Source of the DNA: Caulobacter mirabilis | GTDB taxonomy: Bacteria; Pseudomonadota; Alphaproteobacteria; Caulobacterales; Caulobacteraceae | DNA: 64,000 nt | NCBI RefSeq assembly: GCF_002749615.1 | Contig: NZ_CP024201.1 | Span: 2,170,001-2,234,000, forward strand | Direction: 5' to 3' | In this document: positions 1-64,000 of the stretch, piece by piece | Layout: the number at the start of each line of letters is the position of its first letter | How positions within the stretch are numbered: position 1 is the stretch's first letter | The notes under the pieces: generated by a model | The model's database searches: none | Told to the model about the DNA's origin: nothing | Seen by the model: only the letters and a program-made list of their open reading frames with translations | Translations under genes and position numbers: made by a program

Positions 1-215
1 TCGGCGACGGCGCCGCCTTCGGCGGACGGGCCGGCGTCGCGGATCACGTGATCATCGGACCGGGCGCCCGGGTCGGGGCCGCCGCCGGCGTGTTCCGCGA
101 AGTGCCCGCTGGAGAAACCTGGGGCGGCTATCCGGCGCAGCCCATGAAGGCCTGGCTGAGGGAAACCGCCTGGCTTTCGCGCAACGCCCGGCGGGGCAAG
201 GGGGACAAGGCATGA
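1..215 (+). CDS. lpxD: LpxD, UDP-3-O-acylglucosamine N-acyltransferase (C-terminal part)
   Basis: The gene is cut by the window edge; about 70 C-terminal residues are visible in frame from base 3. They show the end of a left-handed beta-helix of hexapeptide repeats (V-I-I-G-P-G-A-R-V-G) followed by the typical tail with WGGYPAQPMKAWLRE. LpxD adds the N-linked 3-hydroxyacyl chain to UDP-3-O-acyl-glucosamine in lipid A synthesis. Its TGA overlaps the fabZ ATG (ATGA at 212-215), so the two are probably translationally coupled. The neighbours fabZ-lpxA-lpxI-lpxB confirm the assignment. Confidence 0.93.
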   Translation, partial: GDGAAFGGRAGVADHVIIGPGARVGAAAGVFREVPAGETWGGYPAQPMKAWLRETAWLSRNARRGKGDKA

Positions 216-676
216 GTGAAGACAACGCCGGCGTCGAGATCGCCTTCGACGAGATCCTGCAGCGGCTGCCGCATCGGTACCCGTTTCTGCTGATCGATCG
301 CGCCGAGGACTATGTCGAGCACAAGTCGATCGTCGGCATCAAGAACGTCACCTTCAACGAGCCGTTCTTCAACGGGCACTTCCCGGGCAATCCGGTGATG
401 CCTGGGGTCCTGATCATCGAGGCCATCGCCCAGACCGGCGCGGTGCTGATGTCCAAGACGCTCGAGGTCGACATCGAGCGGACGACGATCTTCTTCATGT
501 CGGTGGACGGGGCCCGCTTCCGCCAACCGGTGCGGCCGGGCGACACCCTGCGCATGGAGGTCGAGGTGACTCGGGCGCGCGGCGACGTGTTCAAGTTCGT
601 CGGCAAGGCCCTGGTCCGCGGCAAGGTCGTGGCCGAGTGTGAATTCGCGGCGATGAAGGCGGACAAGCCCCAATGA
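212..676 (+). CDS. fabZ: 3-hydroxyacyl-ACP dehydratase FabZ
   Basis: 154 aa, full length for the family. FabZ dehydrates 3-hydroxyacyl-ACP in type II fatty acid synthesis and competes with LpxA and LpxD for the 3-hydroxyacyl-ACP pool, which explains its place in the lpx operon. The hot-dog fold signature is clear: [12 protein letters not shown] at residues 19-30 and [17 protein letters not shown] around 55-71, with catalytic His56 and Glu70. It overlaps lpxD upstream and lpxA downstream by 4 bp each (ATGA). It is a cytoplasmic housekeeping enzyme with nothing unusual. Confidence 0.97.
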
Positions 677-1467
677 CGACCATCCACCCGACCGCCATCG
701 TCGATCCGAAGGCGAAGCTGCACGAGACGGTCGAGATCGGCCCCTTCTGCACGGTCGGTCCCGATGTGACCTTGGGCAAGGGCGTGCGGCTGATCTCGCA
801 TGCGGTGGTCGAGGGGGTGACGGAGGTCGGAGAGGACTGCGTGCTGCATCCCTTCGCCTGCCTCGGCGGTCCGCCCCAGCATCTGGCGCACAAGGGCGAG
901 CCGACCCGCGTGGTGGTGGGCGCGCGCAACATCTTTCGGGAACACGCCACCGTCCATGCCGGCACCGCCGGCGGACGCGGCGTGACCACCATCGGCGACG
1001 ACGGCCTGTTCATGGTCAGCGTCCACATCGGCCACGACTGCATCATCGGCAGCAAGGTGACGGCCGCGCCCAGCGTGGCGGTCGGCGGCCATGTCACGGT
1101 CTCGGACTTCGTCTTCCTGGGCGGGCTGGCGGCGATCCACCAGTTCACCCGGGTGGGCCGCTACGCCTTCGTGGGCGGCGGCGGCATCGTCACCAAGGAC
1201 GTCATTCCCTACGGCTCCGTCTGGGGCAACCACGCCCATCTGGAAGGCCTCAACCTCATCGGCCTGAAACGTCGCGGCTTCACGCGCGAGCAGATCGCGA
1301 CCCTGCGCGCCGCCTACCGCCTGCTGTTCGCGGACGAAGGCACCTTCCAGGAGCGGATCGAGGACGTCGAAGAGGGCTATTCGAACGTTCCGGAGATCAT
1401 GGAGATCCTGGAGTTCATCCGCGAGGACGCCTCCCGACCGCTCTGCCTGCCGCAGCGCGAGAGCTAG
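673..1467 (+). CDS. lpxA: Acyl-ACP--UDP-N-acetylglucosamine O-acyltransferase LpxA
   Basis: 264 aa. LpxA catalyses the first lipid A step, transfer of a 3-hydroxyacyl chain from ACP to the 3-OH of UDP-GlcNAc. Residues 3-190 are hexapeptide repeats ([24 protein letters not shown]). The catalytic His lies in [15 protein letters not shown] (His121, matching E. coli His125). The C-terminal helical domain contains [23 protein letters not shown], typical of LpxA rather than LpxD. It starts inside the fabZ stop codon (ATGA). Confidence 0.97.
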
Positions 1468-1469
1468 CC

Positions 1470-2309
1470 GTGCGCAAGCTGGGCATCATCGCGGGCGGCG
1501 GCGGCCTGCCGGCCGAGATCGCGGCTCGGTGCCGGGCGTCGGGGCGGCCCTATTTCGTCATCCGCCTCAAGGGCTTCGCCGACGAAGGCACGCTGGGACA
1601 TCCCTCGGCCGAGATCGGCATCGCCGAGCTGGGCAAGTGCATCAAGGCGCTGCGTGAAGAGCGCTGCGAGGCGGTCTGTTTCGCGGGCCTGGTCGCGCGG
1701 CCGGACTTCGCCAAGCTCAAGCCGGACCTGCGCGGCCTGGCGGCCCTGCCGGGAGTGATCGCCGCGGCTCGCCAGGGCGACGACGCCCTGCTGCGTCGGC
1801 TGTTGGAGGAGTTCCGCAAGGAGGGCTTCGATATCGAGGGCGCCCACGAGGCCGCCGGTTCGATGACCCTGCCGCTGGGTCTGCTCGGCCGGCATGGGCC
1901 GGCGCCGCAACATCGCGAGGACATCGATCGCGCCCTGACCGTCGCCCGGGCCTCCGGACGTCTGGACGTGGGGCAGGGGGCGGTGGTCTGCAACGGTCTG
2001 GTCCTGGCGGTCGAGGCGCAGGAGGGCACGGACCTGATGCTGCGCCGGGTCCGCGATCTGCCCCAGGCGATCCGCGGCCGGCCCGAGGCCTTGCGCGGCG
2101 TGCTGGCCAAGGTTCCCAAGCCGATCCAGGAGGTTCGCGTCGACCTTCCGACCATCGGCGTCGCCACCGTGCGCGGCGCGGCCCAGGCCGGGCTGGCGGG
2201 GATCGTCGGCGAGGTCGGGCGGCTGCTGATCGTCGATCGCGAGGAGACGGTGGCCATGGCCGATGATCTGGGCCTCTTCATCCTGGGCGTGGAGCCCAAG
2301 CCGGAATGA
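1470..2309 (+). CDS. lpxI: UDP-2,3-diacylglucosamine pyrophosphatase LpxI
   Basis: 279 aa with a GTG start two bases after the lpxA stop. LpxI hydrolyses UDP-2,3-diacylglucosamine to lipid X plus UMP. It is the functional analogue, not homologue, of LpxH and was first described in Caulobacter crescentus. The N-terminus (RKLGIIAGGGGLPAEIAARC) and the C-terminal half (SGRLDVGQGAVVCNGLVLAVEAQEGTD, IGVATVRGAAQAGLAGI) match the former DUF1009 family. Its position between lpxA and lpxB is the usual alphaproteobacterial one, and lpxB overlaps its end by 4 bp. Confidence 0.95.
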   Translation: MRKLGIIAGGGGLPAEIAARCRASGRPYFVIRLKGFADEGTLGHPSAEIGIAELGKCIKALREERCEAVCFAGLVARPDFAKLKPDLRGLAALPGVIAAARQGDDALLRRLLEEFRKEGFDIEGAHEAAGSMTLPLGLLGRHGPAPQHREDIDRALTVARASGRLDVGQGAVVCNGLVLAVEAQEGTDLMLRRVRDLPQAIRGRPEALRGVLAKVPKPIQEVRVDLPTIGVATVRGAAQAGLAGIVGEVGRLLIVDREETVAMADDLGLFILGVEPKPE

Positions 2310-3475
2310 CCCGGCCCCTCACCGTCATGCTGGCGGCGGCGGAGGCCTCGGGCGACAGCCTGGGCGCGGGCCTGGCGCGGGCGCTGAAGGCCCGGCTGAG
2401 CGACGGCGTGCGGTTCGTCGGGGTCGGCGGATCGAAGATGGCCGCCGAGGGCGTGCAGAGCCCGTTCGATATCGCCGACCTGTCGATCCTGGGCCTCTTC
2501 GAGGCCATTCCGGCCTATCCGCGGATCAGGCGGCGCGTGGCCGAGACCGCCGCCCTGGCGGCGCGCGAGCGGCCCGACGTGGCGATCCTGATCGACAGCT
2601 GGGGCTTCACCCTGCGGGTCGCCCACGCCATCCGGAAGGCCTCGCCGAACACCCTGCTGGTCAAGTACGTCGGGCCGCAGGTCTGGGCCACGCGGCCGGG
2701 GCGGGCCAAGGTTCTGGCCAAGGCAGTCGACCACCTGCTGACCATCCACAGCTTCGATGCGCCCTATTTCGAAAAGGAAGGCCTGCCGACCACCTTCGTC
2801 GGCAACCCGGCCCTGGCCAAGGATTTCTCCAAGGCTGACCCGGCGCGTTTGCGCACGGCGATCGGCGCCGGGCCGGACGATCCGATCCTGCTGGTGCTGC
2901 CGGGCAGCCGTCCGGCGGAGATCAAGCTGGTCATGCCGGCCTTCGAGGACGCGGTGAACCTGCTGAAGGACCGGCGCCCGGCGCTGCATGTGGTGATCCC
3001 CGCGGCGGGGACCGTGGCTGAAGCGGTCAAGGCGCGGGTCGCCGGCTGGCCCTATCGGGCTCATGTCATCGAGGACGAACAGCTTAAGGACGACGCCTTC
3101 GTCGCCGCCACGGTCGCGCTGGCCTGCAGCGGCACGGTGACCACCGAACTGGCCCTGGCCCACGCGCCGATGGTCATCGGCTATCGCCTGGGCGCGCTGA
3201 CCTACGGCATCCTGAAGCTGCTCTTCAAGCCGCCCTGGATCACCATGTTCAACATCGCCGCCCGCGACTTCGTGGCGCCGGAGTTCGTGCAGGACGCCTG
3301 CAACGGCCCGGCCCTGGCCAAGGCGGTCGGCGAGCGGCTGGACGACGCCGGCTTGCGCTCGCGCCAGATCGCCGCTCAGGATGCGGCGCTTGAGAAGATG
3401 GGGCGGGGCGGGCCCGACCCGTCCGAGATCGCCGCCGACACCGTGCTGAAGCTGCTGGCCGAACGAGGGAACTGA
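2306..3475 (+). CDS. lpxB: Lipid-A-disaccharide synthase LpxB
   Basis: 389 aa. LpxB is a GT19 glycosyltransferase that joins lipid X and UDP-2,3-diacylglucosamine into the beta-1,6-linked tetraacyldisaccharide at the inner membrane. Recognisable blocks are the N-terminal AAAEASGDSLGAGLARALK, VKYVGPQVWATRPGR near residue 120, LLVLPGSRPAEI near residue 195 and ACSGTVTTELALAHAPMVIGYR near residue 275. It overlaps lpxI by 4 bp (ATGA) and is the last lipid A gene of this operon. The lipoprotein gene starts 2 bases downstream. Confidence 0.96.
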   Translation: MTRPLTVMLAAAEASGDSLGAGLARALKARLSDGVRFVGVGGSKMAAEGVQSPFDIADLSILGLFEAIPAYPRIRRRVAETAALAARERPDVAILIDSWGFTLRVAHAIRKASPNTLLVKYVGPQVWATRPGRAKVLAKAVDHLLTIHSFDAPYFEKEGLPTTFVGNPALAKDFSKADPARLRTAIGAGPDDPILLVLPGSRPAEIKLVMPAFEDAVNLLKDRRPALHVVIPAAGTVAEAVKARVAGWPYRAHVIEDEQLKDDAFVAATVALACSGTVTTELALAHAPMVIGYRLGALTYGILKLLFKPPWITMFNIAARDFVAPEFVQDACNGPALAKAVGERLDDAGLRSRQIAAQDAALEKMGRGGPDPSEIAADTVLKLLAERGN

Positions 3476-3477
3476 CC

Positions 3478-3834
3478 ATGCGCGCGCTCGCCGCTCTCGC
3501 CGCCGTCCTGGCCCTGGCCGCCTGCGCCCCCACGGTGCGCGACGGCTCGACCGGGCTGGACCCGACCGTCGACGCCGCCGCCTGCAAGGCCAACGGCGGC
3601 ACGGTGAAACCGGTCTGCCGCATGCAGCGGCCGGCCTGCATCTTCACCTACAAGGACGCCGGCAAGGCCTGCACCGACAGCGACCAGTGCGAGGGGCGCT
3701 GCATCGCCGCCGACGGCGCCATGCCGGCGGACGGAGTCGCCGCCGCCGGGATCTGCGAGGCGGACAACGACCTCTGCGGCTGCAGCACCGAGATCCTCGG
3801 CGGCAAGGCCCAGCCCGGCCGCTGCGTGGACTGA
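3478..3834 (+). CDS. Small cysteine-rich lipoprotein, function unknown
   Basis: 118 aa. The N-terminus MRALAALAAVLALAACAP is a lipoprotein signal peptide with lipobox LAAC, so Cys16 is the likely lipidated residue. The mature part is rich in cysteine (about ten further Cys, e.g. DSDQCEGRC, ICEADNDLCGCSTE), which suggests disulfides in the periplasm. I do not recognise a named family. It begins 2 bases after lpxB and ends 2 bases before the flavoprotein start, so it is probably co-transcribed with both. Confidence 0.8.
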   Translation: MRALAALAAVLALAACAPTVRDGSTGLDPTVDAAACKANGGTVKPVCRMQRPACIFTYKDAGKACTDSDQCEGRCIAADGAMPADGVAAAGICEADNDLCGCSTEILGGKAQPGRCVD

Positions 3835-3836
3835 CC

Positions 3837-5018
3837 TTGCAGGCCTTCGACGTCGTCATCGTCGGCGCCGGCGCGGCCGGCATGATGTGCGCGGCCCAGG
3901 CGGGCCGGCGCGGCCGCAGTGTGCTGATCGTCGACCACGCCCAGGCGCCGGGCGAGAAGATCCGCATCTCCGGGGGCGGTCGCTGCAACTTCACCAATCT
4001 GGACGCGCGGCCGGCGGCCTTCCTGTCGCAGAACCCGCGCTTCTGCATCTCGGCGCTGCGCCGCTACACCCAGCAGGACTTCATCGCCGCCGTCGACGCC
4101 CGCGGCATCGCCTGGCACGAGAAGACGTTGGGCCAGCTGTTCTGCGACGGCTCCAGCAAGCAGATCATCGAGATGCTGGTCGACGACCTGAAGGCCGCCG
4201 GCGCGCAGCTGCGCCTGGGCCTGTCGGTCGATCGCGTCAGCCGGATGGGCGAGGGCTTCGAGGTCGCCTTCTCGGACGGCTCGGTGGCGCGCTGCGCGTC
4301 GCTGGTGGTCGCCACCGGCGGCAAGTCGATCCCGAAGATGGGCGCGACGGGCTGGGCCTACGACATCGCCCGGCAGTTCGGGGTGCGGGTGGTCGAGACC
4401 CGGCCGGCCCTGGTCCCGCTGACCTTCGAGGTCGGGGCGCTGGAGCGGATCAAGCCGCTGGCCGGGGTGTCGGTCGACGCGGTAGTCGCGCACGGCAAGA
4501 CCCGCTTCGCCGAGGGGATGCTGTTCACCCATCGCGGCCTGTCCGGTCCGTCGATCCTGCAGATCTCGTCCTACTGGCGAGAAGGGGAAGCGATTGAGAT
4601 CGACATGGCCCCCGGGACCGACGTGTTCGAGGCGCTGAAGGCGGCCAAGGCCTCCAGCCCGCGCCAAGCCCTGCACACGGCGCTGGGCCATCTCGTCCCC
4701 TCGCGCCTGGCCGACCTGCTGGCTGCCGAGGCCGGGGCGAGGGGCAACCTGGCCGACACGCCCGACAAGACCCTGCGCGCCGTCGGCGAGGCGGTGAACC
4801 GCTGGCGCATAAAGCCAGTCGGCTCGGAGGGCTATCGCACCGCCGAGGTCACCCTGGGCGGGATCGACACCCGCGACCTCAGCTCCACGACCATGGCGGT
4901 GAACGAGGTTCCCGGCCTCCATTTCATCGGCGAGGCCGTCGACGTCACCGGCTGGCTGGGCGGCTACAACTTCCAGTGGGCCTGGTCGTCCGGCTGGGCG
5001 GCAGGGCAGGCGGTCTGA
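3837..5018 (+). CDS. BaiN/HI0933-family NAD(P)/FAD-dependent oxidoreductase
   Basis: About 393 aa from a TTG start at 3837. An in-frame GTG at 3687 lies deep inside the lipoprotein gene and is unlikely. The Rossmann FAD-binding motif follows immediately (DVVIVGAGAAGMMCAAQAGRRG), then the family signature GEKIRISGGGRCNFTN. The C-terminal FAD motif is GLHFIGEAVDVTGWLGGYNFQWAW. These are hallmarks of the HI0933/YhiN/BaiN flavoproteins, whose physiological substrates are mostly unknown. It is probably cotranscribed with the lpx genes and the lipoprotein. A REP-like palindrome follows the stop. Confidence 0.88.
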   Translation: MQAFDVVIVGAGAAGMMCAAQAGRRGRSVLIVDHAQAPGEKIRISGGGRCNFTNLDARPAAFLSQNPRFCISALRRYTQQDFIAAVDARGIAWHEKTLGQLFCDGSSKQIIEMLVDDLKAAGAQLRLGLSVDRVSRMGEGFEVAFSDGSVARCASLVVATGGKSIPKMGATGWAYDIARQFGVRVVETRPALVPLTFEVGALERIKPLAGVSVDAVVAHGKTRFAEGMLFTHRGLSGPSILQISSYWREGEAIEIDMAPGTDVFEALKAAKASSPRQALHTALGHLVPSRLADLLAAEAGARGNLADTPDKTLRAVGEAVNRWRIKPVGSEGYRTAEVTLGGIDTRDLSSTTMAVNEVPGLHFIGEAVDVTGWLGGYNFQWAWSSGWAAGQAV

Positions 5019-5023
5019 TCCCT

Positions 5024-5103
5024 GGGGACATGCTCCGAAGGTGCGTGTCCCCTTTTTGCCAAGCTGTCTTGGGGGGACACGCACCCTGCGGGAGCATGTC
5101 CCC
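5024..5103. repeat. REP-like palindromic repeat, family B, two inverted copies
   Basis: Two arms of about 29-31 bases (5024-5052 and 5073-5103) are near-perfect reverse complements: GGGGACATGCTCC...GTGCGTGTCCCC against its inverse. Each arm is itself an imperfect palindrome (GGGGACA...TGTCCCC). The element lies between convergent genes and may act as a terminator. A single copy of the same unit occurs at 31286-31319, so this is a dispersed family. Units of this kind are often associated with RAYT (IS200-like) transposases, but none is present here. Confidence 0.8.
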
Positions 5104-5109
5104 GACTGT

Positions 5110-5430
5110 TCACCCCTTCCGCTTGTCCTCCAGCAGGATCTGGCCTTCCTGCTTGAGCTTGCCGCCGATCTTGCCGGCCAGCATGCCCAGGAGGCCGGGC
5201 AGCAGCACCTCGATGCGGATGGCGTCGGCCAGCACGTCCAGTGAGCCGCGGATGTCCTGGCCGGCGATCAGGGCCGCGAAGGTCATGCGATCGCCGTCCC
5301 ATGACTGCTGGATGTCGCCGCCGCCGCCCGGGAGCTTGGCGGTCAGGTCGGCGAAGCCGGTCTCGATCCGGCGGCGGGCCTCGGCCGCGCCGAGGCTGTG
5401 GGGAATGCTGACGATCAGGGGCTTGGCCAT
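5110..5430 (-). CDS. Polyhydroxyalkanoic acid system family protein
   Basis: 106 aa: MAKPLIVSIPHSLGAAEARRR at the start, a central WDGDRMTFAALIAGQDIRGSLDV, and a C-terminus rich in Lys and Glu. The layout matches the small PHA-granule-region family (PHA_gran_rgn type): an N-terminal IPHSLG motif, a D-x-M-x-F strand and a strand of the I-R-I-E-V type. It is annotated near PHA genes in some species, but its biochemical role is unclear and no PHA synthase is in this window. It lies 6 bases downstream of the acetyltransferase and is probably in one operon with it. Confidence 0.7.
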   Translation of the reverse strand: MAKPLIVSIPHSLGAAEARRRIETGFADLTAKLPGGGGDIQQSWDGDRMTFAALIAGQDIRGSLDVLADAIRIEVLLPGLLGMLAGKIGGKLKQEGQILLEDKRKG

Positions 5431-5436
5431 AGTGGT

Positions 5437-6009
5437 TCAACGCTCCGGCGTGGGGGCGGGGTTCCGGGCGCGGGCCGGGTTGCCGACCGCCGTCGCGCCG
5501 TCGGGAATGTCGCGGGTGACCACGCTGCCGGCCCCGATGATGACGTCGTCGCCGATGGTGACGCCGGGCATGATCAGCGCGCCGCCGCCGATCCAGACGT
5601 TCCGGCCGATCACGATCGGGCGGCCGAATTCCAGCCCCTCGCGGCGCTGCGCCGGATCGCGCGGATGATCCGCGGCCAGGATCTGCACGCCCGGCCCGAT
5701 CTGGGTCCCGTCGCCGATGGTCACCTTGACCACGTCCAGGATCACGCAGTTGAAGTTCAGGAACACCCCGTCGCCGAGGTGCACGTTGTAGCCGTAGTCG
5801 CAGTGGAACGGCGGCCGGATGTAGGCCCCGTCGCCGACCGAGCCGAGGTTCTCGCGCAGCAGGACATGAGCCTCGGCCCGGGTCCGGGTCTGGGTGGCGT
5901 TGTAGCGGTCCAGCCACTCGGAATTGCGCTGGTCGTCGGCGGCCAACTCCGGGCCTTCGGCGATGTAGAGCTCGCCGGCCAGCATCCTGTCTTTCTGAGT
6001 GCGCGCCAC
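5437..6009 (-). CDS. Maltose/galactoside-type sugar O-acetyltransferase
   Basis: 190 aa with the Maa/LacA/NodL layout. The N-terminal helical domain (KDRMLAGELYIAEGPELAADDQ) is followed by a left-handed beta-helix. Diagnostic motifs are FHCDYGYNVHLGDGVFLNFNCVILD (active-site region), ILAADHPRDPAQRREGLEFGRPI (catalytic His in ADHP) and IGGGALIMPGVTIGDDVIIGAGSVVTRDIP. It should transfer acetyl from acetyl-CoA to a sugar hydroxyl; the acceptor cannot be read from sequence. It is encoded downstream of gltA, beyond the terminator at 6032-6055. Confidence 0.88.
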   Translation of the reverse strand: MARTQKDRMLAGELYIAEGPELAADDQRNSEWLDRYNATQTRTRAEAHVLLRENLGSVGDGAYIRPPFHCDYGYNVHLGDGVFLNFNCVILDVVKVTIGDGTQIGPGVQILAADHPRDPAQRREGLEFGRPIVIGRNVWIGGGALIMPGVTIGDDVIIGAGSVVTRDIPDGATAVGNPARARNPAPTPER

Positions 6010-6031
6010 GCGGGCCTCCGGTTCAAAAGCA

Positions 6032-6055
6032 AAGGGCTCCGGGTCGCCCCGGAGC
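6032..6055 (-). terminator. Rho-independent-type hairpin after gltA
   Basis: GGGCTCCGGG (6032-6041) pairs with CCCGGAGCCC (6046-6055) over a 4-base loop. On the minus strand it lies about 30 bases after the gltA stop and is followed by a T-rich stretch. It separates gltA from the acetyltransferase gene. Confidence 0.75.
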
Positions 6056-6083
6056 CCTCCATATAGGTGCCGATTGGTCGATA

Positions 6084-7361
6084 TCAGCGTTTATCGATCG
6101 CCACGTAGTCGCGCTCGGTCGCGCCCGTGTACAGCTGACGCGGACGGCCGATCTTGCGGGTGGGATCCTCGAACATTTCCTTCCACTGGCTGATCCAGCC
6201 CACGGTGCGGGCGAGGGCGAACAGCACGGTGAACATGTTGGTCGGGAAGCCCATCGCCCGCAGGGTGATGCCCGAGTAGAAGTCGATGTTCGGGTACAGC
6301 TTGCGCTCGATGAAGTAGGGATCGCTCAGGGCGATCTTCTCCAGCTCCATCGCGACCTCGAGCAGCGGGTCGTTGATGCCGAGCTCCTTGAGGACCTCAT
6401 GGCAGGTCGTCTGCATGACCTTCGCGCGCGGGTCGAAGTTCTTGTACACGCGATGGCCGAAGCCCATCAGCTTGTACTCGCGCTTCTTCACGCCCTCGAT
6501 GAAGGCCGGGATGTTCTCGACCGAGCCGATCTGCTCGAGCATCTCCAGGGCTTCCTGGTTGGCGCCGCCGTGCGACGGGCCCCACAGGCAGGCGATGCCG
6601 GCGGCGATGCAGGCGAACGGATGCGCGCCCGACGAACCGGCCAGGCGGACGGTCGAGGTCGAGGCGTTCTGCTCGTGATCGGCGTGCAGGATGAAGATGC
6701 GGTCCATGGCGCGGGTCAGGACGGGGTTCGGAACCCAGTCCTCGGCCGGCACGGCGAAGCACATCCGCAGGAAGTTCTCGGAGTAGCTCAGGTCGTTGCG
6801 CGGCGACACGAAGGGCTGGCCGATCGTGTACTTGAAGGCGCGGGCCGCGATGGTCGGCATCTTGGCGATCAGGCGGTGGGCGCTGATCTCACGCTCGCGG
6901 GCGTCGTCGACGTTGATGCTGTCGGAATAGAAGGCCGACAGGGCGCCGACCGCGCCGGTCATGACCGCCATCGGGTGGGCGTCGCGACGGAAGCCCTCGA
7001 AGAAGCGGTCGAACTGCGCGTGCAGCATCGTGTGGTAGGTGATGTTGCGCTCGAACTTGGCGAATTCGTCGGCCTTGGGCAGCTCGCCGTTCAGCAGCAG
7101 GTAGCAGACTTCGAGGAAGCTCGACTTCTCGGCCAGCTGGTCGATCGGGTAGCCGCGGTGCAGGAGCACGCCGGCGTCGCCGTCGATGTAGGTGATCTTG
7201 CTTTCGCAAGAGGCGGTCGAGGTGAACCCCGGGTCGAAGGTGAAGGTGTCGGAGTCGGCGTACCACTTGCGCACATCGACCACGTCCGGTCCGGTGGAAC
7301 CCTTCAGGATCGGCAGCTCGAAGCTCTTATCGCCGATCGTCAGCACCGCCTTATCGGTCAT
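6084..7361 (-). CDS. gltA: Citrate synthase
   Basis: 425 aa from ATG 7361 ([19 protein letters not shown]), preceded by an AGGATCAGGC ribosome binding site. The upstream in-frame extension lies inside gltX and is spurious. It condenses acetyl-CoA and oxaloacetate at entry to the TCA cycle. It is the Gram-negative hexameric type I form. The catalytic triad is readable: His264 in [12 protein letters not shown], His303 in [16 protein letters not shown] and Asp360 in YPNIDFYSG. It lies 65 bases downstream of gltX on the same strand; the pair is a conserved arrangement in Caulobacteraceae. Confidence 0.97.
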
Positions 7362-7426
7362 GCCTGATCCTTTTCGTCGTGACACACAAAGCGCCCGAAC
7401 GGGCGTTCGGACGGGGTTATAGCGCC

Positions 7427-8839
7427 TTACGCGGTGGGCGAAAGCGCATCGTTGAGTCTGGCCAGGGCCTCTTCGCGGCCGAGCGACGCCAGCGTTCTGT
7501 GAAGATCGGGCGAGATGCTTCCGCCGGTCAGAATTCCGCGCAAAGCGGGGCCGAACTTGCCGAAACCGACGCCTTCCGAGGCAGCAAATGCCTGAAGGAG
7601 TTCGTGCAGCGCCTCGGCGCTCCAGTCGTTGGTCGCGGCAAGTTGATCGGCCAGGCGGGCGAGGCGGGCCCGGGTCTCGTCGGTGAGCAGGCCCTTGGCC
7701 TTCTCCTCGATCACGATCGGGCGCGACCGGAACACGAAGGCCAGCTGGTCGGCCAGCTCGACGATGGTCTTGGCGCGCTCCTTGACCAGCGGAATGGTGC
7801 GCAGGGCGGCTTCCCGGCGGGCGGCGTCCAGCGGCGTGTCGCGGCGCGCGAAGACCTCGGCGACCAGGTCCAGCAGCCGGGCGTCGTCGGCCTGGCGGAT
7901 GTAGTGGGCGTTGACGAAGTTCAGCTTGTCCCAGTCCAGCCGCGAGGCGCCCTTGTTGGCGTCGACGATGTCGAACCACTCGATCGCCTGGGCGTCGGAG
8001 AAGATCTCGTCGTCGCCATGGCTCCAGCCCAGACGGACCAGATAGTTGCGCATCGACTCGGGCAGATAGCCCAGGTCCGCGAACTCGGTGACCGCCGCCG
8101 CGCCGTGGCGCTTGCTCAGCTTGCCGCCGTCGGGGCCGTGGATCAGCGGGATATGGGCGAAGGCCGGGATGTCCCATTCCAGCGCCTGATAGATCAGGGT
8201 CTGGCGGGCGGCGTTGTTGAGGTGGTCGTCGCCCCGGATGATATGGGTGACGTCCATGTCGTGGTCATCGACCACCACGGCCAGGTTGTAGGTCGGCGCG
8301 CCGTCGCTGCGCAGCAGGACCAGATCGTCCAGATCGCGGTTGCGGAAGGTGACCGCGCCCTGGACCAGGTCGGGCACCACGGTGTCGCCGTTCAGCGGGC
8401 CGCGGAAGCGGATGACGTGCGGCTTGGCCAGATCGGCGGGCGAGGGATCGCGGTCGCGCCAGGGCGAGCGCAGGGCGTGGCCGGCCGCGTGGGCCTTCTC
8501 GCGCGCGGCGGTCAGCTCGTCGCCGGCCAGCCAGCAGCGGTAGGCCTTGCCCTGGTCGAGCAGGGACAGAACCACCTCGCGGTGGCGCTCGGCGCGGGCG
8601 AACTGGAAGGTCGGCTCTCCGTCGTAGGGCAGACCCAGCCACTTCAGACCGTCGAAGATCACCTGCACGGCCTCTTCCGTGGATCGTTCGCGATCGGTGT
8701 CCTCGATCCGCAGAAGGAAGCGGCCGCCGCAGTGTTTCGCGTATAGGTAGTTGAACAGAGCGGTGCGCGCGGTTCCAATATGCATGGAGCCGGTGGGCGA
8801 GGGGGCGATACGGGTGACGACGGGCTTTGAGTCGGACAT
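7427..8839 (-). CDS. gltX: Glutamyl-tRNA synthetase
   Basis: 470 aa, starting at ATG 8839 ([17 protein letters not shown]). A start 39 bases further upstream is possible but lacks conserved residues. It is a class I aminoacyl-tRNA synthetase charging tRNA-Glu. The HIGH-type motif is in [20 protein letters not shown] and the KMSKS-type motif is [24 protein letters not shown] is also diagnostic. The C-terminal anticodon-binding domain is present. Many alphaproteobacteria carry two GluRS copies, one serving Gln-tRNA; I cannot tell from this window which one this is. It is divergent from comEC. Confidence 0.96.
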
Positions 8840-10973
8840 CTCGGTAGGGCCGATAGGAAAGGCGGCGCCTCTTAGCACGCTGCGGAAGGCCGCTGATAGC
8901 CTCGCCAGGATTATCGCCGCCGAGGTCGTCGCCCAGCGCGACCGCTGGACGCTGTGGGCGCCGGTGGCGTTCGGCTTGGGCGCGGCGGGCTATCTCGCGC
9001 TGCGGACCGAGCCGTCGCTCTGGCTGGTCGCGACGGCGGCCGGTCTGGCGATCGGGCTGGCGCTCGCGGTGCGCCGAGCGGCGGTCGGCGCGCTGGCGAT
9101 CCCGGCGGTCTTGCTGGCCTTCGCCGCCGCGGGATTATGTGCGGGCAAGCTTCGCGCGACCCTGGTCGCCGCGCCGGTGATCGCCGAGCAGTCGATCGTG
9201 ACCCTCGAGGGCTGGGTAGTGGATGTCGCCAGTCCCGGCGCGGGCGGAGCTCGACTGGTGGTCGCGCCGGTCCAGGTTTCGGGTCTCGACCCGCGCGCCA
9301 CGCCGGTCCGGGTCCGGGTCACCCTGCGCGGCGAGCCGCCGACGCCCCCGCCGGGGTCGCCGATCCGCCTGCGCGCCATGCTCGGACCGCCGCCGCCGCC
9401 GGCCAGTCCCGGCGCCTACGACTTCGCCCGCGACGCCTGGTTCGACCGGGTTGGCGGCGTGGGCTTCTCGCTGGGCGAGCCCGCTGAAGCGACGCTCTCC
9501 TCGCCGCCCCGGCGTCTGCGCCTGGCCATGGCGGTCAATGCCGCCCGCTGGAGCCTGGCCCAGCGGATCGTGGCGCGGTTGGGCGTCGAGCAGGGCGGTG
9601 TCGCCGCGGCCATGGTCACCGGCCACGAGGCCTGGATCCCGCCGGAGCAGGTCGAGGCCATGCGCGCCTCGGGCCTGGCCCACATCCTGTCGATCAGCGG
9701 GCTGCATATGGCCATCGTCGGCGGCTTCGTATTCGCCGCCGTGCGCCTGGGCGTGGCGGCCTGGCCCTGGCTGGCGCTGCGTGCGAACGGCAAGAAGGTC
9801 GCCGCCCTGGCCGGCCTGTTCGCCATCGGCGGCTATCTGGTGATCTCCGGCGCGCCGCCCCCGGCCGAACGGGCAGCCATCACCGGCGGGGTGATGTTCC
9901 TGGCCGTGCTGGCCGATCGGCAGGCGATCAGCCTGCGGGCCCTGGCCGTCGCCGCCCTGGCGATCCTGGCGCTGCAGCCTGAGGCCGCGGCCACGCCCGG
10001 CTTCCAGATGTCCTTCGCCGCCACCGCCGCCCTGGTCGCCCTGGCCGAGGCCTGGCCCCAGCCGGTGAAGGAGATCGAGACGCCCTGGTGGATCCGCTGG
10101 CCCCAGGCGGCCGTGGTCTGGACCGGCGCGGCCCTGGCGGCCAGTTTCGTGGCGGGTCTGGCGACCGGCCCCTTCGCCATGCACCACTTCAATCGCGTCG
10201 CCAGCTACGGCCTGATCGCCAACCTGCTGGTCTCGCCCCTCTCGAGCTTCGTGATCATGCCGTTCCTGGCCCTGGGCGCGGCGCTGGAGCCCTTGGGTCT
10301 GGGCGGACCGTTCCTGGCGATCGCGGGCTGGGGCATCGGGATGATGACCGACATCGGCGCCGGGGTCGCCGGTCGGCCCGGCGCGACGGTCACCGTGCCC
10401 AGCGCGCCGGCCGCCGCCCTGCCGATCGCCTTTGTCGGGATCATGATCCTCTGCCTTTGGAAGGGCCGGCTGCGCTGGCTGGGCGCGCCGCTGGCCGCCG
10501 CGGTCCTGCTGTGGCCCAGGCCGCCGGCGCCGGACGTCTGGATCGCCGACGACGGCGCGGCGGTCGCGGTCCGCCACGACGACCGGGCCGTCCTGCTGCG
10601 GCCGGACGCCCGGCGCTTCGCCGCCGACCTGTGGTCACGTCGCCGCGGCCTGGTCATCGACGTGGAGGCCGAGGCGGCGCGGGACGCCCTCTACGCCTGC
10701 GGCCGGTTCGACTGCATGACCCGGGACGGGCAGGGCGTCGCCGCCTGGGCCGGCAAGCAGCCGCCGAAGGCCGCGGTTCTGGAGCGGCTTTGCGCGCCCG
10801 GCCGCCTGGTCGTGCTGCGCTCGCCGGCGCCGGCCGCCGGCTGCGAGGGCGCGTTCGTCCTGGCGGCCGAGGACTTCACCCGGGGCGGCTCGGCCGAGCT
10901 CTGGCGTACGGGAGCGGGCTGGAAGGTGCGCTGGGCCAACGACCTGCGAGGCGACCGCCCCTGGGTGCGGTGA
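8784..10973 (+). CDS. comEC: ComEC/Rec2-type competence membrane protein
   Basis: Up to about 729 aa. An N-terminal pair of hydrophobic segments (near 8955-9150) is followed by an OB-like DUF4131 region, then the competence domain with SGLAHILSISGLHMAIVGG and about eight membrane helices including AAITGGVMFLAVLADRQAISLRALAVAAL. The family forms the inner-membrane channel for DNA uptake. The only ATG upstream of conserved sequence is at 8784, which would overlap the 5' end of divergent gltX by 56 bases. No ATG occurs between 8839 and the first helix, so a non-ATG start nearer 8880 is possible. The C-terminal metallo-beta-lactamase domain of Bacillus ComEC is not recognisable: no HxHxDH is visible and the soluble tail is short. 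Confidence 0.88.
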   Translation: MEPVGEGAIRVTTGFESDISVGPIGKAAPLSTLRKAADSLARIIAAEVVAQRDRWTLWAPVAFGLGAAGYLALRTEPSLWLVATAAGLAIGLALAVRRAAVGALAIPAVLLAFAAAGLCAGKLRATLVAAPVIAEQSIVTLEGWVVDVASPGAGGARLVVAPVQVSGLDPRATPVRVRVTLRGEPPTPPPGSPIRLRAMLGPPPPPASPGAYDFARDAWFDRVGGVGFSLGEPAEATLSSPPRRLRLAMAVNAARWSLAQRIVARLGVEQGGVAAAMVTGHEAWIPPEQVEAMRASGLAHILSISGLHMAIVGGFVFAAVRLGVAAWPWLALRANGKKVAALAGLFAIGGYLVISGAPPPAERAAITGGVMFLAVLADRQAISLRALAVAALAILALQPEAAATPGFQMSFAATAALVALAEAWPQPVKEIETPWWIRWPQAAVVWTGAALAASFVAGLATGPFAMHHFNRVASYGLIANLLVSPLSSFVIMPFLALGAALEPLGLGGPFLAIAGWGIGMMTDIGAGVAGRPGATVTVPSAPAAALPIAFVGIMILCLWKGRLRWLGAPLAAAVLLWPRPPAPDVWIADDGAAVAVRHDDRAVLLRPDARRFAADLWSRRRGLVIDVEAEAARDALYACGRFDCMTRDGQGVAAWAGKQPPKAAVLERLCAPGRLVVLRSPAPAAGCEGAFVLAAEDFTRGGSAELWRTGAGWKVRWANDLRGDRPWVR

Positions 10974-11057
10974 CGGGCTGACACAATCGGAAGCGAGACA
11001 TGACTTGATGCTCCCGGTCTCAGGCGTCTGTATGCCGCCCATCGTTGGAGATGCGGC

Positions 11058-11942
11058 ATGTCCCTGTTCACCGGCCTTTCGGCCTTCCCGATCACGCCGG
11101 CCACGCCCGAGGGCAAGGTCATCGAGGCCGACCTGCGCGCCCTGATCCAGGGCGTCGTCCGCGGCGGCGCCGACTCGATCGGCCTGCTCGGCAGCACCGG
11201 GACCTACATGTTCCTCGACCGAGGCCAGCGCCGGCGGGCGGTTGAGATCGCCGTCGCGGCCGCCGGGGCGACCCCGGTGATGGTCGGCGTCGGCGCGCTG
11301 CGCACCGACGAAGCGCAGGCCCTGGCCCGCGACGCGGCCGAGGCCGGCGCGGCCGGCCTGCTGCTGGCGCCGGTCAGCTACACGCCGCTGTTCGACGAGG
11401 AGGTCTACCGGCACTTCGTCGCCGTCGCGGCGGCGACCGAGTTGCCGATCTGCATCTACAACAACCCGACCACCACCAACTTCACCTTCAGCCCGGCGTT
11501 GACCGGGCGGCTGGCCGGGCTGTCCACCGTAACGGCGATCAAGCTGCCCCTGCCCAAGTCCGGCGACATCGTCGCCGACCTGGCCGCCTACCGCCAGGCC
11601 GCGCCGAGGCTAAAGATCGGCTACAGCGCCGACTGGGGCTGCAAGGACGCGCTGCTGGCCGGGGCCGATGGGTTCTACAGCGTCGCGGGCGGCCTGTTCC
11701 CGGGGCGGATGGCCGCGCTGGTCGCGGCGGCCTCGGTCGGCGACCGTGAAGACGCCGACCGTTTGGACCAGGCGTTCGCGCCGCTGTGGACGCTGTTCCG
11801 GACCTACGGCGGCATACGGGTGATGCATGCGGCGGCGAACCGCCTGGGCCTCACCGCCGCCCGCCCGCCGTTGCCGATCCTGCCGCTGGACGAGGCGGCG
11901 GCTGATCAGGTCGCGGCGGCGACGGCGGGGCTGAGAGGCTAG
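11058..11942 (+). CDS. Dihydrodipicolinate synthase/N-acetylneuraminate lyase family aldolase
   Basis: 294 aa TIM barrel of the DapA/NanA class I aldolase family. Visible motifs are the N-terminal LSAFPITPATPEGKVI, GLLGSTGTYMFLDRGQRRR near residue 44, IYNNPTTTNF with the conserved Tyr near residue 134, and the Schiff-base Lys region STVTAIKLPLP near residue 160. The usual GTTGE motif is altered to GSTGTY, so this is probably not the lysine-pathway DapA but a paralogue acting on another 2-keto acid. It stands alone after comEC. Bestrophin follows 7 bases downstream and may be co-transcribed. Confidence 0.82.
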   Translation: MSLFTGLSAFPITPATPEGKVIEADLRALIQGVVRGGADSIGLLGSTGTYMFLDRGQRRRAVEIAVAAAGATPVMVGVGALRTDEAQALARDAAEAGAAGLLLAPVSYTPLFDEEVYRHFVAVAAATELPICIYNNPTTTNFTFSPALTGRLAGLSTVTAIKLPLPKSGDIVADLAAYRQAAPRLKIGYSADWGCKDALLAGADGFYSVAGGLFPGRMAALVAAASVGDREDADRLDQAFAPLWTLFRTYGGIRVMHAAANRLGLTAARPPLPILPLDEAAADQVAAATAGLRG

Positions 11943-11949
11943 GGCGACC

Positions 11950-12846
11950 ATGATTGTCGGACGATGGGCGGGGCTGTTCGAGGTCGCTTTCGCGCGGCAG
12001 GGCTCGATCCTGCCCAGGATCGCCGTCCGCCTGGCGGTGCTCGGCGCGATCTCGATCGTCGCGGTCTTGGCCGCCGAACGCCTGCCGCATGTCTTCGAGC
12101 GGGTGAACGCCTTGCCGTTCACGCTGCTCGGCCTGGCGCTGTCGATCTTCATGAGCTTCCGGAACAACGCCTGCTACGATCGCTGGTGGGAGGCCCGCAA
12201 GCTCTGGGGGCGGCTGATCATCGCCAGTCGGGCCTTCGCCCGTCAGACCCGCCGGTTGGCGCCCGAGGCGCGGGAGCCGCTGCTGCTCGGGCTGGCCGCC
12301 TTCGCCGGCGGGTTGGCGGCGCGGCTGCGGGACCAGGACGAGCCGGCCGCGATCGCGCGCTGGCGGCCCGGCGAGGCGCTCGCCCCGGCGCCGAACCCGA
12401 CCGATGCGGTCCTGTCGCAAGTCGGCGCCGACTGCGCCCGGCTCGCCGATCAGGGCGCCATGACGCCCGTCCATCTCGCCACGCTGGAGCTCCAGCTCAC
12501 CGAGCTGAGCCATGTCCAGGCCGGCTGTGAGCGGATCAGGACGACGCCGCTGCCGTTCGCCTATTCGCTGCTGCTGCACCGGACGGCGCATCTGTTCTGC
12601 CTGTTGCTGCCGTTCGCCCTGGCGCATGCCCTGGGCTGGTGGACGCCGCTGCTGGTCCTGGTCGTCGGCTACACCTTCTTCGGCCTCGACGCCCTGGGCG
12701 ACCAGCTGGAGGACCCGTTCGGCCTGGAGGACAACGACCTGCCGCTGGACGCCCTGGTCCGGACGGTGGAGCGCGACCTGCTGTTCTCGCTGGGCCGCGA
12801 AGACCTGCCGCCGCTGCTGGAGCCGGTCGGCTACAGACTGTCCTGA
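11950..12846 (+). CDS. Bestrophin-family anion channel protein
   Basis: 298 aa. The signature LGLALSIFMSFRNNACYDRWWEARKLWG (residues about 57-84) is characteristic of bacterial bestrophins (UPF0187), pentameric ion channels of the inner membrane. Hydrophobic helices lie at about residues 21-43, 55-73, 215-235 and 237-257. The C-terminal segment GYTFFGLDALGDQLEDPFGLEDNDLPLDAL is the second family hallmark. It is 7 bases after the aldolase gene on the same strand; no functional link is evident. Confidence 0.88.
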   Translation: MIVGRWAGLFEVAFARQGSILPRIAVRLAVLGAISIVAVLAAERLPHVFERVNALPFTLLGLALSIFMSFRNNACYDRWWEARKLWGRLIIASRAFARQTRRLAPEAREPLLLGLAAFAGGLAARLRDQDEPAAIARWRPGEALAPAPNPTDAVLSQVGADCARLADQGAMTPVHLATLELQLTELSHVQAGCERIRTTPLPFAYSLLLHRTAHLFCLLLPFALAHALGWWTPLLVLVVGYTFFGLDALGDQLEDPFGLEDNDLPLDALVRTVERDLLFSLGREDLPPLLEPVGYRLS

Positions 12847-12925
12847 CGACGGAGGCTTCAAACCCGCGGTGCTTGGCGCCGGACGCCGAGCCTGTAGTCT
12901 GACCGAAACGGTCCAGGAGGATGGG

Positions 12926-13282
12926 GTGGCGGTCACCGGCATCGGCGGCGTCTTCTTCCGCGCTGAGAACCCCGAGGCGCTGCTCGAATGGTATCGGGTC
13001 CGTCTCGGCGTGGTCATGGAGGGCTATGCCCCCTGGGCGCAGGCGGCGGGGCCGACGGTGTTCATGCCGTTCGCCGCCGACACGGGCTACTGGCCGGCCG
13101 GCAAGCAGTGGATGATGAACTTCCGGGTCTCGGACCTGGACGCCCTGCTGGCCGATCTGGCGAAGGCCGGCGTCACGGCGGAGACGAACCCCGACTGGGA
13201 TACGCCCGAGACGGGGCGCTTCGCCCGTATCCACGATCCCGAAGGCAATCCGATCGAACTGTGGGAGCCGCCGGCCGAATAG
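12926..13282 (+). CDS. Glyoxalase/VOC superfamily protein
   Basis: 118 aa from GTG 12926, preceded by an AGGAGG Shine-Dalgarno at 12915-12920, which decides the start. An ATG at 12921 is out of frame, and the upstream in-frame extension overlaps the bestrophin gene. It has a single vicinal-oxygen-chelate fold: GGVFFRAENPEALLEWYRVRLG, then WMMNFRVSDLDALLADLAKAGV, ending FARIHDPEGNPIELWEP. Substrate is unknown. The HAD gene follows 24 bases downstream. Confidence 0.82.
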   Translation: MAVTGIGGVFFRAENPEALLEWYRVRLGVVMEGYAPWAQAAGPTVFMPFAADTGYWPAGKQWMMNFRVSDLDALLADLAKAGVTAETNPDWDTPETGRFARIHDPEGNPIELWEPPAE

Positions 13283-13306
13283 GGCGGCCTTGGGGGACTG
13301 TATCTG

Positions 13307-14032
13307 ATGATCGCCGACCTTCCGCGCGCCATTCTCTTCGACCTCGACGACACCATCCTGGCGGCCGGGCAGCGGCCGGAAATCCTCCGGGAAGTGGCGC
13401 GGGAGTTCGAGGCGGACCTGGTCCCATTCGCGCCGGACGACATCGCCGAGCGTCTGGACGCCGCGTTGACCGTCTTCTGGTCCGATCCAGAACGTCACAA
13501 GGTCGCGCGTTTCGGCGTGCCGGAAGCCCGACGCCAGGTGATCGCCGAGACCTTCGCCGCCCTGGCTTCGGAGGCCTTTTCGCCCGATTTGGCGGACCGC
13601 TTCGCCGCTCGTTTCACCGCCTGGCGCGACCAGCTGACCGACTTCTTCCCCGGGGCTCGGGAGACCATCGAGGCGTTGAAAGCCCGTGGCGTCCTGCTGG
13701 CGCTGGTCACCAACGGCGGGACGGCGACCCAACGGGCCAAGATCGAACGGTTCGACCTGGCGCCGCTGTTCGATCATATCCAGGTCGAGGGGGAGCATGC
13801 GTTCGGCAAACCCGATCCGCGCGCCTATCGGCACGCGATGAGCGTCCTGGGCGTCGAGGCGCACGAGACCTGGATGGTGGGAGACCACCTGGAATGGGAG
13901 GTCGCCGCGCCGCAGAAGTTGGGCATCTTCGCCGTCTGGCATGATCCCTACTGCAAGGGCTTGCCGGCGGACAGCCCGACACGGCCGGATCGGACCATCC
14001 GCGCCATCTCCGAGCTTCTGGCCTCGCGATGA
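13307..14032 (+). CDS. HAD-family hydrolase
   Basis: 241 aa. All four HAD motifs are visible: [14 protein letters not shown] (nucleophile Asp near residue 11); [14 protein letters not shown], Lys in [34 protein letters not shown] helical C1 cap lies between I and II. The layout resembles YjjG- or phosphoglycolate-phosphatase-like enzymes, but the phosphate substrate cannot be assigned. It overlaps the following DUF2200 gene by 4 bp (ATGA). Confidence 0.87.
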
Positions 14033-14379
14033 CCCAGCACCGCATCTACGGGACCAGCTTCGCCAGCGTGTATCCGCATTATGTCGCCAAGGCCGAGAAG
14101 AAGGGGCGAACGAAGGCGGAGGTCGACCAGATCATCCTCTGGCTGACCGGCTTTAGCCCGGCGCAGTTCGACGTCCATCTCGCCCGAAAGACCGACTTCG
14201 AGACCTTTTTCGGCCAGGCGCCGCGCCTGAACCCGGCGCGCGATCAGATCACCGGCGTGGTCTGCGGGGTTCGCGTCGAAGAGGTGGCCGATCCGCTGAT
14301 GCGCGAGATCCGCCGCCTGGACAAGCTGGTCGACGAACTGGCCAAGGGGCGGCCGATGGCGAAGATCCTGCGCGGCTAG
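14029..14379 (+). CDS. DUF2200 family protein
   Basis: 116 aa. Residues 4-40 ([26 protein letters not shown], then [11 protein letters not shown]) are the conserved core of the DUF2200 family: small, soluble, uncharacterised proteins. It is translationally coupled to the HAD hydrolase. Its stop codon TAG shares a CTAG palindrome with the stop of the convergent Rrf2 gene. Confidence 0.85.
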
Positions 14380-14873
14380 CCGATCGGCGTCCCGCCGTTC
14401 CGCAGCGCCCAGTCGGCGAAGGCGCCCCGTCCCTCCGGGCCGTATCGGACGCCGACGCGCTCAGCGATCTGGGCGATGCTGACCGCCTTCAGATGGGCCC
14501 GATAGGCCGCCTCGGCCTCATGGAAGGCGCAGGCGATGTCGCAGGGGACGCGCGACGAGGTGTAGCCGGCGCATGGGCCCTGACGACGGATCTCCTGGCA
14601 TCGGAAGCTGGGACCCGATCCTTCGATGGCGGCCTGGATGTCCCACAGACTGATCTCCGCGGCCGGGCGGGCCAGCCGATAGCCGCCGCGTCCGCCGCGG
14701 CTGGCCGTCAGCACGCCGCCGCGGACCAGGGCCTGCAGATGCTTGGCCATGTAGGCCGCCGGCAGCCGGTGAAAATCGGCCAGGGCGGCGGCGTTGAGGC
14801 TGGAGTCCGGCGCCAGCCCCGCCAGCACGGCGCAGGCGTGGACGGCCCATTCGACTCCCTCGAGCGTTTTCAT
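14376..14873 (-). CDS. Rrf2-family transcriptional regulator with cysteine cluster
   Basis: 165 aa from ATG 14873 ([19 protein letters not shown]); a start 36 bases upstream is less likely. It has an N-terminal winged helix with [36 protein letters not shown], typical of Rrf2 proteins such as IscR, NsrR and RirA. Four cysteines (92, 101, 111, 115) follow, so a redox- or NO-sensing Fe-S cluster is plausible. It is divergent from an FAD oxidoreductase across a 59-base intergenic region with a small inverted repeat, which it may control along with itself. Confidence 0.86.
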
Positions 14874-14888
14874 TTGCGGACATCTAGC

Positions 14889-14921
14889 ATCCGAATTAAA
14901 CGGATACAAATTGTCCGAATT
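14889..14921. promoter_or_regulatory. Putative Rrf2 operator
   Basis: An inverted repeat ATCCG-N7-CGGAT (14889-14905) is followed by a direct repeat of its TCCGAATT half (14890-14897 and 14914-14921). The stretch is markedly AT-rich against its surroundings and lies between the divergent Rrf2 and oxidoreductase starts. Binding by the Rrf2 protein is an inference. Confidence 0.5.
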
Positions 14922-14932
14922 GGAAGGTCGCC

Positions 14933-16195
14933 ATGAAACATGCGGAAGTCGCCGTCGTGGGCGGAGGGATCGCGGGGCTCATCGCCGCTGTGGCGTTGGC
15001 CCGGCGCGGGCTTCGACCGACGCTGTTCGAAACGGCGCATGAGTTCGGCGGCCGGGCCCAGACGCGCGTCGTCGACGGCTTCCATTTCAACCAGGGCCCG
15101 CACGCGCTCTACATCGGCGGCGCCTTCCATGCGGCCTTGAGCGCGTTCGGACTGGCCGCGCCCGGGCGCCGCCTGTCCCTCGCCAACGCGCTGGCGCTCT
15201 GGGAAGCCGGCGACCATCCGCTGCCGACGGGTCTCGTCCGCGGGCAAGCGGCGCCGCCGCTGAGCGCCGCCGATGCCGACGACCTAGCCGAGGCCTTCGC
15301 GGCCGTCGCGGCGGGCGCCGGCGAGGCGGGGACGCCGCTGCGCGCCTTCACGGGAACCTTGTCCCCGGCCGTGCGGATGGTGGTCGAGGCCTTCGTGCGG
15401 CTGTCCACCTACGCCCATGCGCCGGAGGACATCGACGCCAAGGCCGCGCTCGACCAGCAGAGGCTGAGCTTCTCGGGGGTGATCTATGTCGACGGCGGCT
15501 GGCGCGCCCTGGTGTCACAGCTGGTCGACGCCGCGACGACGGCGGGCGTGCGGCTGAGGGCCGAGCATCGGGTCGGCGCGATCCGGCGGGAGGGCCGGAC
15601 CTGGCAGGTCGACTTGGCGGACGGCGCGACGGAAGCGTTCGAGGCGGTGATCCTGGCCGCCTCGCCGGCGGCGGCGAGCGAGCTGGTCGAAGGGGCGCAG
15701 ACCGTGGTCGCGGCGGCGCGGGCGACGCGGCCCGTTCGGACCATGGGGCTCGATCTGGGCCTGGCCGGCGTCGCGCCGGGTCCGGAGTATGCGCTGGGCA
15801 TGGATGTCCCGCTGTACATGTCGCTGCACTCGGCCGTCGCCGATCTGGCCCCGCCCGGCGGCGGGCTGCTGCACCTGGGCCGCTACCTCGCGCCGGACGA
15901 AGCGCCGGACGCAGGGCATATCAAGGCCCTGGAGCAGCTGGCGGACCGGTTGCAGCCGGGATGGCGCGATCGACTGGTCCACCGGCAGCGACTGGTCGGG
16001 ATCACGGTGGCGCACGATCTGCCGCACTGGCGTTCGGGCGGGCGGAGGGCGCCGGTCGTCGTCCCGGACGCGCCGGGGCTGTTCCTGGCCGGGGACTGGG
16101 TCGGCGACGAGGGGCTGCTGTCCGACGCTTCGGCGGCGAGCGCGGTCGTGGCGGCGCGCGAGGCGGCGGCCTTTCTCTCCGGCGTTCCGGCCTAG
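14933..16195 (+). CDS. FAD-dependent amine oxidase/phytoene desaturase-like oxidoreductase
   Basis: 420 aa. The N-terminal dinucleotide-binding motif EVAVVGGGIAGLIAAVALARRG (residues 4-25) is followed by the GGRAQTR motif near 48 of the flavin amine oxidase/phytoene desaturase/protoporphyrinogen oxidase group. The C-terminal FAD motif is GLFLAGDWVGDEGLLSDASAASA. Substrate is unknown and no carotenoid genes are nearby. It is divergent from the Rrf2 regulator, suggesting redox or NO control. Confidence 0.82.
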   Translation: MKHAEVAVVGGGIAGLIAAVALARRGLRPTLFETAHEFGGRAQTRVVDGFHFNQGPHALYIGGAFHAALSAFGLAAPGRRLSLANALALWEAGDHPLPTGLVRGQAAPPLSAADADDLAEAFAAVAAGAGEAGTPLRAFTGTLSPAVRMVVEAFVRLSTYAHAPEDIDAKAALDQQRLSFSGVIYVDGGWRALVSQLVDAATTAGVRLRAEHRVGAIRREGRTWQVDLADGATEAFEAVILAASPAAASELVEGAQTVVAAARATRPVRTMGLDLGLAGVAPGPEYALGMDVPLYMSLHSAVADLAPPGGGLLHLGRYLAPDEAPDAGHIKALEQLADRLQPGWRDRLVHRQRLVGITVAHDLPHWRSGGRRAPVVVPDAPGLFLAGDWVGDEGLLSDASAASAVVAAREAAAFLSGVPA

Positions 16196-16272
16196 GCGAG
16201 AAAATCCGCAGGGCTGTCGGAACCGGGCTTCTCTGTGCGTCCTTCGGACATCAACCGCCGGAGAACGACGCC

Positions 16273-16926
16273 ATGACCCCCGTCATCACCGCCTTCGAAC
16301 GTTCGCCCGACCGCGGCCGGGGCCTGGCGCGCGACATGCGCGTGCGCTGGGCGCTGGAGGAGGTCGGCCAGCCCTACGACGTACGGCTGCTGTCGTTCGA
16401 GGCGATGAAACAGCCCGCGCACGAGGCCCTGAACCCGTTCGGCCAGATCCCGACCTATGAGGATGGCGACCTGACGCTGTTCGAGTCTGGCGCCATCGTG
16501 TTGCACATCGCCGAGCGTCATCCGGGCGTGCTGCTGCCGACCGAGGCGAACGCCCGGACGCGCGGGATCATGTGGATGTTCGCGGCGCTGAACACCATCG
16601 AGCCGCCGATCTTCGACTACAGCCTGGTCAAGATCCTGGAACGGGACCAGCCCTGGTTCGAGGCGCGTGTCGCCGCCCTCGAGGCGCTGATCCGCCGGCG
16701 GTTGGAGAGCCTGTCCCGCCATCTCGGCGCCGCCGGCTGGCTGAACGGGGACTTCGGTGCAGCCGACCTGCTGCTGGTGACGGTGCTGCGCCGGCTGCTC
16801 GGGTCGGGCCTGCTGGAGGAGACCCCGAACCTTCCCGACTACGTCGCCCGCGCCGAGGCCCGCCCGGCCTACCAGCGCGCCTTCGCCGACCAGCTGGCGG
16901 TGTTCGAGGCGGCGTCGAAGGGCTGA
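16273..16926 (+). CDS. Glutathione S-transferase family protein
   Basis: 217 aa from ATG 16273; the upstream in-frame stretch lies inside the preceding gene. The N-terminal thioredoxin-like domain has NPFGQIPTYEDGDLTLFESGAIVLHIAERH (residues about 54-83), including the cis-Pro and the glutathione-binding E-S motif. The C-terminal helical domain ends with ADLLLVTVLRRLLGSG and RAEARPAYQRAFA. It should conjugate or reduce substrates with glutathione in the cytoplasm; the specific substrate is unknown. Confidence 0.88.
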   Translation: MTPVITAFERSPDRGRGLARDMRVRWALEEVGQPYDVRLLSFEAMKQPAHEALNPFGQIPTYEDGDLTLFESGAIVLHIAERHPGVLLPTEANARTRGIMWMFAALNTIEPPIFDYSLVKILERDQPWFEARVAALEALIRRRLESLSRHLGAAGWLNGDFGAADLLLVTVLRRLLGSGLLEETPNLPDYVARAEARPAYQRAFADQLAVFEAASKG

Positions 16927-17001
16927 GGGCTCTGGGCCGCGGCGACGTTCGTCGTCGCTGAAGTCGTCCGCCGATTGCCAATCTTCACGGGGCGTGCCTC
17001 G

Positions 17002-17244
17002 ATGCCAAGCATGGAAAGGACTTTGTACCAGGACGACGGCGTCACGCTCACCGAGCGAAGCGGTCGCTTCTTCATCCGATATGATGCCGGAGGCCATCAA
17101 GTGGCCTGGCGCGAGGATGAGATCACCGCCCAGGACGCTCGTCGCGCCATGAGCGGTCCGCGGGAGGCGGAAGACGTGCTCCTTGCACTTCAGCGCCGTC
17201 TCATGGCTGAGGGCCTTGATCCCTATCGATCGAACCTGGCCTAG
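17002..17244 (+). CDS. Small conserved-looking hypothetical protein
   Basis: 80 aa from ATG 17002 (MPSMERTLYQDDGVTLTERS); a TTG start at 16975 is also in frame. The sequence is soluble and charged (FFIRYDAGGHQVAWREDEIT, then AQDARRAM). No family is recognised. Codon composition matches its neighbours, which supports a real gene. Confidence 0.6.
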   Translation: MPSMERTLYQDDGVTLTERSGRFFIRYDAGGHQVAWREDEITAQDARRAMSGPREAEDVLLALQRRLMAEGLDPYRSNLA

Positions 17245-17309
17245 CGACCGCCCAAAGCGAGAAGAGGCGCGCGGGGGGCGACACGGCGCAGACCTACCTC
17301 CTGGTCCGA

Positions 17310-17549
17310 ATGACCGGTGCCGAGGTCGAGGCGTTCGCGAAGGCGTCCCGGATGACGACGCAGCCCTTCGACGCCCATACGGCTCGGGCGCGGGGCTGGC
17401 GGACGCCCGACTGGTGGCCGACGGAGGCCTGCCCGGCGGGGGTGGCCTACGGCGACGACCCGTTCGCGGAGCCGCCTCGCTACCTGGGCCATGTGGTCAA
17501 CTGGTGTCCGGGCGAAGGCCGCGCCTACGTCCAGAGCTTCAGATACTGA
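17310..17549 (+). CDS. Hypothetical protein, 79 aa
   Basis: The ORF begins MTGAEVEAFAKASRMTTQPF and contains a Trp/Pro-rich centre (GWRTPDWWPTEACP) and an aromatic tail (VVNWCPGEGRAYVQSFRY). An open reading frame extends upstream without an obvious start (QTYLLVR before the Met), so the N-terminus may be longer or the gene may be a remnant. It is convergent with the barstar-like gene; it does not look like a barnase. Confidence 0.5.
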   Translation: MTGAEVEAFAKASRMTTQPFDAHTARARGWRTPDWWPTEACPAGVAYGDDPFAEPPRYLGHVVNWCPGEGRAYVQSFRY

Positions 17550-17558
17550 GGGCCGTCG

Positions 17559-17846
17559 CTAGAGGAGCCTAATGCTTACCCGGGACGCCCTGTCGGCGAT
17601 CCGCCCGAGGGCGTCGAGGAGTGATCCGCCGCCGGCCGTGCGGAGACCCGCCAACTGGTCCGAATGCCGGAAGACCAACACAGCTTCGCCGGGCCAGCCC
17701 GGGCCGCCATGTTCGATGGCGTCCCAGAAGGCGTCCAGGTTCCGACCGAACAGCGCTGCGCCATCAGGCTCCGCGACGTCGAGGTATCGCTGCCAGAACC
17801 CCTCGGTCGAGGTCACGCCGGCGCAGTCGATGATGATCTCGCGCAT
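17559..17846 (-). CDS. Barstar-like protein (ribonuclease inhibitor family), orphan
   Basis: 95 aa from ATG 17846 (MREIIIDCAGVTSTEGFWQR); an in-frame ATG 4 codons upstream is possible. The barstar core is clear: a beta strand starting IIIDC, then LFGRNLDAFWDAIEHGG, a strand AVLVFRHSD, and a terminal helix and strand. Barstar folds neutralise barnase-type RNases by capping the active site. No barnase-like toxin is evident within several kilobases. It may be an orphan antitoxin, an immunity protein against external effectors, or a family member with another role. Confidence 0.75.
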   Translation of the reverse strand: MREIIIDCAGVTSTEGFWQRYLDVAEPDGAALFGRNLDAFWDAIEHGGPGWPGEAVLVFRHSDQLAGLRTAGGGSLLDALGRIADRASRVSIRLL

Positions 17847-17959
17847 CGCCGCCAGCATCGGGCCGGTGGTGGGCGGCGGCAAGGGCCGAAGCGCCGCCGT
17901 TGCCTTCCACCGGGCTTCACGTTCTCCTGCCGCCGTGGAGCATGGGGGCTCGAAGGCCG

Positions 17960-18358
17960 ATGACCATCCGAACCGGCGGCTGCCTCTGCGGCGCGAGGGC
18001 CTACGAAATCGACGGCGACTTGGAGGGCGTCTGGGTCTGCCACTGCTCGCTGTGCCGCAAGGCCTCGGGCTCGATCGGCAATGCGATCCTGATCGTTCCA
18101 AAGGACCGTTTTCGCTGGGTCAAGGGCGAGGATCACGGCGTCACCTTCGCCTTGCGCCCGACCTACACGATCACCCGCTGCAAGACCTGCGGCACGCCGC
18201 TTCCAGCCGAGGCGGACGCGCGGAACGTCTATGTCACCGCCGGGACGCTCGATACGCCGCTCGGGAAGGGCGTCCGCACGCGCCTGTTCTGCGCCTCGAG
18301 AGCGGATTGGGATCGCGACGAGCCGGATGTGCGGCGGTTCGATGAGCGATCCAGCTAA
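17960..18358 (+). CDS. GFA-family (glutathione-dependent formaldehyde-activating-like) zinc protein
   Basis: 132 aa from ATG 17960 (MTIRTGGCLCGARAYEIDGD). The conserved zinc-binding cysteines are all present: CLCG, CHCSLCRKASGS and CKTCGTPLP. The family is named for glutathione-dependent formaldehyde activation, but most members have no proven activity. A second GFA gene lies at 19383-19778 on the other side of lexA, and the two are clearly paralogous in layout. Confidence 0.86.
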   Translation: MTIRTGGCLCGARAYEIDGDLEGVWVCHCSLCRKASGSIGNAILIVPKDRFRWVKGEDHGVTFALRPTYTITRCKTCGTPLPAEADARNVYVTAGTLDTPLGKGVRTRLFCASRADWDRDEPDVRRFDERSS

Positions 18359-18391
18359 GGTAAGGGGGCCGAAAGGCAGCCATGCCTGCAA

Positions 18392-18493
18392 TCCCGGTCA
18401 TCCAGGCGCGAGCCTGAAGCTAGTCCTCAAGTGGCTTCACGTTGAGGCAAAGCTTTACGACCTGGATCCCGGCCTTCGCCAGGACGACCGGGA
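18392..18493. repeat. Degenerate REP-like inverted repeat (family A)
   Basis: The gap between the GFA gene and lexA holds TCCCGGTCATCC (18392-18403) and its near-inverse GGACGACCGGGA (18482-18493). Between them lies GGATCCCGGCCTTCGCC, matching the core of the repeats at 26745 and 40022. It may also terminate the convergent lexA and GFA transcripts. Confidence 0.55.
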
Positions 18494-18535
18494 GGGGGCA
18501 GGCTTCAGGGAGCCTTCCAAGACCCAGTTGCAGCC

Positions 18536-19240
18536 TCAGTGGTACTTCCGGATCAGCCCGACCAGCTTGCCCTGCACCTCGACCTGGTCAGGGCCGTAGA
18601 CGCGGGTGGGGTACTTCGGGTTGGCCGCTTCCAGCGCGATGCTGACGCCCTTCTTGCGCAGGCGCTTGAGGGTGGCTTCCTCGCCCTCGACCAGGGCGAC
18701 GACGATCTCGCCGCTGTGGGCGGTGTCGGTCTTGCGGATCAGGACGTAGTCGCCGTCCAGGATGCCGGCCTCGATCATCGAGTCGCCCTGGACCTCGAGC
18801 ACATAATGTTCGCCGGCGCCGAGCAGGCTCTCCGACACCGGCATGCGGTCGCGCTCGACCTGCAGGGCCTCGATCGGCGAGCCGGCGGCGATCCGGCCCA
18901 GCAGCGGAATCTCGCGGACGTCGTTGGCGATGGCGGCCGGGGCGGGGACCGCGCCCGGACCGTCGCCCTTGATCACCTGCGGCTTGAAGTTCTGGCGTCC
19001 GCCGGCCGGGGCGGCGGTGGTCGCCTGCTGCGGCAGCTTGGTCACCTCCAGCGCCCGGGCCCGATGGGGCAGCCGGCGCAGGAAGCCGCGTTCCTCGAGG
19101 GCGGTGATCAGCCGATGGATGCCCGACTTGGACGCCAGGTCCAGGGCTTCCTTCATCTCGTCGAACGAGGGCGAGACGCCCGTCTCCTTGATGCGTTCAT
19201 GGATGAACATCAGGAGTTCGTGCTGCTTGCGGGTGAGCAT
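18536..19240 (-). CDS. lexA: SOS repressor LexA
   Basis: 234 aa from ATG 19240 ([19 protein letters not shown]). The N-terminal winged helix (residues 1-65) recognises SOS boxes. The self-cleavage site Ala119-Gly120 lies in [13 protein letters not shown]. The C-terminal S24 peptidase domain has Ser154 ([10 protein letters not shown]) and Lys192 (EEATLKRL). RecA-stimulated autocleavage derepresses the SOS regulon. A consensus alphaproteobacterial LexA box at 19297-19311, about 57 bases upstream of the start, indicates autoregulation. Confidence 0.97.
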
Positions 19241-19296
19241 CGCCTTGGCCTCGCTGCCGAATCTGTCTCGGAACAAACCGCTAACTTCTGTGGATG

Positions 19297-19311
19297 TTCT
19301 CTAGGTGTTCT
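19297..19311. promoter_or_regulatory. LexA box (GTTC-N7-GTTC)
   Basis: GTTCTCTAGGTGTTC is an exact match to the direct-repeat SOS box described for alphaproteobacteria. It lies between divergent lexA and the second GFA gene, so it can autoregulate lexA and possibly repress the GFA gene. Confidence 0.88.
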
Positions 19312-19382
19312 TCGTTAATGTCAAGTTGACGGCGATCATCGGTTGTCCTCCCGTCGCGAACGAAAAACCGGAGATTCTCAGC

Positions 19383-19778
19383 ATGCCGACCATTACCCGC
19401 ACCGCGACCTGTTCCTGCGGCGCGCTGCGCATCGCCTGCGCCGGGGAGCCGGTGCGGATCTCGGTCTGTCACTGCCTGGCCTGTCAGCGCCGGACGGGCA
19501 GCGCCTTCGGCTCGGCGGTGTTCTTCCAGACGGCGGACACGGTCGTCAGCGGCGAGTCGCGGACCTGGACCCGCGTCGGCGAGTCGGGCGGCCAGGCCGT
19601 GCACCACTTCTGCCCGACCTGCGGAAGCACGGTGTTCTGGCGGCCGGACTTCCGGCCCGACCGGGTGGGCGTGGCGCTGGGCGCCTTCGCCGACCCGACG
19701 ATGCCGCCGCCCGACAAGCAGGTCTACGCCGAGACGGCGCACCCCTGGGTGACGATCGAGGGCGTGACTTCGGAATGA
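19383..19778 (+). CDS. GFA-family zinc protein, second copy
   Basis: 131 aa from ATG 19383 (MPTITRTATCSCGALRIACAG), preceded by GGAGATTCTCAGC. The zinc ligands are CSCG, CHCLACQRRTGSAFG and FCPTCGSTVFW. It is divergent from lexA and shares its upstream region, including the LexA box 72-86 bases before the start. Function is unknown; the family name does not prove formaldehyde metabolism. Confidence 0.86.
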   Translation: MPTITRTATCSCGALRIACAGEPVRISVCHCLACQRRTGSAFGSAVFFQTADTVVSGESRTWTRVGESGGQAVHHFCPTCGSTVFWRPDFRPDRVGVALGAFADPTMPPPDKQVYAETAHPWVTIEGVTSE

Positions 19779-19836
19779 CCCGGATACCCTGGACCCTTCG
19801 ATAGCGTAGGATCAGCGCGAACCGGGGAGACCGCCG

Positions 19837-21546
19837 ATGATCGCCACCCGCCGCCGGATGCTGTCCGGAGCCGCCGCTGCGACCGGTCTGGGGCTCGCCG
19901 CCCGCGCCTGGGCCGCCGAAGGCCCCGTGGACCTGCTGTTCGTCGGCGGACCGATCCTCACGATGGACGAGACGCGGCCGAGCGCCGAGGCGGTGGCGGT
20001 TCGCGGCGGCCGGATCGTTGCCGTGGGCGCGCGGTCAGCGCTGGAGGGGCTGCGCGGGACGACCACGCGGGTGGTCGATCTGGAAGGGCGGCCGCTGCTG
20101 CCCGGCTTCGTCGACGCCCACAGCCACCTGTCCTTCGTCGGGCTGCAGGCGACGGTGGCCAACCTGCTCCCGCCGCCGGACGGGCCGGGGCGCAGCATCG
20201 CCGCGCTGCAGGCGATCCTCCGCGCGTGGATGGCCGACAACGGCCCGTTCGTCGACCGCTACCGGACGGTGATCGGCTTCGGCTACGACGATTCCCAGCT
20301 GGCGGAGCGCCGCCACCCGACCCGTGACGACCTGGACCAGGTCTCGACCGAGCTGCCGGTGTTCCTGATCCACCAGTCCGGCCATTTCGGCGCGGCCAAC
20401 TCCGTCGCGCTCCAGCAAGCGCGGATCACCGCCGAGACGCCCGACCCCGAGGGCGGCGTGATCCGTCGGCGCCCGGGCTCGCGGGAGCCCAACGGCGTCC
20501 TGGAGGAGCACGCCTTCTTCACCGCCTTCGGGGCCCAGGCCATGAAGCTCGACGAGGCCGCCAACCTGGGAATGATCGAGCGCGGGGCGAAGTTCTACGC
20601 CCGCTTCGGCTACACCACGGCCCAGGAGGGGCGGGCCTCGATCCAGAACGTGGCGCTGCTGAAGGCGGCCGGCGCACGCGGACTGCTGCCGCTGGATGTC
20701 GTGGCCTATCCGGACATCGTCAGCGCGACGGCGGCGATCCTGCCGACCCGGCAGTATCTGGACCGCTTCCGCGTGGCCGGCGCCAAGCTGACCATCGACG
20801 GTTCGCCCCAGGGCAAGACCGCCTGGCTGACCCAGCCCTATTTCAAGCCGCCCGAGGGCCGCGACGCGGACTACCGCGGCTATCCGGCGATCAAGCCGGA
20901 ACAGGCGCTGGCCGAGATCGACAAGGCCTTCGCCAACGGCTGGCAGCTGATCACCCACTGCAACGGCGACGCGGCCATCGACCTGCTGATCGAGGGCGTC
21001 GGCAAGGCCGAGGCCAAGTACGGCGGCGGGGATCGCCGGCCGGTGCTGATCCACGGCCAGACCCTGCGCCGGGATCAGGTCGCCGCGCTGAAGCGGCTGG
21101 GCGTCGTCCCATCCCTGTTTCCGATGCACACCTTCTACTGGGGCGACTGGCACCGGGAGTCGGTGCTGGGGCCGGCGCGGGCGGAGACCATCTCGCCGAC
21201 CGGCTGGGTTCTGGCGCAGGGCATGCGCTTCACCACCCACCACGACGCCCCCGTGGCCAATCCGGACGCCATGCGGGTGCTGTCGGCGACCGTGACCCGC
21301 AGGACCCGCAGCGGCCGGGTCCTGGGCCCCGACCAGCGCGTTTCCGTCGAGACCACGCTGCGGGCGATGACGGAGTGGGCGGCCTGGCAGCATTTCGAGG
21401 AGGACGCGAAAGGTCGGATCGCGCCCGGGATGCTGGCCGATCTGATCGTGCTCTCGGACAACCCGCTGACCGTCGATCCCGACGCCCTGGCCGGGTTGAA
21501 GGTCGTGGAGACCTACAAGGAAGGGCGGTCGATCTATCGGGGGTAA
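19837..21546 (+). CDS. YtcJ-like amidohydrolase with Tat signal
   Basis: 569 aa. The N-terminus ATRRRMLSGAAAATGLGLAA followed by RAWAAEGP is a twin-arginine signal with an AWA cleavage site, so the protein is probably exported folded. The metal-dependent amidohydrolase domain follows: LPGFVDAHSHLSFVGLQ (HxH metal ligands), LTIDGSPQGKTAWL, LITHCNGDAAIDLL and TTHHDAPVANPD. It ends with the second composite strand region (MLADLIVLSDNPLTV). YtcJ-type enzymes hydrolyse N-substituted amides or carbamates, but the substrate is unassigned. It lies between lexA and trpC, where Caulobacter usually has moaC and moeA. Confidence 0.86.
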   Translation: MIATRRRMLSGAAAATGLGLAARAWAAEGPVDLLFVGGPILTMDETRPSAEAVAVRGGRIVAVGARSALEGLRGTTTRVVDLEGRPLLPGFVDAHSHLSFVGLQATVANLLPPPDGPGRSIAALQAILRAWMADNGPFVDRYRTVIGFGYDDSQLAERRHPTRDDLDQVSTELPVFLIHQSGHFGAANSVALQQARITAETPDPEGGVIRRRPGSREPNGVLEEHAFFTAFGAQAMKLDEAANLGMIERGAKFYARFGYTTAQEGRASIQNVALLKAAGARGLLPLDVVAYPDIVSATAAILPTRQYLDRFRVAGAKLTIDGSPQGKTAWLTQPYFKPPEGRDADYRGYPAIKPEQALAEIDKAFANGWQLITHCNGDAAIDLLIEGVGKAEAKYGGGDRRPVLIHGQTLRRDQVAALKRLGVVPSLFPMHTFYWGDWHRESVLGPARAETISPTGWVLAQGMRFTTHHDAPVANPDAMRVLSATVTRRTRSGRVLGPDQRVSVETTLRAMTEWAAWQHFEEDAKGRIAPGMLADLIVLSDNPLTVDPDALAGLKVVETYKEGRSIYRG

Positions 21547-21557
21547 GGCGTGCGTGG

Positions 21558-21648
21558 TTCGAGACGCTCGCCTGATGGCTCGCTCCTCACCATGGCGAAC
21601 TCAGCCTTCGTCATCCTGAGGAGCCGGGCCTCAGCCCGGCGTCTCGAA
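21558..21648. repeat. Nested palindromic intergenic repeat (family C)
   Basis: Three nested perfect inverted repeats occur: TTCGAGACGC (21558-21567)/GCGTCTCGAA (21639-21648), GCTCCTCA (21582-21589)/TGAGGAGC (21617-21624), and GCCGGGC (21623-21629)/GCCCGGC (21634-21640). The TCATCCTGAGGAG...GTCTCGAAGGA text resembles a palindromic intergenic repeat widely scattered in alphaproteobacteria. It fills the gap between convergent amidohydrolase and trpC. Confidence 0.7.
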
Positions 21649-21662
21649 GGACGCAACATGCC

Positions 21663-22457
21663 TCAGGCCGCGGCTAGCAACGCCGCCGTCGCCGCCTCGA
21701 TGTCGGCCTGGCGCATCAGGCTTTCGCCGACCAGCATGGCCTTGGCGCCGGAGGCTTCCAGTCGCGCCGCGTCGGCGGCGCTGAACAGGCCGCTCTCGGT
21801 GACCAGCAGCGACCCTTCCGGCGCGCGCCCGGACAGCCGTTCGGTGATGCCCAGGTCGACCGTGAAGCTGCGCAGGTCGCGGTTGTTCACGCCGACCAGC
21901 GTCGCGCCCAGCTTGCCGGCGCGGTCCATCTCGGACTCGTCATGGACCTCGACCAGGGCGTCCATGCCCAGGCGCCGCGCCTCGCTCATCAGCTCGGCGG
22001 CCAGGGCGTCGTCGATCATCGCCAGGATGACCAGGATGGCGTCGGCGCCGAGGGCCCGGCTCTCGGCCACCTGCCAGGGATCGACCAGGAAGTCCTTGCG
22101 GATGGCGGGCAGGGCGGTCGCCGCGCGGGCGGCCACGAGGTATTCGTCGGCGCCCTGGAAGCTCGGCCCGTCGGTCAGCACCGACAGGCAGGCCGCGCCG
22201 CCGCGCTCGTAGGCCCGGGCGAGCGCCGGCGGATCGAAGTCCGCCCGGATCAGGCCCTTGGACGGCGAGGCCTTCTTGATCTCGGCGATCAGGGCCAGGA
22301 CTCCCGGCGCGTGGCGGCGCTCCAGCGCGGCCTTGAAGCCCCGCGGCGCGTCGGCGGCCTTGGCGGCGGCGTCGACATCGGCCTGCGAGCGGGCGGCCTT
22401 GCGGGCGGCGACGTCCTCGCGCTTGTAAGCGGCGATCTTGGCGAGAATGTCGGTCAT
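21663..22457 (-). CDS. trpC: Indole-3-glycerol phosphate synthase
   Basis: 264 aa from ATG 22457 ([20 protein letters not shown]). It converts CdRP to indole-3-glycerol phosphate in tryptophan synthesis. TIM-barrel motifs are visible: [92 protein letters not shown] and [10 protein letters not shown]. It overlaps the upstream lipoprotein gene by 4 bp (ATGA), which in turn overlaps trpD, so trpG-trpD-lipoprotein-trpC is one operon. Confidence 0.97.
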
Positions 22458-22828
22458 AGCTTCCTGTACGCCCACTGCTTGTCGTCGTTGAAGATCAGCA
22501 GATCGTCGCCGGCCTGCCGCAGTCCGCAAGCCTGAGCGTAATCGCTCTTCGACCTGCCGGGCTCCTTGTAGCCCTCGAGGTCGATGTAGAGGCAGGCGTC
22601 GTGGTCAACCTTGTAGCCGTTGCGGCTGCTCGCCGACCAGCGGCCGCGCTCCTCGTGCGTTCCGGCGGCGTCGCGCCAGCTGTGACGGAAGCGGCCGTCG
22701 ACGCCGAGTTCGAGGCGATGGCGCTCCCAGTCGCCGATCCCCTGGTAGACGCCGGGCGGCTCGGACAGCGTCTCGGCGCAGCCGCCCGCCGCAAGCATCA
22801 GGAGCAGGGCGAGCGCGGGCCGGCTCAT
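22454..22828 (-). CDS. Small lipoprotein inserted in the trp operon
   Basis: 124 aa from ATG 22828. [18 protein letters not shown] is a lipoprotein signal with lipobox AGGC (Cys18). The mature part has [20 protein letters not shown] and repeated aromatic strands ([18 protein letters not shown]), a small beta-rich lipocalin-like or META-like pattern; I do not recognise a named family. It overlaps trpD upstream and trpC downstream by 4 bp each, so it is translationally locked into the tryptophan operon, an unusual place for an envelope protein. Confidence 0.75.
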
Positions 22829-23841
22829 GCGGCGTTCGTGATCTCTACTAGCTTGTCCAGGGCCGCCAGGGCGCGACCATCGTCGATGACCTGGCCGGCC
22901 AGCTCGACGCCCTCGCGCAGGGTCTCGACCCGGTCGGCGACCAGGAAGGCGGCGGCGGCGTTCAGCAGCACTATGTCGCGATAGGGACCCGTCCTGCCGT
23001 TCAGCAGGTCGCGCAGGGCCCGGGCGTTGTGGTCGGGCGCGCCGCCGGTGAGGTCGACCAGCGACGAGCGCGGCAGGCCCACGGCCTCGGGAGTGATGGT
23101 GAACAGGCGCAGGGCGCCGTCGTGCCATTCCGCGACCTCGGTCTCGCCGGTGACGGTCAGCTCGTCCATGCCCTGGCCGTGCACCGACCAGACCCGTTCG
23201 GAGCCCAGGGCGCCGAGGGCGCGGGCGATCGGCTCGACGAAGCGCGGGGCCGGCACGCCGATCACCTGCCGCTTGGCGCCGGCCGGGTTGGTCAGCGGGC
23301 CCAGCAGGTTGAAGATAGTGCGGAAGCCCAGCTGCTGGCGGATCGGCGAGACGTGTTTCATCGCGCCGTGATGGGCCTGGGCGAACAGGAAGGCGACGCC
23401 GGCCTCGTCCAGCGCCCGGCGTTGCTTCTGCAGGCCGGGATCCAGGTTCACGCCCAGGGCGGCCAGGACGTCGGCGGTGCCGGACTTGCTGGTGATGGCG
23501 CGGTTGCCGTGCTTGGCGACCTTCAGCCCGCCGCCGGCGGCCACGAAGGTCACGGCGGTGGAGATGTTCAGGGTGTGCAGGCCGTCGCCGCCGGTGCCGC
23601 AGACGTCGATGGTGTCGTAGGGCAGATCCAGCCGCACCGCGGCGCGGCGCATGGCGCGGGCGCAGGCGGCCATCTCGCCCACGGTCTCGCCGCGCAGCCG
23701 GATGGCGGTCACGGCGGCCGCGACCTGGGCCGGGGTCGGCTCTCCGCGCAGGCAGGCGGAGAAGAAGGCCTCGGCGTCCTCCTCTGACAGGGTCGCGCCG
23801 TCGGCGAGGCGGCTGAGCAGCGGCTTGAAGGCGTCGGACAT
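22825..23841 (-). CDS. trpD: Anthranilate phosphoribosyltransferase
   Basis: 338 aa. It transfers phosphoribose from PRPP to anthranilate. Diagnostic motifs are [43 protein letters not shown] (PRPP- and anthranilate-binding glycine-rich segment, residues about 79-121) and [20 protein letters not shown] with [10 protein letters not shown]. It is full length. It begins 4 bases after trpG and its end overlaps the lipoprotein start by 4 bp. Confidence 0.97.
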
Positions 23842-23845
23842 GGCG

Positions 23846-24436
23846 CTAGACGGCCGCCGTGCGCTTCACGCCGGCCAGGTCCAGGAAGTTGGCCAGCAGC
23901 TGGTGACCGCCTTCGGTGGCGATCGACTCGGGGTGGAACTGCACGCCGTGGATCGGGCGGGTCCTGTGCTGGACGCCCATGATCTCGCCGTCCTCGGTCC
24001 AGGCGGTGACCTCAAGCTCGGCGGGCAGGGTGCCGCGCTCGACCGCCAGGCTGTGGTAGCGGGTGGCGGTGAACGGGTGCGGCAGGCCCTTGAACAGGCC
24101 CTGGTCGGCGTGGCTGATCTCGCTGGTCTTGCCGTGCATGATGGTCTTGGCCCGCACGACGTCGCCGCCATAGGCCTGGCCGATCGCCTGGTGGCCCAGG
24201 CAGACGCCCAGGATGGCCAGGTCCTCTGGCGCGCCGCGCAGCAGCGGCAGGCAGATTCCCGCCTGGTCCGGGGCGCAGGGGCCGGGCGACAGCAGCACCG
24301 CCGCCGGCTTCAGCCCGATCGCCTCCTGGACGGTCAGGGCGTCGTTGCGATGGACGACGGTCTCCGCCCCCAGCTCGTTCAGGTAGTGGACGAGGTTGTA
24401 GGTGAAGCTGTCGTAGTTATCGATGACGAGGATCAT
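23846..24436 (-). CDS. trpG: Anthranilate synthase component II (glutamine amidotransferase)
   Basis: 196 aa. It is a class I glutamine amidotransferase supplying ammonia to TrpE. It has [19 protein letters not shown] at the start, nucleophile Cys79 in [16 protein letters not shown], and the His-Glu pair in [13 protein letters not shown]. It is the first gene of the trpG-trpD-lipoprotein-trpC operon and is divergent from the tyrosinase module. Its partner trpE is separated from it by that 2.4-kb module. Confidence 0.96.
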
Positions 24437-24502
24437 GGCCCGTCGCTTCTAGGCCCTGAGATCGTTTGCGCCAAGGGGCGGAGAGGATCATGATGCCATG
24501 TC

Positions 24503-24763
24503 ATGGCGATCGCCGATTCAGCCCTGGACCGAGAAGCCCTGGCCTACGCCCGGGGCCTGCTGAGAGCGCCGCAGCCTCGCGAGAACCTGTGGGCGGTGCT
24601 GGGCGCGGCCCTGCTGTGCGCCGCGGCCGCGATGGCCTTCGCCGTCGCCATGGTCATGGCCCCGCCGGCCGTCACCAGCCACCTGGCCCTCGAGCCCGAA
24701 CCGGCGGCCCCGGCCACGGCGGCCTCCGACAAGGTTCAGGGGGCGGAGAGGAGCGCGCCGTGA
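24503..24763 (+). CDS. Small single-pass membrane protein of the tyrosinase module
   Basis: 86 aa. A soluble N-terminus (DREALAYARGLLRAPQPREN) is followed by one transmembrane helix (about residues 28-54) and an Ala/Pro-rich tail. No family is recognised. A 13-bp palindrome, GCCATG-T-CATGGC (24495-24507), spans the start codon. It overlaps the next lipoprotein gene by 4 bp (GTGA) and with the tyrosinase forms a three-gene + strand cluster inside the trp region. It might anchor or regulate the secreted partners, but this is only inferred from context. Confidence 0.65.
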   Translation: MAIADSALDREALAYARGLLRAPQPRENLWAVLGAALLCAAAAMAFAVAMVMAPPAVTSHLALEPEPAAPATAASDKVQGAERSAP

Positions 24764-25197
24764 CGCGCCGCCTGGCCCCGATTGCACTGCTGGCCGTCCT
24801 GGCGGCGAGCGGCTGCGCGGGCGAGGGCGGGGCGAGCGAACCGGGACGCGCCGCGCTGGGCGCCGCTCCGACCAGCCTGTCGGTCCAGGTTCCCGCCCGC
24901 AAGGCCGGCGAGCCGGCGATGCTGGTCCTGTCCGATCTCAGCACCAACGCCCAGCCCGGCGTGCTCTATCGCGTCCAGCTGGGCGGAAAGAGCGGCCCGA
25001 CCTTGGGTTACGTCAATTTCTTCAATGTCGCGACCGGCGGGCCGGCCTCGTTCAGCTTTGAGGCCGGGGCGGCGCTGGACCGCCTGCCCGCGGGCCGTCC
25101 GGTCGAGATCGTCATCACCCCGGAGGGGGCGCCCGACCCCGCCGCCCGACCGGTCGTCGGCAAGGTGTCGCTGAGCGTTAACGCCGGGGGCAAATAG
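24760..25197 (+). CDS. Lipoprotein resembling the tyrosinase C-terminal domain
   Basis: 145 aa from GTG 24760, overlapping the previous stop. TRRLAPIALLAVLAASGCAG is a lipoprotein signal with lipobox ASGC. The mature domain has LSVQVPARKAGEPAMLVLSD, then NAQPGVLYRVQLGG and LGYVNFFNVATGG. It aligns by eye with the C-terminal domain of the adjacent tyrosinase (LLVIDGLQAKVQPGVLYEVG, then VVGHLNFFDAVSA), so it is probably a free-standing paralogue. It could serve as a membrane-anchored chaperone, copper-loading partner or binding partner of the tyrosinase. Confidence 0.75.
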   Translation: MTRRLAPIALLAVLAASGCAGEGGASEPGRAALGAAPTSLSVQVPARKAGEPAMLVLSDLSTNAQPGVLYRVQLGGKSGPTLGYVNFFNVATGGPASFSFEAGAALDRLPAGRPVEIVITPEGAPDPAARPVVGKVSLSVNAGGK

Positions 25198-25259
25198 CCC
25201 GAGACTCTCGCTTTGGTTGTGTTACGGTCGCGCGTGCACATCCACAAGGGGAGAGAGTC

Positions 25260-26693
25260 ATGACCTCAGTAACCCGTAGAGCCGCGCTCGTCGGCGGCGG
25301 CGCGACGATCCCGTTCGCGCAGTGGTATGCGTCCCAGTCCTGGGCCCGCGCGCCCTTCGTCCGCAAGGATCTGTCCACGCCCGCCGGCCAGGCGGACCTG
25401 GCCAAGTACGCCAAGGCCGTGAAGATCATGTCGGGTCTGGCGGAAGCCAATCCCCGGGGCTGGATGTTCCAGTGGTACATCCACGCCGTGCGCGGCGACC
25501 GCACCAAGGCCGCGGAGCTCGCCCGCGTCTATCCGGCTCCCAGCCCGCAGCGGACCCTGGCCCAGGCCAGCTGGAGCACCTGTCAGGCGCACTCGGCCGG
25601 CACGGTGGAGAACTACTTCCTGCCCTGGCACCGGATGTACGTCTTCTTCCTGGAGGCCATCTGCCGCAAGCTGCTGCAGGACAACAGCTTCGTGCTGCCC
25701 TACTGGCGCTACACCCAGCCCAACCAGCGAGCCCTGCCGGTCGCCTTCCGGCAGCAGGCCAGCCCGCAGTGGGGCACGCTGTACCGGCCCAACCGCAACC
25801 CCGGCATCAACAACGGCGTGCCGATCGACCAGGGCCTGAACCCGACCCCGATCAACACCCTGTCGCTGAACCAGACCAGCTATGTCCCGGCGGCCGGCCA
25901 GCAGGGCTTCTGCCTGAACATCGACGCCAACCTGCACGGCAGCGTCCACGTCCGGGTCGGCAACGGCCAGGGCATGGGTTCGGTGCCCTGGGCGGCCAAC
26001 GACCCGATCTTCTGGATGCACCACTGCAACATCGACCGCATGTGGGCCAGCTGGAACCGGAACGGCGGCTGCAACCCGACCGACGCGACCTGGCTGAACA
26101 AGACCTTCACCTTCCCGGACGCCAACGGGAACAGCGTCGTGGCCAAGATCGGCGACTTCAAGTCGATCGGCGCGCTGGGCTACACCTACGACGTCTTCGA
26201 GCCGGGCCCGCGGATCGGCGGCTGTCTGCCCTTCGTGCTCAACGTCCGCGACCTGCCGCTGCTGGCGGTCCAGCGCCGGCCGTTCAAGCTCGACCCCGGC
26301 GGGCCCGTGGAGATCAAGCTGGAGGCGACCTCGGCCGAGGCGATGCGCGGCAATCCCAAGAACCTGGGCATCACCAAGCGGACGGGCCGGACGCTGCTGG
26401 TCATCGACGGCCTGCAGGCCAAGGTCCAGCCCGGCGTGCTCTACGAGGTCGGCGTGAAGGACGCGGCGGGCAAGACCACCGTGGTCGGCCACCTGAACTT
26501 CTTCGACGCGGTCTCCGCCGAACATGGCGACCACGGCGATCACGGCGGCGCGATGCCGGAGAAGTTCTTCGCCTTTGACGTCACCCGCTACATCAAGAAA
26601 GGCGAACAGCCGACCGTGGTGCTGCGGCCGGACGGCAAGGCCGACGCCCAGGCGGACGCCGTGGTGACCGGCTTCAGCCTCGTGCAGGACTAG
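25260..26693 (+). CDS. Tyrosinase-family type 3 copper oxidase, probably Tat-exported
   Basis: 477 aa with a GGGGAGAGAG ribosome binding site. The N-terminus TRRAALVGGGATIPFA looks like a twin-arginine signal. CuA ligands are probably His75 (WYIHAVRG), His111 (STCQAHSAG) and His124 (YFLPWHRMYVFFLEA). CuB ligands are His226 and His230 (NLHGSVHVRVG) and His254 or His255 (NDPIFWMHHCNIDRMW). Cys108 two residues before His111 could form the thioether seen in some polyphenol oxidases. A C-terminal domain (about 350-477) includes a His/Asp-rich loop (EHGDHGDHGG). It should oxidise mono- or diphenols to quinones, perhaps making melanin or detoxifying phenolics. Confidence 0.9.
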   Translation: MTSVTRRAALVGGGATIPFAQWYASQSWARAPFVRKDLSTPAGQADLAKYAKAVKIMSGLAEANPRGWMFQWYIHAVRGDRTKAAELARVYPAPSPQRTLAQASWSTCQAHSAGTVENYFLPWHRMYVFFLEAICRKLLQDNSFVLPYWRYTQPNQRALPVAFRQQASPQWGTLYRPNRNPGINNGVPIDQGLNPTPINTLSLNQTSYVPAAGQQGFCLNIDANLHGSVHVRVGNGQGMGSVPWAANDPIFWMHHCNIDRMWASWNRNGGCNPTDATWLNKTFTFPDANGNSVVAKIGDFKSIGALGYTYDVFEPGPRIGGCLPFVLNVRDLPLLAVQRRPFKLDPGGPVEIKLEATSAEAMRGNPKNLGITKRTGRTLLVIDGLQAKVQPGVLYEVGVKDAAGKTTVVGHLNFFDAVSAEHGDHGDHGGAMPEKFFAFDVTRYIKKGEQPTVVLRPDGKADAQADAVVTGFSLVQD

Positions 26694-26744
26694 GGGCTCG
26701 GGGGCGGCGGGCTGGATAGCAACCCGTCGCCTTCAACGCCGTTC

Positions 26745-26837
26745 ATCCCGGCGAAGGCCGGGACCCAGTCGGGGGCTCGGCAATGTCGATAGTCCGCGAA
26801 GCCAAGGCTGGACCTGGGTCCCGGCCTTCGCCGGGAT
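26745..26837. repeat. REP-like inverted repeat (family A)
   Basis: A perfect 23-bp inverted repeat (26745-26767 and 26815-26837) has a 47-bp spacer. Each arm contains CCGGC-GAAG-GCCGG, itself a hairpin. It lies between the convergent tyrosinase and trpE genes and may terminate both. The same unit occurs at 40022-40116 and in decayed form at 18392-18493. Confidence 0.85.
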
Positions 26838-26876
26838 AGGCGGAAGGAGGCGAGAATCTCGCCGCTCCACTCTGTT

Positions 26877-28424
26877 CTACCCGAACCGCCAGGCCTCCTC
26901 GGCCGCGCGGCGCAGGGCGTTCGACTTGTGGATGGTCTCGTCGTATTCGGCGTCGGGATCGCTGTCGGCCACCAGGCCGCCGCCGGCCTGGACGTACAGG
27001 ACGCCGTCCTTGACGAGGCCGGTGCGCAGCACGATGCAGGTGTCGACCGAGCCGTCGGCGCCGAAATAGCCGACCGCGCCGGCGTAGCCGATGCCGCGCT
27101 TCTCGATCTCCAGCTCGTCGATGATCTCCATGGCCCGCACCTTGGGCGCGCCGGACACGGTGCCGGCGGGCAAGGCGGCCATCAGCACGTCGACCGGGTC
27201 CAGGCCCTCGGGGGCGTCGCCCTCGACGTTGGAGACGATGTGCATGACGTGGCTGTAGCGCTCGATGACGAAGCTCTCGGTCACCCGCACGGACGGCCCC
27301 TTGGACGCCGCCGCCGGCGCGTTGCGGCCGGCCTCGCGCAGGCGGGCGACGCGGCCGACGTCGTTGCGGCCCAGGTCCAGCAGCATCAGGTGCTCGGCCC
27401 GTTCCTTGGGATCGGCCAGCAGCTCCTGCTCCAGCGCCAGGTCCTGCTCAGGCGTGGCGCCGCGGGGACGGGTGCCGGCGATCGGGCGGATGGTGACCTT
27501 GCCGTCGCGCAGCCGCACCAGGATCTCCGGGCTGGAGCCGACCAGCTGGAAGTCGCCGAAGTCCAGATAGAACAGGAACGGAGAGGGGTTGGTCCGGCGC
27601 AGGGAGCGGTAGAGGGCGAAGGGGTCGCGCTCGAACGGCGTGCGGAAGCGGTGAGCGACCACGGCCTGGAAGATGTCGCCGGCGCCGATGTAGTCCTTGG
27701 CCTTCTCGACGACCGTCCGATAATCCTCGCGGCTCACCGGCGTGGTGAAGTCGATGGGCGAGGGGGCGCCGGCCTCGGGCGCGATCAGCGGTTGGCGGAG
27801 GTCGGCCAGCACCTCGCCCAGGCGCGCCTGGGCGGCGTCATAGGCCTCGCGCGCCGACACGCCGGGCGTCGGGCGCGCCGGCGTGACCATCAGGATTTCC
27901 TGGGCGATCGCGTCGAAGGCCACCACGACCGAGGGCAGGGTCATGATCGAATCCGGCAGGCCCAGGGCGTCCGGATTGACGTTCGGCAGCTGCTCGGCCA
28001 GCCGGATCATGTCGTAGCCGAGAGCGCCGTAGACCCCGGCGGCCGGCGGCGGCAACCCGGCCGGAAGCTCGATCCGTGAGGCGGCGACCAGGTCGCGCAG
28101 GCTCTCCAGCGCGCCGGCCTCCTGGCGCACGAAGTCGCCGCGGGCGATCGCATCGGCGCCGCGGGCGATCTCGGCGACGTCGCCACGGCAGCGCCAGACC
28201 AGGTCCGGCTTCATCGCCAGGAAGGAATAGCGGCCGCGCCAGGCGCCGCCCTCGACCGACTCGAACAGGAACGAGTAGGGCCGATCTCGGCCGATCTTGA
28301 GATAGGCCGAGACCGGCGTCTCCAGGTCGTCGATCAGCCGCGTCCAGACGACCTGGGGCCGGCCGGCGTCCCAGGCCGTCGCGAACGCTTCGAACGCGGG
28401 CTCGGGGGTCAGCCCCCCGGTCAC
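26877..28424 (-). CDS. trpE: Anthranilate synthase component I
   Basis: 515 aa. It converts chorismate and ammonia (from TrpG) to anthranilate. Chorismate-binding motifs are visible: SPEILVRLRDGKVTIRPIAGTRPRG, LDLGRNDVGRVARL, YSHVMHIVSNVEG, ALPAGTVSGAPKVRAMEIIDELE and LRTGLVKDGVLYVQAGGGLVADSDP. The N-terminal Trp-feedback region is present, with LFESVEGGAWRGRYSFLA in the place of the usual LLES motif. It overlaps the upstream ppiD-like gene by 4 bp, so trpE is expressed from the ppiD promoter, away from trpGDC. Confidence 0.97.
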   Translation of the reverse strand: MTGGLTPEPAFEAFATAWDAGRPQVVWTRLIDDLETPVSAYLKIGRDRPYSFLFESVEGGAWRGRYSFLAMKPDLVWRCRGDVAEIARGADAIARGDFVRQEAGALESLRDLVAASRIELPAGLPPPAAGVYGALGYDMIRLAEQLPNVNPDALGLPDSIMTLPSVVVAFDAIAQEILMVTPARPTPGVSAREAYDAAQARLGEVLADLRQPLIAPEAGAPSPIDFTTPVSREDYRTVVEKAKDYIGAGDIFQAVVAHRFRTPFERDPFALYRSLRRTNPSPFLFYLDFGDFQLVGSSPEILVRLRDGKVTIRPIAGTRPRGATPEQDLALEQELLADPKERAEHLMLLDLGRNDVGRVARLREAGRNAPAAASKGPSVRVTESFVIERYSHVMHIVSNVEGDAPEGLDPVDVLMAALPAGTVSGAPKVRAMEIIDELEIEKRGIGYAGAVGYFGADGSVDTCIVLRTGLVKDGVLYVQAGGGLVADSDPDAEYDETIHKSNALRRAAEEAWRFG

Positions 28425-30364
28425 TGGCCCTTGCCCGCGGCGGCGGGCGCCGCCTTGCCGTCGGCGGGACCGGCTTCGTCCGGCGCGATGCCGATCGACA
28501 TGCGGGCGTTGCGCAGGTTGGTCTCGGTCTTCAGGCGGGTGCGGGCGTAGCTGCGCGAAGCCTCGGCGATGTCGCCGAAAACCTGCTCGCTGAATTGACG
28601 CGACTGCTGGTTGGCGGCCATGGCCGTCATCTCGGCGCCGGCGGGGCGGATGGCGTCCACCCGGGCGACGGCGATGCCGAACTGCTGGCCGCGCGCGGTG
28701 AAGGCCTCGGCCTTCTTGGCGCCGAACGCCGCGCCGAGCAGTTCGCGGCCGAGGGCGGCGTGCTGGCTGGCCGTGGCGCGGCTCAGGCCGGCGACGCGCT
28801 GCACCTTGGCGCCGGCCGAGGCGGCCACGGCGTCGATCGACTCGCCCTTCTTGACGCGGGCGGCCAGTTCGTCGGCCTTGGCCTGCATCCGGTCGGCGGT
28901 CCGGCGCAGCATCAGAGCGCGGATCAGGTCCGGCTTGATGCTCTCCATCGGAGGCATGGCCGCCGGGATGACCCGGTCGACCCGGACGACGAAGTACTGG
29001 CCGTCGCCGGCTTCCTGGATGTCGCTCTCGACGCCCTGGGACTGTTCGAAGGCGGCCTTGAGAATGGGCTCGGGCAGCGGCGCGCGGCGGCGGTCCTGGG
29101 TCACGCCCTCGGCCGTCATCGGCGGCAGCGAGATGATCTTCAGCCCGGCCTTGGCCGCGGCCGTCGCCATGTCGGCGCCCTGGCCGTGCGCATCCTCATA
29201 GACCTTGGCGACGTCGGAGACCTTGGCCGCGGCGAGATCGGCGCGGACCTTGGCCTCGATGGCCGCGCGGTGATCCTCGAGGCGGGCCTCCTGGCCGGCG
29301 GACACCTTGGTCACCTTCAGAACGGCCAGGCCGAACTGGGCCTTGACCGGACCGCTCACACCGCCTTCCGGCAGCTGGAAGGCGGCCGCGGCGATGGCCG
29401 GGTCGAAGAAGGCGGTGCGGGGCTTGTCGTCGAAGCGCACCGGTTGGACGCCGAGGCGGCCGGCGACCTCGTTGGGGTTCTGTCCCTGGTTCAGCTGGGC
29501 GATGATCTGCTGGGCCTGGGCGGCGTCCTTGGCCGGAATCTGCAGCACGGAGCGCAGCTCCGGCTTGGACAGCGAGTCCTTCTGGAAGGCGAACTGCTTC
29601 TGGACGTCCGCCTCGGAGACGGTCACCTGGCCTTCGTAGTCCTGGCGCGACAGGGCCATGACGCTGATCGCCCGGAACTCGGGCAGGGTCAGGGCGGCCT
29701 TGTTCTCCTGCATGAAGGCCTTCAGCTCCGCGTCGGTCGGCTGCGGGATGGTCCCGACGCTCCGGGGATCGATCAGGAAGTAGGCCAGATCACGTTGTTC
29801 GAAGGCGAAGGCCCCGGCCAGGCCCGAATAGGCCCGCGGGGCGCGGAAGCCGGCCGCGACGGCGGCGATGAACTGGCGGCTGGCGATCTCGTCCTTCAGG
29901 CCGGTCTCGAAGACCTTCGGCGTCATGCCGGTCTCGGCCAGCGCCTGCTCGTAGCGGGCCCTGTCGAACTTACGGGTCACCGGATCGAAGAACCGCGGCT
30001 GCTCGGCCAGAAGCTCGGTCAGCATCTTGTCGCTGGCCCGGACGCCGACCTTCTCGAGAAGGGCCGCGAACGACTCCTGGGTGGCCATCTCGTCGAGCAC
30101 CCGGCGGTCGAGGCCTTCCTTCATCGCCAGCTCCGGCGTGATCGGCTGGCCGAAGCGTTGCTCCAGCTGCGTCCGGTAGTTGTCGTAGGCGCGCTTGAAC
30201 ATCGCCGGATCGACGTGCCGGCTTCCGGCGCGGATCACGTCGGTCTTGGCGCCGGCGCCCTGGAAGGCGTCGGGCAGGCCGACGATCGCGAACGAGATGA
30301 TGATCAGCCCCAGCAGGCCGAGCGCGAGCCAGGACTTGGCGAACTTGCGGAAGACGGAGAGCAT
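28421..30364 (-). CDS. ppiD: PpiD/SurA-type periplasmic peptidyl-prolyl isomerase
   Basis: 647 aa from ATG 30364 (MLSVFRKFAKSWLALGLLGL). A single N-terminal transmembrane anchor (residues 12-32) is followed by a SurA-like chaperone region and two parvulin-like segments (around 130-290 and 270-390). This is the PpiD domain plan, a membrane-anchored periplasmic folding factor for outer-membrane proteins. The parvulin motifs are degenerate, so isomerase activity may be weak, as reported for other PpiD proteins. It is divergent from tpiA and heads an operon with trpE. Confidence 0.88.
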   Translation of the reverse strand: MLSVFRKFAKSWLALGLLGLIIISFAIVGLPDAFQGAGAKTDVIRAGSRHVDPAMFKRAYDNYRTQLEQRFGQPITPELAMKEGLDRRVLDEMATQESFAALLEKVGVRASDKMLTELLAEQPRFFDPVTRKFDRARYEQALAETGMTPKVFETGLKDEIASRQFIAAVAAGFRAPRAYSGLAGAFAFEQRDLAYFLIDPRSVGTIPQPTDAELKAFMQENKAALTLPEFRAISVMALSRQDYEGQVTVSEADVQKQFAFQKDSLSKPELRSVLQIPAKDAAQAQQIIAQLNQGQNPNEVAGRLGVQPVRFDDKPRTAFFDPAIAAAAFQLPEGGVSGPVKAQFGLAVLKVTKVSAGQEARLEDHRAAIEAKVRADLAAAKVSDVAKVYEDAHGQGADMATAAAKAGLKIISLPPMTAEGVTQDRRRAPLPEPILKAAFEQSQGVESDIQEAGDGQYFVVRVDRVIPAAMPPMESIKPDLIRALMLRRTADRMQAKADELAARVKKGESIDAVAASAGAKVQRVAGLSRATASQHAALGRELLGAAFGAKKAEAFTARGQQFGIAVARVDAIRPAGAEMTAMAANQQSRQFSEQVFGDIAEASRSYARTRLKTETNLRNARMSIGIAPDEAGPADGKAAPAAAGKGQ

Positions 30365-30413
30365 GGAGTCGTCGGACCTTTGGACAGCATGCGGCGCAAG
30401 ACGCCGTTCACGC

Positions 30414-30443
30414 GGTATAGTGGACGCTGCGCGACCCTCGCAA
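30414..30443 (-). promoter_or_regulatory. Putative sigma-70-type promoter of ppiD-trpE
   Basis: Read on the minus strand: TTGCGA (30443-30438), an 18-bp spacer, then TATACC (30419-30414), about 50 bases upstream of the ppiD ATG. The match is reasonable but unproven. Confidence 0.4.
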
Positions 30444-30524
30444 GCCGCGAGGAAGCGACGTGACACGGCCGCGCGCTTCGATTAGGGCGCTCCTGAACGA
30501 AAATCACGCCAGGAGCCTCCATCC

Positions 30525-31274
30525 GTGTCAACGCCTCGCCCCCTGATCGCCGGAAACTGGAAGATGAACGGCGTCGAGGCGTCGCTCGACGAGGCCCGCG
30601 CCGTCGCGGCCGCCGTCGATTCCCACCCGCCGTCGGCTCGCGTGGCGATCTGCCCGCCGTCGACCCTGATCCACCGTCTGGCCGACGCTCTGGCCGGTTC
30701 GGGCGTCGAGGTCGGCGGCCAGGACTGTCGGGCCGAAGCCTCCGGCGCCTTCACCGGCGACGTGGCCGCCGAGATGCTGGCCGACGCCGGCGCCGGACTG
30801 GTGATCCTCGGGCATTCCGAGCGCCGCGCGGGCTACGGCGAGACCGATGCGGTGGTCGCCGCCAAGGTCGAGGCCGCCCTGCGGGCCGGGCTGGAGCCGA
30901 TCGTCTGCGTCGGCGAGACCCTGGCCGAGCGGGAGGCCGGCGACACCCTGGCGGTGGTGACGGGACAGGTGAGGGGCTCGCTGCCCGCCGCTCTGGCCGG
31001 CAAGGCCTTCTCCGTAGCCTATGAGCCGGTCTGGGCGATCGGCACCGGCCTGACCCCGACCCTGGAGCAGATCGAAGAGGTCCATGTCGCCGTCCGCGCG
31101 GCCCTGACCGAGATCTTCGGCGAGGACGGCGCCCGGGTTCCGATCCTCTACGGCGGTTCGGTGAAGCCCTCGAACGCCGCCGAGATCCTCAAGGCCCGCG
31201 ACGTCGGCGGCGCCCTGGTCGGGGGCGCCTCGCTGAAGGCGGCCGATTTCCTGGGCATCATCCAGGCGGCCTAA
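30525..31274 (+). CDS. tpiA: Triosephosphate isomerase
   Basis: 249 aa from GTG 30525, with AGGAG about 10 bases upstream. It interconverts DHAP and glyceraldehyde-3-phosphate. The active site is complete: Asn11 and Lys13 in AGNWKMNG, His in VILGHSERRAGYGE, Glu in VAYEPVWAIGTGLTP, and the phosphate-gripping loops ILYGGSVKPSNA and ALVGGASL. It is divergent from ppiD and followed by a family B REP unit. Confidence 0.97.
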   Translation: MSTPRPLIAGNWKMNGVEASLDEARAVAAAVDSHPPSARVAICPPSTLIHRLADALAGSGVEVGGQDCRAEASGAFTGDVAAEMLADAGAGLVILGHSERRAGYGETDAVVAAKVEAALRAGLEPIVCVGETLAEREAGDTLAVVTGQVRGSLPAALAGKAFSVAYEPVWAIGTGLTPTLEQIEEVHVAVRAALTEIFGEDGARVPILYGGSVKPSNAAEILKARDVGGALVGGASLKAADFLGIIQAA

Positions 31275-31285
31275 GGGACATCCCA

Positions 31286-31319
31286 GGGGACATGCTCCGC
31301 GAAGCGGTGCGTGTCCTCC
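31286..31319. repeat. REP-like palindromic repeat, family B, single copy
   Basis: GGGGACATGCTCCGCGAAGC followed by GGTGCGTGTCCTCC is one unit of the repeat found in inverted pair at 5024-5103. It can fold on itself (GGACA...TGTCC, with inner CCGC-GAA-GCGG). It starts about 11 bases after the tpiA stop and could act as its terminator. Confidence 0.75.
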
Positions 31320-31398
31320 GCGTCATCGCCGGCCTGTCGCCTCGCCACGGAACCGCCATGCTCGGCTGCGGTTGTTCGACGGTGACCGGAGGTTCGGC

Positions 31399-31752
31399 AT
31401 GAGGCGTGGGTGGAAGCTGGACCCCGTGGAGCGGGCGATGCTGCTGGCGGCCCTCCCGGCTGCCTATGGCGAGGTCGTCGCCGACCACGTCACCTGCAAG
31501 CCCGATCCCGAGCGAGACCTGCTGCCGACCTTCGGCGAGATCGTCGGCGTCGCCGATGACGGGGCGGGGGTGCAGGCGCTGGTGGTTCGGATCGGCGGAA
31601 CCACAGACCGGCCCGACGGCTCCACCTGGCACATCACCTGGTCTCTGGCCGAAGGTCGCGGCGCCAAGGAGAGCAACGCCGTCATCGCCGAGCGCGGCTG
31701 GCGTGAGATCGAGCCGCGCCGGGTGGCCCTGATACCGGCGGCCTGGGACTGA
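31399..31752 (+). CDS. Hypothetical protein, 117 aa
   Basis: Starts at ATG 31399 (MRRGWKLDPVERAMLLAALP); an earlier in-frame start at 31372 is possible. It is soluble, with ADHVTCKPDPERDLLPTFGE and two beta strands ending in STWHITWSLAEGRGAKESNA. The pattern of strands suggests a small alpha/beta fold, but I do not recognise the family. It stands between tpiA and an SRPBCC gene on the same strand. Confidence 0.65.
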   Translation: MRRGWKLDPVERAMLLAALPAAYGEVVADHVTCKPDPERDLLPTFGEIVGVADDGAGVQALVVRIGGTTDRPDGSTWHITWSLAEGRGAKESNAVIAERGWREIEPRRVALIPAAWD

Positions 31753-31840
31753 GGACGCAAAGGGCCGATACCGTCCGAAAGTCGCCAGACTGAGGAGGAC
31801 GTGTGGCCGATGATGGTCTCCCAACAAACGGAGAGCCGCC

Positions 31841-32233
31841 ATGGCCAGCATCCATATCGAACGGCTGATCGACCGCCCGGCTGAGGCGGTCTGGGACGCC
31901 ATCCGCGACGTCGGCGCCCTGCACGATCGCCTCGTGCCGGGCTTCGTGGTCGACACCCGGCTGGAGGACGAGGCCCGGGTGGTCACCTTCGCCAACGGCA
32001 TGGTCGCGCGGGAGCTGCTGATCGCTCTCGACGACGACCGCCGCCGCTTCGCCTACAGCGTCCTGTCGGAGCAGCTGGCGCATCACAACGCCACCAACGA
32101 GGTGTTCGAGGCCGGCCCCGGCCGCAGCCGCTTCGTCTGGAAGGCCGACGTCCTGCCCCACGCCGCCGCCGAGACGGTGCGCGGCATGATGGAGCAGGGC
32201 GCCGACGCCCTGAAGGCGGCGATGGAGCGTTAG
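31841..32233 (+). CDS. SRPBCC/START-like domain protein
   Basis: 130 aa. It starts ASIHIERLIDRPAEAVWDAI (the first strand and helix of the polyketide cyclase/START-like fold), followed by a curved antiparallel sheet (ARVVTFANGMVARELLIALD, RRFAYSV) and a long C-terminal helix (AETVRGMMEQGADALKAAME). Such proteins bind hydrophobic ligands in a central cavity. Ligand is unknown. It is convergent with the acyl-CoA dehydrogenase pair. Confidence 0.82.
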   Translation: MASIHIERLIDRPAEAVWDAIRDVGALHDRLVPGFVVDTRLEDEARVVTFANGMVARELLIALDDDRRRFAYSVLSEQLAHHNATNEVFEAGPGRSRFVWKADVLPHAAAETVRGMMEQGADALKAAMER

Positions 32234-32265
32234 GGCGGCGCGGCGGCTATCCCTCCGCTCGGCCG

Positions 32266-33522
32266 CTATCCCCGGCCGGACGTGGGGATGTCCTTGAACG
32301 GCACGTCCTTGTCCACGCGGATGTCGCCGGGCAGGCCCAGGACCCGTTCGGCGATGATGTTGCGCAGGATCTCGTCGGTGCCGCCCTCGACGCGGGTGGC
32401 GGGACTGCGCAGCAGCATCTGCTGGAAGCGGGCGCCGGCCGAGGCCCGGTCGGGTCCGCTCAGCACCCCGGCCTCGCCCTGCAGGTCCAGGGCGAACATG
32501 GCCAGCTCCTGCATGGTCGCGCCGGCGACCAGCTTGCCGATCGAGTTCTCCGGTCCCGGGGTCTCGCCTTTGGACAGGGCGGACATCGCCCGCATGCCGG
32601 TGTACTTCAGTCCGCTGGCCTTGACCGCGAACTGCGCCAGGCGCGAGCGGACCATGCGGTCGTCGATGGCCAGGCCATCCTCGGTCTGCAGGGTCATGCA
32701 GAAGTCGAACAGCTCCGGGAAACCGGTCGGCATGCCCGAGCCGATCGACAGCCGCTCGTTCATCAGGGTGGTCAGCGACACCTGCCAGCCCTGGCCGACG
32801 GCGCCCAGGCGCTGGGCGTCGGGAATACGGACATCGGTGAAATAGACCTCGTTGAAGCCCGACTGGCCGTTCGCCTGCTTGATCGGCCGCACCTCGATCC
32901 CCGGGCTCTTCATGTCGAGCCAGAACATCGTCAGGCCCTTGTGCTTGGCCACGGTCGGGTCGGTGCGGGTGATCAGGATGCCGTAGTCGCTGTGCTGGGC
33001 GCCGCTGGTCCAGATCTTCTGGCCGTTGACGATCCAGTCGCCCGAGCCGTCGCCGGCGGGGACCGCCGCCGTGCGCAGGCCGGCCAGGTCGGAGCCGCCG
33101 GCCGGTTCGCTGAACAGCTGGCACCAGATGTGCTCGCCCGCGGCCAGCGGCGGCAGCAGGCGGCGCTTCGTCGCCTCGTCGGCCCAGGCCATCACCGTCG
33201 GGCCGCACATGCCGTGGCCGATGATGAACAGGCCGGAGAGGGCGCCGTAGACGCCTTCCTCCTGGCCCCAGATCACCCGCTCGATCGGCGTGGCGCCGCG
33301 GCCGCCATAGTCCTTCGGCCAATGCAGGCAGGCCCAGCCGGCCTCGGCCTTCTTCTTCTGCCAGGCCTTGGAGGCGGCGATCGGGTCGACGCTCTTGAGG
33401 CCATTGTTGGCGAAGCCGCCCTGTTTGAGCTCGGCCTCGAGCGCCGTTGGGGCGTTGGCCTGTATCCAGGCGCGGGCCTGCACGCGGAAGGCGGCTTCCT
33501 CGGGAGTGTCGTCGAAGTTCAT
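32266..33522 (-). CDS. Acyl-CoA dehydrogenase, subunit A of an adjacent pair
   Basis: 418 aa. The N-terminal helical domain (FDDTPEEAAFRVQARAWIQA), the middle beta domain with CQLFSEPAGGSDLAGLRTAA, and a C-terminal domain ending RVEGGTDEILRNIIAERVLG are standard for FAD acyl-CoA dehydrogenases. The GGTDEI motif corresponds to the Y/GGT-x-EI segment that contacts FAD. It is 12 bases downstream of a second ACAD gene of different type. Adjacent pairs like this often form heterotetramers acting on steroid side chains or bulky acyl-CoAs; the substrate here is unknown. Confidence 0.9.
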   Translation of the reverse strand: MNFDDTPEEAAFRVQARAWIQANAPTALEAELKQGGFANNGLKSVDPIAASKAWQKKKAEAGWACLHWPKDYGGRGATPIERVIWGQEEGVYGALSGLFIIGHGMCGPTVMAWADEATKRRLLPPLAAGEHIWCQLFSEPAGGSDLAGLRTAAVPAGDGSGDWIVNGQKIWTSGAQHSDYGILITRTDPTVAKHKGLTMFWLDMKSPGIEVRPIKQANGQSGFNEVYFTDVRIPDAQRLGAVGQGWQVSLTTLMNERLSIGSGMPTGFPELFDFCMTLQTEDGLAIDDRMVRSRLAQFAVKASGLKYTGMRAMSALSKGETPGPENSIGKLVAGATMQELAMFALDLQGEAGVLSGPDRASAGARFQQMLLRSPATRVEGGTDEILRNIIAERVLGLPGDIRVDKDVPFKDIPTSGRG

Positions 33523-33534
33523 GATGTTCCTCCC

Positions 33535-34659
33535 TTAGGCCGCCACGGGCGCTTCGTTGCGCCGGCGCAGGCGGTCGATCAGCAGGTCCTCCCAGGTCGA
33601 CTGCGAGCCGATGGTCAGGGCCAGATTGTTGGACCGGCGATAGAACAGGTGACAGTCGAAGGCCCAGGTGAAGCCCATGCCGCCGTGGACCTGGATGTTG
33701 TTCTTGGCGCAGTGCTGATAGGCCTGTGTGGCCGAGACCCGCGCCGTGGCCGCCGCGACCGGCAGTTCGGCGGCCCCCGTCGAAAGCGCCCAGGCGCCGT
33801 AGTAGGCGTTTGAGCGGGCCAGGGTGGCGGCGACGTACATGTCGGCCAGGATGTGCTTCACGGCCTGGAAGCTGCCGATCGGACGACCAAAGGCCATGCG
33901 GTCCAAGGCGTAGTCTCGGCCCATCTCCAGCGCCCGATCCGCGCCGCCGACCTGTTCGAAGGCGATCAGGATGGCGGCCCGGTCCATGACCTCGGAGGCC
34001 AGCCGCCAGCCGTCGCCGGCCGCGCCCAGCCGCTCGGCGGGGGCGGCGTCGAAGGTCAGGGTCGCTTGGCCGCGGGTGGGGTCGATGCTGTCCTCGACCG
34101 TCCGGGTCACGCCCGCCCCGCGCAGGTCGACCAGCCACAGGGAAACCTTCCCGCCCTCGCGCGCGGCGACCACGGCGAGGCCCGCGATGTCGCCGTCGGC
34201 CACGGGGGTCTTGGTCCCGGTCAGCCTGCCGTTCGAGACGGTCGCCTTGACGCCGCCCTCTGTCGTGCGGCCAGCGCTCTCGGCCAGGGCGAAACAGCCG
34301 ATCGTCTCGCCGGACGCCAGGTTCGGCAGCCAGGCCTGTTTCTGCGCCTCCGTCCCGGCGAGCATCAGCGCCTCGGCGACCAGGTAGATGGACGAGACCG
34401 CCGGCACGGGCGCGACGGCCCGGCCCAGCTCCTCGGCGATCACGCACAGCTCCAGATGACCCAGGCCGACGCCGCCGTACGCCTCGGGAATGGCCGCGCC
34501 CAGAAAGCCCATCTCGCCCAGGCCTCTCCAGAGGTCGGAGTCGTAGGACTGGGCGCCTTCCAGCACGGCGCGGACGGCCGCCGGCGGACAGCGGTCGGCC
34601 AGGAACCTTCGCGCCTGGTCGCGCAGCTGCTTCTGCTCGTCGGAAAAGTCGAAGTTCAC
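33535..34659 (-). CDS. Acyl-CoA dehydrogenase, subunit B of an adjacent pair
   Basis: 374 aa. It has FSDEQKQLRDQARRFLADRC at the N-terminus, LGHLELCVIAEELGRAVAPVP near residue 65, and NNIQVHGGMGFTWAFDCHLFYRRS near the C-terminus, as in ACADs. Its middle domain departs from the usual TEP-x-AGSD FAD-binding text (FALAESAGRT instead). It may therefore be the non-FAD or regulatory subunit of a heteromeric enzyme with the downstream partner. It is the first gene of this two-gene operon. Confidence 0.88.
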   Translation of the reverse strand: MNFDFSDEQKQLRDQARRFLADRCPPAAVRAVLEGAQSYDSDLWRGLGEMGFLGAAIPEAYGGVGLGHLELCVIAEELGRAVAPVPAVSSIYLVAEALMLAGTEAQKQAWLPNLASGETIGCFALAESAGRTTEGGVKATVSNGRLTGTKTPVADGDIAGLAVVAAREGGKVSLWLVDLRGAGVTRTVEDSIDPTRGQATLTFDAAPAERLGAAGDGWRLASEVMDRAAILIAFEQVGGADRALEMGRDYALDRMAFGRPIGSFQAVKHILADMYVAATLARSNAYYGAWALSTGAAELPVAAATARVSATQAYQHCAKNNIQVHGGMGFTWAFDCHLFYRRSNNLALTIGSQSTWEDLLIDRLRRRNEAPVAA

Positions 34660-34801
34660 CCTGATGTCTCCCGTCGCCGGCGCGTATCCGCCGATCTTGG
34701 GGGGAGCTTGGATGCGTTCACCCGGGGTCAGCCAAGCGCCGTCTTTCCGTTTGCGTCATCCTCGGGTGGCGCGTTCGTCTCCGAAGGGCTAACTCCTCCG
34801 C

Positions 34802-35125
34802 ATGGCGAAGAAGCAAACCACCGAGTTCGAGATCCAGGTCGACGGCGAAGTCTACGTCTGGTGGCTGCAGCGCCAGCCCCGGTGGTCGAACGACAGCAAG
34901 GGCTGGGAAGGCATGGCGATCGCCGTGCGCCATCAGGAAGGCCAGCGCGAGGCGGTGATCGAGTTCCCGCCTGGCAAGCTGCCCGCCTACGGCGCGCTGC
35001 TGAAGGCCGCCAATATCGATCCCAAGGTCGTCGCGCGTTCCATCCAGTCCGCCATCGAGGCCGGCTGGGATCCCATGTCGCGCGGCAAGACGGTCAACAT
35101 CGTGGTGGACGCCAACGGGGAGTGA
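34802..35125 (+). CDS. Conserved-looking hypothetical protein, 107 aa
   Basis: It begins AKKQTTEFEIQVDGEVYVWW and continues with LQRQPRWSNDSKGWEGMAIA, then VIEFPPGKLPAYGALLKAAN and a C-terminal helix with a GKTVNIVVDANGE strand. It is small, soluble and Trp-rich. I do not recognise a named family. Divergent from the ACAD operon, with an SDR gene following at 35198. Confidence 0.7.
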   Translation: MAKKQTTEFEIQVDGEVYVWWLQRQPRWSNDSKGWEGMAIAVRHQEGQREAVIEFPPGKLPAYGALLKAANIDPKVVARSIQSAIEAGWDPMSRGKTVNIVVDANGE

Positions 35126-35197
35126 GCCGGCGGCTTGCCTGCCGCTAGGTCGCCGGCGTCAGATGCTCCCGACGAACAGGATCAGGGGAGACGGCGC

Positions 35198-35971
35198 ATG
35201 GAGCTCGGGCTCAGCGGAAAGACCATCTTCGTCGCCGGCGCCAGCCGGGGCATCGGGCTGGGCATCGTCGAGGCCTGCCTGGGCGAGGGGGCGAAGGTCG
35301 CCATCACCGCTCGCGGCGCCGAGGCGCTGGAGGCGACCCGCGCCCGGCTGGCCGCCGAGCACGGCGAGGGTCGCGTCTGGGCGATGGCCGGCGATCTGCG
35401 CGACACGGCGAGGATCGAAGAGGCGCTGGCCGGCGCCGAGGCGGCGCTGGGGCCCATCTTCGGCGCGGTCGCCAATGTCGGCCTGCATCCGTGTCCGCCG
35501 GGCGCCGAGGTCGACGACGAGACCTGGGACGCCGGATTCGCCCAGAACCTCGGTTCGGCCTGGCGGCTGGCGCGGGGGGCCTATCGCCGGATGCTGCCGC
35601 GAGGGGAGGGCTCGATCCTGTTCATCAGCTCGATCGCCGGCCTGGGCGCGCTCGGCACGCCGCTGACCTACGGCACGGCCAAGGCGGGGATGAACCACCT
35701 GACCAAGGAGCTGGCCAAGATCGCCGGCCCCGAGGGCGTGCGCGTCAACGCCATCGCGCCGGGCAACATCATCTTCCCGGGCGGCAGCTGGCAGGAGCGG
35801 ATGGACGGTCCGAGAGCCGCGTCCTGGCAGCGCTGGATCGACCGCGAGGTGCCGCTGCAGCGCTACGGTCGGCCGGAGGAGATCGGAACCGTCGCCGCCT
35901 TCCTGATGAGCCCTCGCGCCAGCTTCGTGCACGGCGCCGTCGTGCCCGTCGACGGCGGCCAGACCCGCTGA
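35198..35971 (+). CDS. SDR-family oxidoreductase
   Basis: 257 aa from ATG 35198 (MELGLSGKTIFVAGASRGIG), preceded by GGGGAG. It is a classical short-chain dehydrogenase: the cofactor loop GASRGIGLGIVEACLGEG, catalytic Ser in SILFISSIAGLG, the Y-x-x-x-K pair in TYGTAKAGMNHL, and the C-terminal FVHGAVVPVDGGQTR. It resembles 3-oxoacyl-ACP reductase-like enzymes, but the substrate is not assignable. The nearby ACAD genes suggest acyl or alcohol substrates. Confidence 0.9.
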   Translation: MELGLSGKTIFVAGASRGIGLGIVEACLGEGAKVAITARGAEALEATRARLAAEHGEGRVWAMAGDLRDTARIEEALAGAEAALGPIFGAVANVGLHPCPPGAEVDDETWDAGFAQNLGSAWRLARGAYRRMLPRGEGSILFISSIAGLGALGTPLTYGTAKAGMNHLTKELAKIAGPEGVRVNAIAPGNIIFPGGSWQERMDGPRAASWQRWIDREVPLQRYGRPEEIGTVAAFLMSPRASFVHGAVVPVDGGQTR

Positions 35972-36205
35972 GCGGGCCGCGCCGGGTTGGCCGCGCCCGC
36001 CGGATGCTCCGGGCGCCCGCGGGATTTTCCTCGCCGTCCACGCGATTTCGTGCGCATACTGCGGTATCGACTATCGCCTTGGTTCGGTTGCTCTCCTCGC
36101 TTGGTCCTCGGATCGAGCTTCCGAGCCTACGTGATCCTTTCCGACAGTTTGATCGCGCCGCCCATCCTGACGGCACGTAACTCCAGACACCGGAAAGGTG
36201 ATCTC
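35972..36205. other. Intergenic region and probable long cold-shock leader
   Basis: About 230 bases between the SDR and the cold-shock gene have no plausible ORF. The second half is less GC-rich than its surroundings (e.g. GATCCTTTCCGACAGTTTGA at 36131) and probably holds the csp promoter and a structured 5' leader, as is common for cold-shock genes. No exact structure is claimed. Confidence 0.4.
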
Positions 36206-36415
36206 ATGGCTACCGGCACTGTGAAATGGTTCAATGGAACCAAGGGCTTCGGCTTCATCCAGCCTGACGACGGCGGTAACGACGTCTTCGTGCACATCTC
36301 GGCCGTCGAACGCGCCGGCCTGCGCTCGCTGAACGAAGGCCAGAAGGTCTCGTACGAGCTCGAGCAGGACCGTCGCAGCGGCAAGATGTCCGCCGGACAG
36401 CTGCAGGCGCTCTAA
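36206..36415 (+). CDS. Cold-shock domain protein (CspA family)
   Basis: 69 aa from ATG 36206 with a GGAAAGG ribosome binding site. The RNP1 motif [12 protein letters not shown] and RNP2 motif VFVHISAVE are intact in a single cold-shock domain ([18 protein letters not shown]). It binds single-stranded nucleic acid and melts RNA secondary structure. A strong hairpin terminator follows at 36426-36455. Confidence 0.95.
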
Positions 36416-36425
36416 GCCCCTGGCG

Positions 36426-36455
36426 GGCCGGCGCGATGTTCGCATCCCGCCGGCC
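36426..36455 (+). terminator. Strong hairpin after the cold-shock gene
   Basis: GGCCGGCG (36426-36433) pairs with CGCCGGCC (36448-36455). The loop itself folds as GATG-TTCG-CATC with a stable UUCG-type tetraloop. There is no T-tract, so termination is inferred from the stability. Confidence 0.65.
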
Positions 36456-36507
36456 TCGCACCCCAGACTTCGCCGCACGGCTGAAGGCCCATCGATCAGG
36501 AGAGCCC

Positions 36508-36657
36508 ATGGCCCGCGCGCCCAACTACAATTTCGAACGCCAGGAGCGGGAGCGCCTGAAGGCGATCAAGACCCGCGAGAAGGCCGCCGCCAAGCAGGAA
36601 GCCCGCGAGGCCAAGAAACAGGCCGCGGAAGGCTCTGGGCCGTCGTCGGCCGACTGA
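36508..36657 (+). CDS. Small highly charged protein, 49 aa
   Basis: Starts at ATG 36508 (MARAPNYNFERQERERLKAI), with AGGAGAG just upstream. Lys/Arg/Glu/Ala-rich and predicted as one long helix (KTREKAAAKQEAREAKKQAA). Such short basic helical proteins are common downstream of cold-shock genes in alphaproteobacteria, but the function is unknown. Confidence 0.65.
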   Translation: MARAPNYNFERQERERLKAIKTREKAAAKQEAREAKKQAAEGSGPSSAD

Positions 36658-36681
36658 TCGACCTGACGCGCCTGGGCGCGA

Positions 36682-37563
36682 TCATCCTGTCATCATCCGC
36701 CGCAGCGTCGGCTCGTCGATGATCCGCAGCGGCTGCCCGCCGGCGATGGCGGCCTCCGCCTTGGTCTGTTTTGCGCTGACGTAGTCGCGGCCCAGGCCCC
36801 ACCCTTCGTGCGCGCCGATGACCAGCAGGGTGGTCTTGCGGGTCACGCTCGCGGAAAACGCGCCGCCGGCCGCCTGGACCTGGTCGGCCATCACCGAGCG
36901 GGGCACCGAGAGGTCGCCCGTGACGGTCACCACATGCCCGTTCAGCGGGCCGTCGCAGGCCGGCCGCCGGGTGACCGAGCCGCCTTCGCCCCAGGTCCGT
37001 CCGCGAATCTGGGCGCCGGGCGAGGGCGACGTCGGCCGACGGTGCAGCCAGTCCTCTATTCCGCCCCCCGCCTGGGCCAGGGCGCGCAGAACGATCTGCC
37101 CGGCGGTGCGGGCGTCCTCCAGCGCGTCGTGGTGACGGAAGCGGATGTCGAACATCTTGGCCAGCGCCCCCAGTTTGTAGCTGGGCAGGCCGGGCCAGGC
37201 GATGCGGGCGACCGAGACGCTGTCGATCCAGCGGCTGTCGATCGGCGACAGCAGGTCCCGGCGACAGGCGGCCGACAGGGCCGAAGGATCGAAGTTGGAG
37301 TGGGACACCGCGATCCGCCCGCCCAGTCGCTCGTCGAGCCAGCCGTGCAGATCGCGGAAAGCCGGCGCGCCGGCGACCTTCTGCGGCGAGATGCCGTGGA
37401 AGGCGATGTTGAACGGCTCGAAGGCGTCGCGGGGATCGACCAGCGTCTCCTCGGCGAAACACTCCCGGCCGTCTCGATAGCCGACGATGCCGATCTGGCA
37501 GATGCTGTGGCGGCCGCGGTTGGCCGTTTCGACGTCGATGACGACGAAGTCGGGCTGACTCAT
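36682..37563 (-). CDS. DEDDh 3'-5' exonuclease with C-terminal BRCT domain
   Basis: 293 aa from ATG 37563 (MSQPDFVVIDVETANRGRHS). The N-terminal DnaQ-like exonuclease has Asp10-x-Glu12 (VIDVETAN), SHSNFDPSAL (second Asp) and HHDALEDARTAG (His and final Asp). A linker leads to a BRCT domain (about 215-290) with GHVVTVTGDLSVPRSVMADQ and TTLLVIGAHEGWGLG. The combination resembles the DNA polymerase III epsilon-like exonucleases used in DNA repair. No SOS box is seen upstream. Confidence 0.88.
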   Translation of the reverse strand: MSQPDFVVIDVETANRGRHSICQIGIVGYRDGRECFAEETLVDPRDAFEPFNIAFHGISPQKVAGAPAFRDLHGWLDERLGGRIAVSHSNFDPSALSAACRRDLLSPIDSRWIDSVSVARIAWPGLPSYKLGALAKMFDIRFRHHDALEDARTAGQIVLRALAQAGGGIEDWLHRRPTSPSPGAQIRGRTWGEGGSVTRRPACDGPLNGHVVTVTGDLSVPRSVMADQVQAAGGAFSASVTRKTTLLVIGAHEGWGLGRDYVSAKQTKAEAAIAGGQPLRIIDEPTLRRMMTG

Positions 37564-37621
37564 GCGCCGTCTCTTAGGCGGGGTTGTGTGGGAACGCCAA
37601 GGGGCAAGGCGCCACACGCCC

Positions 37622-37637
37622 TCAAACAATCGTTTGA
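37622..37637. promoter_or_regulatory. Putative TetR-type operator upstream of the BVMO
   Basis: TCAAAC-AATC-GTTTGA is a perfect 6-4-6 palindrome between the divergent exonuclease and monooxygenase genes, 69 bases before the BVMO ATG. The AAAC...GTTT form is common for TetR/AcrR regulators. No TetR gene is in the window. Confidence 0.5.
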
Positions 37638-37705
37638 CGCCTCGCCGCCGGCCCGGCAGGCTTGCGCCCAAGGCCGCCCGGCAGAGCGCGGCTCGGGAGG
37701 AACAG

Positions 37706-39496
<1,791 letters not shown>

Positions 39497-39534
39497 CGCC
39501 TTGAAACCGGAGCGTTGCGGCGCCAAACCGGGCC

Positions 39535-40008
39535 ATGCGACAAGCCCTGTTGATCATCGACGTGCAGCCCAGCTTCGACCCGCCGGCCTGGCTGGTCGAG
39601 GGGATCGAGCGTCTGCTGCCGTTGATGCCGTCGGTCGCCACGGTCGAGCGGCACGATGAGGCCGTCACCCCGTTCCGCCGCCAGCTGAACTGGGCTCCCG
39701 GTCCGGCGGACGACAGCCTGGTCGCCGCAGACCGCGTCTTCATCAAACATGGCTACGCGCTGACGCCCGAGACCGTCGCCCATCTGAAGGCGCTGGATGT
39801 CGACCGGGTGCTGGTCTGCGGCATCCAGGCGGACACCTGCGTGCTGGCGGCGGGATTCGCCCTGTTCGACGCCGGTCTGCAGCCGACGATCATCGCCGAT
39901 CTAGTCGTCGGCTCATCGCTGGACCGGAGCGGGGCGCTGGGCGTCAAGCTCTGGCGGCACCATTTCGGGGCCGTGGCGGAGCGGTACGAGGCGCTGCTGG
40001 AGGGTTGA
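39535..40008 (+). CDS. Isochorismatase-like cysteine hydrolase
   Basis: 157 aa. The catalytic triad is visible: Asp9 (LLIIDVQPSF), Lys71 (RVFIKHGYALT) and Cys102 (CGIQADTCVLAAGFALFD). It is a small single-domain member of the nicotinamidase/isochorismatase superfamily acting on amides or carbamates; the substrate is unknown. The layout is short but complete. A REP-like inverted repeat follows 13 bases after the stop. Confidence 0.87.
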   Translation: MRQALLIIDVQPSFDPPAWLVEGIERLLPLMPSVATVERHDEAVTPFRRQLNWAPGPADDSLVAADRVFIKHGYALTPETVAHLKALDVDRVLVCGIQADTCVLAAGFALFDAGLQPTIIADLVVGSSLDRSGALGVKLWRHHFGAVAERYEALLEG

Positions 40009-40021
40009 CAAGAACCCGTGC

Positions 40022-40116
40022 ATCCCGGCGAAGGCCGGGACCCGGTCGGGGTCCCATAACTCTGGAGCTTGCCGCGAAAGCCCGGGCTGTATCTGGGCCC
40101 CGGCCTTCGCCGGGGT
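40022..40116. repeat. REP-like inverted repeat (family A)
   Basis: Arms at 40022-40043 and 40095-40116 are close reverse complements built on CCCGGC-GAAG-GCCGGG. The spacer is 51 bp. It is the same unit as at 26745-26837 and again sits between convergent genes. Confidence 0.8.
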
Positions 40117-40131
40117 GATCGGAACGGGGAA

Positions 40132-40452
40132 CTAGACCGTGATGTCGGCCAGGGCGCCTTTCGAGGGGCCTTCGCCGTTCTTCACCTTGTCCATGATCTC
40201 CTTCTTGATGTCCTCCATGATCGCCTGGCGCTGCTCCGGGGGCAGGGCGTTGAAGGCTTCCTGGGTCAGGCCGCGCCGCTTGAGCATGGCCTCCATCATC
40301 TGCTCGGCCGGCGTCTTCTTCACATGATTGAAGAAGGCTTCGGTCGCGGTTTCCGGCGCGCCCTTCTCCTTGGGCGCGGCCGTGTTCAGGCGCTGCATGG
40401 CCGTGGTGGAGAAGAGCGAGGCGACGCCGCCGATCGGACTGGAGAGGCTCAT
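40132..40452 (-). CDS. Hypothetical protein, 106 aa
   Basis: Starts at ATG 40452 (MSLSSPIGGVASLFSTTAMQ) with AGGAGCC upstream. The C-terminal two-thirds are helical and charged (FFNHVKKTPAEQMMEAMLKR, LPPEQRQAIMEDIKKEIMDK). No signal peptide or known family. The layout resembles small flagellar- or secretion-associated helical proteins only loosely; the function is unknown. Confidence 0.7.
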   Translation of the reverse strand: MSLSSPIGGVASLFSTTAMQRLNTAAPKEKGAPETATEAFFNHVKKTPAEQMMEAMLKRRGLTQEAFNALPPEQRQAIMEDIKKEIMDKVKNGEGPSKGALADITV

Positions 40453-40690
40453 GAAAGGGCTCCTTCGGACTGCCGACCCGTTCGCAAGACCTTTGCCAGC
40501 CGGAAATCGCCATCGAAACAACGCCTTGAGATCGCCGTTCGCCGAAGGTCCGTCGCGACCCGGCAAAAGGCGCCGCCCGAAACTGCCGGGTCAGCTTGCA
40601 GATTTGTGAGTTTGGCGACCGATCGCCGACGGGTCCCGGCGGTCAGATGGTCCTCGCCGGGATGATCCGGCGTCCCACCGGGAGGATCCC

Positions 40691-40903
40691 ATGACCAAGC
40701 TGCTCGCGCCCGCCGCCCTGATCCTGAGCCTGGCCGTCGGCTCGGCCGCGTTCGCCGCGACGGCCCCCGCCGCGCCCGCGCCGGCCCAGAAGGCTCCGAG
40801 CGCCCACGCCAAGAAGGCGGCCTGCGAAAAGGCCTGGAAGGCCCAGAAGACCCACACGGGCACGGAAAAGGACTTCATCAAGGCCTGCGTCGCCAAGGGC
40901 TGA
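40691..40903 (+). CDS. Small secreted protein with two cysteines
   Basis: 70 aa. A signal peptide (TKLLAPAALILSLAVGSAAF, cleavage AFA-A) is followed by an Ala/Pro linker and a short domain CEKAWKAQKTHTGTEKDFIKAC, with Cys pair 14-20 residues apart that could form a disulfide. The repeat-like Cys-helix pattern recalls PsiF-type periplasmic peptides, but the match is weak. It is 118 bases upstream of a response regulator. Confidence 0.7.
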   Translation: MTKLLAPAALILSLAVGSAAFAATAPAAPAPAQKAPSAHAKKAACEKAWKAQKTHTGTEKDFIKACVAKG

Positions 40904-41021
40904 GGCATCTCTTGACGACGGGCGACCGGACGGCGCTCTCTCCCCCCTGTAGGGCTGTCCGGTCGCCACCTTCTCGCCCAGAAGCGGGACCAAGCAGCCT
41001 CTGACGCCTGGAGGCCACGCC

Positions 41022-41705
41022 ATGAGCCGGCGAATCCTGATGGTCGAGGACGACGAGGACACCGCCGCCTACGTCCTCAAGGGTCTTCGCGAAGAGGGGT
41101 TCACCGCCGAACATGCCGTCGACGGGCGCGACGGCTTCTATCTCGCGTCCAGCTCGCGGTTCGACGCCATCATCATGGACCGCATGGTGCCCGGCATGGA
41201 CGGCTTGAGCGTCGTCAAGGCGTTGCGGGCCGCCTCGATCAACACCCCGATCCTGATCCTCAGCGCCCTGAGCCACCTCGACGAGCGGGTGAAGGGCCTG
41301 CGCGCCGGGGGCGACGACTACCTGACCAAGCCGTTCGGTTTCTCGGAACTGGTCGCCCGGCTGGAGAACCTGCTGCGCCGCCGCGTCGAGCCGGAGATCG
41401 AAACCCGTCTGGTCTGCGGCGACCTGACCCTGGACCTGCTGGCGCGCAAGGCCGTGCGGGCGGACCGTCCGCTCGATCTGCTGCCCCGGGAGTTCAAGCT
41501 GCTGGAGTATCTGGTCCGGCACAAGGACCGGGTGGTGACCCGCACCATGCTGTTGGAACAAGTCTGGGACTACCGCTTCGATCCGCACACCACGGTCATC
41601 GACACCCACGTCAGCCGACTGCGGCGCAAGATCGACGAGGGCTTCGACCGCCCGCTGCTGCATACCCTCCGCGGAACCGGATACCGGCTGTCATGGGAGC
41701 CGTGA
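41022..41705 (+). CDS. OmpR-family response regulator
   Basis: 227 aa. The receiver domain has the acidic pocket VEDDED, phospho-acceptor Asp53 (IIMDRMVPGMDG) and Lys103 (GDDYLTKPF). The C-terminal winged helix has LDLLPREFKLLEYLVRHKDR and TTVIDTHVSRLRRKID. It overlaps the downstream histidine kinase gene by 13 bp, so they are a co-translated pair. The layout resembles copper/heavy-metal-type systems (CusR/TcrA-like), but the signal is unknown. Confidence 0.95.
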   Translation: MSRRILMVEDDEDTAAYVLKGLREEGFTAEHAVDGRDGFYLASSSRFDAIIMDRMVPGMDGLSVVKALRAASINTPILILSALSHLDERVKGLRAGGDDYLTKPFGFSELVARLENLLRRRVEPEIETRLVCGDLTLDLLARKAVRADRPLDLLPREFKLLEYLVRHKDRVVTRTMLLEQVWDYRFDPHTTVIDTHVSRLRRKIDEGFDRPLLHTLRGTGYRLSWEP

Positions 41706-43084
41706 GAGGCGCCCTGAGGCCGCGCGCTGTCCTGGTGGTCATGGTGGCGGTGGCGCTGGTCGCCCTGGCCGCCGGGCTGCTGGTCATCGACCGCATCGGC
41801 GAGACCCTGATCGACCAGCGCCAGCAGGCCGTGGCCGAGGCCGCCCGGGACTACTTCGTCGCCTTCGCTCACGAGGAGGGGCTGGCCCCTCTGGCCAAGG
41901 CCCTGGACCTGCGCGAGCGCACCCGCCCCGCCGGCGGCGGGTTCCGCTACGCCGTGTACGACGCCGAAGGTCGGTTCCTGGGCGGCGCGCGCCTCGCCGA
42001 CGCCGAGGACCTGCCGGCGCAGGGCCGGGCGCGGATTCGGCTGCTGACGCCGGGCAAGCATTCGCCGTGGCAGGTGCTGGTCCAGCCGCTGTCGGTCGGC
42101 GGCACCCTGGTGGTCTACGAGAACATCCACGAGCGGGCCGCCTTCCGCCGTGCGCTGATCGTCAGCGGCGCGATCGCGCTGGTCGGCGCCCTGGGCGCCC
42201 TGCTGGCCTGCGGGCTGTGGTTCAATCGGCAGCTGCTGCGGCGGATCGAGGCCGTGGCGGGGACCGCCGAGCGGATCGCCGACGGCGACCTGGCCGCACG
42301 GGCGCCGGCCGCGCCGCAGGGGGACGTCTTCGACCGGCTGGGCCTGTCGCTGAACGCCATGCTCGATCGGATCGAGGCCCTGATGACCGGCATGCGGACC
42401 GTGACCGACAGCCTGGCCCATGACCTGCGCTCGCCCCTGACCCGCCTGCGCGCCGACATCGCCCGGGCGGCGGAGCCCGGCCTGTCGGAGGTCAGCCGCA
42501 GCCGGGCCCTGGTCGCCGCCCAGGGCGAAGCCGAACGGGCGCTGGCCACCCTGTCGGCCCTGATGGACATCGCCCGGGCCGAGGCCGGCCTGTCCTCGGA
42601 GATGATGGCGCCGGTCGACCTCGCCGGGCTGATCGCGGACCTGGGCGAGCTGTTCGGACCGGTAATCGAGGACGCCGGCCAGACCTTCACCGTCGCGCCC
42701 TGGTCCGCTCCGCTGGTGGTGCAGGGGCACGAGCTGCTGCTGCGCCAGGCGGTTGGCAATCTGCTGCACAACGCCGCCCTGCACGCCGGCCCCGGCGCGG
42801 CGGTCAGTCTGGCGCTCGAAGAGGACGAGGACGGGGTCCGGATCATCGTCCAGGACCGTGGCCGCGGCGTGCCCGCCGAACATCGGGGCAGGGTGCAGGA
42901 GCGGTTCGTCCGCCTCGACTCCGCGCGGACCACGCCGGGCGCCGGCTTGGGCCTGGCCATCGCCGCCGCTTGCGCCCGGCTGCACGGCGGCGTGCTGGAC
43001 CTGCAGGACGCCGAGCCCGGCCTGCGGGCGGTGATCGGCCTTCGGCGTCATGGCCGGTTCACAGCGCGGACCGAAGCAGGCTAG
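41693..43084 (+). CDS. Membrane sensor histidine kinase
   Basis: 463 aa. Two transmembrane helices (about 12-31 and 153-175) flank a periplasmic sensor of about 120 residues. A HAMP segment follows (RRIEAVAGTAERIADGDLAA). The H-box has phospho-His243 (DSLAHDLRSPLTRLRADI). The catalytic ATPase domain has the N-box LLRQAVGNLLHNAALHAGPG and G-boxes DRGRGVP and GAGLGLAIAAACARLHGG. Its partner is the upstream OmpR-type regulator, with 13-bp gene overlap. tRNA-Ser follows 12 bases after the stop. Confidence 0.94.
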   Translation: MGAVRGALRPRAVLVVMVAVALVALAAGLLVIDRIGETLIDQRQQAVAEAARDYFVAFAHEEGLAPLAKALDLRERTRPAGGGFRYAVYDAEGRFLGGARLADAEDLPAQGRARIRLLTPGKHSPWQVLVQPLSVGGTLVVYENIHERAAFRRALIVSGAIALVGALGALLACGLWFNRQLLRRIEAVAGTAERIADGDLAARAPAAPQGDVFDRLGLSLNAMLDRIEALMTGMRTVTDSLAHDLRSPLTRLRADIARAAEPGLSEVSRSRALVAAQGEAERALATLSALMDIARAEAGLSSEMMAPVDLAGLIADLGELFGPVIEDAGQTFTVAPWSAPLVVQGHELLLRQAVGNLLHNAALHAGPGAAVSLALEEDEDGVRIIVQDRGRGVPAEHRGRVQERFVRLDSARTTPGAGLGLAIAAACARLHGGVLDLQDAEPGLRAVIGLRRHGRFTARTEAG

Positions 43085-43096
43085 AAGCCCGCCCAC

Positions 43097-43186
43097 GGAC
43101 GGGTGGTCGAGTGGTTTAAGGCAGCGGTCTTGAAAACCGCCGTAGGTGGAAGCCTACCGTGGGTTCGAATCCCACCCCGTCCGCCA
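43097..43186 (+). tRNA. tRNA-Ser(UGA)
   Basis: 90 nt with encoded CCA. The acceptor stem GGACGGG/CCCGTCC, anticodon loop CTTGAAA (anticodon TGA), a long variable arm typical of serine tRNAs (GTAGGTGGAAGCCTAC) and T-arm GTGGG-TTCGAAT-CCCAC are all complete. Discriminator base is G, as expected for tRNA-Ser. Confidence 0.97.
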
Positions 43187-43202
43187 CGGTCGCAGACCTT
43201 GC

Positions 43203-43661
43203 TCACCGTCCGACCCACGCCCAGACCAGGGCGGCCACCGCCCCAGCCTCGATCACGATCCGCCAGAGGCTCTGGCGTGTCCAGGCGCGCGCCGCGGCCG
43301 TCTGGGCGGCGTCCAGGTCGCCGGCCCGTTCGAAGCGCAGCGCCGCCGGGATGAAGTGGACGACGGACCAGGCCCGGGTGAGGACATGCGCCGCCAGGGC
43401 GATCAGGATCCAGGTCCTGGCGAACGGAGTCTGCCAGCTCGCCCAGGCCGCCGCGACCAGGGCGAGCTCATAGGCCGTGTGGGCCGGGATCCAGAAGCGC
43501 TTGCGGTCGATGCCGCCGCGCTGGGGCTGGATCAGCTGCGGCGTGGCGGGCCAGGCGCGATCGATGAGCAGGGCCTCGTAGAGGCCGCCGCCGACGCCGA
43601 TCGCGCCCAGGACGATGGCGGCCAGCATAAGCGCGACGTCGAGGGGCATTGAAACGACCAT
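43203..43661 (-). CDS. Four-helix membrane protein, function unknown
   Basis: 152 aa; the start could also be ATG 43649 (MPLDVALML). About four transmembrane helices are predicted, at 5-30, 63-80, 84-105 and 128-148. A conserved-looking loop GGIDRKRFWIPAHTAYELAL lies between helices 1 and 2. No known family is recognised. It is divergent from a MarR regulator across a palindromic site, so it may be controlled by that regulator. Confidence 0.72.
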   Translation of the reverse strand: MVVSMPLDVALMLAAIVLGAIGVGGGLYEALLIDRAWPATPQLIQPQRGGIDRKRFWIPAHTAYELALVAAAWASWQTPFARTWILIALAAHVLTRAWSVVHFIPAALRFERAGDLDAAQTAAARAWTRQSLWRIVIEAGAVAALVWAWVGR

Positions 43662-43681
43662 CCGGAATGGGTTAGATCAGT

Positions 43682-43700
43682 TATCTTGATTATCGAGATA
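43682..43700. promoter_or_regulatory. Putative MarR operator
   Basis: TATCTTGATTATCGAGATA is a palindrome with one mismatched pair, AT-rich, between the membrane protein gene and the marR-like gene and 6 bases before the latter's ATG. Its place suggests autoregulation. Confidence 0.55.
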
Positions 43701-43705
43701 TCAGA

Positions 43706-44167
43706 ATGTCAAGCGAACGGAACGCCGCCGCGACGCGGCTGACGAATGCGCTCCGCGGTTCGAGCGCCCAGGCTCTGATGGTCAGCCACGCCGTGGCGGC
43801 GAAGGTCGGGCTGAACATGACCGACCTGGAGTGCCTGGATGTCATCCAGATGAGCGGCCGCGTCACCGCCGGCGAGCTGGCGCGTCGCACGGGCCTGTCG
43901 ACCGGGGCCATGACCACGGCGATCGACCGCCTGGTGCGGGCGGGTTACGTCGAACGTCAGGACGATCCCAACGACCGCCGCCGGGTCTTCGTCATGGCCC
44001 GCCCGGACCGGTTGCAGGCGCTGTGGGCGATCTATGCGCCGCTGCAGGCCGCGATGGAGCAGCTCTACGAAGGTTGGTCCGAGGAAGAGCTGACCAGGAT
44101 CGCGACCTTCATGGAGCGGGCCACGGCGGTCTCCGCGACCTTCGTGAGCGGCCTGCAGGGCGACTAG
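43706..44167 (+). CDS. MarR-family transcriptional regulator
   Basis: 153 aa. The winged helix is clear: LNMTDLECLDVIQMSGRVTA, ELARRTGLSTGAMTTAIDRL (recognition helix) and the wing VERQDDPNDRRRVFVMARPD. The flanking helices form the dimer interface. It is divergent from a four-helix membrane protein with a palindrome in between. Its stop shares a CTAG tetranucleotide with the convergent LysR stop. Confidence 0.9.
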   Translation: MSSERNAAATRLTNALRGSSAQALMVSHAVAAKVGLNMTDLECLDVIQMSGRVTAGELARRTGLSTGAMTTAIDRLVRAGYVERQDDPNDRRRVFVMARPDRLQALWAIYAPLQAAMEQLYEGWSEEELTRIATFMERATAVSATFVSGLQGD

Positions 44168-45066
44168 GGCGATGCGCCTCGCCAGCGCAGCGTCTCCACC
44201 AGCAGGGTGAAAGCCGACGAGGCGTGGCGGCGGTGCGGATAGTAGAGGTGATAGCCCGGAAGGTCCGGCGTCGACCGCCCGAGCACCCGGACCAGCCGAC
44301 CCGCCTCGAGATGGGATTGCACCTGGTCCAGCGGCAGATAGGCCAGGCCGTGACCGTCGAGCGCCGCGTCCAGGATCAGGTCGATGGTGTTGAGCACCAG
44401 CGGGCCGTCGACCCGGACTCGCGTCTCACGTCCGCCGCGCATCAGGCGCCAGGCGTTCAAGGCGCCGGACGTCGGCAGGCGCAGGTTCACCGCGCGGTGC
44501 TCGGTCAGCTGCTCGGGCTGGATCGGGGCGGGGTGGACGCCGAAGTAGTCGGGTGATCCCACGATCGCCATCGGGATGTCGGGGCTGATGCGGACGGCGA
44601 TCATGTCCCTGGCGATCTCGCCGCCCAGGCGGACGCCGGCGTCGAAACGATCGGCGACGACGTCGGCCAGACCGTAGTCGATCGTGATCTCGACCGCGAT
44701 GTCCGGATGATCCGGCAACAGCCGCTTCATGGCCGGCAGCAGCACGGTCTTGGCCGCATGCTCGACGGTGGTGATGCGGATCCGGCCGGACGGGCGGTCG
44801 CGCAACTCGCCCAGGTCCGCGATCGCCGCGTCCAGGTCGTGCAGCATCGGCCCCAGCGTCGCCAGCAGCCGCTCGCCGGCGTCGGTGGGCGCCACGCTGC
44901 GGGTCGTGCGGGACAGCAGGCGCAGGCCCAGTCGGGTCTCGATCCGTCGCACGATCTGGCTCAGCGCCGACTGGGCCATGCCCAGCCGGGCGGCGGCCCG
45001 GGTGAAGCTGCGTTCTTCGGCGACCACGACGAAGGCCGCCAGGTCCGCGATCTCGTCCCGACGCAT
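44164..45066 (-). CDS. LysR-family transcriptional regulator
   Basis: 300 aa. The N-terminal winged helix has FVVVAEERSFTRAAARLGMA, then QSALSQIVRRIETRLGLRLLSRTTRSVAPT. The C-terminal periplasmic-binding-like effector domain follows, with GVHPAPIQPEQLTEHRAVNL as in the DhcR/PgrR-type group. It is divergent from an alpha/beta hydrolase gene and likely controls it. A TATCAC-CTCA-GTGATA palindrome lies just upstream of its own start. Confidence 0.93.
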   Translation of the reverse strand: MRRDEIADLAAFVVVAEERSFTRAAARLGMAQSALSQIVRRIETRLGLRLLSRTTRSVAPTDAGERLLATLGPMLHDLDAAIADLGELRDRPSGRIRITTVEHAAKTVLLPAMKRLLPDHPDIAVEITIDYGLADVVADRFDAGVRLGGEIARDMIAVRISPDIPMAIVGSPDYFGVHPAPIQPEQLTEHRAVNLRLPTSGALNAWRLMRGGRETRVRVDGPLVLNTIDLILDAALDGHGLAYLPLDQVQSHLEAGRLVRVLGRSTPDLPGYHLYYPHRRHASSAFTLLVETLRWRGASP

Positions 45067-45067
45067 T

Positions 45068-45083
45068 TATCACCTCAGTGATA
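45068..45083. promoter_or_regulatory. Putative LysR-binding palindrome
   Basis: TATCAC-CTCA-GTGATA is a perfect 6-4-6 palindrome containing the T-N11-A arrangement common to LysR sites. It starts one base upstream of the lysR ATG in the 111-bp divergent region with the hydrolase gene. A direct repeat AGCGCAAT (45090-45097 and 45111-45118) lies nearby. Confidence 0.55.
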
Positions 45084-45177
45084 GGCTCAAGCGCAATTGC
45101 CTGCCTAATCAGCGCAATCCTTCGCGCCTAGATTGGCTGCGTCAACAGCGGGTTCGCCCGATCGAAAGGACGCAGAA

Positions 45178-46128
45178 ATGGGCAAGGTCAGCTTCCCCAA
45201 TTCGAACAACCCGACCATCGCCATGTCGGCGGTGATCTACTTTCCGGAGGGCTTCGACGAGGCCGGCCGTTATCCCGCGGTCGTGGTCTCGCACCCGGGC
45301 GGCGGCGTGAAGGAACAGACCGCCGGAACCTACGCCCGGAAGCTCGCCGAACAGGGCTTCGTCGCGATCGCCTACGACGCGTCCTACCAGGGCGAGAGCG
45401 GCGGCGCGCCGCGGCAGCTCGAGAACCCCTACGTCCGCACTGAGGACGTCAGCGCCGCGATCGACCACCTGACGACGCTGCCCTACGTCGACCAGGATCG
45501 GATCGGCGCGATGGGCATCTGCGCCGGCGCCGGCTACACGGCCAACGCCGCCATCCAGGACCGCCGCATCAAGGCCGTCGGAACGGTCAGCGCGGTCAAC
45601 ATCGGTTCGATGTTCCGCAACGGCTGGGAGAACAACGTCAAGGACATCGACGCCTTGCCCTACATCGTGGCCGGCTCGAGCGCCCGCACGTCCGACGCCG
45701 AAGGCGGGGCGCCGGCGACCATGCCGCTGGCGCCGCTGAAGGAAGAGGACGCGCCGAACGAGGAACTGCGGCAGGCCTGGGAGTACTACCATACGCCTCG
45801 AGCCCAGCATCCGACGGCGCCCGGCTTCGCCACCCTGCGCAGCCTGAACCAGATCATCACCTACGACGCCTATCACATGGCGGAAGTCTATCTGACCCAG
45901 CCCCTGCAGATCGTCGCCGGCAGCGTGGCGGGCAGCAAGTGGATGAGCGACGACCTGCTCGGCCGCGCCGCCAGCCAGGACAAGGCCCTGCACATCGTCG
46001 AGGGGGCCAACCACATGGACCTTTATGATGGGCCGGCCTTCGTCGAGGAGGCGGTGTCGGTGCTGGCGCCGTTCTTCCGCCGGACGCTGGCCGGCGGCCC
46101 CGTCGCGGCCAGGGCGGCGGCGGAATAG
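45178..46128 (+). CDS. Dienelactone-hydrolase-like alpha/beta hydrolase with Cys nucleophile
   Basis: 316 aa from ATG 45178 (MGKVSFPNSNNPTIAMSAVI). The alpha/beta hydrolase fold has an oxyanion region VVSHPGGGVKEQT and a nucleophile elbow GICAGAGY in which Cys115 replaces the usual Ser, as in dienelactone hydrolases and YcjY-like proteins. The His of the triad is probably in EGANHMDLYDGPAF. Gene context with a divergent LysR regulator suggests an inducible detoxification or catabolic role; the substrate is unknown. Confidence 0.85.
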   Translation: MGKVSFPNSNNPTIAMSAVIYFPEGFDEAGRYPAVVVSHPGGGVKEQTAGTYARKLAEQGFVAIAYDASYQGESGGAPRQLENPYVRTEDVSAAIDHLTTLPYVDQDRIGAMGICAGAGYTANAAIQDRRIKAVGTVSAVNIGSMFRNGWENNVKDIDALPYIVAGSSARTSDAEGGAPATMPLAPLKEEDAPNEELRQAWEYYHTPRAQHPTAPGFATLRSLNQIITYDAYHMAEVYLTQPLQIVAGSVAGSKWMSDDLLGRAASQDKALHIVEGANHMDLYDGPAFVEEAVSVLAPFFRRTLAGGPVAARAAAE

Positions 46129-46157
46129 GGCGGCCGGCCTGTTTCGACCGATAGCCA

Positions 46158-46212
46158 GGCGGCTCCCTAAGGGACATTCTCGCACCTCGAGAACGGCCTG
46201 TAGGGAGCCGCC
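46158..46212. promoter_or_regulatory. Nested hairpin in the leader of the 46218 gene
   Basis: An outer 12-bp perfect inverted repeat GGCGGCTCCCTA (46158-46169)/TAGGGAGCCGCC (46201-46212) encloses a second hairpin TTCTCG-CACCT-CGAGAA (46177-46193). The right outer arm contains the AGGGAG ribosome binding site 8-12 bases before the ATG at 46218. It may be a terminator for the hydrolase gene or a translation-control structure. Confidence 0.6.
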
Positions 46213-46217
46213 CGCGC

Positions 46218-47291
46218 ATGGAGAAGACGACGTCGGACGATGCAGGGCGCCGCGGCGTCCGCCGCATCCAGGGTCTCGTTCAGGTGTTCGGCCTGGCCGC
46301 GCTGTCCGCGATCGGCGCCGAGCTTCTGACGGCCTATGCCGACGGCACCGGCGACTTCGGCGCGACGCTCTTCGCCCTGGTCTTCTTCATGGCCCTGTAC
46401 GGCGCGCCGGCGTTGCTGGCGCGGGAGCTGGCGCGGCGCGCAGGGTGGGGCTGGCCGTCGCTGCTGCTGCTATGCGCCGCGCTGGGCGTCGCGCAGGCCT
46501 GCGTCATCGACCAGTCGCTCTTCGCCGAACATTACGGCGGCTACGAGGGCTGGGAGGAAGCGCGACAGGCCACCTTCCTGCCGGCGCTGGGCGTCAGCGC
46601 GGGCAATGTCCACAACTTCATCGTCGGGCATGTCGTCTTCAGCTTCGGCGCGCCGATCGCCGTCGCCGAGGCCTGGCGGCCCGATCGGGCGAGAACGGCC
46701 TGGCTCAGCCCGCTGGGAATGGGCTTCGCCGCGCTTGCCTATCTTGGCGCCGCGCTCCTGATCCTGCTCGACCCGCAGTCCCACAGCGCCTCGCCGATCC
46801 AGTTGGCGGCCTCGGTTGCCGTGGTCGCCGGCTGTATCGCCCTGGCCTGGGTGATCGGGCGCCGCAGCGCCGGGTCTGAAGGGCCCCGGATGGGGGCGGG
46901 CCGCCGTCTGGGATGGATTTCGGTCCTCGTCGTCGCCTTCGTGCTGGCGACCGCGGCGAACCTCGCCGGAGAGGGTTGGCTGGGATTTGCCGTTGGTGTT
47001 TCAGCAACGGCGCTGATCGCCGCCCTCGCGGGGTGGGGAGGCGGCCGGCCCGCATGGTCGATCCGCCATGCAGCGGCCGTCGGGATGGGATTCCTGCTGA
47101 GCCGCGGAGTCCTCGCCTTCACCTACTATCCGCTCGCGGGCGAGGTGGGGGCCGTTGCGAAGTATACGCATAACGTGGTCATGCTCGGGCTCGTGCTGGC
47201 CGCGGGCGGTTTCGCCCTGTCGCGGCGCGGAACAAGCGACCTCGGCGTGAGGGCCGGGGCGCACGGATCAGGGGAGGGACGACCGTCATGA
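46218..47291 (+). CDS. Polytopic membrane protein, function unknown
   Basis: 357 aa. About ten transmembrane helices are predicted across the full length, e.g. FGATLFALVFFMALYGAPAL, NFIVGHVVFSFGAPIAVAEA, LAASVAVVAGCIALAWVIG and NVVMLGLVLAAGGFALSRR. No transporter signature is recognised. It overlaps the downstream methyltransferase gene by 4 bp (ATGA), so the two are probably linked in function. The ribosome binding site lies in a hairpin (46158-46212). Confidence 0.8.
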   Translation: MEKTTSDDAGRRGVRRIQGLVQVFGLAALSAIGAELLTAYADGTGDFGATLFALVFFMALYGAPALLARELARRAGWGWPSLLLLCAALGVAQACVIDQSLFAEHYGGYEGWEEARQATFLPALGVSAGNVHNFIVGHVVFSFGAPIAVAEAWRPDRARTAWLSPLGMGFAALAYLGAALLILLDPQSHSASPIQLAASVAVVAGCIALAWVIGRRSAGSEGPRMGAGRRLGWISVLVVAFVLATAANLAGEGWLGFAVGVSATALIAALAGWGGGRPAWSIRHAAAVGMGFLLSRGVLAFTYYPLAGEVGAVAKYTHNVVMLGLVLAAGGFALSRRGTSDLGVRAGAHGSGEGRPS

Positions 47292-47923
47292 ACGCCGCCA
47301 GCGACGCCCGGTTCTGGGATCGGACCTCACGGAAGTACGCCAAGGGCGCGATCGCCGATCAAGGCGGCTACGAGCGCACCCTGGAGCGAACCCGGGCCTT
47401 GCTGAAGCCGGACGCCGATGTCCTCGAGGTCGGCTGCGGCACCGGATCGACGGCGCTGCTGCTGGCCGGCGGCGTGCGATCCTATCTGGCGACGGACATC
47501 TCGTCCGGAATGATCACGATCGCTGAGGAGAAGCGTTTGGCCGATCCTGTCCCGGGTCTGGGTTTCCGGGTGGCCACGGCCGAGGATCTGGCCACCGAGG
47601 ACGCGCGGTTCGACGCCGTCCTGGGCTTCAACTACCTGCATCTTGTGCGCGACCTGCCGGGAACCCTGCGCATCCTCCATGGCCTGCTGAAGCCGGATGG
47701 TCTGCTGATCTCCAAGACGCCCTGCGTGGGCGACATGAACCCGCTGCTCCGGCTGCTGATCCCGGTGATGCGCGCGACCGGGCTGGCGCCCTACGTCACC
47801 GCCTTCGGGGCCGAGGGTCTCAAGGCGCAGCTGTCGGCGGCGGGCTTCGAGGTGGTCGTCGTCGAGAACCATGCGAGCAAGGGAGGCGGCGGCCGACCCT
47901 ACATCGTGGCGCGCAGACGGTGA
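47288..47923 (+). CDS. Class I SAM-dependent methyltransferase
   Basis: 211 aa. The SAM-binding motif I is VLEVGCGTGSTALLLAG (residues about 45-61), with a motif-IV-like FDAVLGFNYLHLVRDLPG and a post-motif PDGLLISKTPCVGD. The family is the Methyltransf_11/25 type; the acceptor cannot be predicted. It is translationally coupled to the upstream polytopic membrane protein. A strong terminator hairpin lies just past the stop. Confidence 0.88.
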   Translation: MNAASDARFWDRTSRKYAKGAIADQGGYERTLERTRALLKPDADVLEVGCGTGSTALLLAGGVRSYLATDISSGMITIAEEKRLADPVPGLGFRVATAEDLATEDARFDAVLGFNYLHLVRDLPGTLRILHGLLKPDGLLISKTPCVGDMNPLLRLLIPVMRATGLAPYVTAFGAEGLKAQLSAAGFEVVVVENHASKGGGGRPYIVARRR

Positions 47924-47960
47924 CCTGACCGCCGACGCCACGGATGCAGGCTTGGGAGGA

Positions 47961-47998
47961 CCGTGCTCGGCGCGGGTGTCGTCCCCGCGCCCTCACGG
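47961..47998. terminator. Strong bidirectional-type hairpin
   Basis: GGCGCGGG (47969-47976) pairs with CCCGCGCC (47984-47991), extended by CCGTG (47961-47965)/CACGG (47994-47998). It lies between the convergent methyltransferase and tailspike-like genes. No T-tract is present. Confidence 0.65.
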
Positions 47999-48020
47999 CC
48001 CTCCGTTCACCAGGCCTTCG

Positions 48021-49703
48021 TCAGGCGGGAAGCGAGGGAATGAAGCCGACCCCGCCCGCCAGATCGCGGAAGCCCAGCGTGCTGAACTTCAGGTCCACGT
48101 CGCCGGAGTTCCTGCCGGTCTGAATGACGGAGTCGGGGGCCGCGGCGGTTATCGCCAACCCCAGCGTGACGCCGAGCTTGGCTCCGGCCGGCAAGCCGTT
48201 GGCGTACATCTTGATCGGCCGGATCGTGCTCGGCGCCCGGACGGTCCCCCGAAGCGACATCAGGCCGCCGCGGACGCAGCCCGCGTCCGGCGCAGCGCCG
48301 TTGCTTCCGAAGTCGATCAGGCCCATGCCGTTGGGGGTTGGATCGATGCCGGCGCCGTTCACCGCGACGTTGAGGTCGAGGTTCCAGTTCCACAGCTCGG
48401 TGGCGCTCAACAACGGCCAGTTCGCCATCGTGTCGATCGGCTCGATCGAGCAGTCGACGGCGATGTCGCCGCCGCCCAGCATCAGCCCGCCGTAGGCGAC
48501 GCCGCCCAGTTTGAGGCCCTGGCCGCAGCCGTGGCCGCCGAAGGCGTTGACGTCGGCCCGGGCTGTCATCGTCCCGCCCGCCAGGTTGATCGCCACGTCT
48601 CGCCACGGCAGGCACAGGTTGCCGGCGAGATCCGCCGATGTCCCCACGGTGACGCCGTGGCGGTGACCGGAGAAGTCGCCTTGGAGCGAGATGCGCTGGG
48701 AAGCCACCAGCGACAGGCCGTAGTCCTCGCCGGCGCCGGAAGCGACGCGATGCACGCAGGTCAGGCCGATCCCGACGACGTTGAAGCTCTCCGCCAGCTC
48801 CATGGCGGCCAGGCGGCCGCCCCGCACGACCACGCCGCTGATGTCGCTGTCGCGGAGCCGGCGCAGCCGCAGCCCGTGGTCGACGGTCTCCGGCGCCAGG
48901 ATGGTCAGCGCGCCGCCGTTCAGCACCAGCTGGCGATTGGGCATCTTCCACAGTTGCACGTCCGCCGGGGCGTAGGCGGCGTGCAGGGGGCCATCAAGCG
49001 TGACGACGGCGCCCGCCACCGCCTTGACCTCGACCATCTCCCCGGCGCGATAGTTGGCGCGGTTCGCCGCCGCGAACTGCCCGGCCGGGATCGCGCCGCC
49101 GTTCCACTGTTTGATCCAGGAGTAGTTGGCGGGATTGTAGATGGCGATCAGGTCGCCCGGCCCGAGCAGTCCGGCCGCCGAGGAGGCCAGGGTGATGGTC
49201 GAGGCCCCGAGGGACGCCGCAGCGCCCAGGTTCGGCAGCGCGGCGGCCGGGCCGGCGTCGGCGACGACGCAGCCGCCCTCCGGAAACGCCGTGGCGGAGG
49301 TCACGCCCCGAAAATCGAGCGTCAGCGCGCCAAAGGCGATGGATCGGCCGAGCGGAAGTCGAACAGGCTTGCTGCTCGTCAGGACGCCGTCGAGCAGGTC
49401 GACTCCCGCACCGATGGCCTGAGCCGCGGCGAAGCAGGCCGCCAGGGCGTCGGCGGCGTCGGAACCGTCGTAGAGCGCGCCGACCTGCTTGGGGGTGATG
49501 CGGTCGCCGCTGATCCTGAACCACCGGCCGTTGGCCGACTTGCGCCGCCAGGGCGTCGCCGTCGTACTGGTCTGGTCGGCGTCCGGTACATAGTCGGCGG
49601 CGCCGACGCCCGCGACGCCGTAGCCGCTGCTGCGCACATGTGTTTCGCCGGCGGGAACGGTGACGCTGGAGAAGGCGGTCCAGAGGTCGATGAAGGTCGT
49701 CAT
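48021..49703 (-). CDS. Phage-tailspike-like right-handed beta-helix protein, orphan
   Basis: 560 aa from ATG 49703 (MTTFIDLWTAFSSVTVPAGE) with AGGAG 6 bases upstream. The N-terminus resembles phage tailspike/pectate-lyase-3 head segments (FIDLWTAFSS, then KSANGRWFRISGDRITPKQV, GALYDGSDAADALAACFAAA). The body is a parallel beta-helix with repeated short strands (HGLRLRRLRDSDISGVVVRG, YGLSLVASQRISLQGDFSGH). There is no signal peptide and no other phage gene nearby. It may be a domesticated tail fibre, a glycan-degrading enzyme or a decayed prophage remnant. Confidence 0.7.
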   Translation of the reverse strand: MTTFIDLWTAFSSVTVPAGETHVRSSGYGVAGVGAADYVPDADQTSTTATPWRRKSANGRWFRISGDRITPKQVGALYDGSDAADALAACFAAAQAIGAGVDLLDGVLTSSKPVRLPLGRSIAFGALTLDFRGVTSATAFPEGGCVVADAGPAAALPNLGAAASLGASTITLASSAAGLLGPGDLIAIYNPANYSWIKQWNGGAIPAGQFAAANRANYRAGEMVEVKAVAGAVVTLDGPLHAAYAPADVQLWKMPNRQLVLNGGALTILAPETVDHGLRLRRLRDSDISGVVVRGGRLAAMELAESFNVVGIGLTCVHRVASGAGEDYGLSLVASQRISLQGDFSGHRHGVTVGTSADLAGNLCLPWRDVAINLAGGTMTARADVNAFGGHGCGQGLKLGGVAYGGLMLGGGDIAVDCSIEPIDTMANWPLLSATELWNWNLDLNVAVNGAGIDPTPNGMGLIDFGSNGAAPDAGCVRGGLMSLRGTVRAPSTIRPIKMYANGLPAGAKLGVTLGLAITAAAPDSVIQTGRNSGDVDLKFSTLGFRDLAGGVGFIPSLPA

Positions 49704-49874
49704 GAAGCTCTCCTGAAAGAAAGGGATGCATTGCGCGGCGCCGGCCTGATATGGCATCGTTCACTCTTTGTTCCATGATGCGGCGGCCGATCTCCTGTGG
49801 ACAAGATTGCGAAGCTCGATTGCGCGGTCTGCTACAGGCGGCGATCGACGCGGGGCGGCGATAGCGGGGAAAGC

Positions 49875-50612
49875 ATGCGTTTCGAACCTGGGGCGGCCTT
49901 CACGGGCGAAGATCTCTCGGAGGCGGACTTCACGGACGTCGATCTGGCCGACGCGGTGTTCGTCGATTGCACGATCATCGACGCCCAGCTGTCTGGCGCG
50001 CGGCTAGAGGGCGCGCGCTTCACGGGCTGCCGGATCCGACGCTGCCGGTTCGCTCAGGTCGACCTGCGCGAAGCCGTGTTCGAGGACTGCCAGATCGCCG
50101 ATGACGAAGGTCACGAAGGGGTTCAGTTCGCCTTCGCCCGTCTGGACGAGGCGCGGTTTACACGCTGCGACCTGTCGTTCGCGGCGTTCGAGCGCTCCGA
50201 GCTCTACGGGATCGTCCTCGAGACCTGCAACCTGCGCGGGGCGAAGTTCCACCGCGCCGACTTCAGCCGGATGGTCAGCCGCAAGGCGGCCCGCTGTTCG
50301 GCGAGCTTCCGGGGCTGCAATCTCGAGCTGGCCGATCTGGCCGGGGCTCGCCTGACGGACTGTGACCTCAATAGCTCCAGCCTGCGCGAGGCGGTCCTGA
50401 TCGACGCCGACCTGGAGGGCGCGAACCTGACCCATTGCGACCTGGTCCAGGCCTTCGTCGCCGGAGCCAAGCTGTCGCGCGCCGACTTGCGAGGCGCTTC
50501 CCTGGCCGGGTTGGACTTGAACGCGCTGGCGAGCTTTCGGGACGTGGTCGTGTCGGTCGATCAGCAGCACGCCCTGCTGACCGCCATGGGCGTCGACGTC
50601 CGACCGGACTAA
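49875..50612 (+). CDS. Pentapeptide-repeat protein
   Basis: 245 aa from ATG 49875 (MRFEPGAAFTGEDLSEADFT). Nearly the whole chain is A(D/N)LXX-type repeats, e.g. DLSEADFTDVDLADAVFVDC, ARLEGARFTGCRIRRCRFAQ, ADLEGANLTHCDLVQAFVAG, with a short C-terminal helix (VDQQHALLTAMGVDV). The resulting quadrilateral beta-helix is found in Qnr, McbG and AlbG proteins that protect DNA gyrase. It is about the right size for that group (Qnr is about 215 aa). A gyrase role is inferred only, and other pentapeptide proteins have unrelated roles. Confidence 0.85.
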   Translation: MRFEPGAAFTGEDLSEADFTDVDLADAVFVDCTIIDAQLSGARLEGARFTGCRIRRCRFAQVDLREAVFEDCQIADDEGHEGVQFAFARLDEARFTRCDLSFAAFERSELYGIVLETCNLRGAKFHRADFSRMVSRKAARCSASFRGCNLELADLAGARLTDCDLNSSSLREAVLIDADLEGANLTHCDLVQAFVAGAKLSRADLRGASLAGLDLNALASFRDVVVSVDQQHALLTAMGVDVRPD

Positions 50613-50681
50613 GGCGAACGCCGTCTTAACCACGCCGCAAGGCCTCTCCGGCAGACTGGCCGTCCTGGAAGAGGAGGGGCG

Positions 50682-51212
50682 ATGTCGGCCTCGGGTCCGA
50701 TGCTGCGTGCGGCCGCCTTGCTGTTGGCCTGTCTGGCGGTCACCGCCTGCGCGTCGCCGCGCTATGCGGTCGACCGGCGTCCGACCGTGGCCGCGCCAGG
50801 GCCGAACGGCCGCGTTCCGGCGACCATGCGGCCCTATCAGGTGAAGGGGGTCTGGTACACGCCCAAGTACGATCCGGACTATGACGAGAAGGGCGTCGCC
50901 AGCTGGTATGGCCAGCAGTTCCACAACCGCAACACCGCCAACGGCGAGGTGTTCGACATGGAGCTGGTCACCGCCGCCCACAAAACGCTGCCGCTGCCGA
51001 GCCTGGTCGAGGTGACCGACCTGGAGTCCGGCCGCAAGATCAAGGTGCGGGTCAACGACCGGGGCCCCTTCGTCGAGGGGCGGATCATCGACCTGTCCAA
51101 GGGCGCCGCCGAGAAGCTGGGCATCTACCGCAAGGGCGTGGCCAAGGTGCGGGTGCGCTACCTGGGGCCGGCGCCCGAAGCCGGCCGGCGTGTCGCCGAA
51201 AGAGGGGAATAA
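50682..51212 (+). CDS. rlpA: RlpA-type septal ring lytic transglycosylase
   Basis: 176 aa. The signal peptide has lipobox AVTAC (Cys near residue 23). The double-psi beta-barrel has KGVASWYGQQFHNRNTANGE, then FDMELVTAAHKTLPLPSLVE and VRVNDRGPFVEGRIIDLS. RlpA cleaves naked glycan strands at the septum. The C-terminal SPOR domain of E. coli RlpA is absent, so this is the short form. It leads the rlpA-tmk-holB-tatD-MBL cluster. Confidence 0.9.
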   Translation: MSASGPMLRAAALLLACLAVTACASPRYAVDRRPTVAAPGPNGRVPATMRPYQVKGVWYTPKYDPDYDEKGVASWYGQQFHNRNTANGEVFDMELVTAAHKTLPLPSLVEVTDLESGRKIKVRVNDRGPFVEGRIIDLSKGAAEKLGIYRKGVAKVRVRYLGPAPEAGRRVAERGE

Positions 51213-51230
51213 CCCGCTCCCGTTCTGGAC

Positions 51231-51890
51231 ATGAGCCGCGTTCCAGACGAAGACGGGAGCGTGACCCAAGGCCTTTTCATCACATTCGAAGGCGGCGAGG
51301 GGGCCGGGAAATCCACCCAGGTCAAACGCCTCGCCGAACGTCTGCGCGCGACCGGCGTCGAGGTCGTCGTGACCCGCGAGCCCGGCGGCTCGCCCGGCGC
51401 CGAGGCGATCCGCGACCTGCTGGTCAACGGGGCGACGGACCGCTGGTCGCCGATCACCGAGGCCCTGCTGATGAACGCCGCCCGTCGCGACCACGTCGAG
51501 CGGGTGATCGCCCCGGCGCTGGCCCGTGGGGCGGTGGTGGTCTGCGACCGCTTCGCCGACTCCACCCGCGCCTACCAGGGCGCCGGCGGGCAGGTCGATC
51601 CGGCGTTCATCGCCCAGCTCGAGGCGGCGGTGGTCGGCGAGACCCGGCCGGATCTGACCCTGGTGTTCGATCTGCCGGTGTCCGACGGCCTCAAGCGCGC
51701 CGCCCATCGCGGCGGCGGCGAGGCCCGTTTCGAGGCCAAGGGGCTGGATTTCCACGAACGTCTGCGCGCGGCCTACCTGGCCATCGCCCGGGCCGAGGCC
51801 GAGCGCTGCGCGGTGATCGACGCCGCCCAGCCGCAGGACGAGGTCGAGACCGCCGTCTGGGCGGCCGTCCAGCCGCGGCTGAAGGCCTGA
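51231..51890 (+). CDS. tmk: Thymidylate kinase
   Basis: 219 aa. It phosphorylates dTMP to dTDP. The P-loop is FEGGEGAGKSTQ, with the DR(F/Y) motif VVCDRFADSTRAYQGAGG and a lid region AAHRGGGEARFEAKGLDFHE. The start is uncertain: ATG 51231 adds about 10 residues before VTQGLFITFEGG, and GTG 51261 gives the more usual length. It is followed 4 bases later by holB, a common arrangement (tmk-holB-tatD). Confidence 0.96.
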   Translation: MSRVPDEDGSVTQGLFITFEGGEGAGKSTQVKRLAERLRATGVEVVVTREPGGSPGAEAIRDLLVNGATDRWSPITEALLMNAARRDHVERVIAPALARGAVVVCDRFADSTRAYQGAGGQVDPAFIAQLEAAVVGETRPDLTLVFDLPVSDGLKRAAHRGGGEARFEAKGLDFHERLRAAYLAIARAEAERCAVIDAAQPQDEVETAVWAAVQPRLKA

Positions 51891-51894
51891 CGCC

Positions 51895-52905
51895 ATGGCC
51901 GACTTCCCGGACCCGCCCCATCCCCGCGACGCCTTCGCCCTGGAAGGGGCGGCGGCGCAGGAGGGCGCGTTCCTGGACGCCCTGGAACGCGGCCGGCTGC
52001 ACCACGCCTGGCTGCTGACCGGGCCGGAGGGGGTCGGCAAGGCGACGTTCGCCTTCCGCGCCGCGCGCCGGCTGCTCGGAGCCACGCCCGATCCCAACCA
52101 TGGCCTGCTGGGCGCCCGCATGACCGACCCGGTCGTGCGCCAGATCGCCGTGCGCTCGCATCCCGACCTGCTGGTGCTGGAGCGGTTCACCGAGGACGGC
52201 AAGCCGCGCAAGGTGATCCCGGTCGACGAAGCCCGCAAGCTGCCCGAATTCTTCGCCCAGACGCCGGCCACGGCGCCCTACCGGGTCGCCATCATCGACG
52301 CCGCCGACGACCTGAACGTCAACGCCGCCAATGCGATCCTGAAGACTCTTGAGGAACCGCCCCCGCGCGGCGTGCTGTTCCTGGTCAGCCATTCGCCGGG
52401 CCGACTGCTGCCGACGATCCGCTCGCGCTGCCGCCGACTGGCCTTCGGGGCGCCGGGCGAGGCGGTGACCGCCGAGTTCGTCGAGAGCCGCACCGGCCTC
52501 TCGCCGGAACAGTCGCTGCGGTTGGCGCGGATGGCGGGCGGAGCGCCAGGCCTGGCGCTGCGGTTGGCGGCCGCCGACGCCCTGGCCGCCGACGATGAAG
52601 CCCATGAGATCCTGCGCAACTTGCCGAAGTTCGACGACGGCGCCCTGGTGGCCCTGGCCGATCGCTTCCGCGGCCCCGAGGGGCAGCAGCGCTTCAACCT
52701 GCTGATCGACCGCATCAGCGACCAGATCCGCGCCATGGCCGTCGGACAGGCTGTGAACGGCGGGGGCGAGGGGCTGGACCGCTGGGTCCAGGCCTGGGAG
52801 CGGCTGCAGGCGCTGCCCGACCAGACCGAGGGCCTCAACCTCGACCACGCCGACGCCTTCTGGACCGCCCTGCGCGAGCTGCGCGCCGCGGCGAGGGCCG
52901 CCTGA
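51895..52905 (+). CDS. holB: DNA polymerase III subunit delta'
   Basis: 336 aa. It is part of the clamp loader. The AAA+ domain has a Walker-A-like GPEGVGKATFAFRAARRLLG, a Walker-B-like region VAIIDAADDLNVNAANAILK followed by LEEPPPRGVLFLVSHSPGRL, and the SRC motif IRSRCRRLAF. It lies between tmk and tatD in the conserved order. Cytoplasmic housekeeping gene. Confidence 0.95.
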   Translation: MADFPDPPHPRDAFALEGAAAQEGAFLDALERGRLHHAWLLTGPEGVGKATFAFRAARRLLGATPDPNHGLLGARMTDPVVRQIAVRSHPDLLVLERFTEDGKPRKVIPVDEARKLPEFFAQTPATAPYRVAIIDAADDLNVNAANAILKTLEEPPPRGVLFLVSHSPGRLLPTIRSRCRRLAFGAPGEAVTAEFVESRTGLSPEQSLRLARMAGGAPGLALRLAAADALAADDEAHEILRNLPKFDDGALVALADRFRGPEGQQRFNLLIDRISDQIRAMAVGQAVNGGGEGLDRWVQAWERLQALPDQTEGLNLDHADAFWTALRELRAAARAA

Positions 52906-52909
52906 CCCC

Positions 52910-53689
52910 ATGCTGATCGACAGTCACGTCAACCTTCACGCCCCGCAGTTCGCCGAAGACATGGACGCGGTGATCGCCCGCGCCCGTGAGGCCGGCGTCG
53001 CCCTGATGGTCAACATCAGCGACAAGGTGTCCACCTTCGACGTCACCCATGCGGTGGCGCTGGCCCACGACGATATCTGGGCCACGGTCGGAACGCATCC
53101 ACATGAAGCGAAGGAAAATCCGGAGCTTAAGGCCGGCAATCTCATCCATTTGGCTCAGCGGCCGAAGGTGGTGGGGATCGGCGAATGCGGCCTGGACTTC
53201 CACTATGACCTCAGCCCGCGCGACATCCAGGCCCAGGTCTTCCGGCAGCACTGCATCGCCGCCCGCGAGACCGGCCTGCCGCTGGTCGTCCACACCCGCG
53301 AGGCGGACGAGGTCATGGGCGCGATCCTGGAGGAGGAGCACGCCGCCGGGCCGTTCAAGCTGCTGATGCACTGCTACACCAGCGGAGCGGAGCTGGCGCG
53401 CCGTGCGGCCGACCTGGGGGCCTGGTTCTCGGTCTCGGGCATCGCCACCTTCAAAGCCGCCGAGGATGTCCGCGCCATCATCCGCGACATGCCCGCCGAC
53501 CGGATCATCGTCGAGACCGACTGTCCCTACCTGGCGCCGGTCCCGATGCGAGGCCGCCGCAACGAGCCGGCCTTCCTGCCTCATGTCCTCGACAAGCTGG
53601 CCGAGATCCGCGGCTGGAGCCGGGACGAGGCGGAGCAGCGCACGGAAGACGCCTTCTTCGCCCTGTTCGACCGGATTCCGCGACCATGA
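52910..53689 (+). CDS. TatD-family metal-dependent hydrolase (deoxyribonuclease)
   Basis: 259 aa. The family plan is visible: N-terminal IDSHVNLHAPQFAEDM, GIGECGLDFHYDLSPRDIQA, LPLVVHTREADEVM, HCYTSG and IIVETDCPYLAPVP. Notably the usual DSHCH metal motif reads DSHVNLH, with Asn in place of the second His. TatD/YcfH/YabD proteins are 3'-5' DNA/RNA exonucleases or quality-control factors. The overlap with the next gene is 4 bp (ATGA). Confidence 0.92.
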   Translation: MLIDSHVNLHAPQFAEDMDAVIARAREAGVALMVNISDKVSTFDVTHAVALAHDDIWATVGTHPHEAKENPELKAGNLIHLAQRPKVVGIGECGLDFHYDLSPRDIQAQVFRQHCIAARETGLPLVVHTREADEVMGAILEEEHAAGPFKLLMHCYTSGAELARRAADLGAWFSVSGIATFKAAEDVRAIIRDMPADRIIVETDCPYLAPVPMRGRRNEPAFLPHVLDKLAEIRGWSRDEAEQRTEDAFFALFDRIPRP

Positions 53690-54507
53690 GCGGCGTGCTG
53701 GAGGTCACGATCCTGGGCTGCGGCTCGTCCGGCGGAGTGCCCAGGGCGGACGGCGACTGGGGTGTCTGCGACCCCGGCCAGCCGAAGAACCGCCGCACCC
53801 GCTGCTCGCTGCTGGTCCGTCGTCGGGCGGGCGAGGGTGAGGCGGAGACCACGGTGCTGGTCGACACCTCGCCGGACTTCCGGGAGCAGGCGATCGCCGC
53901 CGAGATCCTGCGGCTGGACGCGGTGCTCTACAGCCATGACCACGCCGATCAGGCGCACGGCATCGATGACGTCCGCGCCTTCTTCCTGCGGCAGCGGGCT
54001 CGCATTCCGGCATGGATGGACGCTCCGACCCGTGAAAGCCTGTTGAAACGGTTCGACTATATCTTCGAGGATACAGGGGGTTATCCGGCTATTCTCGAAG
54101 CGCGGGATCTGCCGCAGCATGGGCGGAACTGGCGGATCGAGGGGCCGTCGGGACCGGTGCCGGTGACCACCTTCGACCAGGACCATGGGGCCATCCGCTG
54201 TGTCGGCTATCGGTTCGGCGGTCCGAGGGGCGGCGTAGCCTACTCGCCGGACGTCAACGGCCTGCCGGAAGCGGCCTTTGAGGCCCTGGCCGACCTGGAC
54301 GTCTGGATCGTCGACGCCCTGCGCTACACGCCGCACCCGACCCATGCCCATCTCGACAAGACCCTGGAGTGGATCGCGCGGGTCAAGCCCAAGCGGGCGA
54401 TCCTGACCAACATGCACATCGACATGGACTACGACAGCCTGTGGGACCGGCTGCCGGAGGCGGTCGAACCCGCCCACGACGGCCTGACGGTCGAGATCGC
54501 CCTGTAG
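53686..54507 (+). CDS. MBL-fold metallo-hydrolase (PhnP-like)
   Basis: 273 aa. The metallo-beta-lactamase fold has LGCGSSGGVPRADGDWGVCD, then LVDTSPDFREQA, the metal ligands HDHADQ in VLYSHDHADQAHGIDD, and late ligands in KPKRAILTNMHIDMDYDSLW. The layout matches PhnP-like phosphodiesterases that follow tatD in many alphaproteobacteria. It ends the rlpA-tmk-holB-tatD cluster; a terminator hairpin follows at 54521. Confidence 0.92.
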   Translation: MSGVLEVTILGCGSSGGVPRADGDWGVCDPGQPKNRRTRCSLLVRRRAGEGEAETTVLVDTSPDFREQAIAAEILRLDAVLYSHDHADQAHGIDDVRAFFLRQRARIPAWMDAPTRESLLKRFDYIFEDTGGYPAILEARDLPQHGRNWRIEGPSGPVPVTTFDQDHGAIRCVGYRFGGPRGGVAYSPDVNGLPEAAFEALADLDVWIVDALRYTPHPTHAHLDKTLEWIARVKPKRAILTNMHIDMDYDSLWDRLPEAVEPAHDGLTVEIAL

Positions 54508-54520
54508 GGCGGCACAAGAA

Positions 54521-54548
54521 GGGCTCCGGACCGGTGCGGTCGGAGCCC
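54521..54548 (+). terminator. Terminator hairpin after the MBL-hydrolase operon
   Basis: GGGCTCCG (54521-54528) pairs with CGGAGCCC (54541-54548) over a 12-base loop that can itself pair partly. It starts 14 bases after the stop codon. Confidence 0.7.
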
Positions 54549-54901
54549 CTGGAAGTTTGGAAGGGAAGGGACGGCGATGAACGCCTCTGGTCCCACTCAA
54601 TCATGGTCCGTCGAGCCGCGGCATAGGGCTTTCCCCCTAGTTCGCACGATAAAACGCCCGATCGTCGCCGGCGGAGGCCGGAGGGGGTGTCGAGCGAGGG
54701 CGTTCGTCCGTGGAGGAGGAAACCGACTCCGCGCCGGAACGCCCTCGCCGCGCCCGTGACCCTGGGGCCTTGGCTTGCGTCCGTCGGCCTGTCGGGGGAA
54801 GCGGATCAGGGGCGCTGTTCGATGACGCCAGCCTGCCAAAGTCTTACGGCGAACGATATCGGGTCGGCGCCGGAGATCGCCGTGGTCTCAGCCATGAAAA
54901 A
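54549..54901. other. Intergenic region with structured RNA candidate and short ORF
   Basis: About 350 bases without a conventional gene. A perfect 12-bp stem GCGAGGGCGTTC (54694-54705)/GAACGCCCTCGC (54737-54748) encloses a second hairpin GTGGAG (54710-54715)/CTCCGC (54727-54732) with a GAGGAAACCGA loop. A further small stem TAGGG/CCCTA lies at 54624-54639. A 29-codon ORF runs on the minus strand at 54806-54895. I cannot match the region to a named RNA family such as 6S, RNase P, tmRNA or SRP RNA. Confidence 0.45.
54806..54895 (-). CDS. Possible 29-aa small protein
   Basis: The ORF reads MAETTAISGADPISFAVRLW and ends QAGVIEQRP. A strong Shine-Dalgarno-like GGGAGGGGG lies 7-8 bases upstream, but this is the 3' arm of the terminator hairpin at 54902-54931. 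The composition looks protein-like. It could be a real small protein whose ribosome binding site is held in a hairpin, or a chance ORF behind a terminator. Confidence 0.3.
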   Translation of the reverse strand: MAETTAISGADPISFAVRLWQAGVIEQRP

Positions 54902-54931
54902 GCCCCCTCCCGAACGGATCCGGAAGGGGGC
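54902..54931 (-). terminator. Rho-independent terminator of the flavin monooxygenase gene
   Basis: On the minus strand, GCCCCCTTCCGG pairs with CGGGAGGGGGC and is followed by TTTTTC. It lies about 60 bases after the stop of the 54992 gene. Confidence 0.85.
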
Positions 54932-54991
54932 AGGCCGCCCGGCGCGCGGCCCCAGGTCGAGCCGCCTCTTCGAGCGTCGGGCAGGGAGTCG

Positions 54992-56242
54992 TCAGATCAC
55001 CGGCGAGTTCGGCGGCAGCCCGATTAAGGCGCGGCCGTGCAGCTCCAGCGCGCCGTCCAGGTCATAGACCACGTGGCTCGACATCACGTTGATGTCGCGC
55101 AGCGCCCGCTGGATCGGATTGTCCAGGAAATGCGCGCCTGAACCGCTGGCCTCGGCCAGGATGCGGATGGCGTTGCGGCACAGGTCCATGGCGTAGGCGA
55201 TCTTCAGCCGCAGGGCGATGCGCGGCTCGACCTCCGAGGCCCGGTTCCGGCGGCCCAGTTCGACGTTGGCGCGGGCGACCTCTCGGATCAGCATCTCCGC
55301 GGTCTGGGCCATGACGTCGGCCCGGGCCAGGCGCATCTGGGCGGCGGGCTTGTCGGCCTGTTTCTGATCCGTGCCGTGCATGACGCGCTCCTGCAGTCGC
55401 TCCCGGAACAGCTTCACCGCCCCGTGCGCCGCTCCGACCGCCGGGATCGCCGCCGTCACGGCTAGGAACGGCAGCATGGGCATGCGGTAGATCGGGTTGT
55501 CATAGAGCTGGGCGCCGTGGGCTCGGCCCTCGCGCATGTGGCCCATGTTCATGACCCGATGCGCCGGCACGAACAGCTCCTTCACGGCGATATCGTTGCT
55601 GCCGGTTCCGGCCATGCCGTCGACGTGCCAGGTGTCGAGCACCGTCGCCTCGGCCGTCGGGAAGGCGAAGAACAGGATCGTCGGCGGGGTCTGGCCGGCG
55701 ACCATGCCGGTGGCCAGGATCCAGTCGGAGTTCATCACCCCGGTGCCCCATTTCCAGCGGCCGCTCAGCCGGTAGCCGCCCTCGACCGGGGTCGCCTGGC
55801 CGGGCGGCATCGTGACGCCGGGGGCGATGATGTAGGGGAAGGCCCCGCCGAAGGTCTCGTCCTGGAAGGCCTCCGGGAACTGGGCGGCCATCCAGTTGTG
55901 CTCGACGCAGAAGGTCGTCACCCAGGCCGTCGAGGCGCAGGCCTCGCCGAGCGGCAGCATGGCGTCGATGAAGCTGTCGACGTCGAACTCCAGGCCGCCG
56001 TATTTGCGCGGCACGAAGTGATAGAAGGCGCCCGTCTTGCGCACGGCGTCCCACACCGCTTGGACGGGCCGCCGGGCGATCTCCGCCTCGCGGGCATGGG
56101 CGGCGAGCAGCGGCTTCAACGCCGTGGTCCGGGCGACCAGGTCTTGCGGCGTCAGGGCCTTCAGCTCGTCGGACGTGAGCCAGTCGTCGCCGGCGGGGAT
56201 ATGCGGTCGAGCCAGGGCGACGCCTGAGCTGTCATCGGCCAT
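54992..56242 (-). CDS. Group D flavin-dependent monooxygenase (acyl-CoA dehydrogenase fold)
   Basis: 416 aa. The acyl-CoA-dehydrogenase fold is visible: LPLGEACASTAWVTTFCVEH and RLSGRWKWGTGVMNSDWILA. The C-terminal domain with ILAEASGSGAHFLDNPIQRALRDI is typical of HpaB/HsaA/DszC-like oxygenases rather than true dehydrogenases. Such enzymes use reduced flavin from a separate reductase to hydroxylate aromatics or sulfur and nitrogen heterocycles. It lies 60 bases downstream of the TonB receptor gene on the same strand and may be co-transcribed. The reductase is not in the window. Confidence 0.85.
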   Translation of the reverse strand: MADDSSGVALARPHIPAGDDWLTSDELKALTPQDLVARTTALKPLLAAHAREAEIARRPVQAVWDAVRKTGAFYHFVPRKYGGLEFDVDSFIDAMLPLGEACASTAWVTTFCVEHNWMAAQFPEAFQDETFGGAFPYIIAPGVTMPPGQATPVEGGYRLSGRWKWGTGVMNSDWILATGMVAGQTPPTILFFAFPTAEATVLDTWHVDGMAGTGSNDIAVKELFVPAHRVMNMGHMREGRAHGAQLYDNPIYRMPMLPFLAVTAAIPAVGAAHGAVKLFRERLQERVMHGTDQKQADKPAAQMRLARADVMAQTAEMLIREVARANVELGRRNRASEVEPRIALRLKIAYAMDLCRNAIRILAEASGSGAHFLDNPIQRALRDINVMSSHVVYDLDGALELHGRALIGLPPNSPVI

Positions 56243-56302
56243 AGGGGGAACTCCTTGAAGGGCGAGCCGCCGGGGAGGGCGGCTCCGGTCGGGCGGGACG
56301 GT

Positions 56303-58486
56303 TCAGAACCGTCCCCGGATCTCCAGCGAGACCGTTCGGGTCTCGTCGAGGAACTGGATCGCCGTGGCCGGCGTCGAGAGCGACCACAGGTAGCTGTAGG
56401 ACTGGGTGAGCTCGTCGGTCAGGTTCTTGCCGACCAGGGCCACGGCCCAGCGATCGTCGAGGTCCCCGAACTCCAGGCGGGCGTCGACCTTGGTGTAGCT
56501 CTCCTGCCGGCCGTAGACCGGGCTGGCGTCGGTGGCGGTGAAGTAGCTGCTGCGGAAGCTGACCACGCCGACGGCGGTGACCTTGAAGCGCTCGCCCACC
56601 GGGCGGCTCCAGTCGGCCTGGATGTTGCCGGTCCATTTCGACGCGCCGGGCATCACCGTGCCGCCGAGGTTCTCGCTGACGCAGGGCTTGGGCGTCGTGG
56701 CCAGGCAGGAGGCGCCGGGGAAGTCGTCGTACTTGCCGTCCAGATAGGCCACTGAACCCGAGAACCGCAGGTCGCGCGTGACCAGCCAGTTGGCCGAGGC
56801 CTCGACCCCGCGCGAGGTGGCCGCGGCGGCGTTCTTGGTGATGAACACCGAGGCGACCGGGTCGTAGTTGGCGACCTGCAGGTCCTTGAACTCGGTCTGA
56901 TAGAGCGTCGCGTTGAGGATCAGCCGGCCGTCGAGCAGGGTCGACTTCACCCCGATCTCGTAGTTGGTCGAACTCTCCGGGCCGTAGCGGAACTGGTCCC
57001 ACTTGACCGTGCGGGTGTTGCTGACGAAGCCGCCGGCCTTCGATCCCTTGCCCCAGGCGGCGTAGACCATCACCCGCGGCGCCAGGTCGTACTGCAGGGT
57101 CAGGGACGGGTCGGTGTTCTCCTCGTCCAGGCTGCCAACATCGGGATGGGCGGCATTGGGCAGGTCGAGCGGTACGACGCCGGGCAGGGGCGTTCCCGAC
57201 ACCTGGCGCAGCCGGAAGGTCGCGTCCTTCTTGTTGTTGGTCCAGCGCAGGCTGCCGAGCAGGCGGAGGCGGTCGCTGGCATGCCAGGTTCCCTGGGCGA
57301 ACAGGGACCAGGTTTCGGCCTTCTGGGTGAAGTCGATCGCCGTCTGTCCGGTCACCGCGCCGCCGAACAGGCGATAGCGGGAGCCGTTGTAGAGGTCGTA
57401 GTCGCCCCGGTCGTAGTAGGCGCCGATGATGTACTCGAACCGGCGGCCGGTCGGCGACAGCAGGCGGAACTCCTGCGAGACCTGGTCGAAATCCTCGGTG
57501 AACATCGACAGCCAAGTCTCGGGATTTCCTGCTGAACCGCCGGTATTCTTGAGGTCTTCGAAGGTCGAGTAGCCGGTGATGCTGGTCAGGGTGAATTCGC
57601 CGAGGGCGAGGTTGGCGGTCACCGAGGCGTTCCAGGAGGTCTGGTCGTCCTCCTCGGGCGTGCCGAACGGCGGGGCGGCGTTCTTGCGGTCGCTGAGGCC
57701 GCCCTTGATCGGATCGACCCTCACCTGGGCCGTGCCCCAGGTGACGAAATGGTCGTAGGAGAGCTTGGCCGTGACGTCGAACCGATCGCTGGGCTCGAAA
57801 CGGAGCCCCCCGCGGATGGACAGGTTCTCGACCCGCGGATCGTCCTTTCCGGTCGCGCTGTTGGCGATGTAGCCGCCCATGTCGGTGTATTTGATCGCCA
57901 GCCGGCCGCTCAGATCATCGCCCAGCGGGCCGGTGACGTAGCCCGACAGGTCCCCGCCCTTGCGGCTGAAGTTGTAGACCGCGGTCATCTCCGCGCTCGG
58001 CGTGCGGCTCGGACTCGCGGTGACGATGCTGACGGCGCCGGCGGCCGTGTTCTTGCCGAGCAGCGCGCCCTGCGGCCCGCGCATGACCTCGACCCGCTCG
58101 ACGTCGAACATCGGCGACATGAACTGCCGGTTCCGACCGCCGTAGATCCCGTCGAGGTACATGCTGACCGACTGGTCGAAGGCGTAGTTCGAGGGCAGGG
58201 AGCCGAAACCGCGGATGAAGACCGCGTTGTTGCCCGGCGACGGCTGCACCAGCAGGTTCGGCACATAGTTCTGCAGTCCTTGGAACGTACTGGTCTGCAT
58301 GGCGGCCAGCTGCTCGCCGCCCAGGACTTCCATGGAAATCGGGACGTCCTGCACGTCCTCGGCCCGTTTCTGGGCGGTGACGACGACGGCCTCCAGCGTA
58401 GGCGACTCGTCCTGAGCGACCGCCGTCTGGGCGGTCAGCGCGCCGGCCAGCGCCGCCGACGCCAGCCAAAGGGTCCTCGAGCGCAT
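56303..58486 (-). CDS. TonB-dependent receptor
   Basis: 727 aa. Signal peptide MRSRTLWLASAALAGALTAQ with an AVAQ cleavage region. The plug domain follows (PTLEAVVVTAQKRAEDVQDV as TonB-box region, VPISMEVLGGEQLAA, NNAVFIRGFGS). The rest is a 22-strand outer-membrane barrel ending in aromatic Phe (VSLEIRGRF). The sequence is of the broad CirA/FhuE-like oxidoreductase-neighbour group common in Caulobacterales and Sphingomonadales, importing complex organic substrates rather than only siderophores. It is divergent from an OYE gene and upstream of a flavin monooxygenase, suggesting uptake of that enzyme's substrate. Confidence 0.92.
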   Translation of the reverse strand: MRSRTLWLASAALAGALTAQTAVAQDESPTLEAVVVTAQKRAEDVQDVPISMEVLGGEQLAAMQTSTFQGLQNYVPNLLVQPSPGNNAVFIRGFGSLPSNYAFDQSVSMYLDGIYGGRNRQFMSPMFDVERVEVMRGPQGALLGKNTAAGAVSIVTASPSRTPSAEMTAVYNFSRKGGDLSGYVTGPLGDDLSGRLAIKYTDMGGYIANSATGKDDPRVENLSIRGGLRFEPSDRFDVTAKLSYDHFVTWGTAQVRVDPIKGGLSDRKNAAPPFGTPEEDDQTSWNASVTANLALGEFTLTSITGYSTFEDLKNTGGSAGNPETWLSMFTEDFDQVSQEFRLLSPTGRRFEYIIGAYYDRGDYDLYNGSRYRLFGGAVTGQTAIDFTQKAETWSLFAQGTWHASDRLRLLGSLRWTNNKKDATFRLRQVSGTPLPGVVPLDLPNAAHPDVGSLDEENTDPSLTLQYDLAPRVMVYAAWGKGSKAGGFVSNTRTVKWDQFRYGPESSTNYEIGVKSTLLDGRLILNATLYQTEFKDLQVANYDPVASVFITKNAAAATSRGVEASANWLVTRDLRFSGSVAYLDGKYDDFPGASCLATTPKPCVSENLGGTVMPGASKWTGNIQADWSRPVGERFKVTAVGVVSFRSSYFTATDASPVYGRQESYTKVDARLEFGDLDDRWAVALVGKNLTDELTQSYSYLWSLSTPATAIQFLDETRTVSLEIRGRF

Positions 58487-58555
58487 GGCGCTTCTCCTCC
58501 CGTGGCGTCCCGCAGGAACGCCGGTTTCCCCATTCGCCGGCTCTCGAGGGCCGAC

Positions 58556-58583
58556 TTGTTCATGTCAGGATTCCTGACATAAT
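58556..58583 (+). promoter_or_regulatory. Putative OYE promoter with embedded operator
   Basis: TTGTTC (58556-58561) and CATAAT (58578-58583) are spaced by 16 bp. The perfect 9-1-9 palindrome ATGTCAGGA-T-TCCTGACAT (58562-58580) occupies the spacer and part of the -10. A repressor bound here would block the promoter; the MarR protein at 59745 is a candidate. The palindrome also lies upstream of the divergent TonB receptor gene. Confidence 0.55.
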
Positions 58584-58645
58584 CGGAAACCATAGGTATC
58601 GAATAATTTCTGTCAAGGTTCCGAACATTCATTCTGGGGAAGCAG

Positions 58646-59833
58646 ATGACGCCTCGGACGCGCCTGCGGTTTCCGCACCTGCTGTCGCCGGCCGCCGTCG
58701 GGCCGGTGAGTCTGCCCAATCGCCTGGTGATGTCGCCGATGACCCGTTTCCGGGTCGGGGAGGACGGCGTGCCGGCGCCGCTGAACGCCCGCTACTACGC
58801 CCAGCGGGCCGGGGCGGGGCTGCTGATCGGCGAGGGCGCCTATGTCGAGCCGCGCGGGCGGCTGACGCCGCGCACGGCCGGTTTTTGCTCAGAGACCCAG
58901 ATCGCCGCCTGGGGCGGGGTGACGGACGCCGTTCGAGAGGCCGGCGGGCGGATGTTCCTTCAGCTCTGTCACGGCGGGCGGGTCTCCCATCCCAGGCTGC
59001 AGCCGGGCGGGGGCGATCCGGTCGCGCCCTCGGCCATCGCCTTCGCCGGGCAGGTGCGCGTGGCCGAGAGCGAGCACGCCGGCGTCCGCAAGGTTCCGGC
59101 GCCGACGCCGCGCGGCCTCGAAACCGGCGAGATTCCGATGATCGTCGAGGCCTTCGCCGAGGCCGCCCGGCGGGCGCGGGAAACGGGCTTCGAGGGCGTG
59201 GAGTTGCATGCCTCCAGCGGCCTGCTTCACCAACAGTTCCTCACGCCCGCCGCCAATCGCCGGACCGATGGCTACGGCGGCGGGGCCACAGCCCGATGCC
59301 GGTTCGTCATCGAGACCCTGGAGGCCATGATCGCCACGGCGGGCGGCGGCAGGGTCGGGGTCAAGATCGGCCCGACCTTCGCCTACAACGGGATCGAGAT
59401 GGCTCTGGCGGAGGTCGTCGACACCTACGATGTCCTGCTCCGGATGCTGGATCGGCTGGACCTCGCCTATGTCCACCTGCAGCGGCCGACCTGGAGCCTG
59501 CGCCTGGGACCAGAGGACTTCGACGTGCTGGCCTTCGTTCGCGAACGCCGCCGCGGGACGCTGATCGCCGCCGGCGAGTTCGACCGGACGAGCGCCGAGG
59601 CGGCCCTCGCGGCGGGCCGCTGCGATCTGATCGCCTTCGGTCGGCGCTTCATCGCCAATCCGGACCTGCCCGAACGAATCCGGCGCGACGCGCCCGAGAA
59701 CGGCTGGGACGAAGCGACGCTCTACAGCCCCTTGGCGGAGGGATTCACCGACTACCCGACCCTGCCGGATGAACCGGCTTCTGCGCCTGGACGTCCGGCG
59801 GCGCCCCCCATTCGGCCGTCAGGCCGCCGATGA
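58646..59833 (+). CDS. Old Yellow Enzyme family NADH:flavin oxidoreductase
   Basis: 395 aa with GGGGAA upstream of the ATG. The FMN-dependent TIM barrel has LLSPAAVGPVSLPNRLVMSP, then MFLQLCHGGRVSHPRLQPGG, GFEGVELHASSGLLHQQFLT and RRTDGYGGG, ending CDLIAFGRRFIANPDLPERI. It is the classical OYE type (xenobiotic or enone reductase, like OPR). Catalysis reduces alpha,beta-unsaturated carbonyls. Its 3' end overlaps the convergent MarR gene by 89 bases. Expected to be controlled by the palindrome in its promoter. Confidence 0.92.
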   Translation: MTPRTRLRFPHLLSPAAVGPVSLPNRLVMSPMTRFRVGEDGVPAPLNARYYAQRAGAGLLIGEGAYVEPRGRLTPRTAGFCSETQIAAWGGVTDAVREAGGRMFLQLCHGGRVSHPRLQPGGGDPVAPSAIAFAGQVRVAESEHAGVRKVPAPTPRGLETGEIPMIVEAFAEAARRARETGFEGVELHASSGLLHQQFLTPAANRRTDGYGGGATARCRFVIETLEAMIATAGGGRVGVKIGPTFAYNGIEMALAEVVDTYDVLLRMLDRLDLAYVHLQRPTWSLRLGPEDFDVLAFVRERRRGTLIAAGEFDRTSAEAALAAGRCDLIAFGRRFIANPDLPERIRRDAPENGWDEATLYSPLAEGFTDYPTLPDEPASAPGRPAAPPIRPSGRR

Positions 59834-60215
59834 GGCCGCCGAAAGCCTCCGGCCCGATCCTTGTCTTCAGTTCACGCTCGAGCTGGCGGAGCACGTCGCG
59901 GGCCGCTTCACGAAGAGGCTCCGACTCCTCGCTGAAGCGGACCACCCGCGCCCGGCGGTCGTTCGGGTCGGCCTCGGTGGTGAGCAGGCCGCGCGTTTCC
60001 AGTTCACGCAGCATTTCGCTGATCGACTGCCGGGTGACGCCCAGGTTCCGGGCCAGGCGCGAAGCCCGGTACTCGCCGGCCGCGAGGTTGGCGAACAACA
60101 GCGACTGGGCTCGGGTGATGGCCGGCCAGCCCTCGCGCTTGAGCGCCGTCTGCAGCGCCTCGTCGAACCAGTAGACCGCGCTGAGCAGGTTCATCATCAG
60201 AAGGGGATTGTGCAT
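59745..60215 (-). CDS. MarR-family transcriptional regulator beside the oxylipin-type genes
   Basis: 156 aa from ATG 60215 (MHNPLLMMNLLSAVYWFDEA). The winged helix has AAGEYRASRLARNLGVTRQS, then ISEMLRELETRGLLTTEADP and NDRRARVVRF (wing). The C-terminal dimerisation helix follows. It is divergent from the alpha-dioxygenase operon and convergent with the OYE gene, whose last 89 bases it overlaps on the opposite strand. It is the natural candidate regulator of both. Confidence 0.88.
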   Translation of the reverse strand: MHNPLLMMNLLSAVYWFDEALQTALKREGWPAITRAQSLLFANLAAGEYRASRLARNLGVTRQSISEMLRELETRGLLTTEADPNDRRARVVRFSEESEPLREAARDVLRQLERELKTRIGPEAFGGLIGGLTAEWGAPPDVQAQKPVHPAGSGSR

Positions 60216-60417
60216 GACTCGCTCGGCTCCGGGCTCGCTCTTGGGTGGATCAGAAACCCGGGCGCCGTGCAACTGAAGCGACCTTCCGCCGCAAGTCACG
60301 GAACATCGATATATTCCACTCGCGGTTGTTTTGTTTTCGTGTTTACCTCTCGCCCTATGGGGGTGCTTTAGCTCCCGCTGACCAATTGCGTGTTTCGAGG
60401 CCGGGGAGGTGCGACGC

Positions 60418-62268
60418 GTGGCGGGTTCGCTTTTCGAGACAGTTCTGGGCGGAACGGCCCGTTTTCTCAGCCGCTTTCAGCCGTGGCACAAATACCCGAC
60501 GGTGATCGCCGTGCCGACGCTGGCCGGGCTGCGCGTCAACATGCGGCACGAGAACCTCTACGACACCGAGACGGCGCCCCAACCCGGCGCGCCGCAGCCG
60601 TCGCCCGCGCAGCTGGACGTCCGGGAGGCGCGCACCGCCGACGGCAGCTACAACGACCTGGCGCATCCCTGGATGGGCATGGTCGGGGCGCGGTTCGGCC
60701 GCAACATGCCCATCGAGCGCACCTTCGGCGAGGAGGAGCCGGCCCTGATGACCCCGAACCCGCGGGTCGTCAGCAATCGCCTGCTGGCCCGCAAGGACTT
60801 CATCCCGGTGCCGCACCTGAACACCCTGGCCGCGGCCTGGCTGCAGTTCATGGTCCACGACTGGCTGAGCCACGGCGAGAACGACCCGAACGACAAATAC
60901 TATGTCGACATTCCCGAGGGCGACAGCTGGCCGGGCGGGAAGATGGAGGTGCTCAAAACCCTGCGGGACGGCCACCGGCCCGGCGATGCGGGGCGGCCGC
61001 AGGCCTACACCAACGTCGAGACCCACTGGTGGGACGCGTCCCAGATCTACGGCTCGACCCTCGAACGGCAGAAGAAGGTCCGGACCAGGCCGGGCGATAA
61101 GGACGTGCTGCCGGACGGCAAGCTGTGGCTGCAGCCGAACGGCCATCTGCCCATCGCCGCCGACGCCAAGATCGAAGGCCTGGAACTGGCCGGCGTCAAC
61201 GGCAACTGGTGGATCGGCCTGTCGGTGATGCACACCCTGTTCGCCCGCGAGCACAATGCGGTCGTCGACCGGCTGAGGATCGACTATCCGACCGAGAGCG
61301 GCGAATGGCTGTTCCAGAAGGCGCGTCTGGTGGTCTCGGCCCTGCTGGCCAAGATCCACACCGTCGAATGGACGCCGGCCCTGATGAACAGCCCGGAAGG
61401 CCGGGTGGCGATGCGCGCCAACTGGTGGGGGCTGGCCGGCGAGACCTTCTATCGCGCCTTCGGACGGGGCGGGGAGAGCGAGATTCTGTTCGGGGTCGCC
61501 GGCTCGCCGGTGAACCATCACGCGGCTCCCTATGCGATGACCGAGGAATTCGCCGCCTGCTACCGGATGCATCCGTTGATGCCGGACGAATACTCGTTCC
61601 GCAGCCGGCGAAACGACAAGGAGCTGCTGAAGCGGGACCTGATCGGCGTCGCCCGCGGGAACGCCAGCGACGTCTACAACCACGTCAGCTTCTCCGACGT
61701 CGTCTATTCCCTGGCCACCAGCCATCCCGGCGCGCTGTGCCTGCACAACTACCCGAACACCCTGCGCCACCTGCCGCCCAAGCGGGAGAACGACGTCCTG
61801 ACCGACCTGGCGGCGACGGACATCCTGCGTGACCGCGAGCGGGGCGTGCCGCGCTACTGCGAGTTCCGCCGCCTGATGAGCATGCGGGCGCCGAAGTCCT
61901 TCGAGGAGCTGACCGACAACAAGGACTGGCAGAAGGAGCTTCGGGAGATCTACGGCGACATCGAGAAGGTCGACCTGCTGGTGGGCACCCTGGCCGAGAG
62001 CCAGTGCAGCCGCAACGGCACGCCGCCGGGGTTCGGCTTCTCCGACACCGCCTTCCGGATCTTCATCCTGATGGCCACCCGACGGCTGAAGAGCGACCGG
62101 TTCTACGGCGAGGACTTCAACGCCGACGTCTACACCCCGACCGGCTTCGCCTGGGTGCGCGACAACGGCATGCGCAGCGTGATGCAGCGCCATATGCCGG
62201 AGTTGGCGGTCCACTTCGCGGACTGCCGGAGCATGTTCTTTCCCTGGGCCAAGGGGACGGCGGGATGA
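60418..62268 (+). CDS. Fatty-acid alpha-dioxygenase-like heme peroxidase
   Basis: 616 aa. The GTG at 60418 lies 9 bases after GGGGAGG; a GTG at 60409 abuts the ribosome binding site and is less likely. It belongs to the COX/peroxidase superfamily and reads closest to plant alpha-dioxygenases: HPWMGMVGARFGRNMP, distal His147 in FMVHDWLSHGENDP, HWWDASQIYGS and AREHNAVVDRL. The segment YRMHPLMPDEYSFRS holds Tyr382 three residues before proximal His385, exactly like Tyr385/His388 of cyclooxygenase. Such enzymes oxidise fatty acids to 2-hydroperoxy acids. It overlaps the next gene by 4 bp and has no signal peptide. Confidence 0.88.
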   Translation: MAGSLFETVLGGTARFLSRFQPWHKYPTVIAVPTLAGLRVNMRHENLYDTETAPQPGAPQPSPAQLDVREARTADGSYNDLAHPWMGMVGARFGRNMPIERTFGEEEPALMTPNPRVVSNRLLARKDFIPVPHLNTLAAAWLQFMVHDWLSHGENDPNDKYYVDIPEGDSWPGGKMEVLKTLRDGHRPGDAGRPQAYTNVETHWWDASQIYGSTLERQKKVRTRPGDKDVLPDGKLWLQPNGHLPIAADAKIEGLELAGVNGNWWIGLSVMHTLFAREHNAVVDRLRIDYPTESGEWLFQKARLVVSALLAKIHTVEWTPALMNSPEGRVAMRANWWGLAGETFYRAFGRGGESEILFGVAGSPVNHHAAPYAMTEEFAACYRMHPLMPDEYSFRSRRNDKELLKRDLIGVARGNASDVYNHVSFSDVVYSLATSHPGALCLHNYPNTLRHLPPKRENDVLTDLAATDILRDRERGVPRYCEFRRLMSMRAPKSFEELTDNKDWQKELREIYGDIEKVDLLVGTLAESQCSRNGTPPGFGFSDTAFRIFILMATRRLKSDRFYGEDFNADVYTPTGFAWVRDNGMRSVMQRHMPELAVHFADCRSMFFPWAKGTAG

Positions 62269-63152
62269 GCGGGCGCCTCCGGCTGCCCGGCCTCGTCGAC
62301 GTCATCCGGCTCGACGATCCCGCGGCGATCCACGCCCTGTCGGAGGACGCCCGGCTGGATCGGCGGTTCGTCAAGGCCGGACCGCTGGTCAACCGCATGC
62401 TGGCCGGACGTATCCGCAGGGTGCTGCAGGTCGACGGCCATCCGCTGCCGGCGGTGGCGGCGAGGGGCGCGCCCGACCGCGCGCGGCTGCAGGCCCTGCT
62501 CGAGCAGAGACTGCAGAACGCCCAGCTCGGCACGCCGCAGCAACGGGCGACCCTGGCGGGCTACGTCCGCGGCGAGCTGGGCGAGTCCGTACTGGGGCCG
62601 ACGGCCCAGGCGGCGATCGGCGAGCTGTTCTCGCCAGGCTATGAGGCGCGGAGCGACCGCTGGCGCGCCGCCAGGACGCTGGACGCCGCGCCGCGCTCGT
62701 TCAATCCCTTGCAGCTGCTGTGGTGGGCTCTCACCGGCGCCGTGGGCCGGGCGCGCCGGACGCTGGCCAGGCCGGTCGACGGCGATCCGGCCGCGGTGCA
62801 CGCCACCGGGGTCGCCGTCCACAACCTGGTGCGGGGCCTGAAGATCATGCGGGGGCTGTGGCGCCAGCCGATGACGCGCGACAGCCTGACCGAGGCGGCG
62901 GTCATCTGCCGCTGCGCCGTCGCGCCGGCGACCGTCCTGCGCCAATGGAAGGCGCCCGCCAGCACGGTCTGGGGCGAGGTCGAGGAGGGGGTTCTGACCC
63001 TCTTCCAGCTTGACGCCGCCCGCCTGCGCGCGCCCTCGCGGCAGGTCGTGTTCATGACCGACAGCTGGAGCCGCTGCCCGGCGCACCACTGGACCGCCTC
63101 GCTGCTGGGCGCGGTCTGGCGCGAAGCCAAGGGCGGGGAGGCGCGGCCATGA
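62265..63152 (+). CDS. Unrecognised protein, partner of the alpha-dioxygenase
   Basis: 295 aa. Starts at ATG 62265 (MSGRLRLPGLVDVIRLDDPA), overlapping the dioxygenase stop by 4 bp (ATGA). The N-terminal third reads VIRLDDPAAIHALSEDARLD and PLVNRMLAGRIRRVLQVDG. The C-terminal third has AVICRCAVAPATVLRQW and VVFMTDSWSRCPAHHWTASL. No signal peptide or clear transmembrane helices; an Arg-rich hydrophobic patch lies around 145-165. I do not recognise a family. The late Cys/His segment sits where a P450 heme-binding loop would be, but the standard FGxGxHxC motif is absent. Confidence 0.75.
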   Translation: MSGRLRLPGLVDVIRLDDPAAIHALSEDARLDRRFVKAGPLVNRMLAGRIRRVLQVDGHPLPAVAARGAPDRARLQALLEQRLQNAQLGTPQQRATLAGYVRGELGESVLGPTAQAAIGELFSPGYEARSDRWRAARTLDAAPRSFNPLQLLWWALTGAVGRARRTLARPVDGDPAAVHATGVAVHNLVRGLKIMRGLWRQPMTRDSLTEAAVICRCAVAPATVLRQWKAPASTVWGEVEEGVLTLFQLDAARLRAPSRQVVFMTDSWSRCPAHHWTASLLGAVWREAKGGEARP

Positions 63153-64000
63153 CCGAGACCCTGCGCACGCCCGCCGACGCCGCGGCCGCCGGCGATCCGA
63201 TCTTCCAGCCGCTGAAGTTCCGAAACCTGACGGTCAAGAACCGGATCTTCCGCTCGAACCTGTCCGGGATCTTCGACAACCAGGACGGCTCGCTCACCCA
63301 GACGCGGATCAACTGGGAGAGCAAGTTCGCGGCCGGCGGGGTCGGGGCGATCATCTCGTCCTATGTTCCGGTGCTGATGGAGGGGCGGATCATCGCCGGC
63401 TACGCCACGGTCCACCGGGACGAGTTCATCCCGCTCTGGGCCAAGCTGGGCGAGGCGATCCACAGCTTCGACGCCAAATACATCATGCAGCTGAGCCATT
63501 CCGGCCGGCAGATGGACATTCCCGGCGTCCACAACCAGATGCGGCCGAGCCTGACCTCGACCAGCAACAAGGAGACCCTGCACGGCTTCCTCTGCCGGGC
63601 GATGACCAAGGGCGACATCGACCACACCGTGAACGCGTTCGCCGAGGGGGCCTGGCGGGCGCGCGAGGCGGGGCTGGACGGGGTCGAGCTGCACGCCGCC
63701 AACGGCTATCTGTTCACCCAGTTCCTGAGCTCGGGCATCAACGACCGCAAGGACGAGTACGGCGGCTGCCTGCAGAACCGGGCCCGTTTCCTGCTCGACG
63801 TGATCAGCGCCATCCGGGCCAAGGTCGGGCGCGACTTCCACCTGCAGGTCAAGCTCAGCGCGATCGACCGCAACAACGTCATCCCCTGGGAGGGAAAGGG
63901 CAACACCCTGGCCGACACCGTCCAGGTGGCCAAATGGGTCGAGGCGGCGGGCGCCGACTGTATCCACGTCTCGTCCGGTTCGCTGTTCCCGCACCCGCTG
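63149..64000 (+). CDS. Second Old Yellow Enzyme/2,4-dienoyl-CoA-reductase-like protein (partial)
   Basis: The gene is cut at the window edge after about 284 residues. It begins at ATG 63149, overlapping the previous stop by 4 bp. Visible parts are PIFQPLKFRNLTVKNRIFRS, then YIMQLSHSGRQMDIPGVHNQ, GLDGVELHAANGYLFTQFLS and NDRKDEYGGCLQNRARFLLD. The last is the FMN-barrel core of the larger OYE group (2,4-dienoyl-CoA reductase, xenobiotic enone reductases). It differs clearly from the OYE at 58646. It likely reduces an unsaturated carbonyl made downstream of the alpha-dioxygenase. Confidence 0.9.
   Translation, partial: MTETLRTPADAAAAGDPIFQPLKFRNLTVKNRIFRSNLSGIFDNQDGSLTQTRINWESKFAAGGVGAIISSYVPVLMEGRIIAGYATVHRDEFIPLWAKLGEAIHSFDAKYIMQLSHSGRQMDIPGVHNQMRPSLTSTSNKETLHGFLCRAMTKGDIDHTVNAFAEGAWRAREAGLDGVELHAANGYLFTQFLSSGINDRKDEYGGCLQNRARFLLDVISAIRAKVGRDFHLQVKLSAIDRNNVIPWEGKGNTLADTVQVAKWVEAAGADCIHVSSGSLFPHPL

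Follow-up and report, generated by a model that had tools for sequence, protein, structure and literature searches.

In the fungal DOX-CYP fusions (linoleate diol synthases/Ppo, DOX-AOS and DOX-EAS), a P450-fold partner takes over the hydroperoxide of the dioxygenase without an electron-transfer chain, as described in PMC13049297. A similar division of labour is described for the coral catalase-related AOS/HPL-lipoxygenase fusions, where a heme domain transforms the hydroperoxide of the dioxygenase fused to it (PMC5617202). The oleate diol synthase operon of P. aeruginosa (PA2077/PA2078), a bacterial oxylipin operon, codes for two di-heme enzymes (PMC4496055). The α-dioxygenases of plants and cyanobacteria, which according to a review place the peroxide on C2, are described as single enzymes (PMC8720084).

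In this study we analysed an operon of five genes at the edge of a window of 64,000 nucleotides (the whole stretch of DNA under analysis). We consider it rather probable that this conserved operon produces oxidised fatty acids through two heme-dependent reactions, carried out by an α-dioxygenase-like enzyme (DOX) and then by a predicted P450-fold protein (MID); of the remaining gene products, OYE and ROX would act later and MEM would serve as a membrane tether. The locus resembles the fungal fusions in pairing a dioxygenase of the peroxidase-cyclooxygenase superfamily with a P450-fold partner, but the two are encoded here by separate genes, the dioxygenase is of the α (C2) type, the partner has only about 295 amino acids and no HxCxG loop, and OYE, ROX and MEM are added. 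It differs likewise from the coral fusions, which join a lipoxygenase to a catalase fold instead of an α-dioxygenase to the P450 fold of MID, from the α-dioxygenases described as single enzymes, and from PA2077/PA2078, in whose description (PMC4496055) no α-dioxygenase, P450-fold protein or OYE appears.

Results and discussion

Organization of the operon

The genes are the following:

DOX, start 60409 or 60418, stop 62268, + strand: α-dioxygenase-like heme enzyme, peroxidase-cyclooxygenase superfamily
MID, 62265..63152, + strand: 295-aa protein, predicted to adopt a trimmed P450 fold; putative heme-thiolate hydroperoxide enzyme
OYE, 63149..64000 in the window, ending at 64528 in continued window coordinates (L005:150-1529), + strand: NADH:flavin oxidoreductase of 459 aa, carrying four Cys of the Fe-S type
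ROX, L005:1531-3093, wholly past the window: 520-aa RoxA-like di-heme cytochrome c
MEM, L005:3104-3526, wholly past the window: 140-aa four-helix membrane protein

The open reading frame calls in the window confirmed the 4-bp overlaps by which an earlier note had described the first three genes as coupled, at both the DOX/MID and the MID/OYE junctions. The operon is truncated by the window edge; beyond it, OYE and ROX are separated by 1 base, and ROX and MEM by 10 bases. All five genes are under purifying selection (dN/dS 0.12-0.41 against three Caulobacter loci, L006-L008). A second OYE (at 58646, N-ethylmaleimide-reductase-like), a MarR regulator and a TonB receptor do lie beside the operon, as had been noted, but they are not conserved neighbours: in 25 related loci with flanks of up to 8 kb (some contigs being short), no separate gene for any of the three turned up.

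DOX has an α-dioxygenase active site

The assignment of the first gene to the COX-superfamily heme dioxygenases proved correct. DOX matches PF03098 (E 3.3e-107, 359.7 bits), and its closest PDB relatives are the plant α-dioxygenases 4kvj/4hhr (E about 1e-107; next family 9.8e-32). The Tyr-x-x-His arrangement is present as Tyr382-Arg-Met-His385, and DOX further keeps His147, His314, Trp318, Thr319 and Arg555-Arg556, all of them invariant in 14 operon DOX. The seven catalytic, heme and carboxylate residues of the rice enzyme (H157, H311, W315, T316, Y379, H382 and R559; PMC8720084) align with identical residues of DOX, invariant in 14/14 operon sequences and shared with the plant and cyanobacterial α-dioxygenases; they comprise the catalytic Tyr, the proximal and distal heme His, the carboxylate His/Arg and the α-carbon Thr. 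An α-dioxygenase active site is therefore supported by the alignment, and DOX is predicted to make a 2-hydroperoxy fatty acid. DOX shares 47% identity with a Calothrix protein, which may differ from CalDOX, the characterised α-dioxygenase of Calothrix parietina (PMC8720084).

Conservation and discontinuous association of DOX and MID

That the three genes should co-occur in other genomes was borne out: among the 25 related loci, the operon genes were found together and collinear far outside Caulobacter, and their computed trees share a topology. The association is nonetheless a loose one in places. MID occurs without DOX in 5/25 loci and may thus have a role independent of DOX; such DOX-less MID were found in other phyla (L018, L019, L024 and L027). 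DOX without MID occurs in G624, G582, G773 and Calothrix. DOX-MID without an adjoining OYE was observed in L026, which carries a MID-MEM reading frame, and on a Qingshengfaniella plasmid. In rhizobia, a catalase-related domain fused to DOX takes the place of MID as its neighbour, following the same plan as the coral AOS/HPL-lipoxygenase fusions; Rhizobium phaseoli is one carrier of such a fusion. A MID profile search retrieved 563 protein clusters at E<=0.001; among the MID-matching clusters listed (54 in one listing, the best 120 of 563 in another), none bore a precomputed Pfam domain.

MID, a predicted P450 fold without P450 signatures

The predicted structure of MID has a P450 fold (Foldseek search), the fold of plant CYP74 and of the fungal hydroperoxide-transforming enzymes, which lends support to the proposal that the middle gene is a candidate for hydroperoxide processing. 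We call MID P450-fold and do not file it as a P450, because the signature loop FxxGx(H/R)xCxG / FxxGxxxCxG was present in 0/165 MID sequences and ExxR in 1/165. None of 55 MID members matched the p450 family of Pfam at E<=1; the best P450-profile match of MID had E 0.36, and the profile-profile signal between MID and P450 was weak (probability 4.7%).

Three residues are kept almost without exception, namely His186 (165/165), Arg226 and Cys271 (164/165 each). Cys271 directly precedes the last, L-like helix (predicted at 273-290), as the conserved Cys of a P450 would, and a long predicted helix (175-200) holds Gly182 and, four residues on, His186-Asn187. This spacing, compared by sequence, equals that of Gly and Asn887 in 5,8-LDS, whose distal Asn is reported not to be essential, some AOS having a nonpolar residue there (PMC13049297). 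His186-Asn187 may accordingly be a candidate for the distal amide or polar residue that, in self-sufficient hydroperoxide P450s of the CYP74, LDS and PGIS type, takes the position of the acid-alcohol pair of helix I. We infer that MID may bind heme through Cys271 and work independently of electron donors.

Alternatively, MID could be a heme-free P450-like partner that binds and stabilises DOX or another operon enzyme and performs no chemistry. EryCII, a P450-like partner of the glycosyltransferase EryCIII, would be the precedent, and it is among the Foldseek matches of MID (2yjn_B, E 5.0e-5); the loss of the signature loop and of ExxR, and the MID-MEM reading frame, which fits tethering, agree with such a role. 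However, nothing would oblige a scaffold to keep the Cys, Arg and His that MID has retained, and both the loci with MID but no DOX and the replacement of MID by a catalase-related domain in rhizobia argue against it, for which reasons we regard it as rather unlikely.

OYE, ROX and MEM

The third gene was rightly named an Old Yellow Enzyme (PF00724, 203 bits). His182, Asn185 and Tyr187, which we take to be the active-site His/Asn and Tyr of the FMN barrel, and Cys408, 411, 414 and 425 in the C-terminal part are invariant in 14 sequences. By model scores, the enzyme falls closest to the Fe-S flavoenzymes, BaiCD and mycofactocin OYE_2 among them; the latter is the best model (188 bits), against 123 bits for the NemA model. 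Judged from class models, it is not of the OPR3 type (short OPR/NemA class), as the Fe-S models score higher and the four Cys are invariant. The likeness to the plant jasmonate/OPR3 route drawn in the earlier note was consequently not supported, given an Fe-S-type OYE and an α-dioxygenase peroxide on C2: because such a peroxide is not next to a diene, neither an allene oxide nor a cyclopentenone is expected. Overall, the reading of the locus as an oxylipin operon of dioxygenase, unknown protein and OYE is partly supported.

ROX passes the wider model NF040606 (166.6 bits, cut-off 150) and the RoxA-like family PF21419 (53.1, cut-off 26.7), and has a predicted membrane anchor, two CxxCH and PYLHNGSV. 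It is not a RoxA rubber oxygenase by model NF050033 (44.2 bits, cut-off 1000). Itself a c-type cytochrome, ROX might pass electrons. No Pfam family was matched by MEM.

The resemblance of ROX to RoxA (PDB 4b2n, E 1.1e-7) suggests another function for the operon, the degradation of isoprenoid or methyl-branched acids, in which ROX would cleave isoprenoid C=C bonds in the periplasm, DOX and MID would shorten by α-oxidation the acids whose β-oxidation is blocked, and OYE would reduce enones. Methyl-branched acids are indeed substrates of α-oxidation in other systems. We consider this function unlikely, since ROX falls far below the cut-offs of the RoxA, RoxB and RoxC models (44-61 against 900-1000 bits) and no acid-activating or β-oxidation gene is found among the five. 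Moreover, the two CxxCH and PYLHNGSV of ROX are shared, at the level of motifs, with the RoxA-like di-heme fatty-acid enzymes PA2077/PA2078, as these are described in PMC4496055.

Proposed pathway

The proposed oxidised fatty-acid pathway builds on gene content, order, co-occurrence, tree topology, the α-dioxygenase residues, the predicted P450 fold and the conserved Cys/His, all computed; from these we infer heme binding by MID, the substrate, the product and the succession of later steps. In the first step, DOX would introduce a hydroperoxide at C2 of a fatty acid. In the second, MID would use a cysteine-bound heme to rearrange or cleave this hydroperoxide, the peroxide itself driving the reaction, so that no electron-transfer partner would be needed. 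OYE would then reduce an activated C=C of the product, ROX, predicted to be membrane-anchored, would act on the lipid on the periplasmic side, and MEM may keep parts of the enzyme set at the membrane. A detoxification unit, in which MID and OYE clear lipid hydroperoxides and reactive enals of oxidative stress with no signal made, is quite improbable: the DOX-less MID of other phyla would suit it, as would the rhizobial catalase-related domain, a member of a group to which peroxidases belong, but the operon would itself generate hydroperoxide via DOX, and a constant gene order that includes a second oxygenase-type gene suits a pathway better.

A more far-reaching formulation seems to us evenly balanced. 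MID would be an unrecognised P450-fold branch of about 295 residues, a heme-thiolate enzyme that acts on hydroperoxides independently of electron supply and carries a distal His-Asn pair; the operon would be a bacterial oxylipin cascade, a separate-gene counterpart of the fungal DOX-P450 fusions and of COX plus prostacyclin synthase; and the slot of MID would have been filled independently by the catalase-related domain in rhizobia.

Conclusions

Bacterial oxylipin routes are few, and the operon would provide a bacterial counterpart of the fungal and animal dioxygenase-P450 lipid-signal pathways. If MID is a heme enzyme, it is to our knowledge the most trimmed P450-fold heme enzyme, and proteins of its type would be missed by surveys relying on P450 sequence signatures. 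The exchange of MID for a catalase-related domain beside an α-dioxygenase would, if true, repeat within bacteria the P450/catalase duality of plants and corals. The operon makes the partnership of dioxygenase and hydroperoxide enzyme testable in bacteria, and a DOX with its P450-fold partner would constitute a genetically tractable model of how hydroperoxides are steered after dioxygenation.

Organization of the operon

The three genes that the earlier note had read as a candidate oxylipin operon were recovered at its positions, in a source genome of 4.58 Mb on a single contig, with two 4-base overlaps between neighbours; two further genes lie wholly past the window:

60418..62268 (+), alpha-dioxygenase-like gene (DOX)
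62265..63152 (+), middle gene (MID), 295 aa, with a predicted trimmed P450 fold
from 63149 (+), Old Yellow Enzyme gene (OYE), starting in the window and continuing past its end, 459 aa at full length
1 base after OYE, di-heme cytochrome c (ROX), 520 aa
10 bases after ROX, membrane protein (MEM), 140 aa

Just past the operon, L005:3539-8492, in the region running past the window end, encodes two proteins: one of 1196 aa, which has an HExxH motif (seen by eye) besides its subtilase domain, and one of metallo-beta-lactamase fold. Genes similar to both follow the operon in the related Caulobacter locus L006, and the long one does likewise in L007 (Caulobacter hibisci) and L008. The 3247-aa frame at L005:8505-18248 (-), in which a unit of about 80 residues recurs many times almost unchanged (as judged by eye), looks like a large secreted adhesin. 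At 54992-56242 (-), an HsaA/HpaH-like flavin-dependent monooxygenase (NF045629, 243 bits, below the cut-off of 450) adjoins the TonB receptor.

Conservation and distribution

A scan of genome contigs yielded 25 loci with MID, in hosts including Caulobacter, Phenylobacterium, Rhodobacterales, Roseibium, Halomonas and Chromatiaceae. The gene immediately upstream is DOX in 20 of them, nine of which are Halomonas or Billgrantia; the DOX frame is broken in one (L009) and starts at the contig end in another (L026). Among these 20 loci, OYE comes next in 19 (the L009 contig ends within it), a same-strand ROX is present in 18, and a MEM relative occurs in 19, with E values down to about 1e-5. L026, on an uncultured Xanthobacteraceae contig, has neither OYE nor ROX, and its MID and MEM share one uninterrupted 440-codon frame (L026:1161-2483), possibly a natural fusion that joins the P450-fold protein to the membrane protein. 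MID stands without DOX at L011:7995-8882, L018:7995-8906, L019:7995-8870, L024:1047-1928 and L027:6755-7657, in Acidobacteria-type, Duganella and Bacteroidetes records; at L011, RoxA-like genes adjoin it on the opposite strand.

The presence of MID and DOX is rare and linked. In the family sample MID was found in 4 of 249 genomes, and those 4 were also the only ones, of 248, with DOX; in the class sample MID occurred in 2 of 289, with DOX above 1000 bits in the same 2 and a distant DOX match (107 bits) in a third genome. In the phylum sample (the samples have some genomes in common), MID was present in 3 of 349, plus one match of 23.8 bits; DOX exceeded 1000 bits in the same 3, and weaker DOX occurred without MID in 3 genomes. 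Trees of DOX and of MID, each built from 13 operons, are identical in topology (Robinson-Foulds 0 of 20; mean 19.7 and minimum 8 over 2000 label shuffles), the distance being 2 for DOX-OYE and for OYE-MID, and 6 for each pair with ROX. Such rare presence, together with the common topology, suggests that the operon was transferred as a block.

DOX resembles plant alpha-dioxygenases

DOX is alpha-dioxygenase-like in sequence: its domain is PF03098 (E 3.3e-107), and its nearest solved structures, 4kvj and 4hhr (E about 1e-107), are of plant alpha-dioxygenases, with lactoperoxidase as the next family (E 9.8e-32). Seven rice alpha-dioxygenase residues, from a list in an excerpt of PMC8720084, are identical in the alignment and invariant across 14 operon DOX: distal His157 (DOX His147), His311 (His314), Trp315 (Trp318), Thr316 (Thr319), Tyr379 (Tyr382), proximal His382 (His385) and Arg559 (one of Arg555-Arg556). 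The alpha-dioxygenase product, as a portion of PMC9305512 describes it, is a 2-hydroperoxy acid, which then undergoes reduction or CO2 loss.

MID as a predicted P450-fold family

Arg33, His186, Trp268 and Pro272 are invariant in 165 of 165 MID sequences, of which 24 came from a contig scan whose only search pattern includes His186, the other 141 being independent of it; Cys271 and Arg226 are each kept in 164, and Asn187 in 158. The FxxGxxxCxG motif occurs in none of the 165, and ExxR within stretch 205-221 in one. When profiles of MID and of 29 P450s from relatives were compared, MID 224-255 fell opposite the P450 strands after helix K, with Arg226 opposite the Arg there, a residue that binds a heme propionate in P450cam. 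This comparison scored 28.4 (P 0.0086), with a probability of only 4.7%; the comparison values were 18.2 (reversed P450 alignment), 18.0 (OYE), 16.0 (DOX) and 12.5 (ROX). The best match of a P450 profile to MID sequences reached only E 0.36. The predicted P450 fold comes from the structure model, not from these profile comparisons; on that model, MID is a family of P450 fold that escapes sequence models.

According to an extract of PMC13049297, self-sufficient hydroperoxide P450s (LDS, EAS, PGIS and plant AOS) carry a distal helix-I Asn, which in 5,8-LDS lies four residues downstream of a Gly. In MID, Gly182 is followed at the same distance by His186, and Asn187 comes next. This common spacing is only suggestive, since, according to the same extract, 5,8-LDS can do without this Asn, and other AOS have Thr or a nonpolar residue at its position (PMC13049297).

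A second partner fold on plasmids

DOX had matches in 25 plasmid records, 19 of them with a coverage of at least 96%; the partners given here are those of the 19, with Streptomyces set aside. A catalase-related domain (PF00199, 28.1 bits, cut-off 25; 3e4w, a mycobacterial catalase-related peroxidase, E 8.7e-12) stands in frame directly before DOX in 16 of the 19. Ten of these 16 are identical across the domain, so that few independent lineages are represented: the Rhizobium phaseoli type, four other Rhizobium records, Phyllobacterium and Nonomuraea. One is annotated as a single protein:

L090:3918-6746 (NZ_CP013550.1, Rhizobium phaseoli R611 plasmid), catalase-related-DOX fusion, 942 aa, PF00199 matched over residues 75-145, followed by a RoxA-like di-heme gene

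MID accompanies DOX in one of the 19, its sole occurrence among the plasmid records; a Calothrix record has neither MID nor the catalase-related domain beside DOX. On the 517-kb Qingshengfaniella plasmid, DOX-MID-MEM has no adjoining OYE, and next to it lies a divergent unit of FAD-binding oxidase, MEM relative and ROX.

In corals, catalase-related hydroperoxide enzymes are fused to lipoxygenase, as part of PMC5617202 reports; in plants, CYP74 P450s perform the hydroperoxide step (PMC13049297, in the extract). The pairing of bacterial alpha-dioxygenases with either fold is the strongest indirect evidence that MID acts on the hydroperoxide. The catalase-like relatives are not exclusive to a DOX-partner role, since 4 of the 7 MID genomes searched have them away from DOX.

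An FAD_binding_4/ALO-type oxidase, a possible alternative to OYE, lies beside DOX on the same strand without MID at L082:4672-7844 (genome G624), and divergent to DOX at L088:5440-8857 (Qingshengfaniella). The 913-aa DOX at L083:6232-8973 (genome G582) has a C-terminal part of about 310 residues, matching neither Pfam families nor operon proteins.

OYE, ROX and MEM

OYE keeps His182, Asn185, Tyr187, Cys408, Cys411, Cys414 and Cys425 in 14 aligned sequences; among the models it matches mycofactocin OYE_2 and BaiCD best, in both cases far under the cut-off. ROX scores above the cut-offs of NF040606 (di-heme-cytochrome C peroxidase) and PF21419 (RoxA-like) and below that of RoxA's own model. It carries two CxxCH motifs and PYLHNGSV, a signature reported, in a segment of PMC4496055, for the Pseudomonas aeruginosa fatty-acid enzymes PA2077/PA2078; because RoxA has a similar stretch, the signature is not informative on substrate. 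Rhizobium leguminosarum has OYE-ROX-MEM-ROX with neither DOX nor MID nearby, which argues that parts of the operon form modules.

Proposed pathway

From the genes present and their order, together with residues and predicted folds, we infer that DOX would oxygenate a fatty acid at C2 and that MID would use a Cys-bound heme to take up the peroxide and rearrange or cleave it, the peroxide itself being the oxidant. OYE would reduce an activated double bond, ROX would oxidise the lipid on the periplasmic side, and MEM may be a tether. The hydroperoxide-processing place that the earlier note had tentatively assigned to the middle gene is well supported by structure prediction and the neighbourhood search, both of which it had proposed as checks. 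On this reading, the operon adds a new version, found in bacteria, to the oxylipin plan that joins a dioxygenase to a heme partner, which here would be the predicted P450-fold family.
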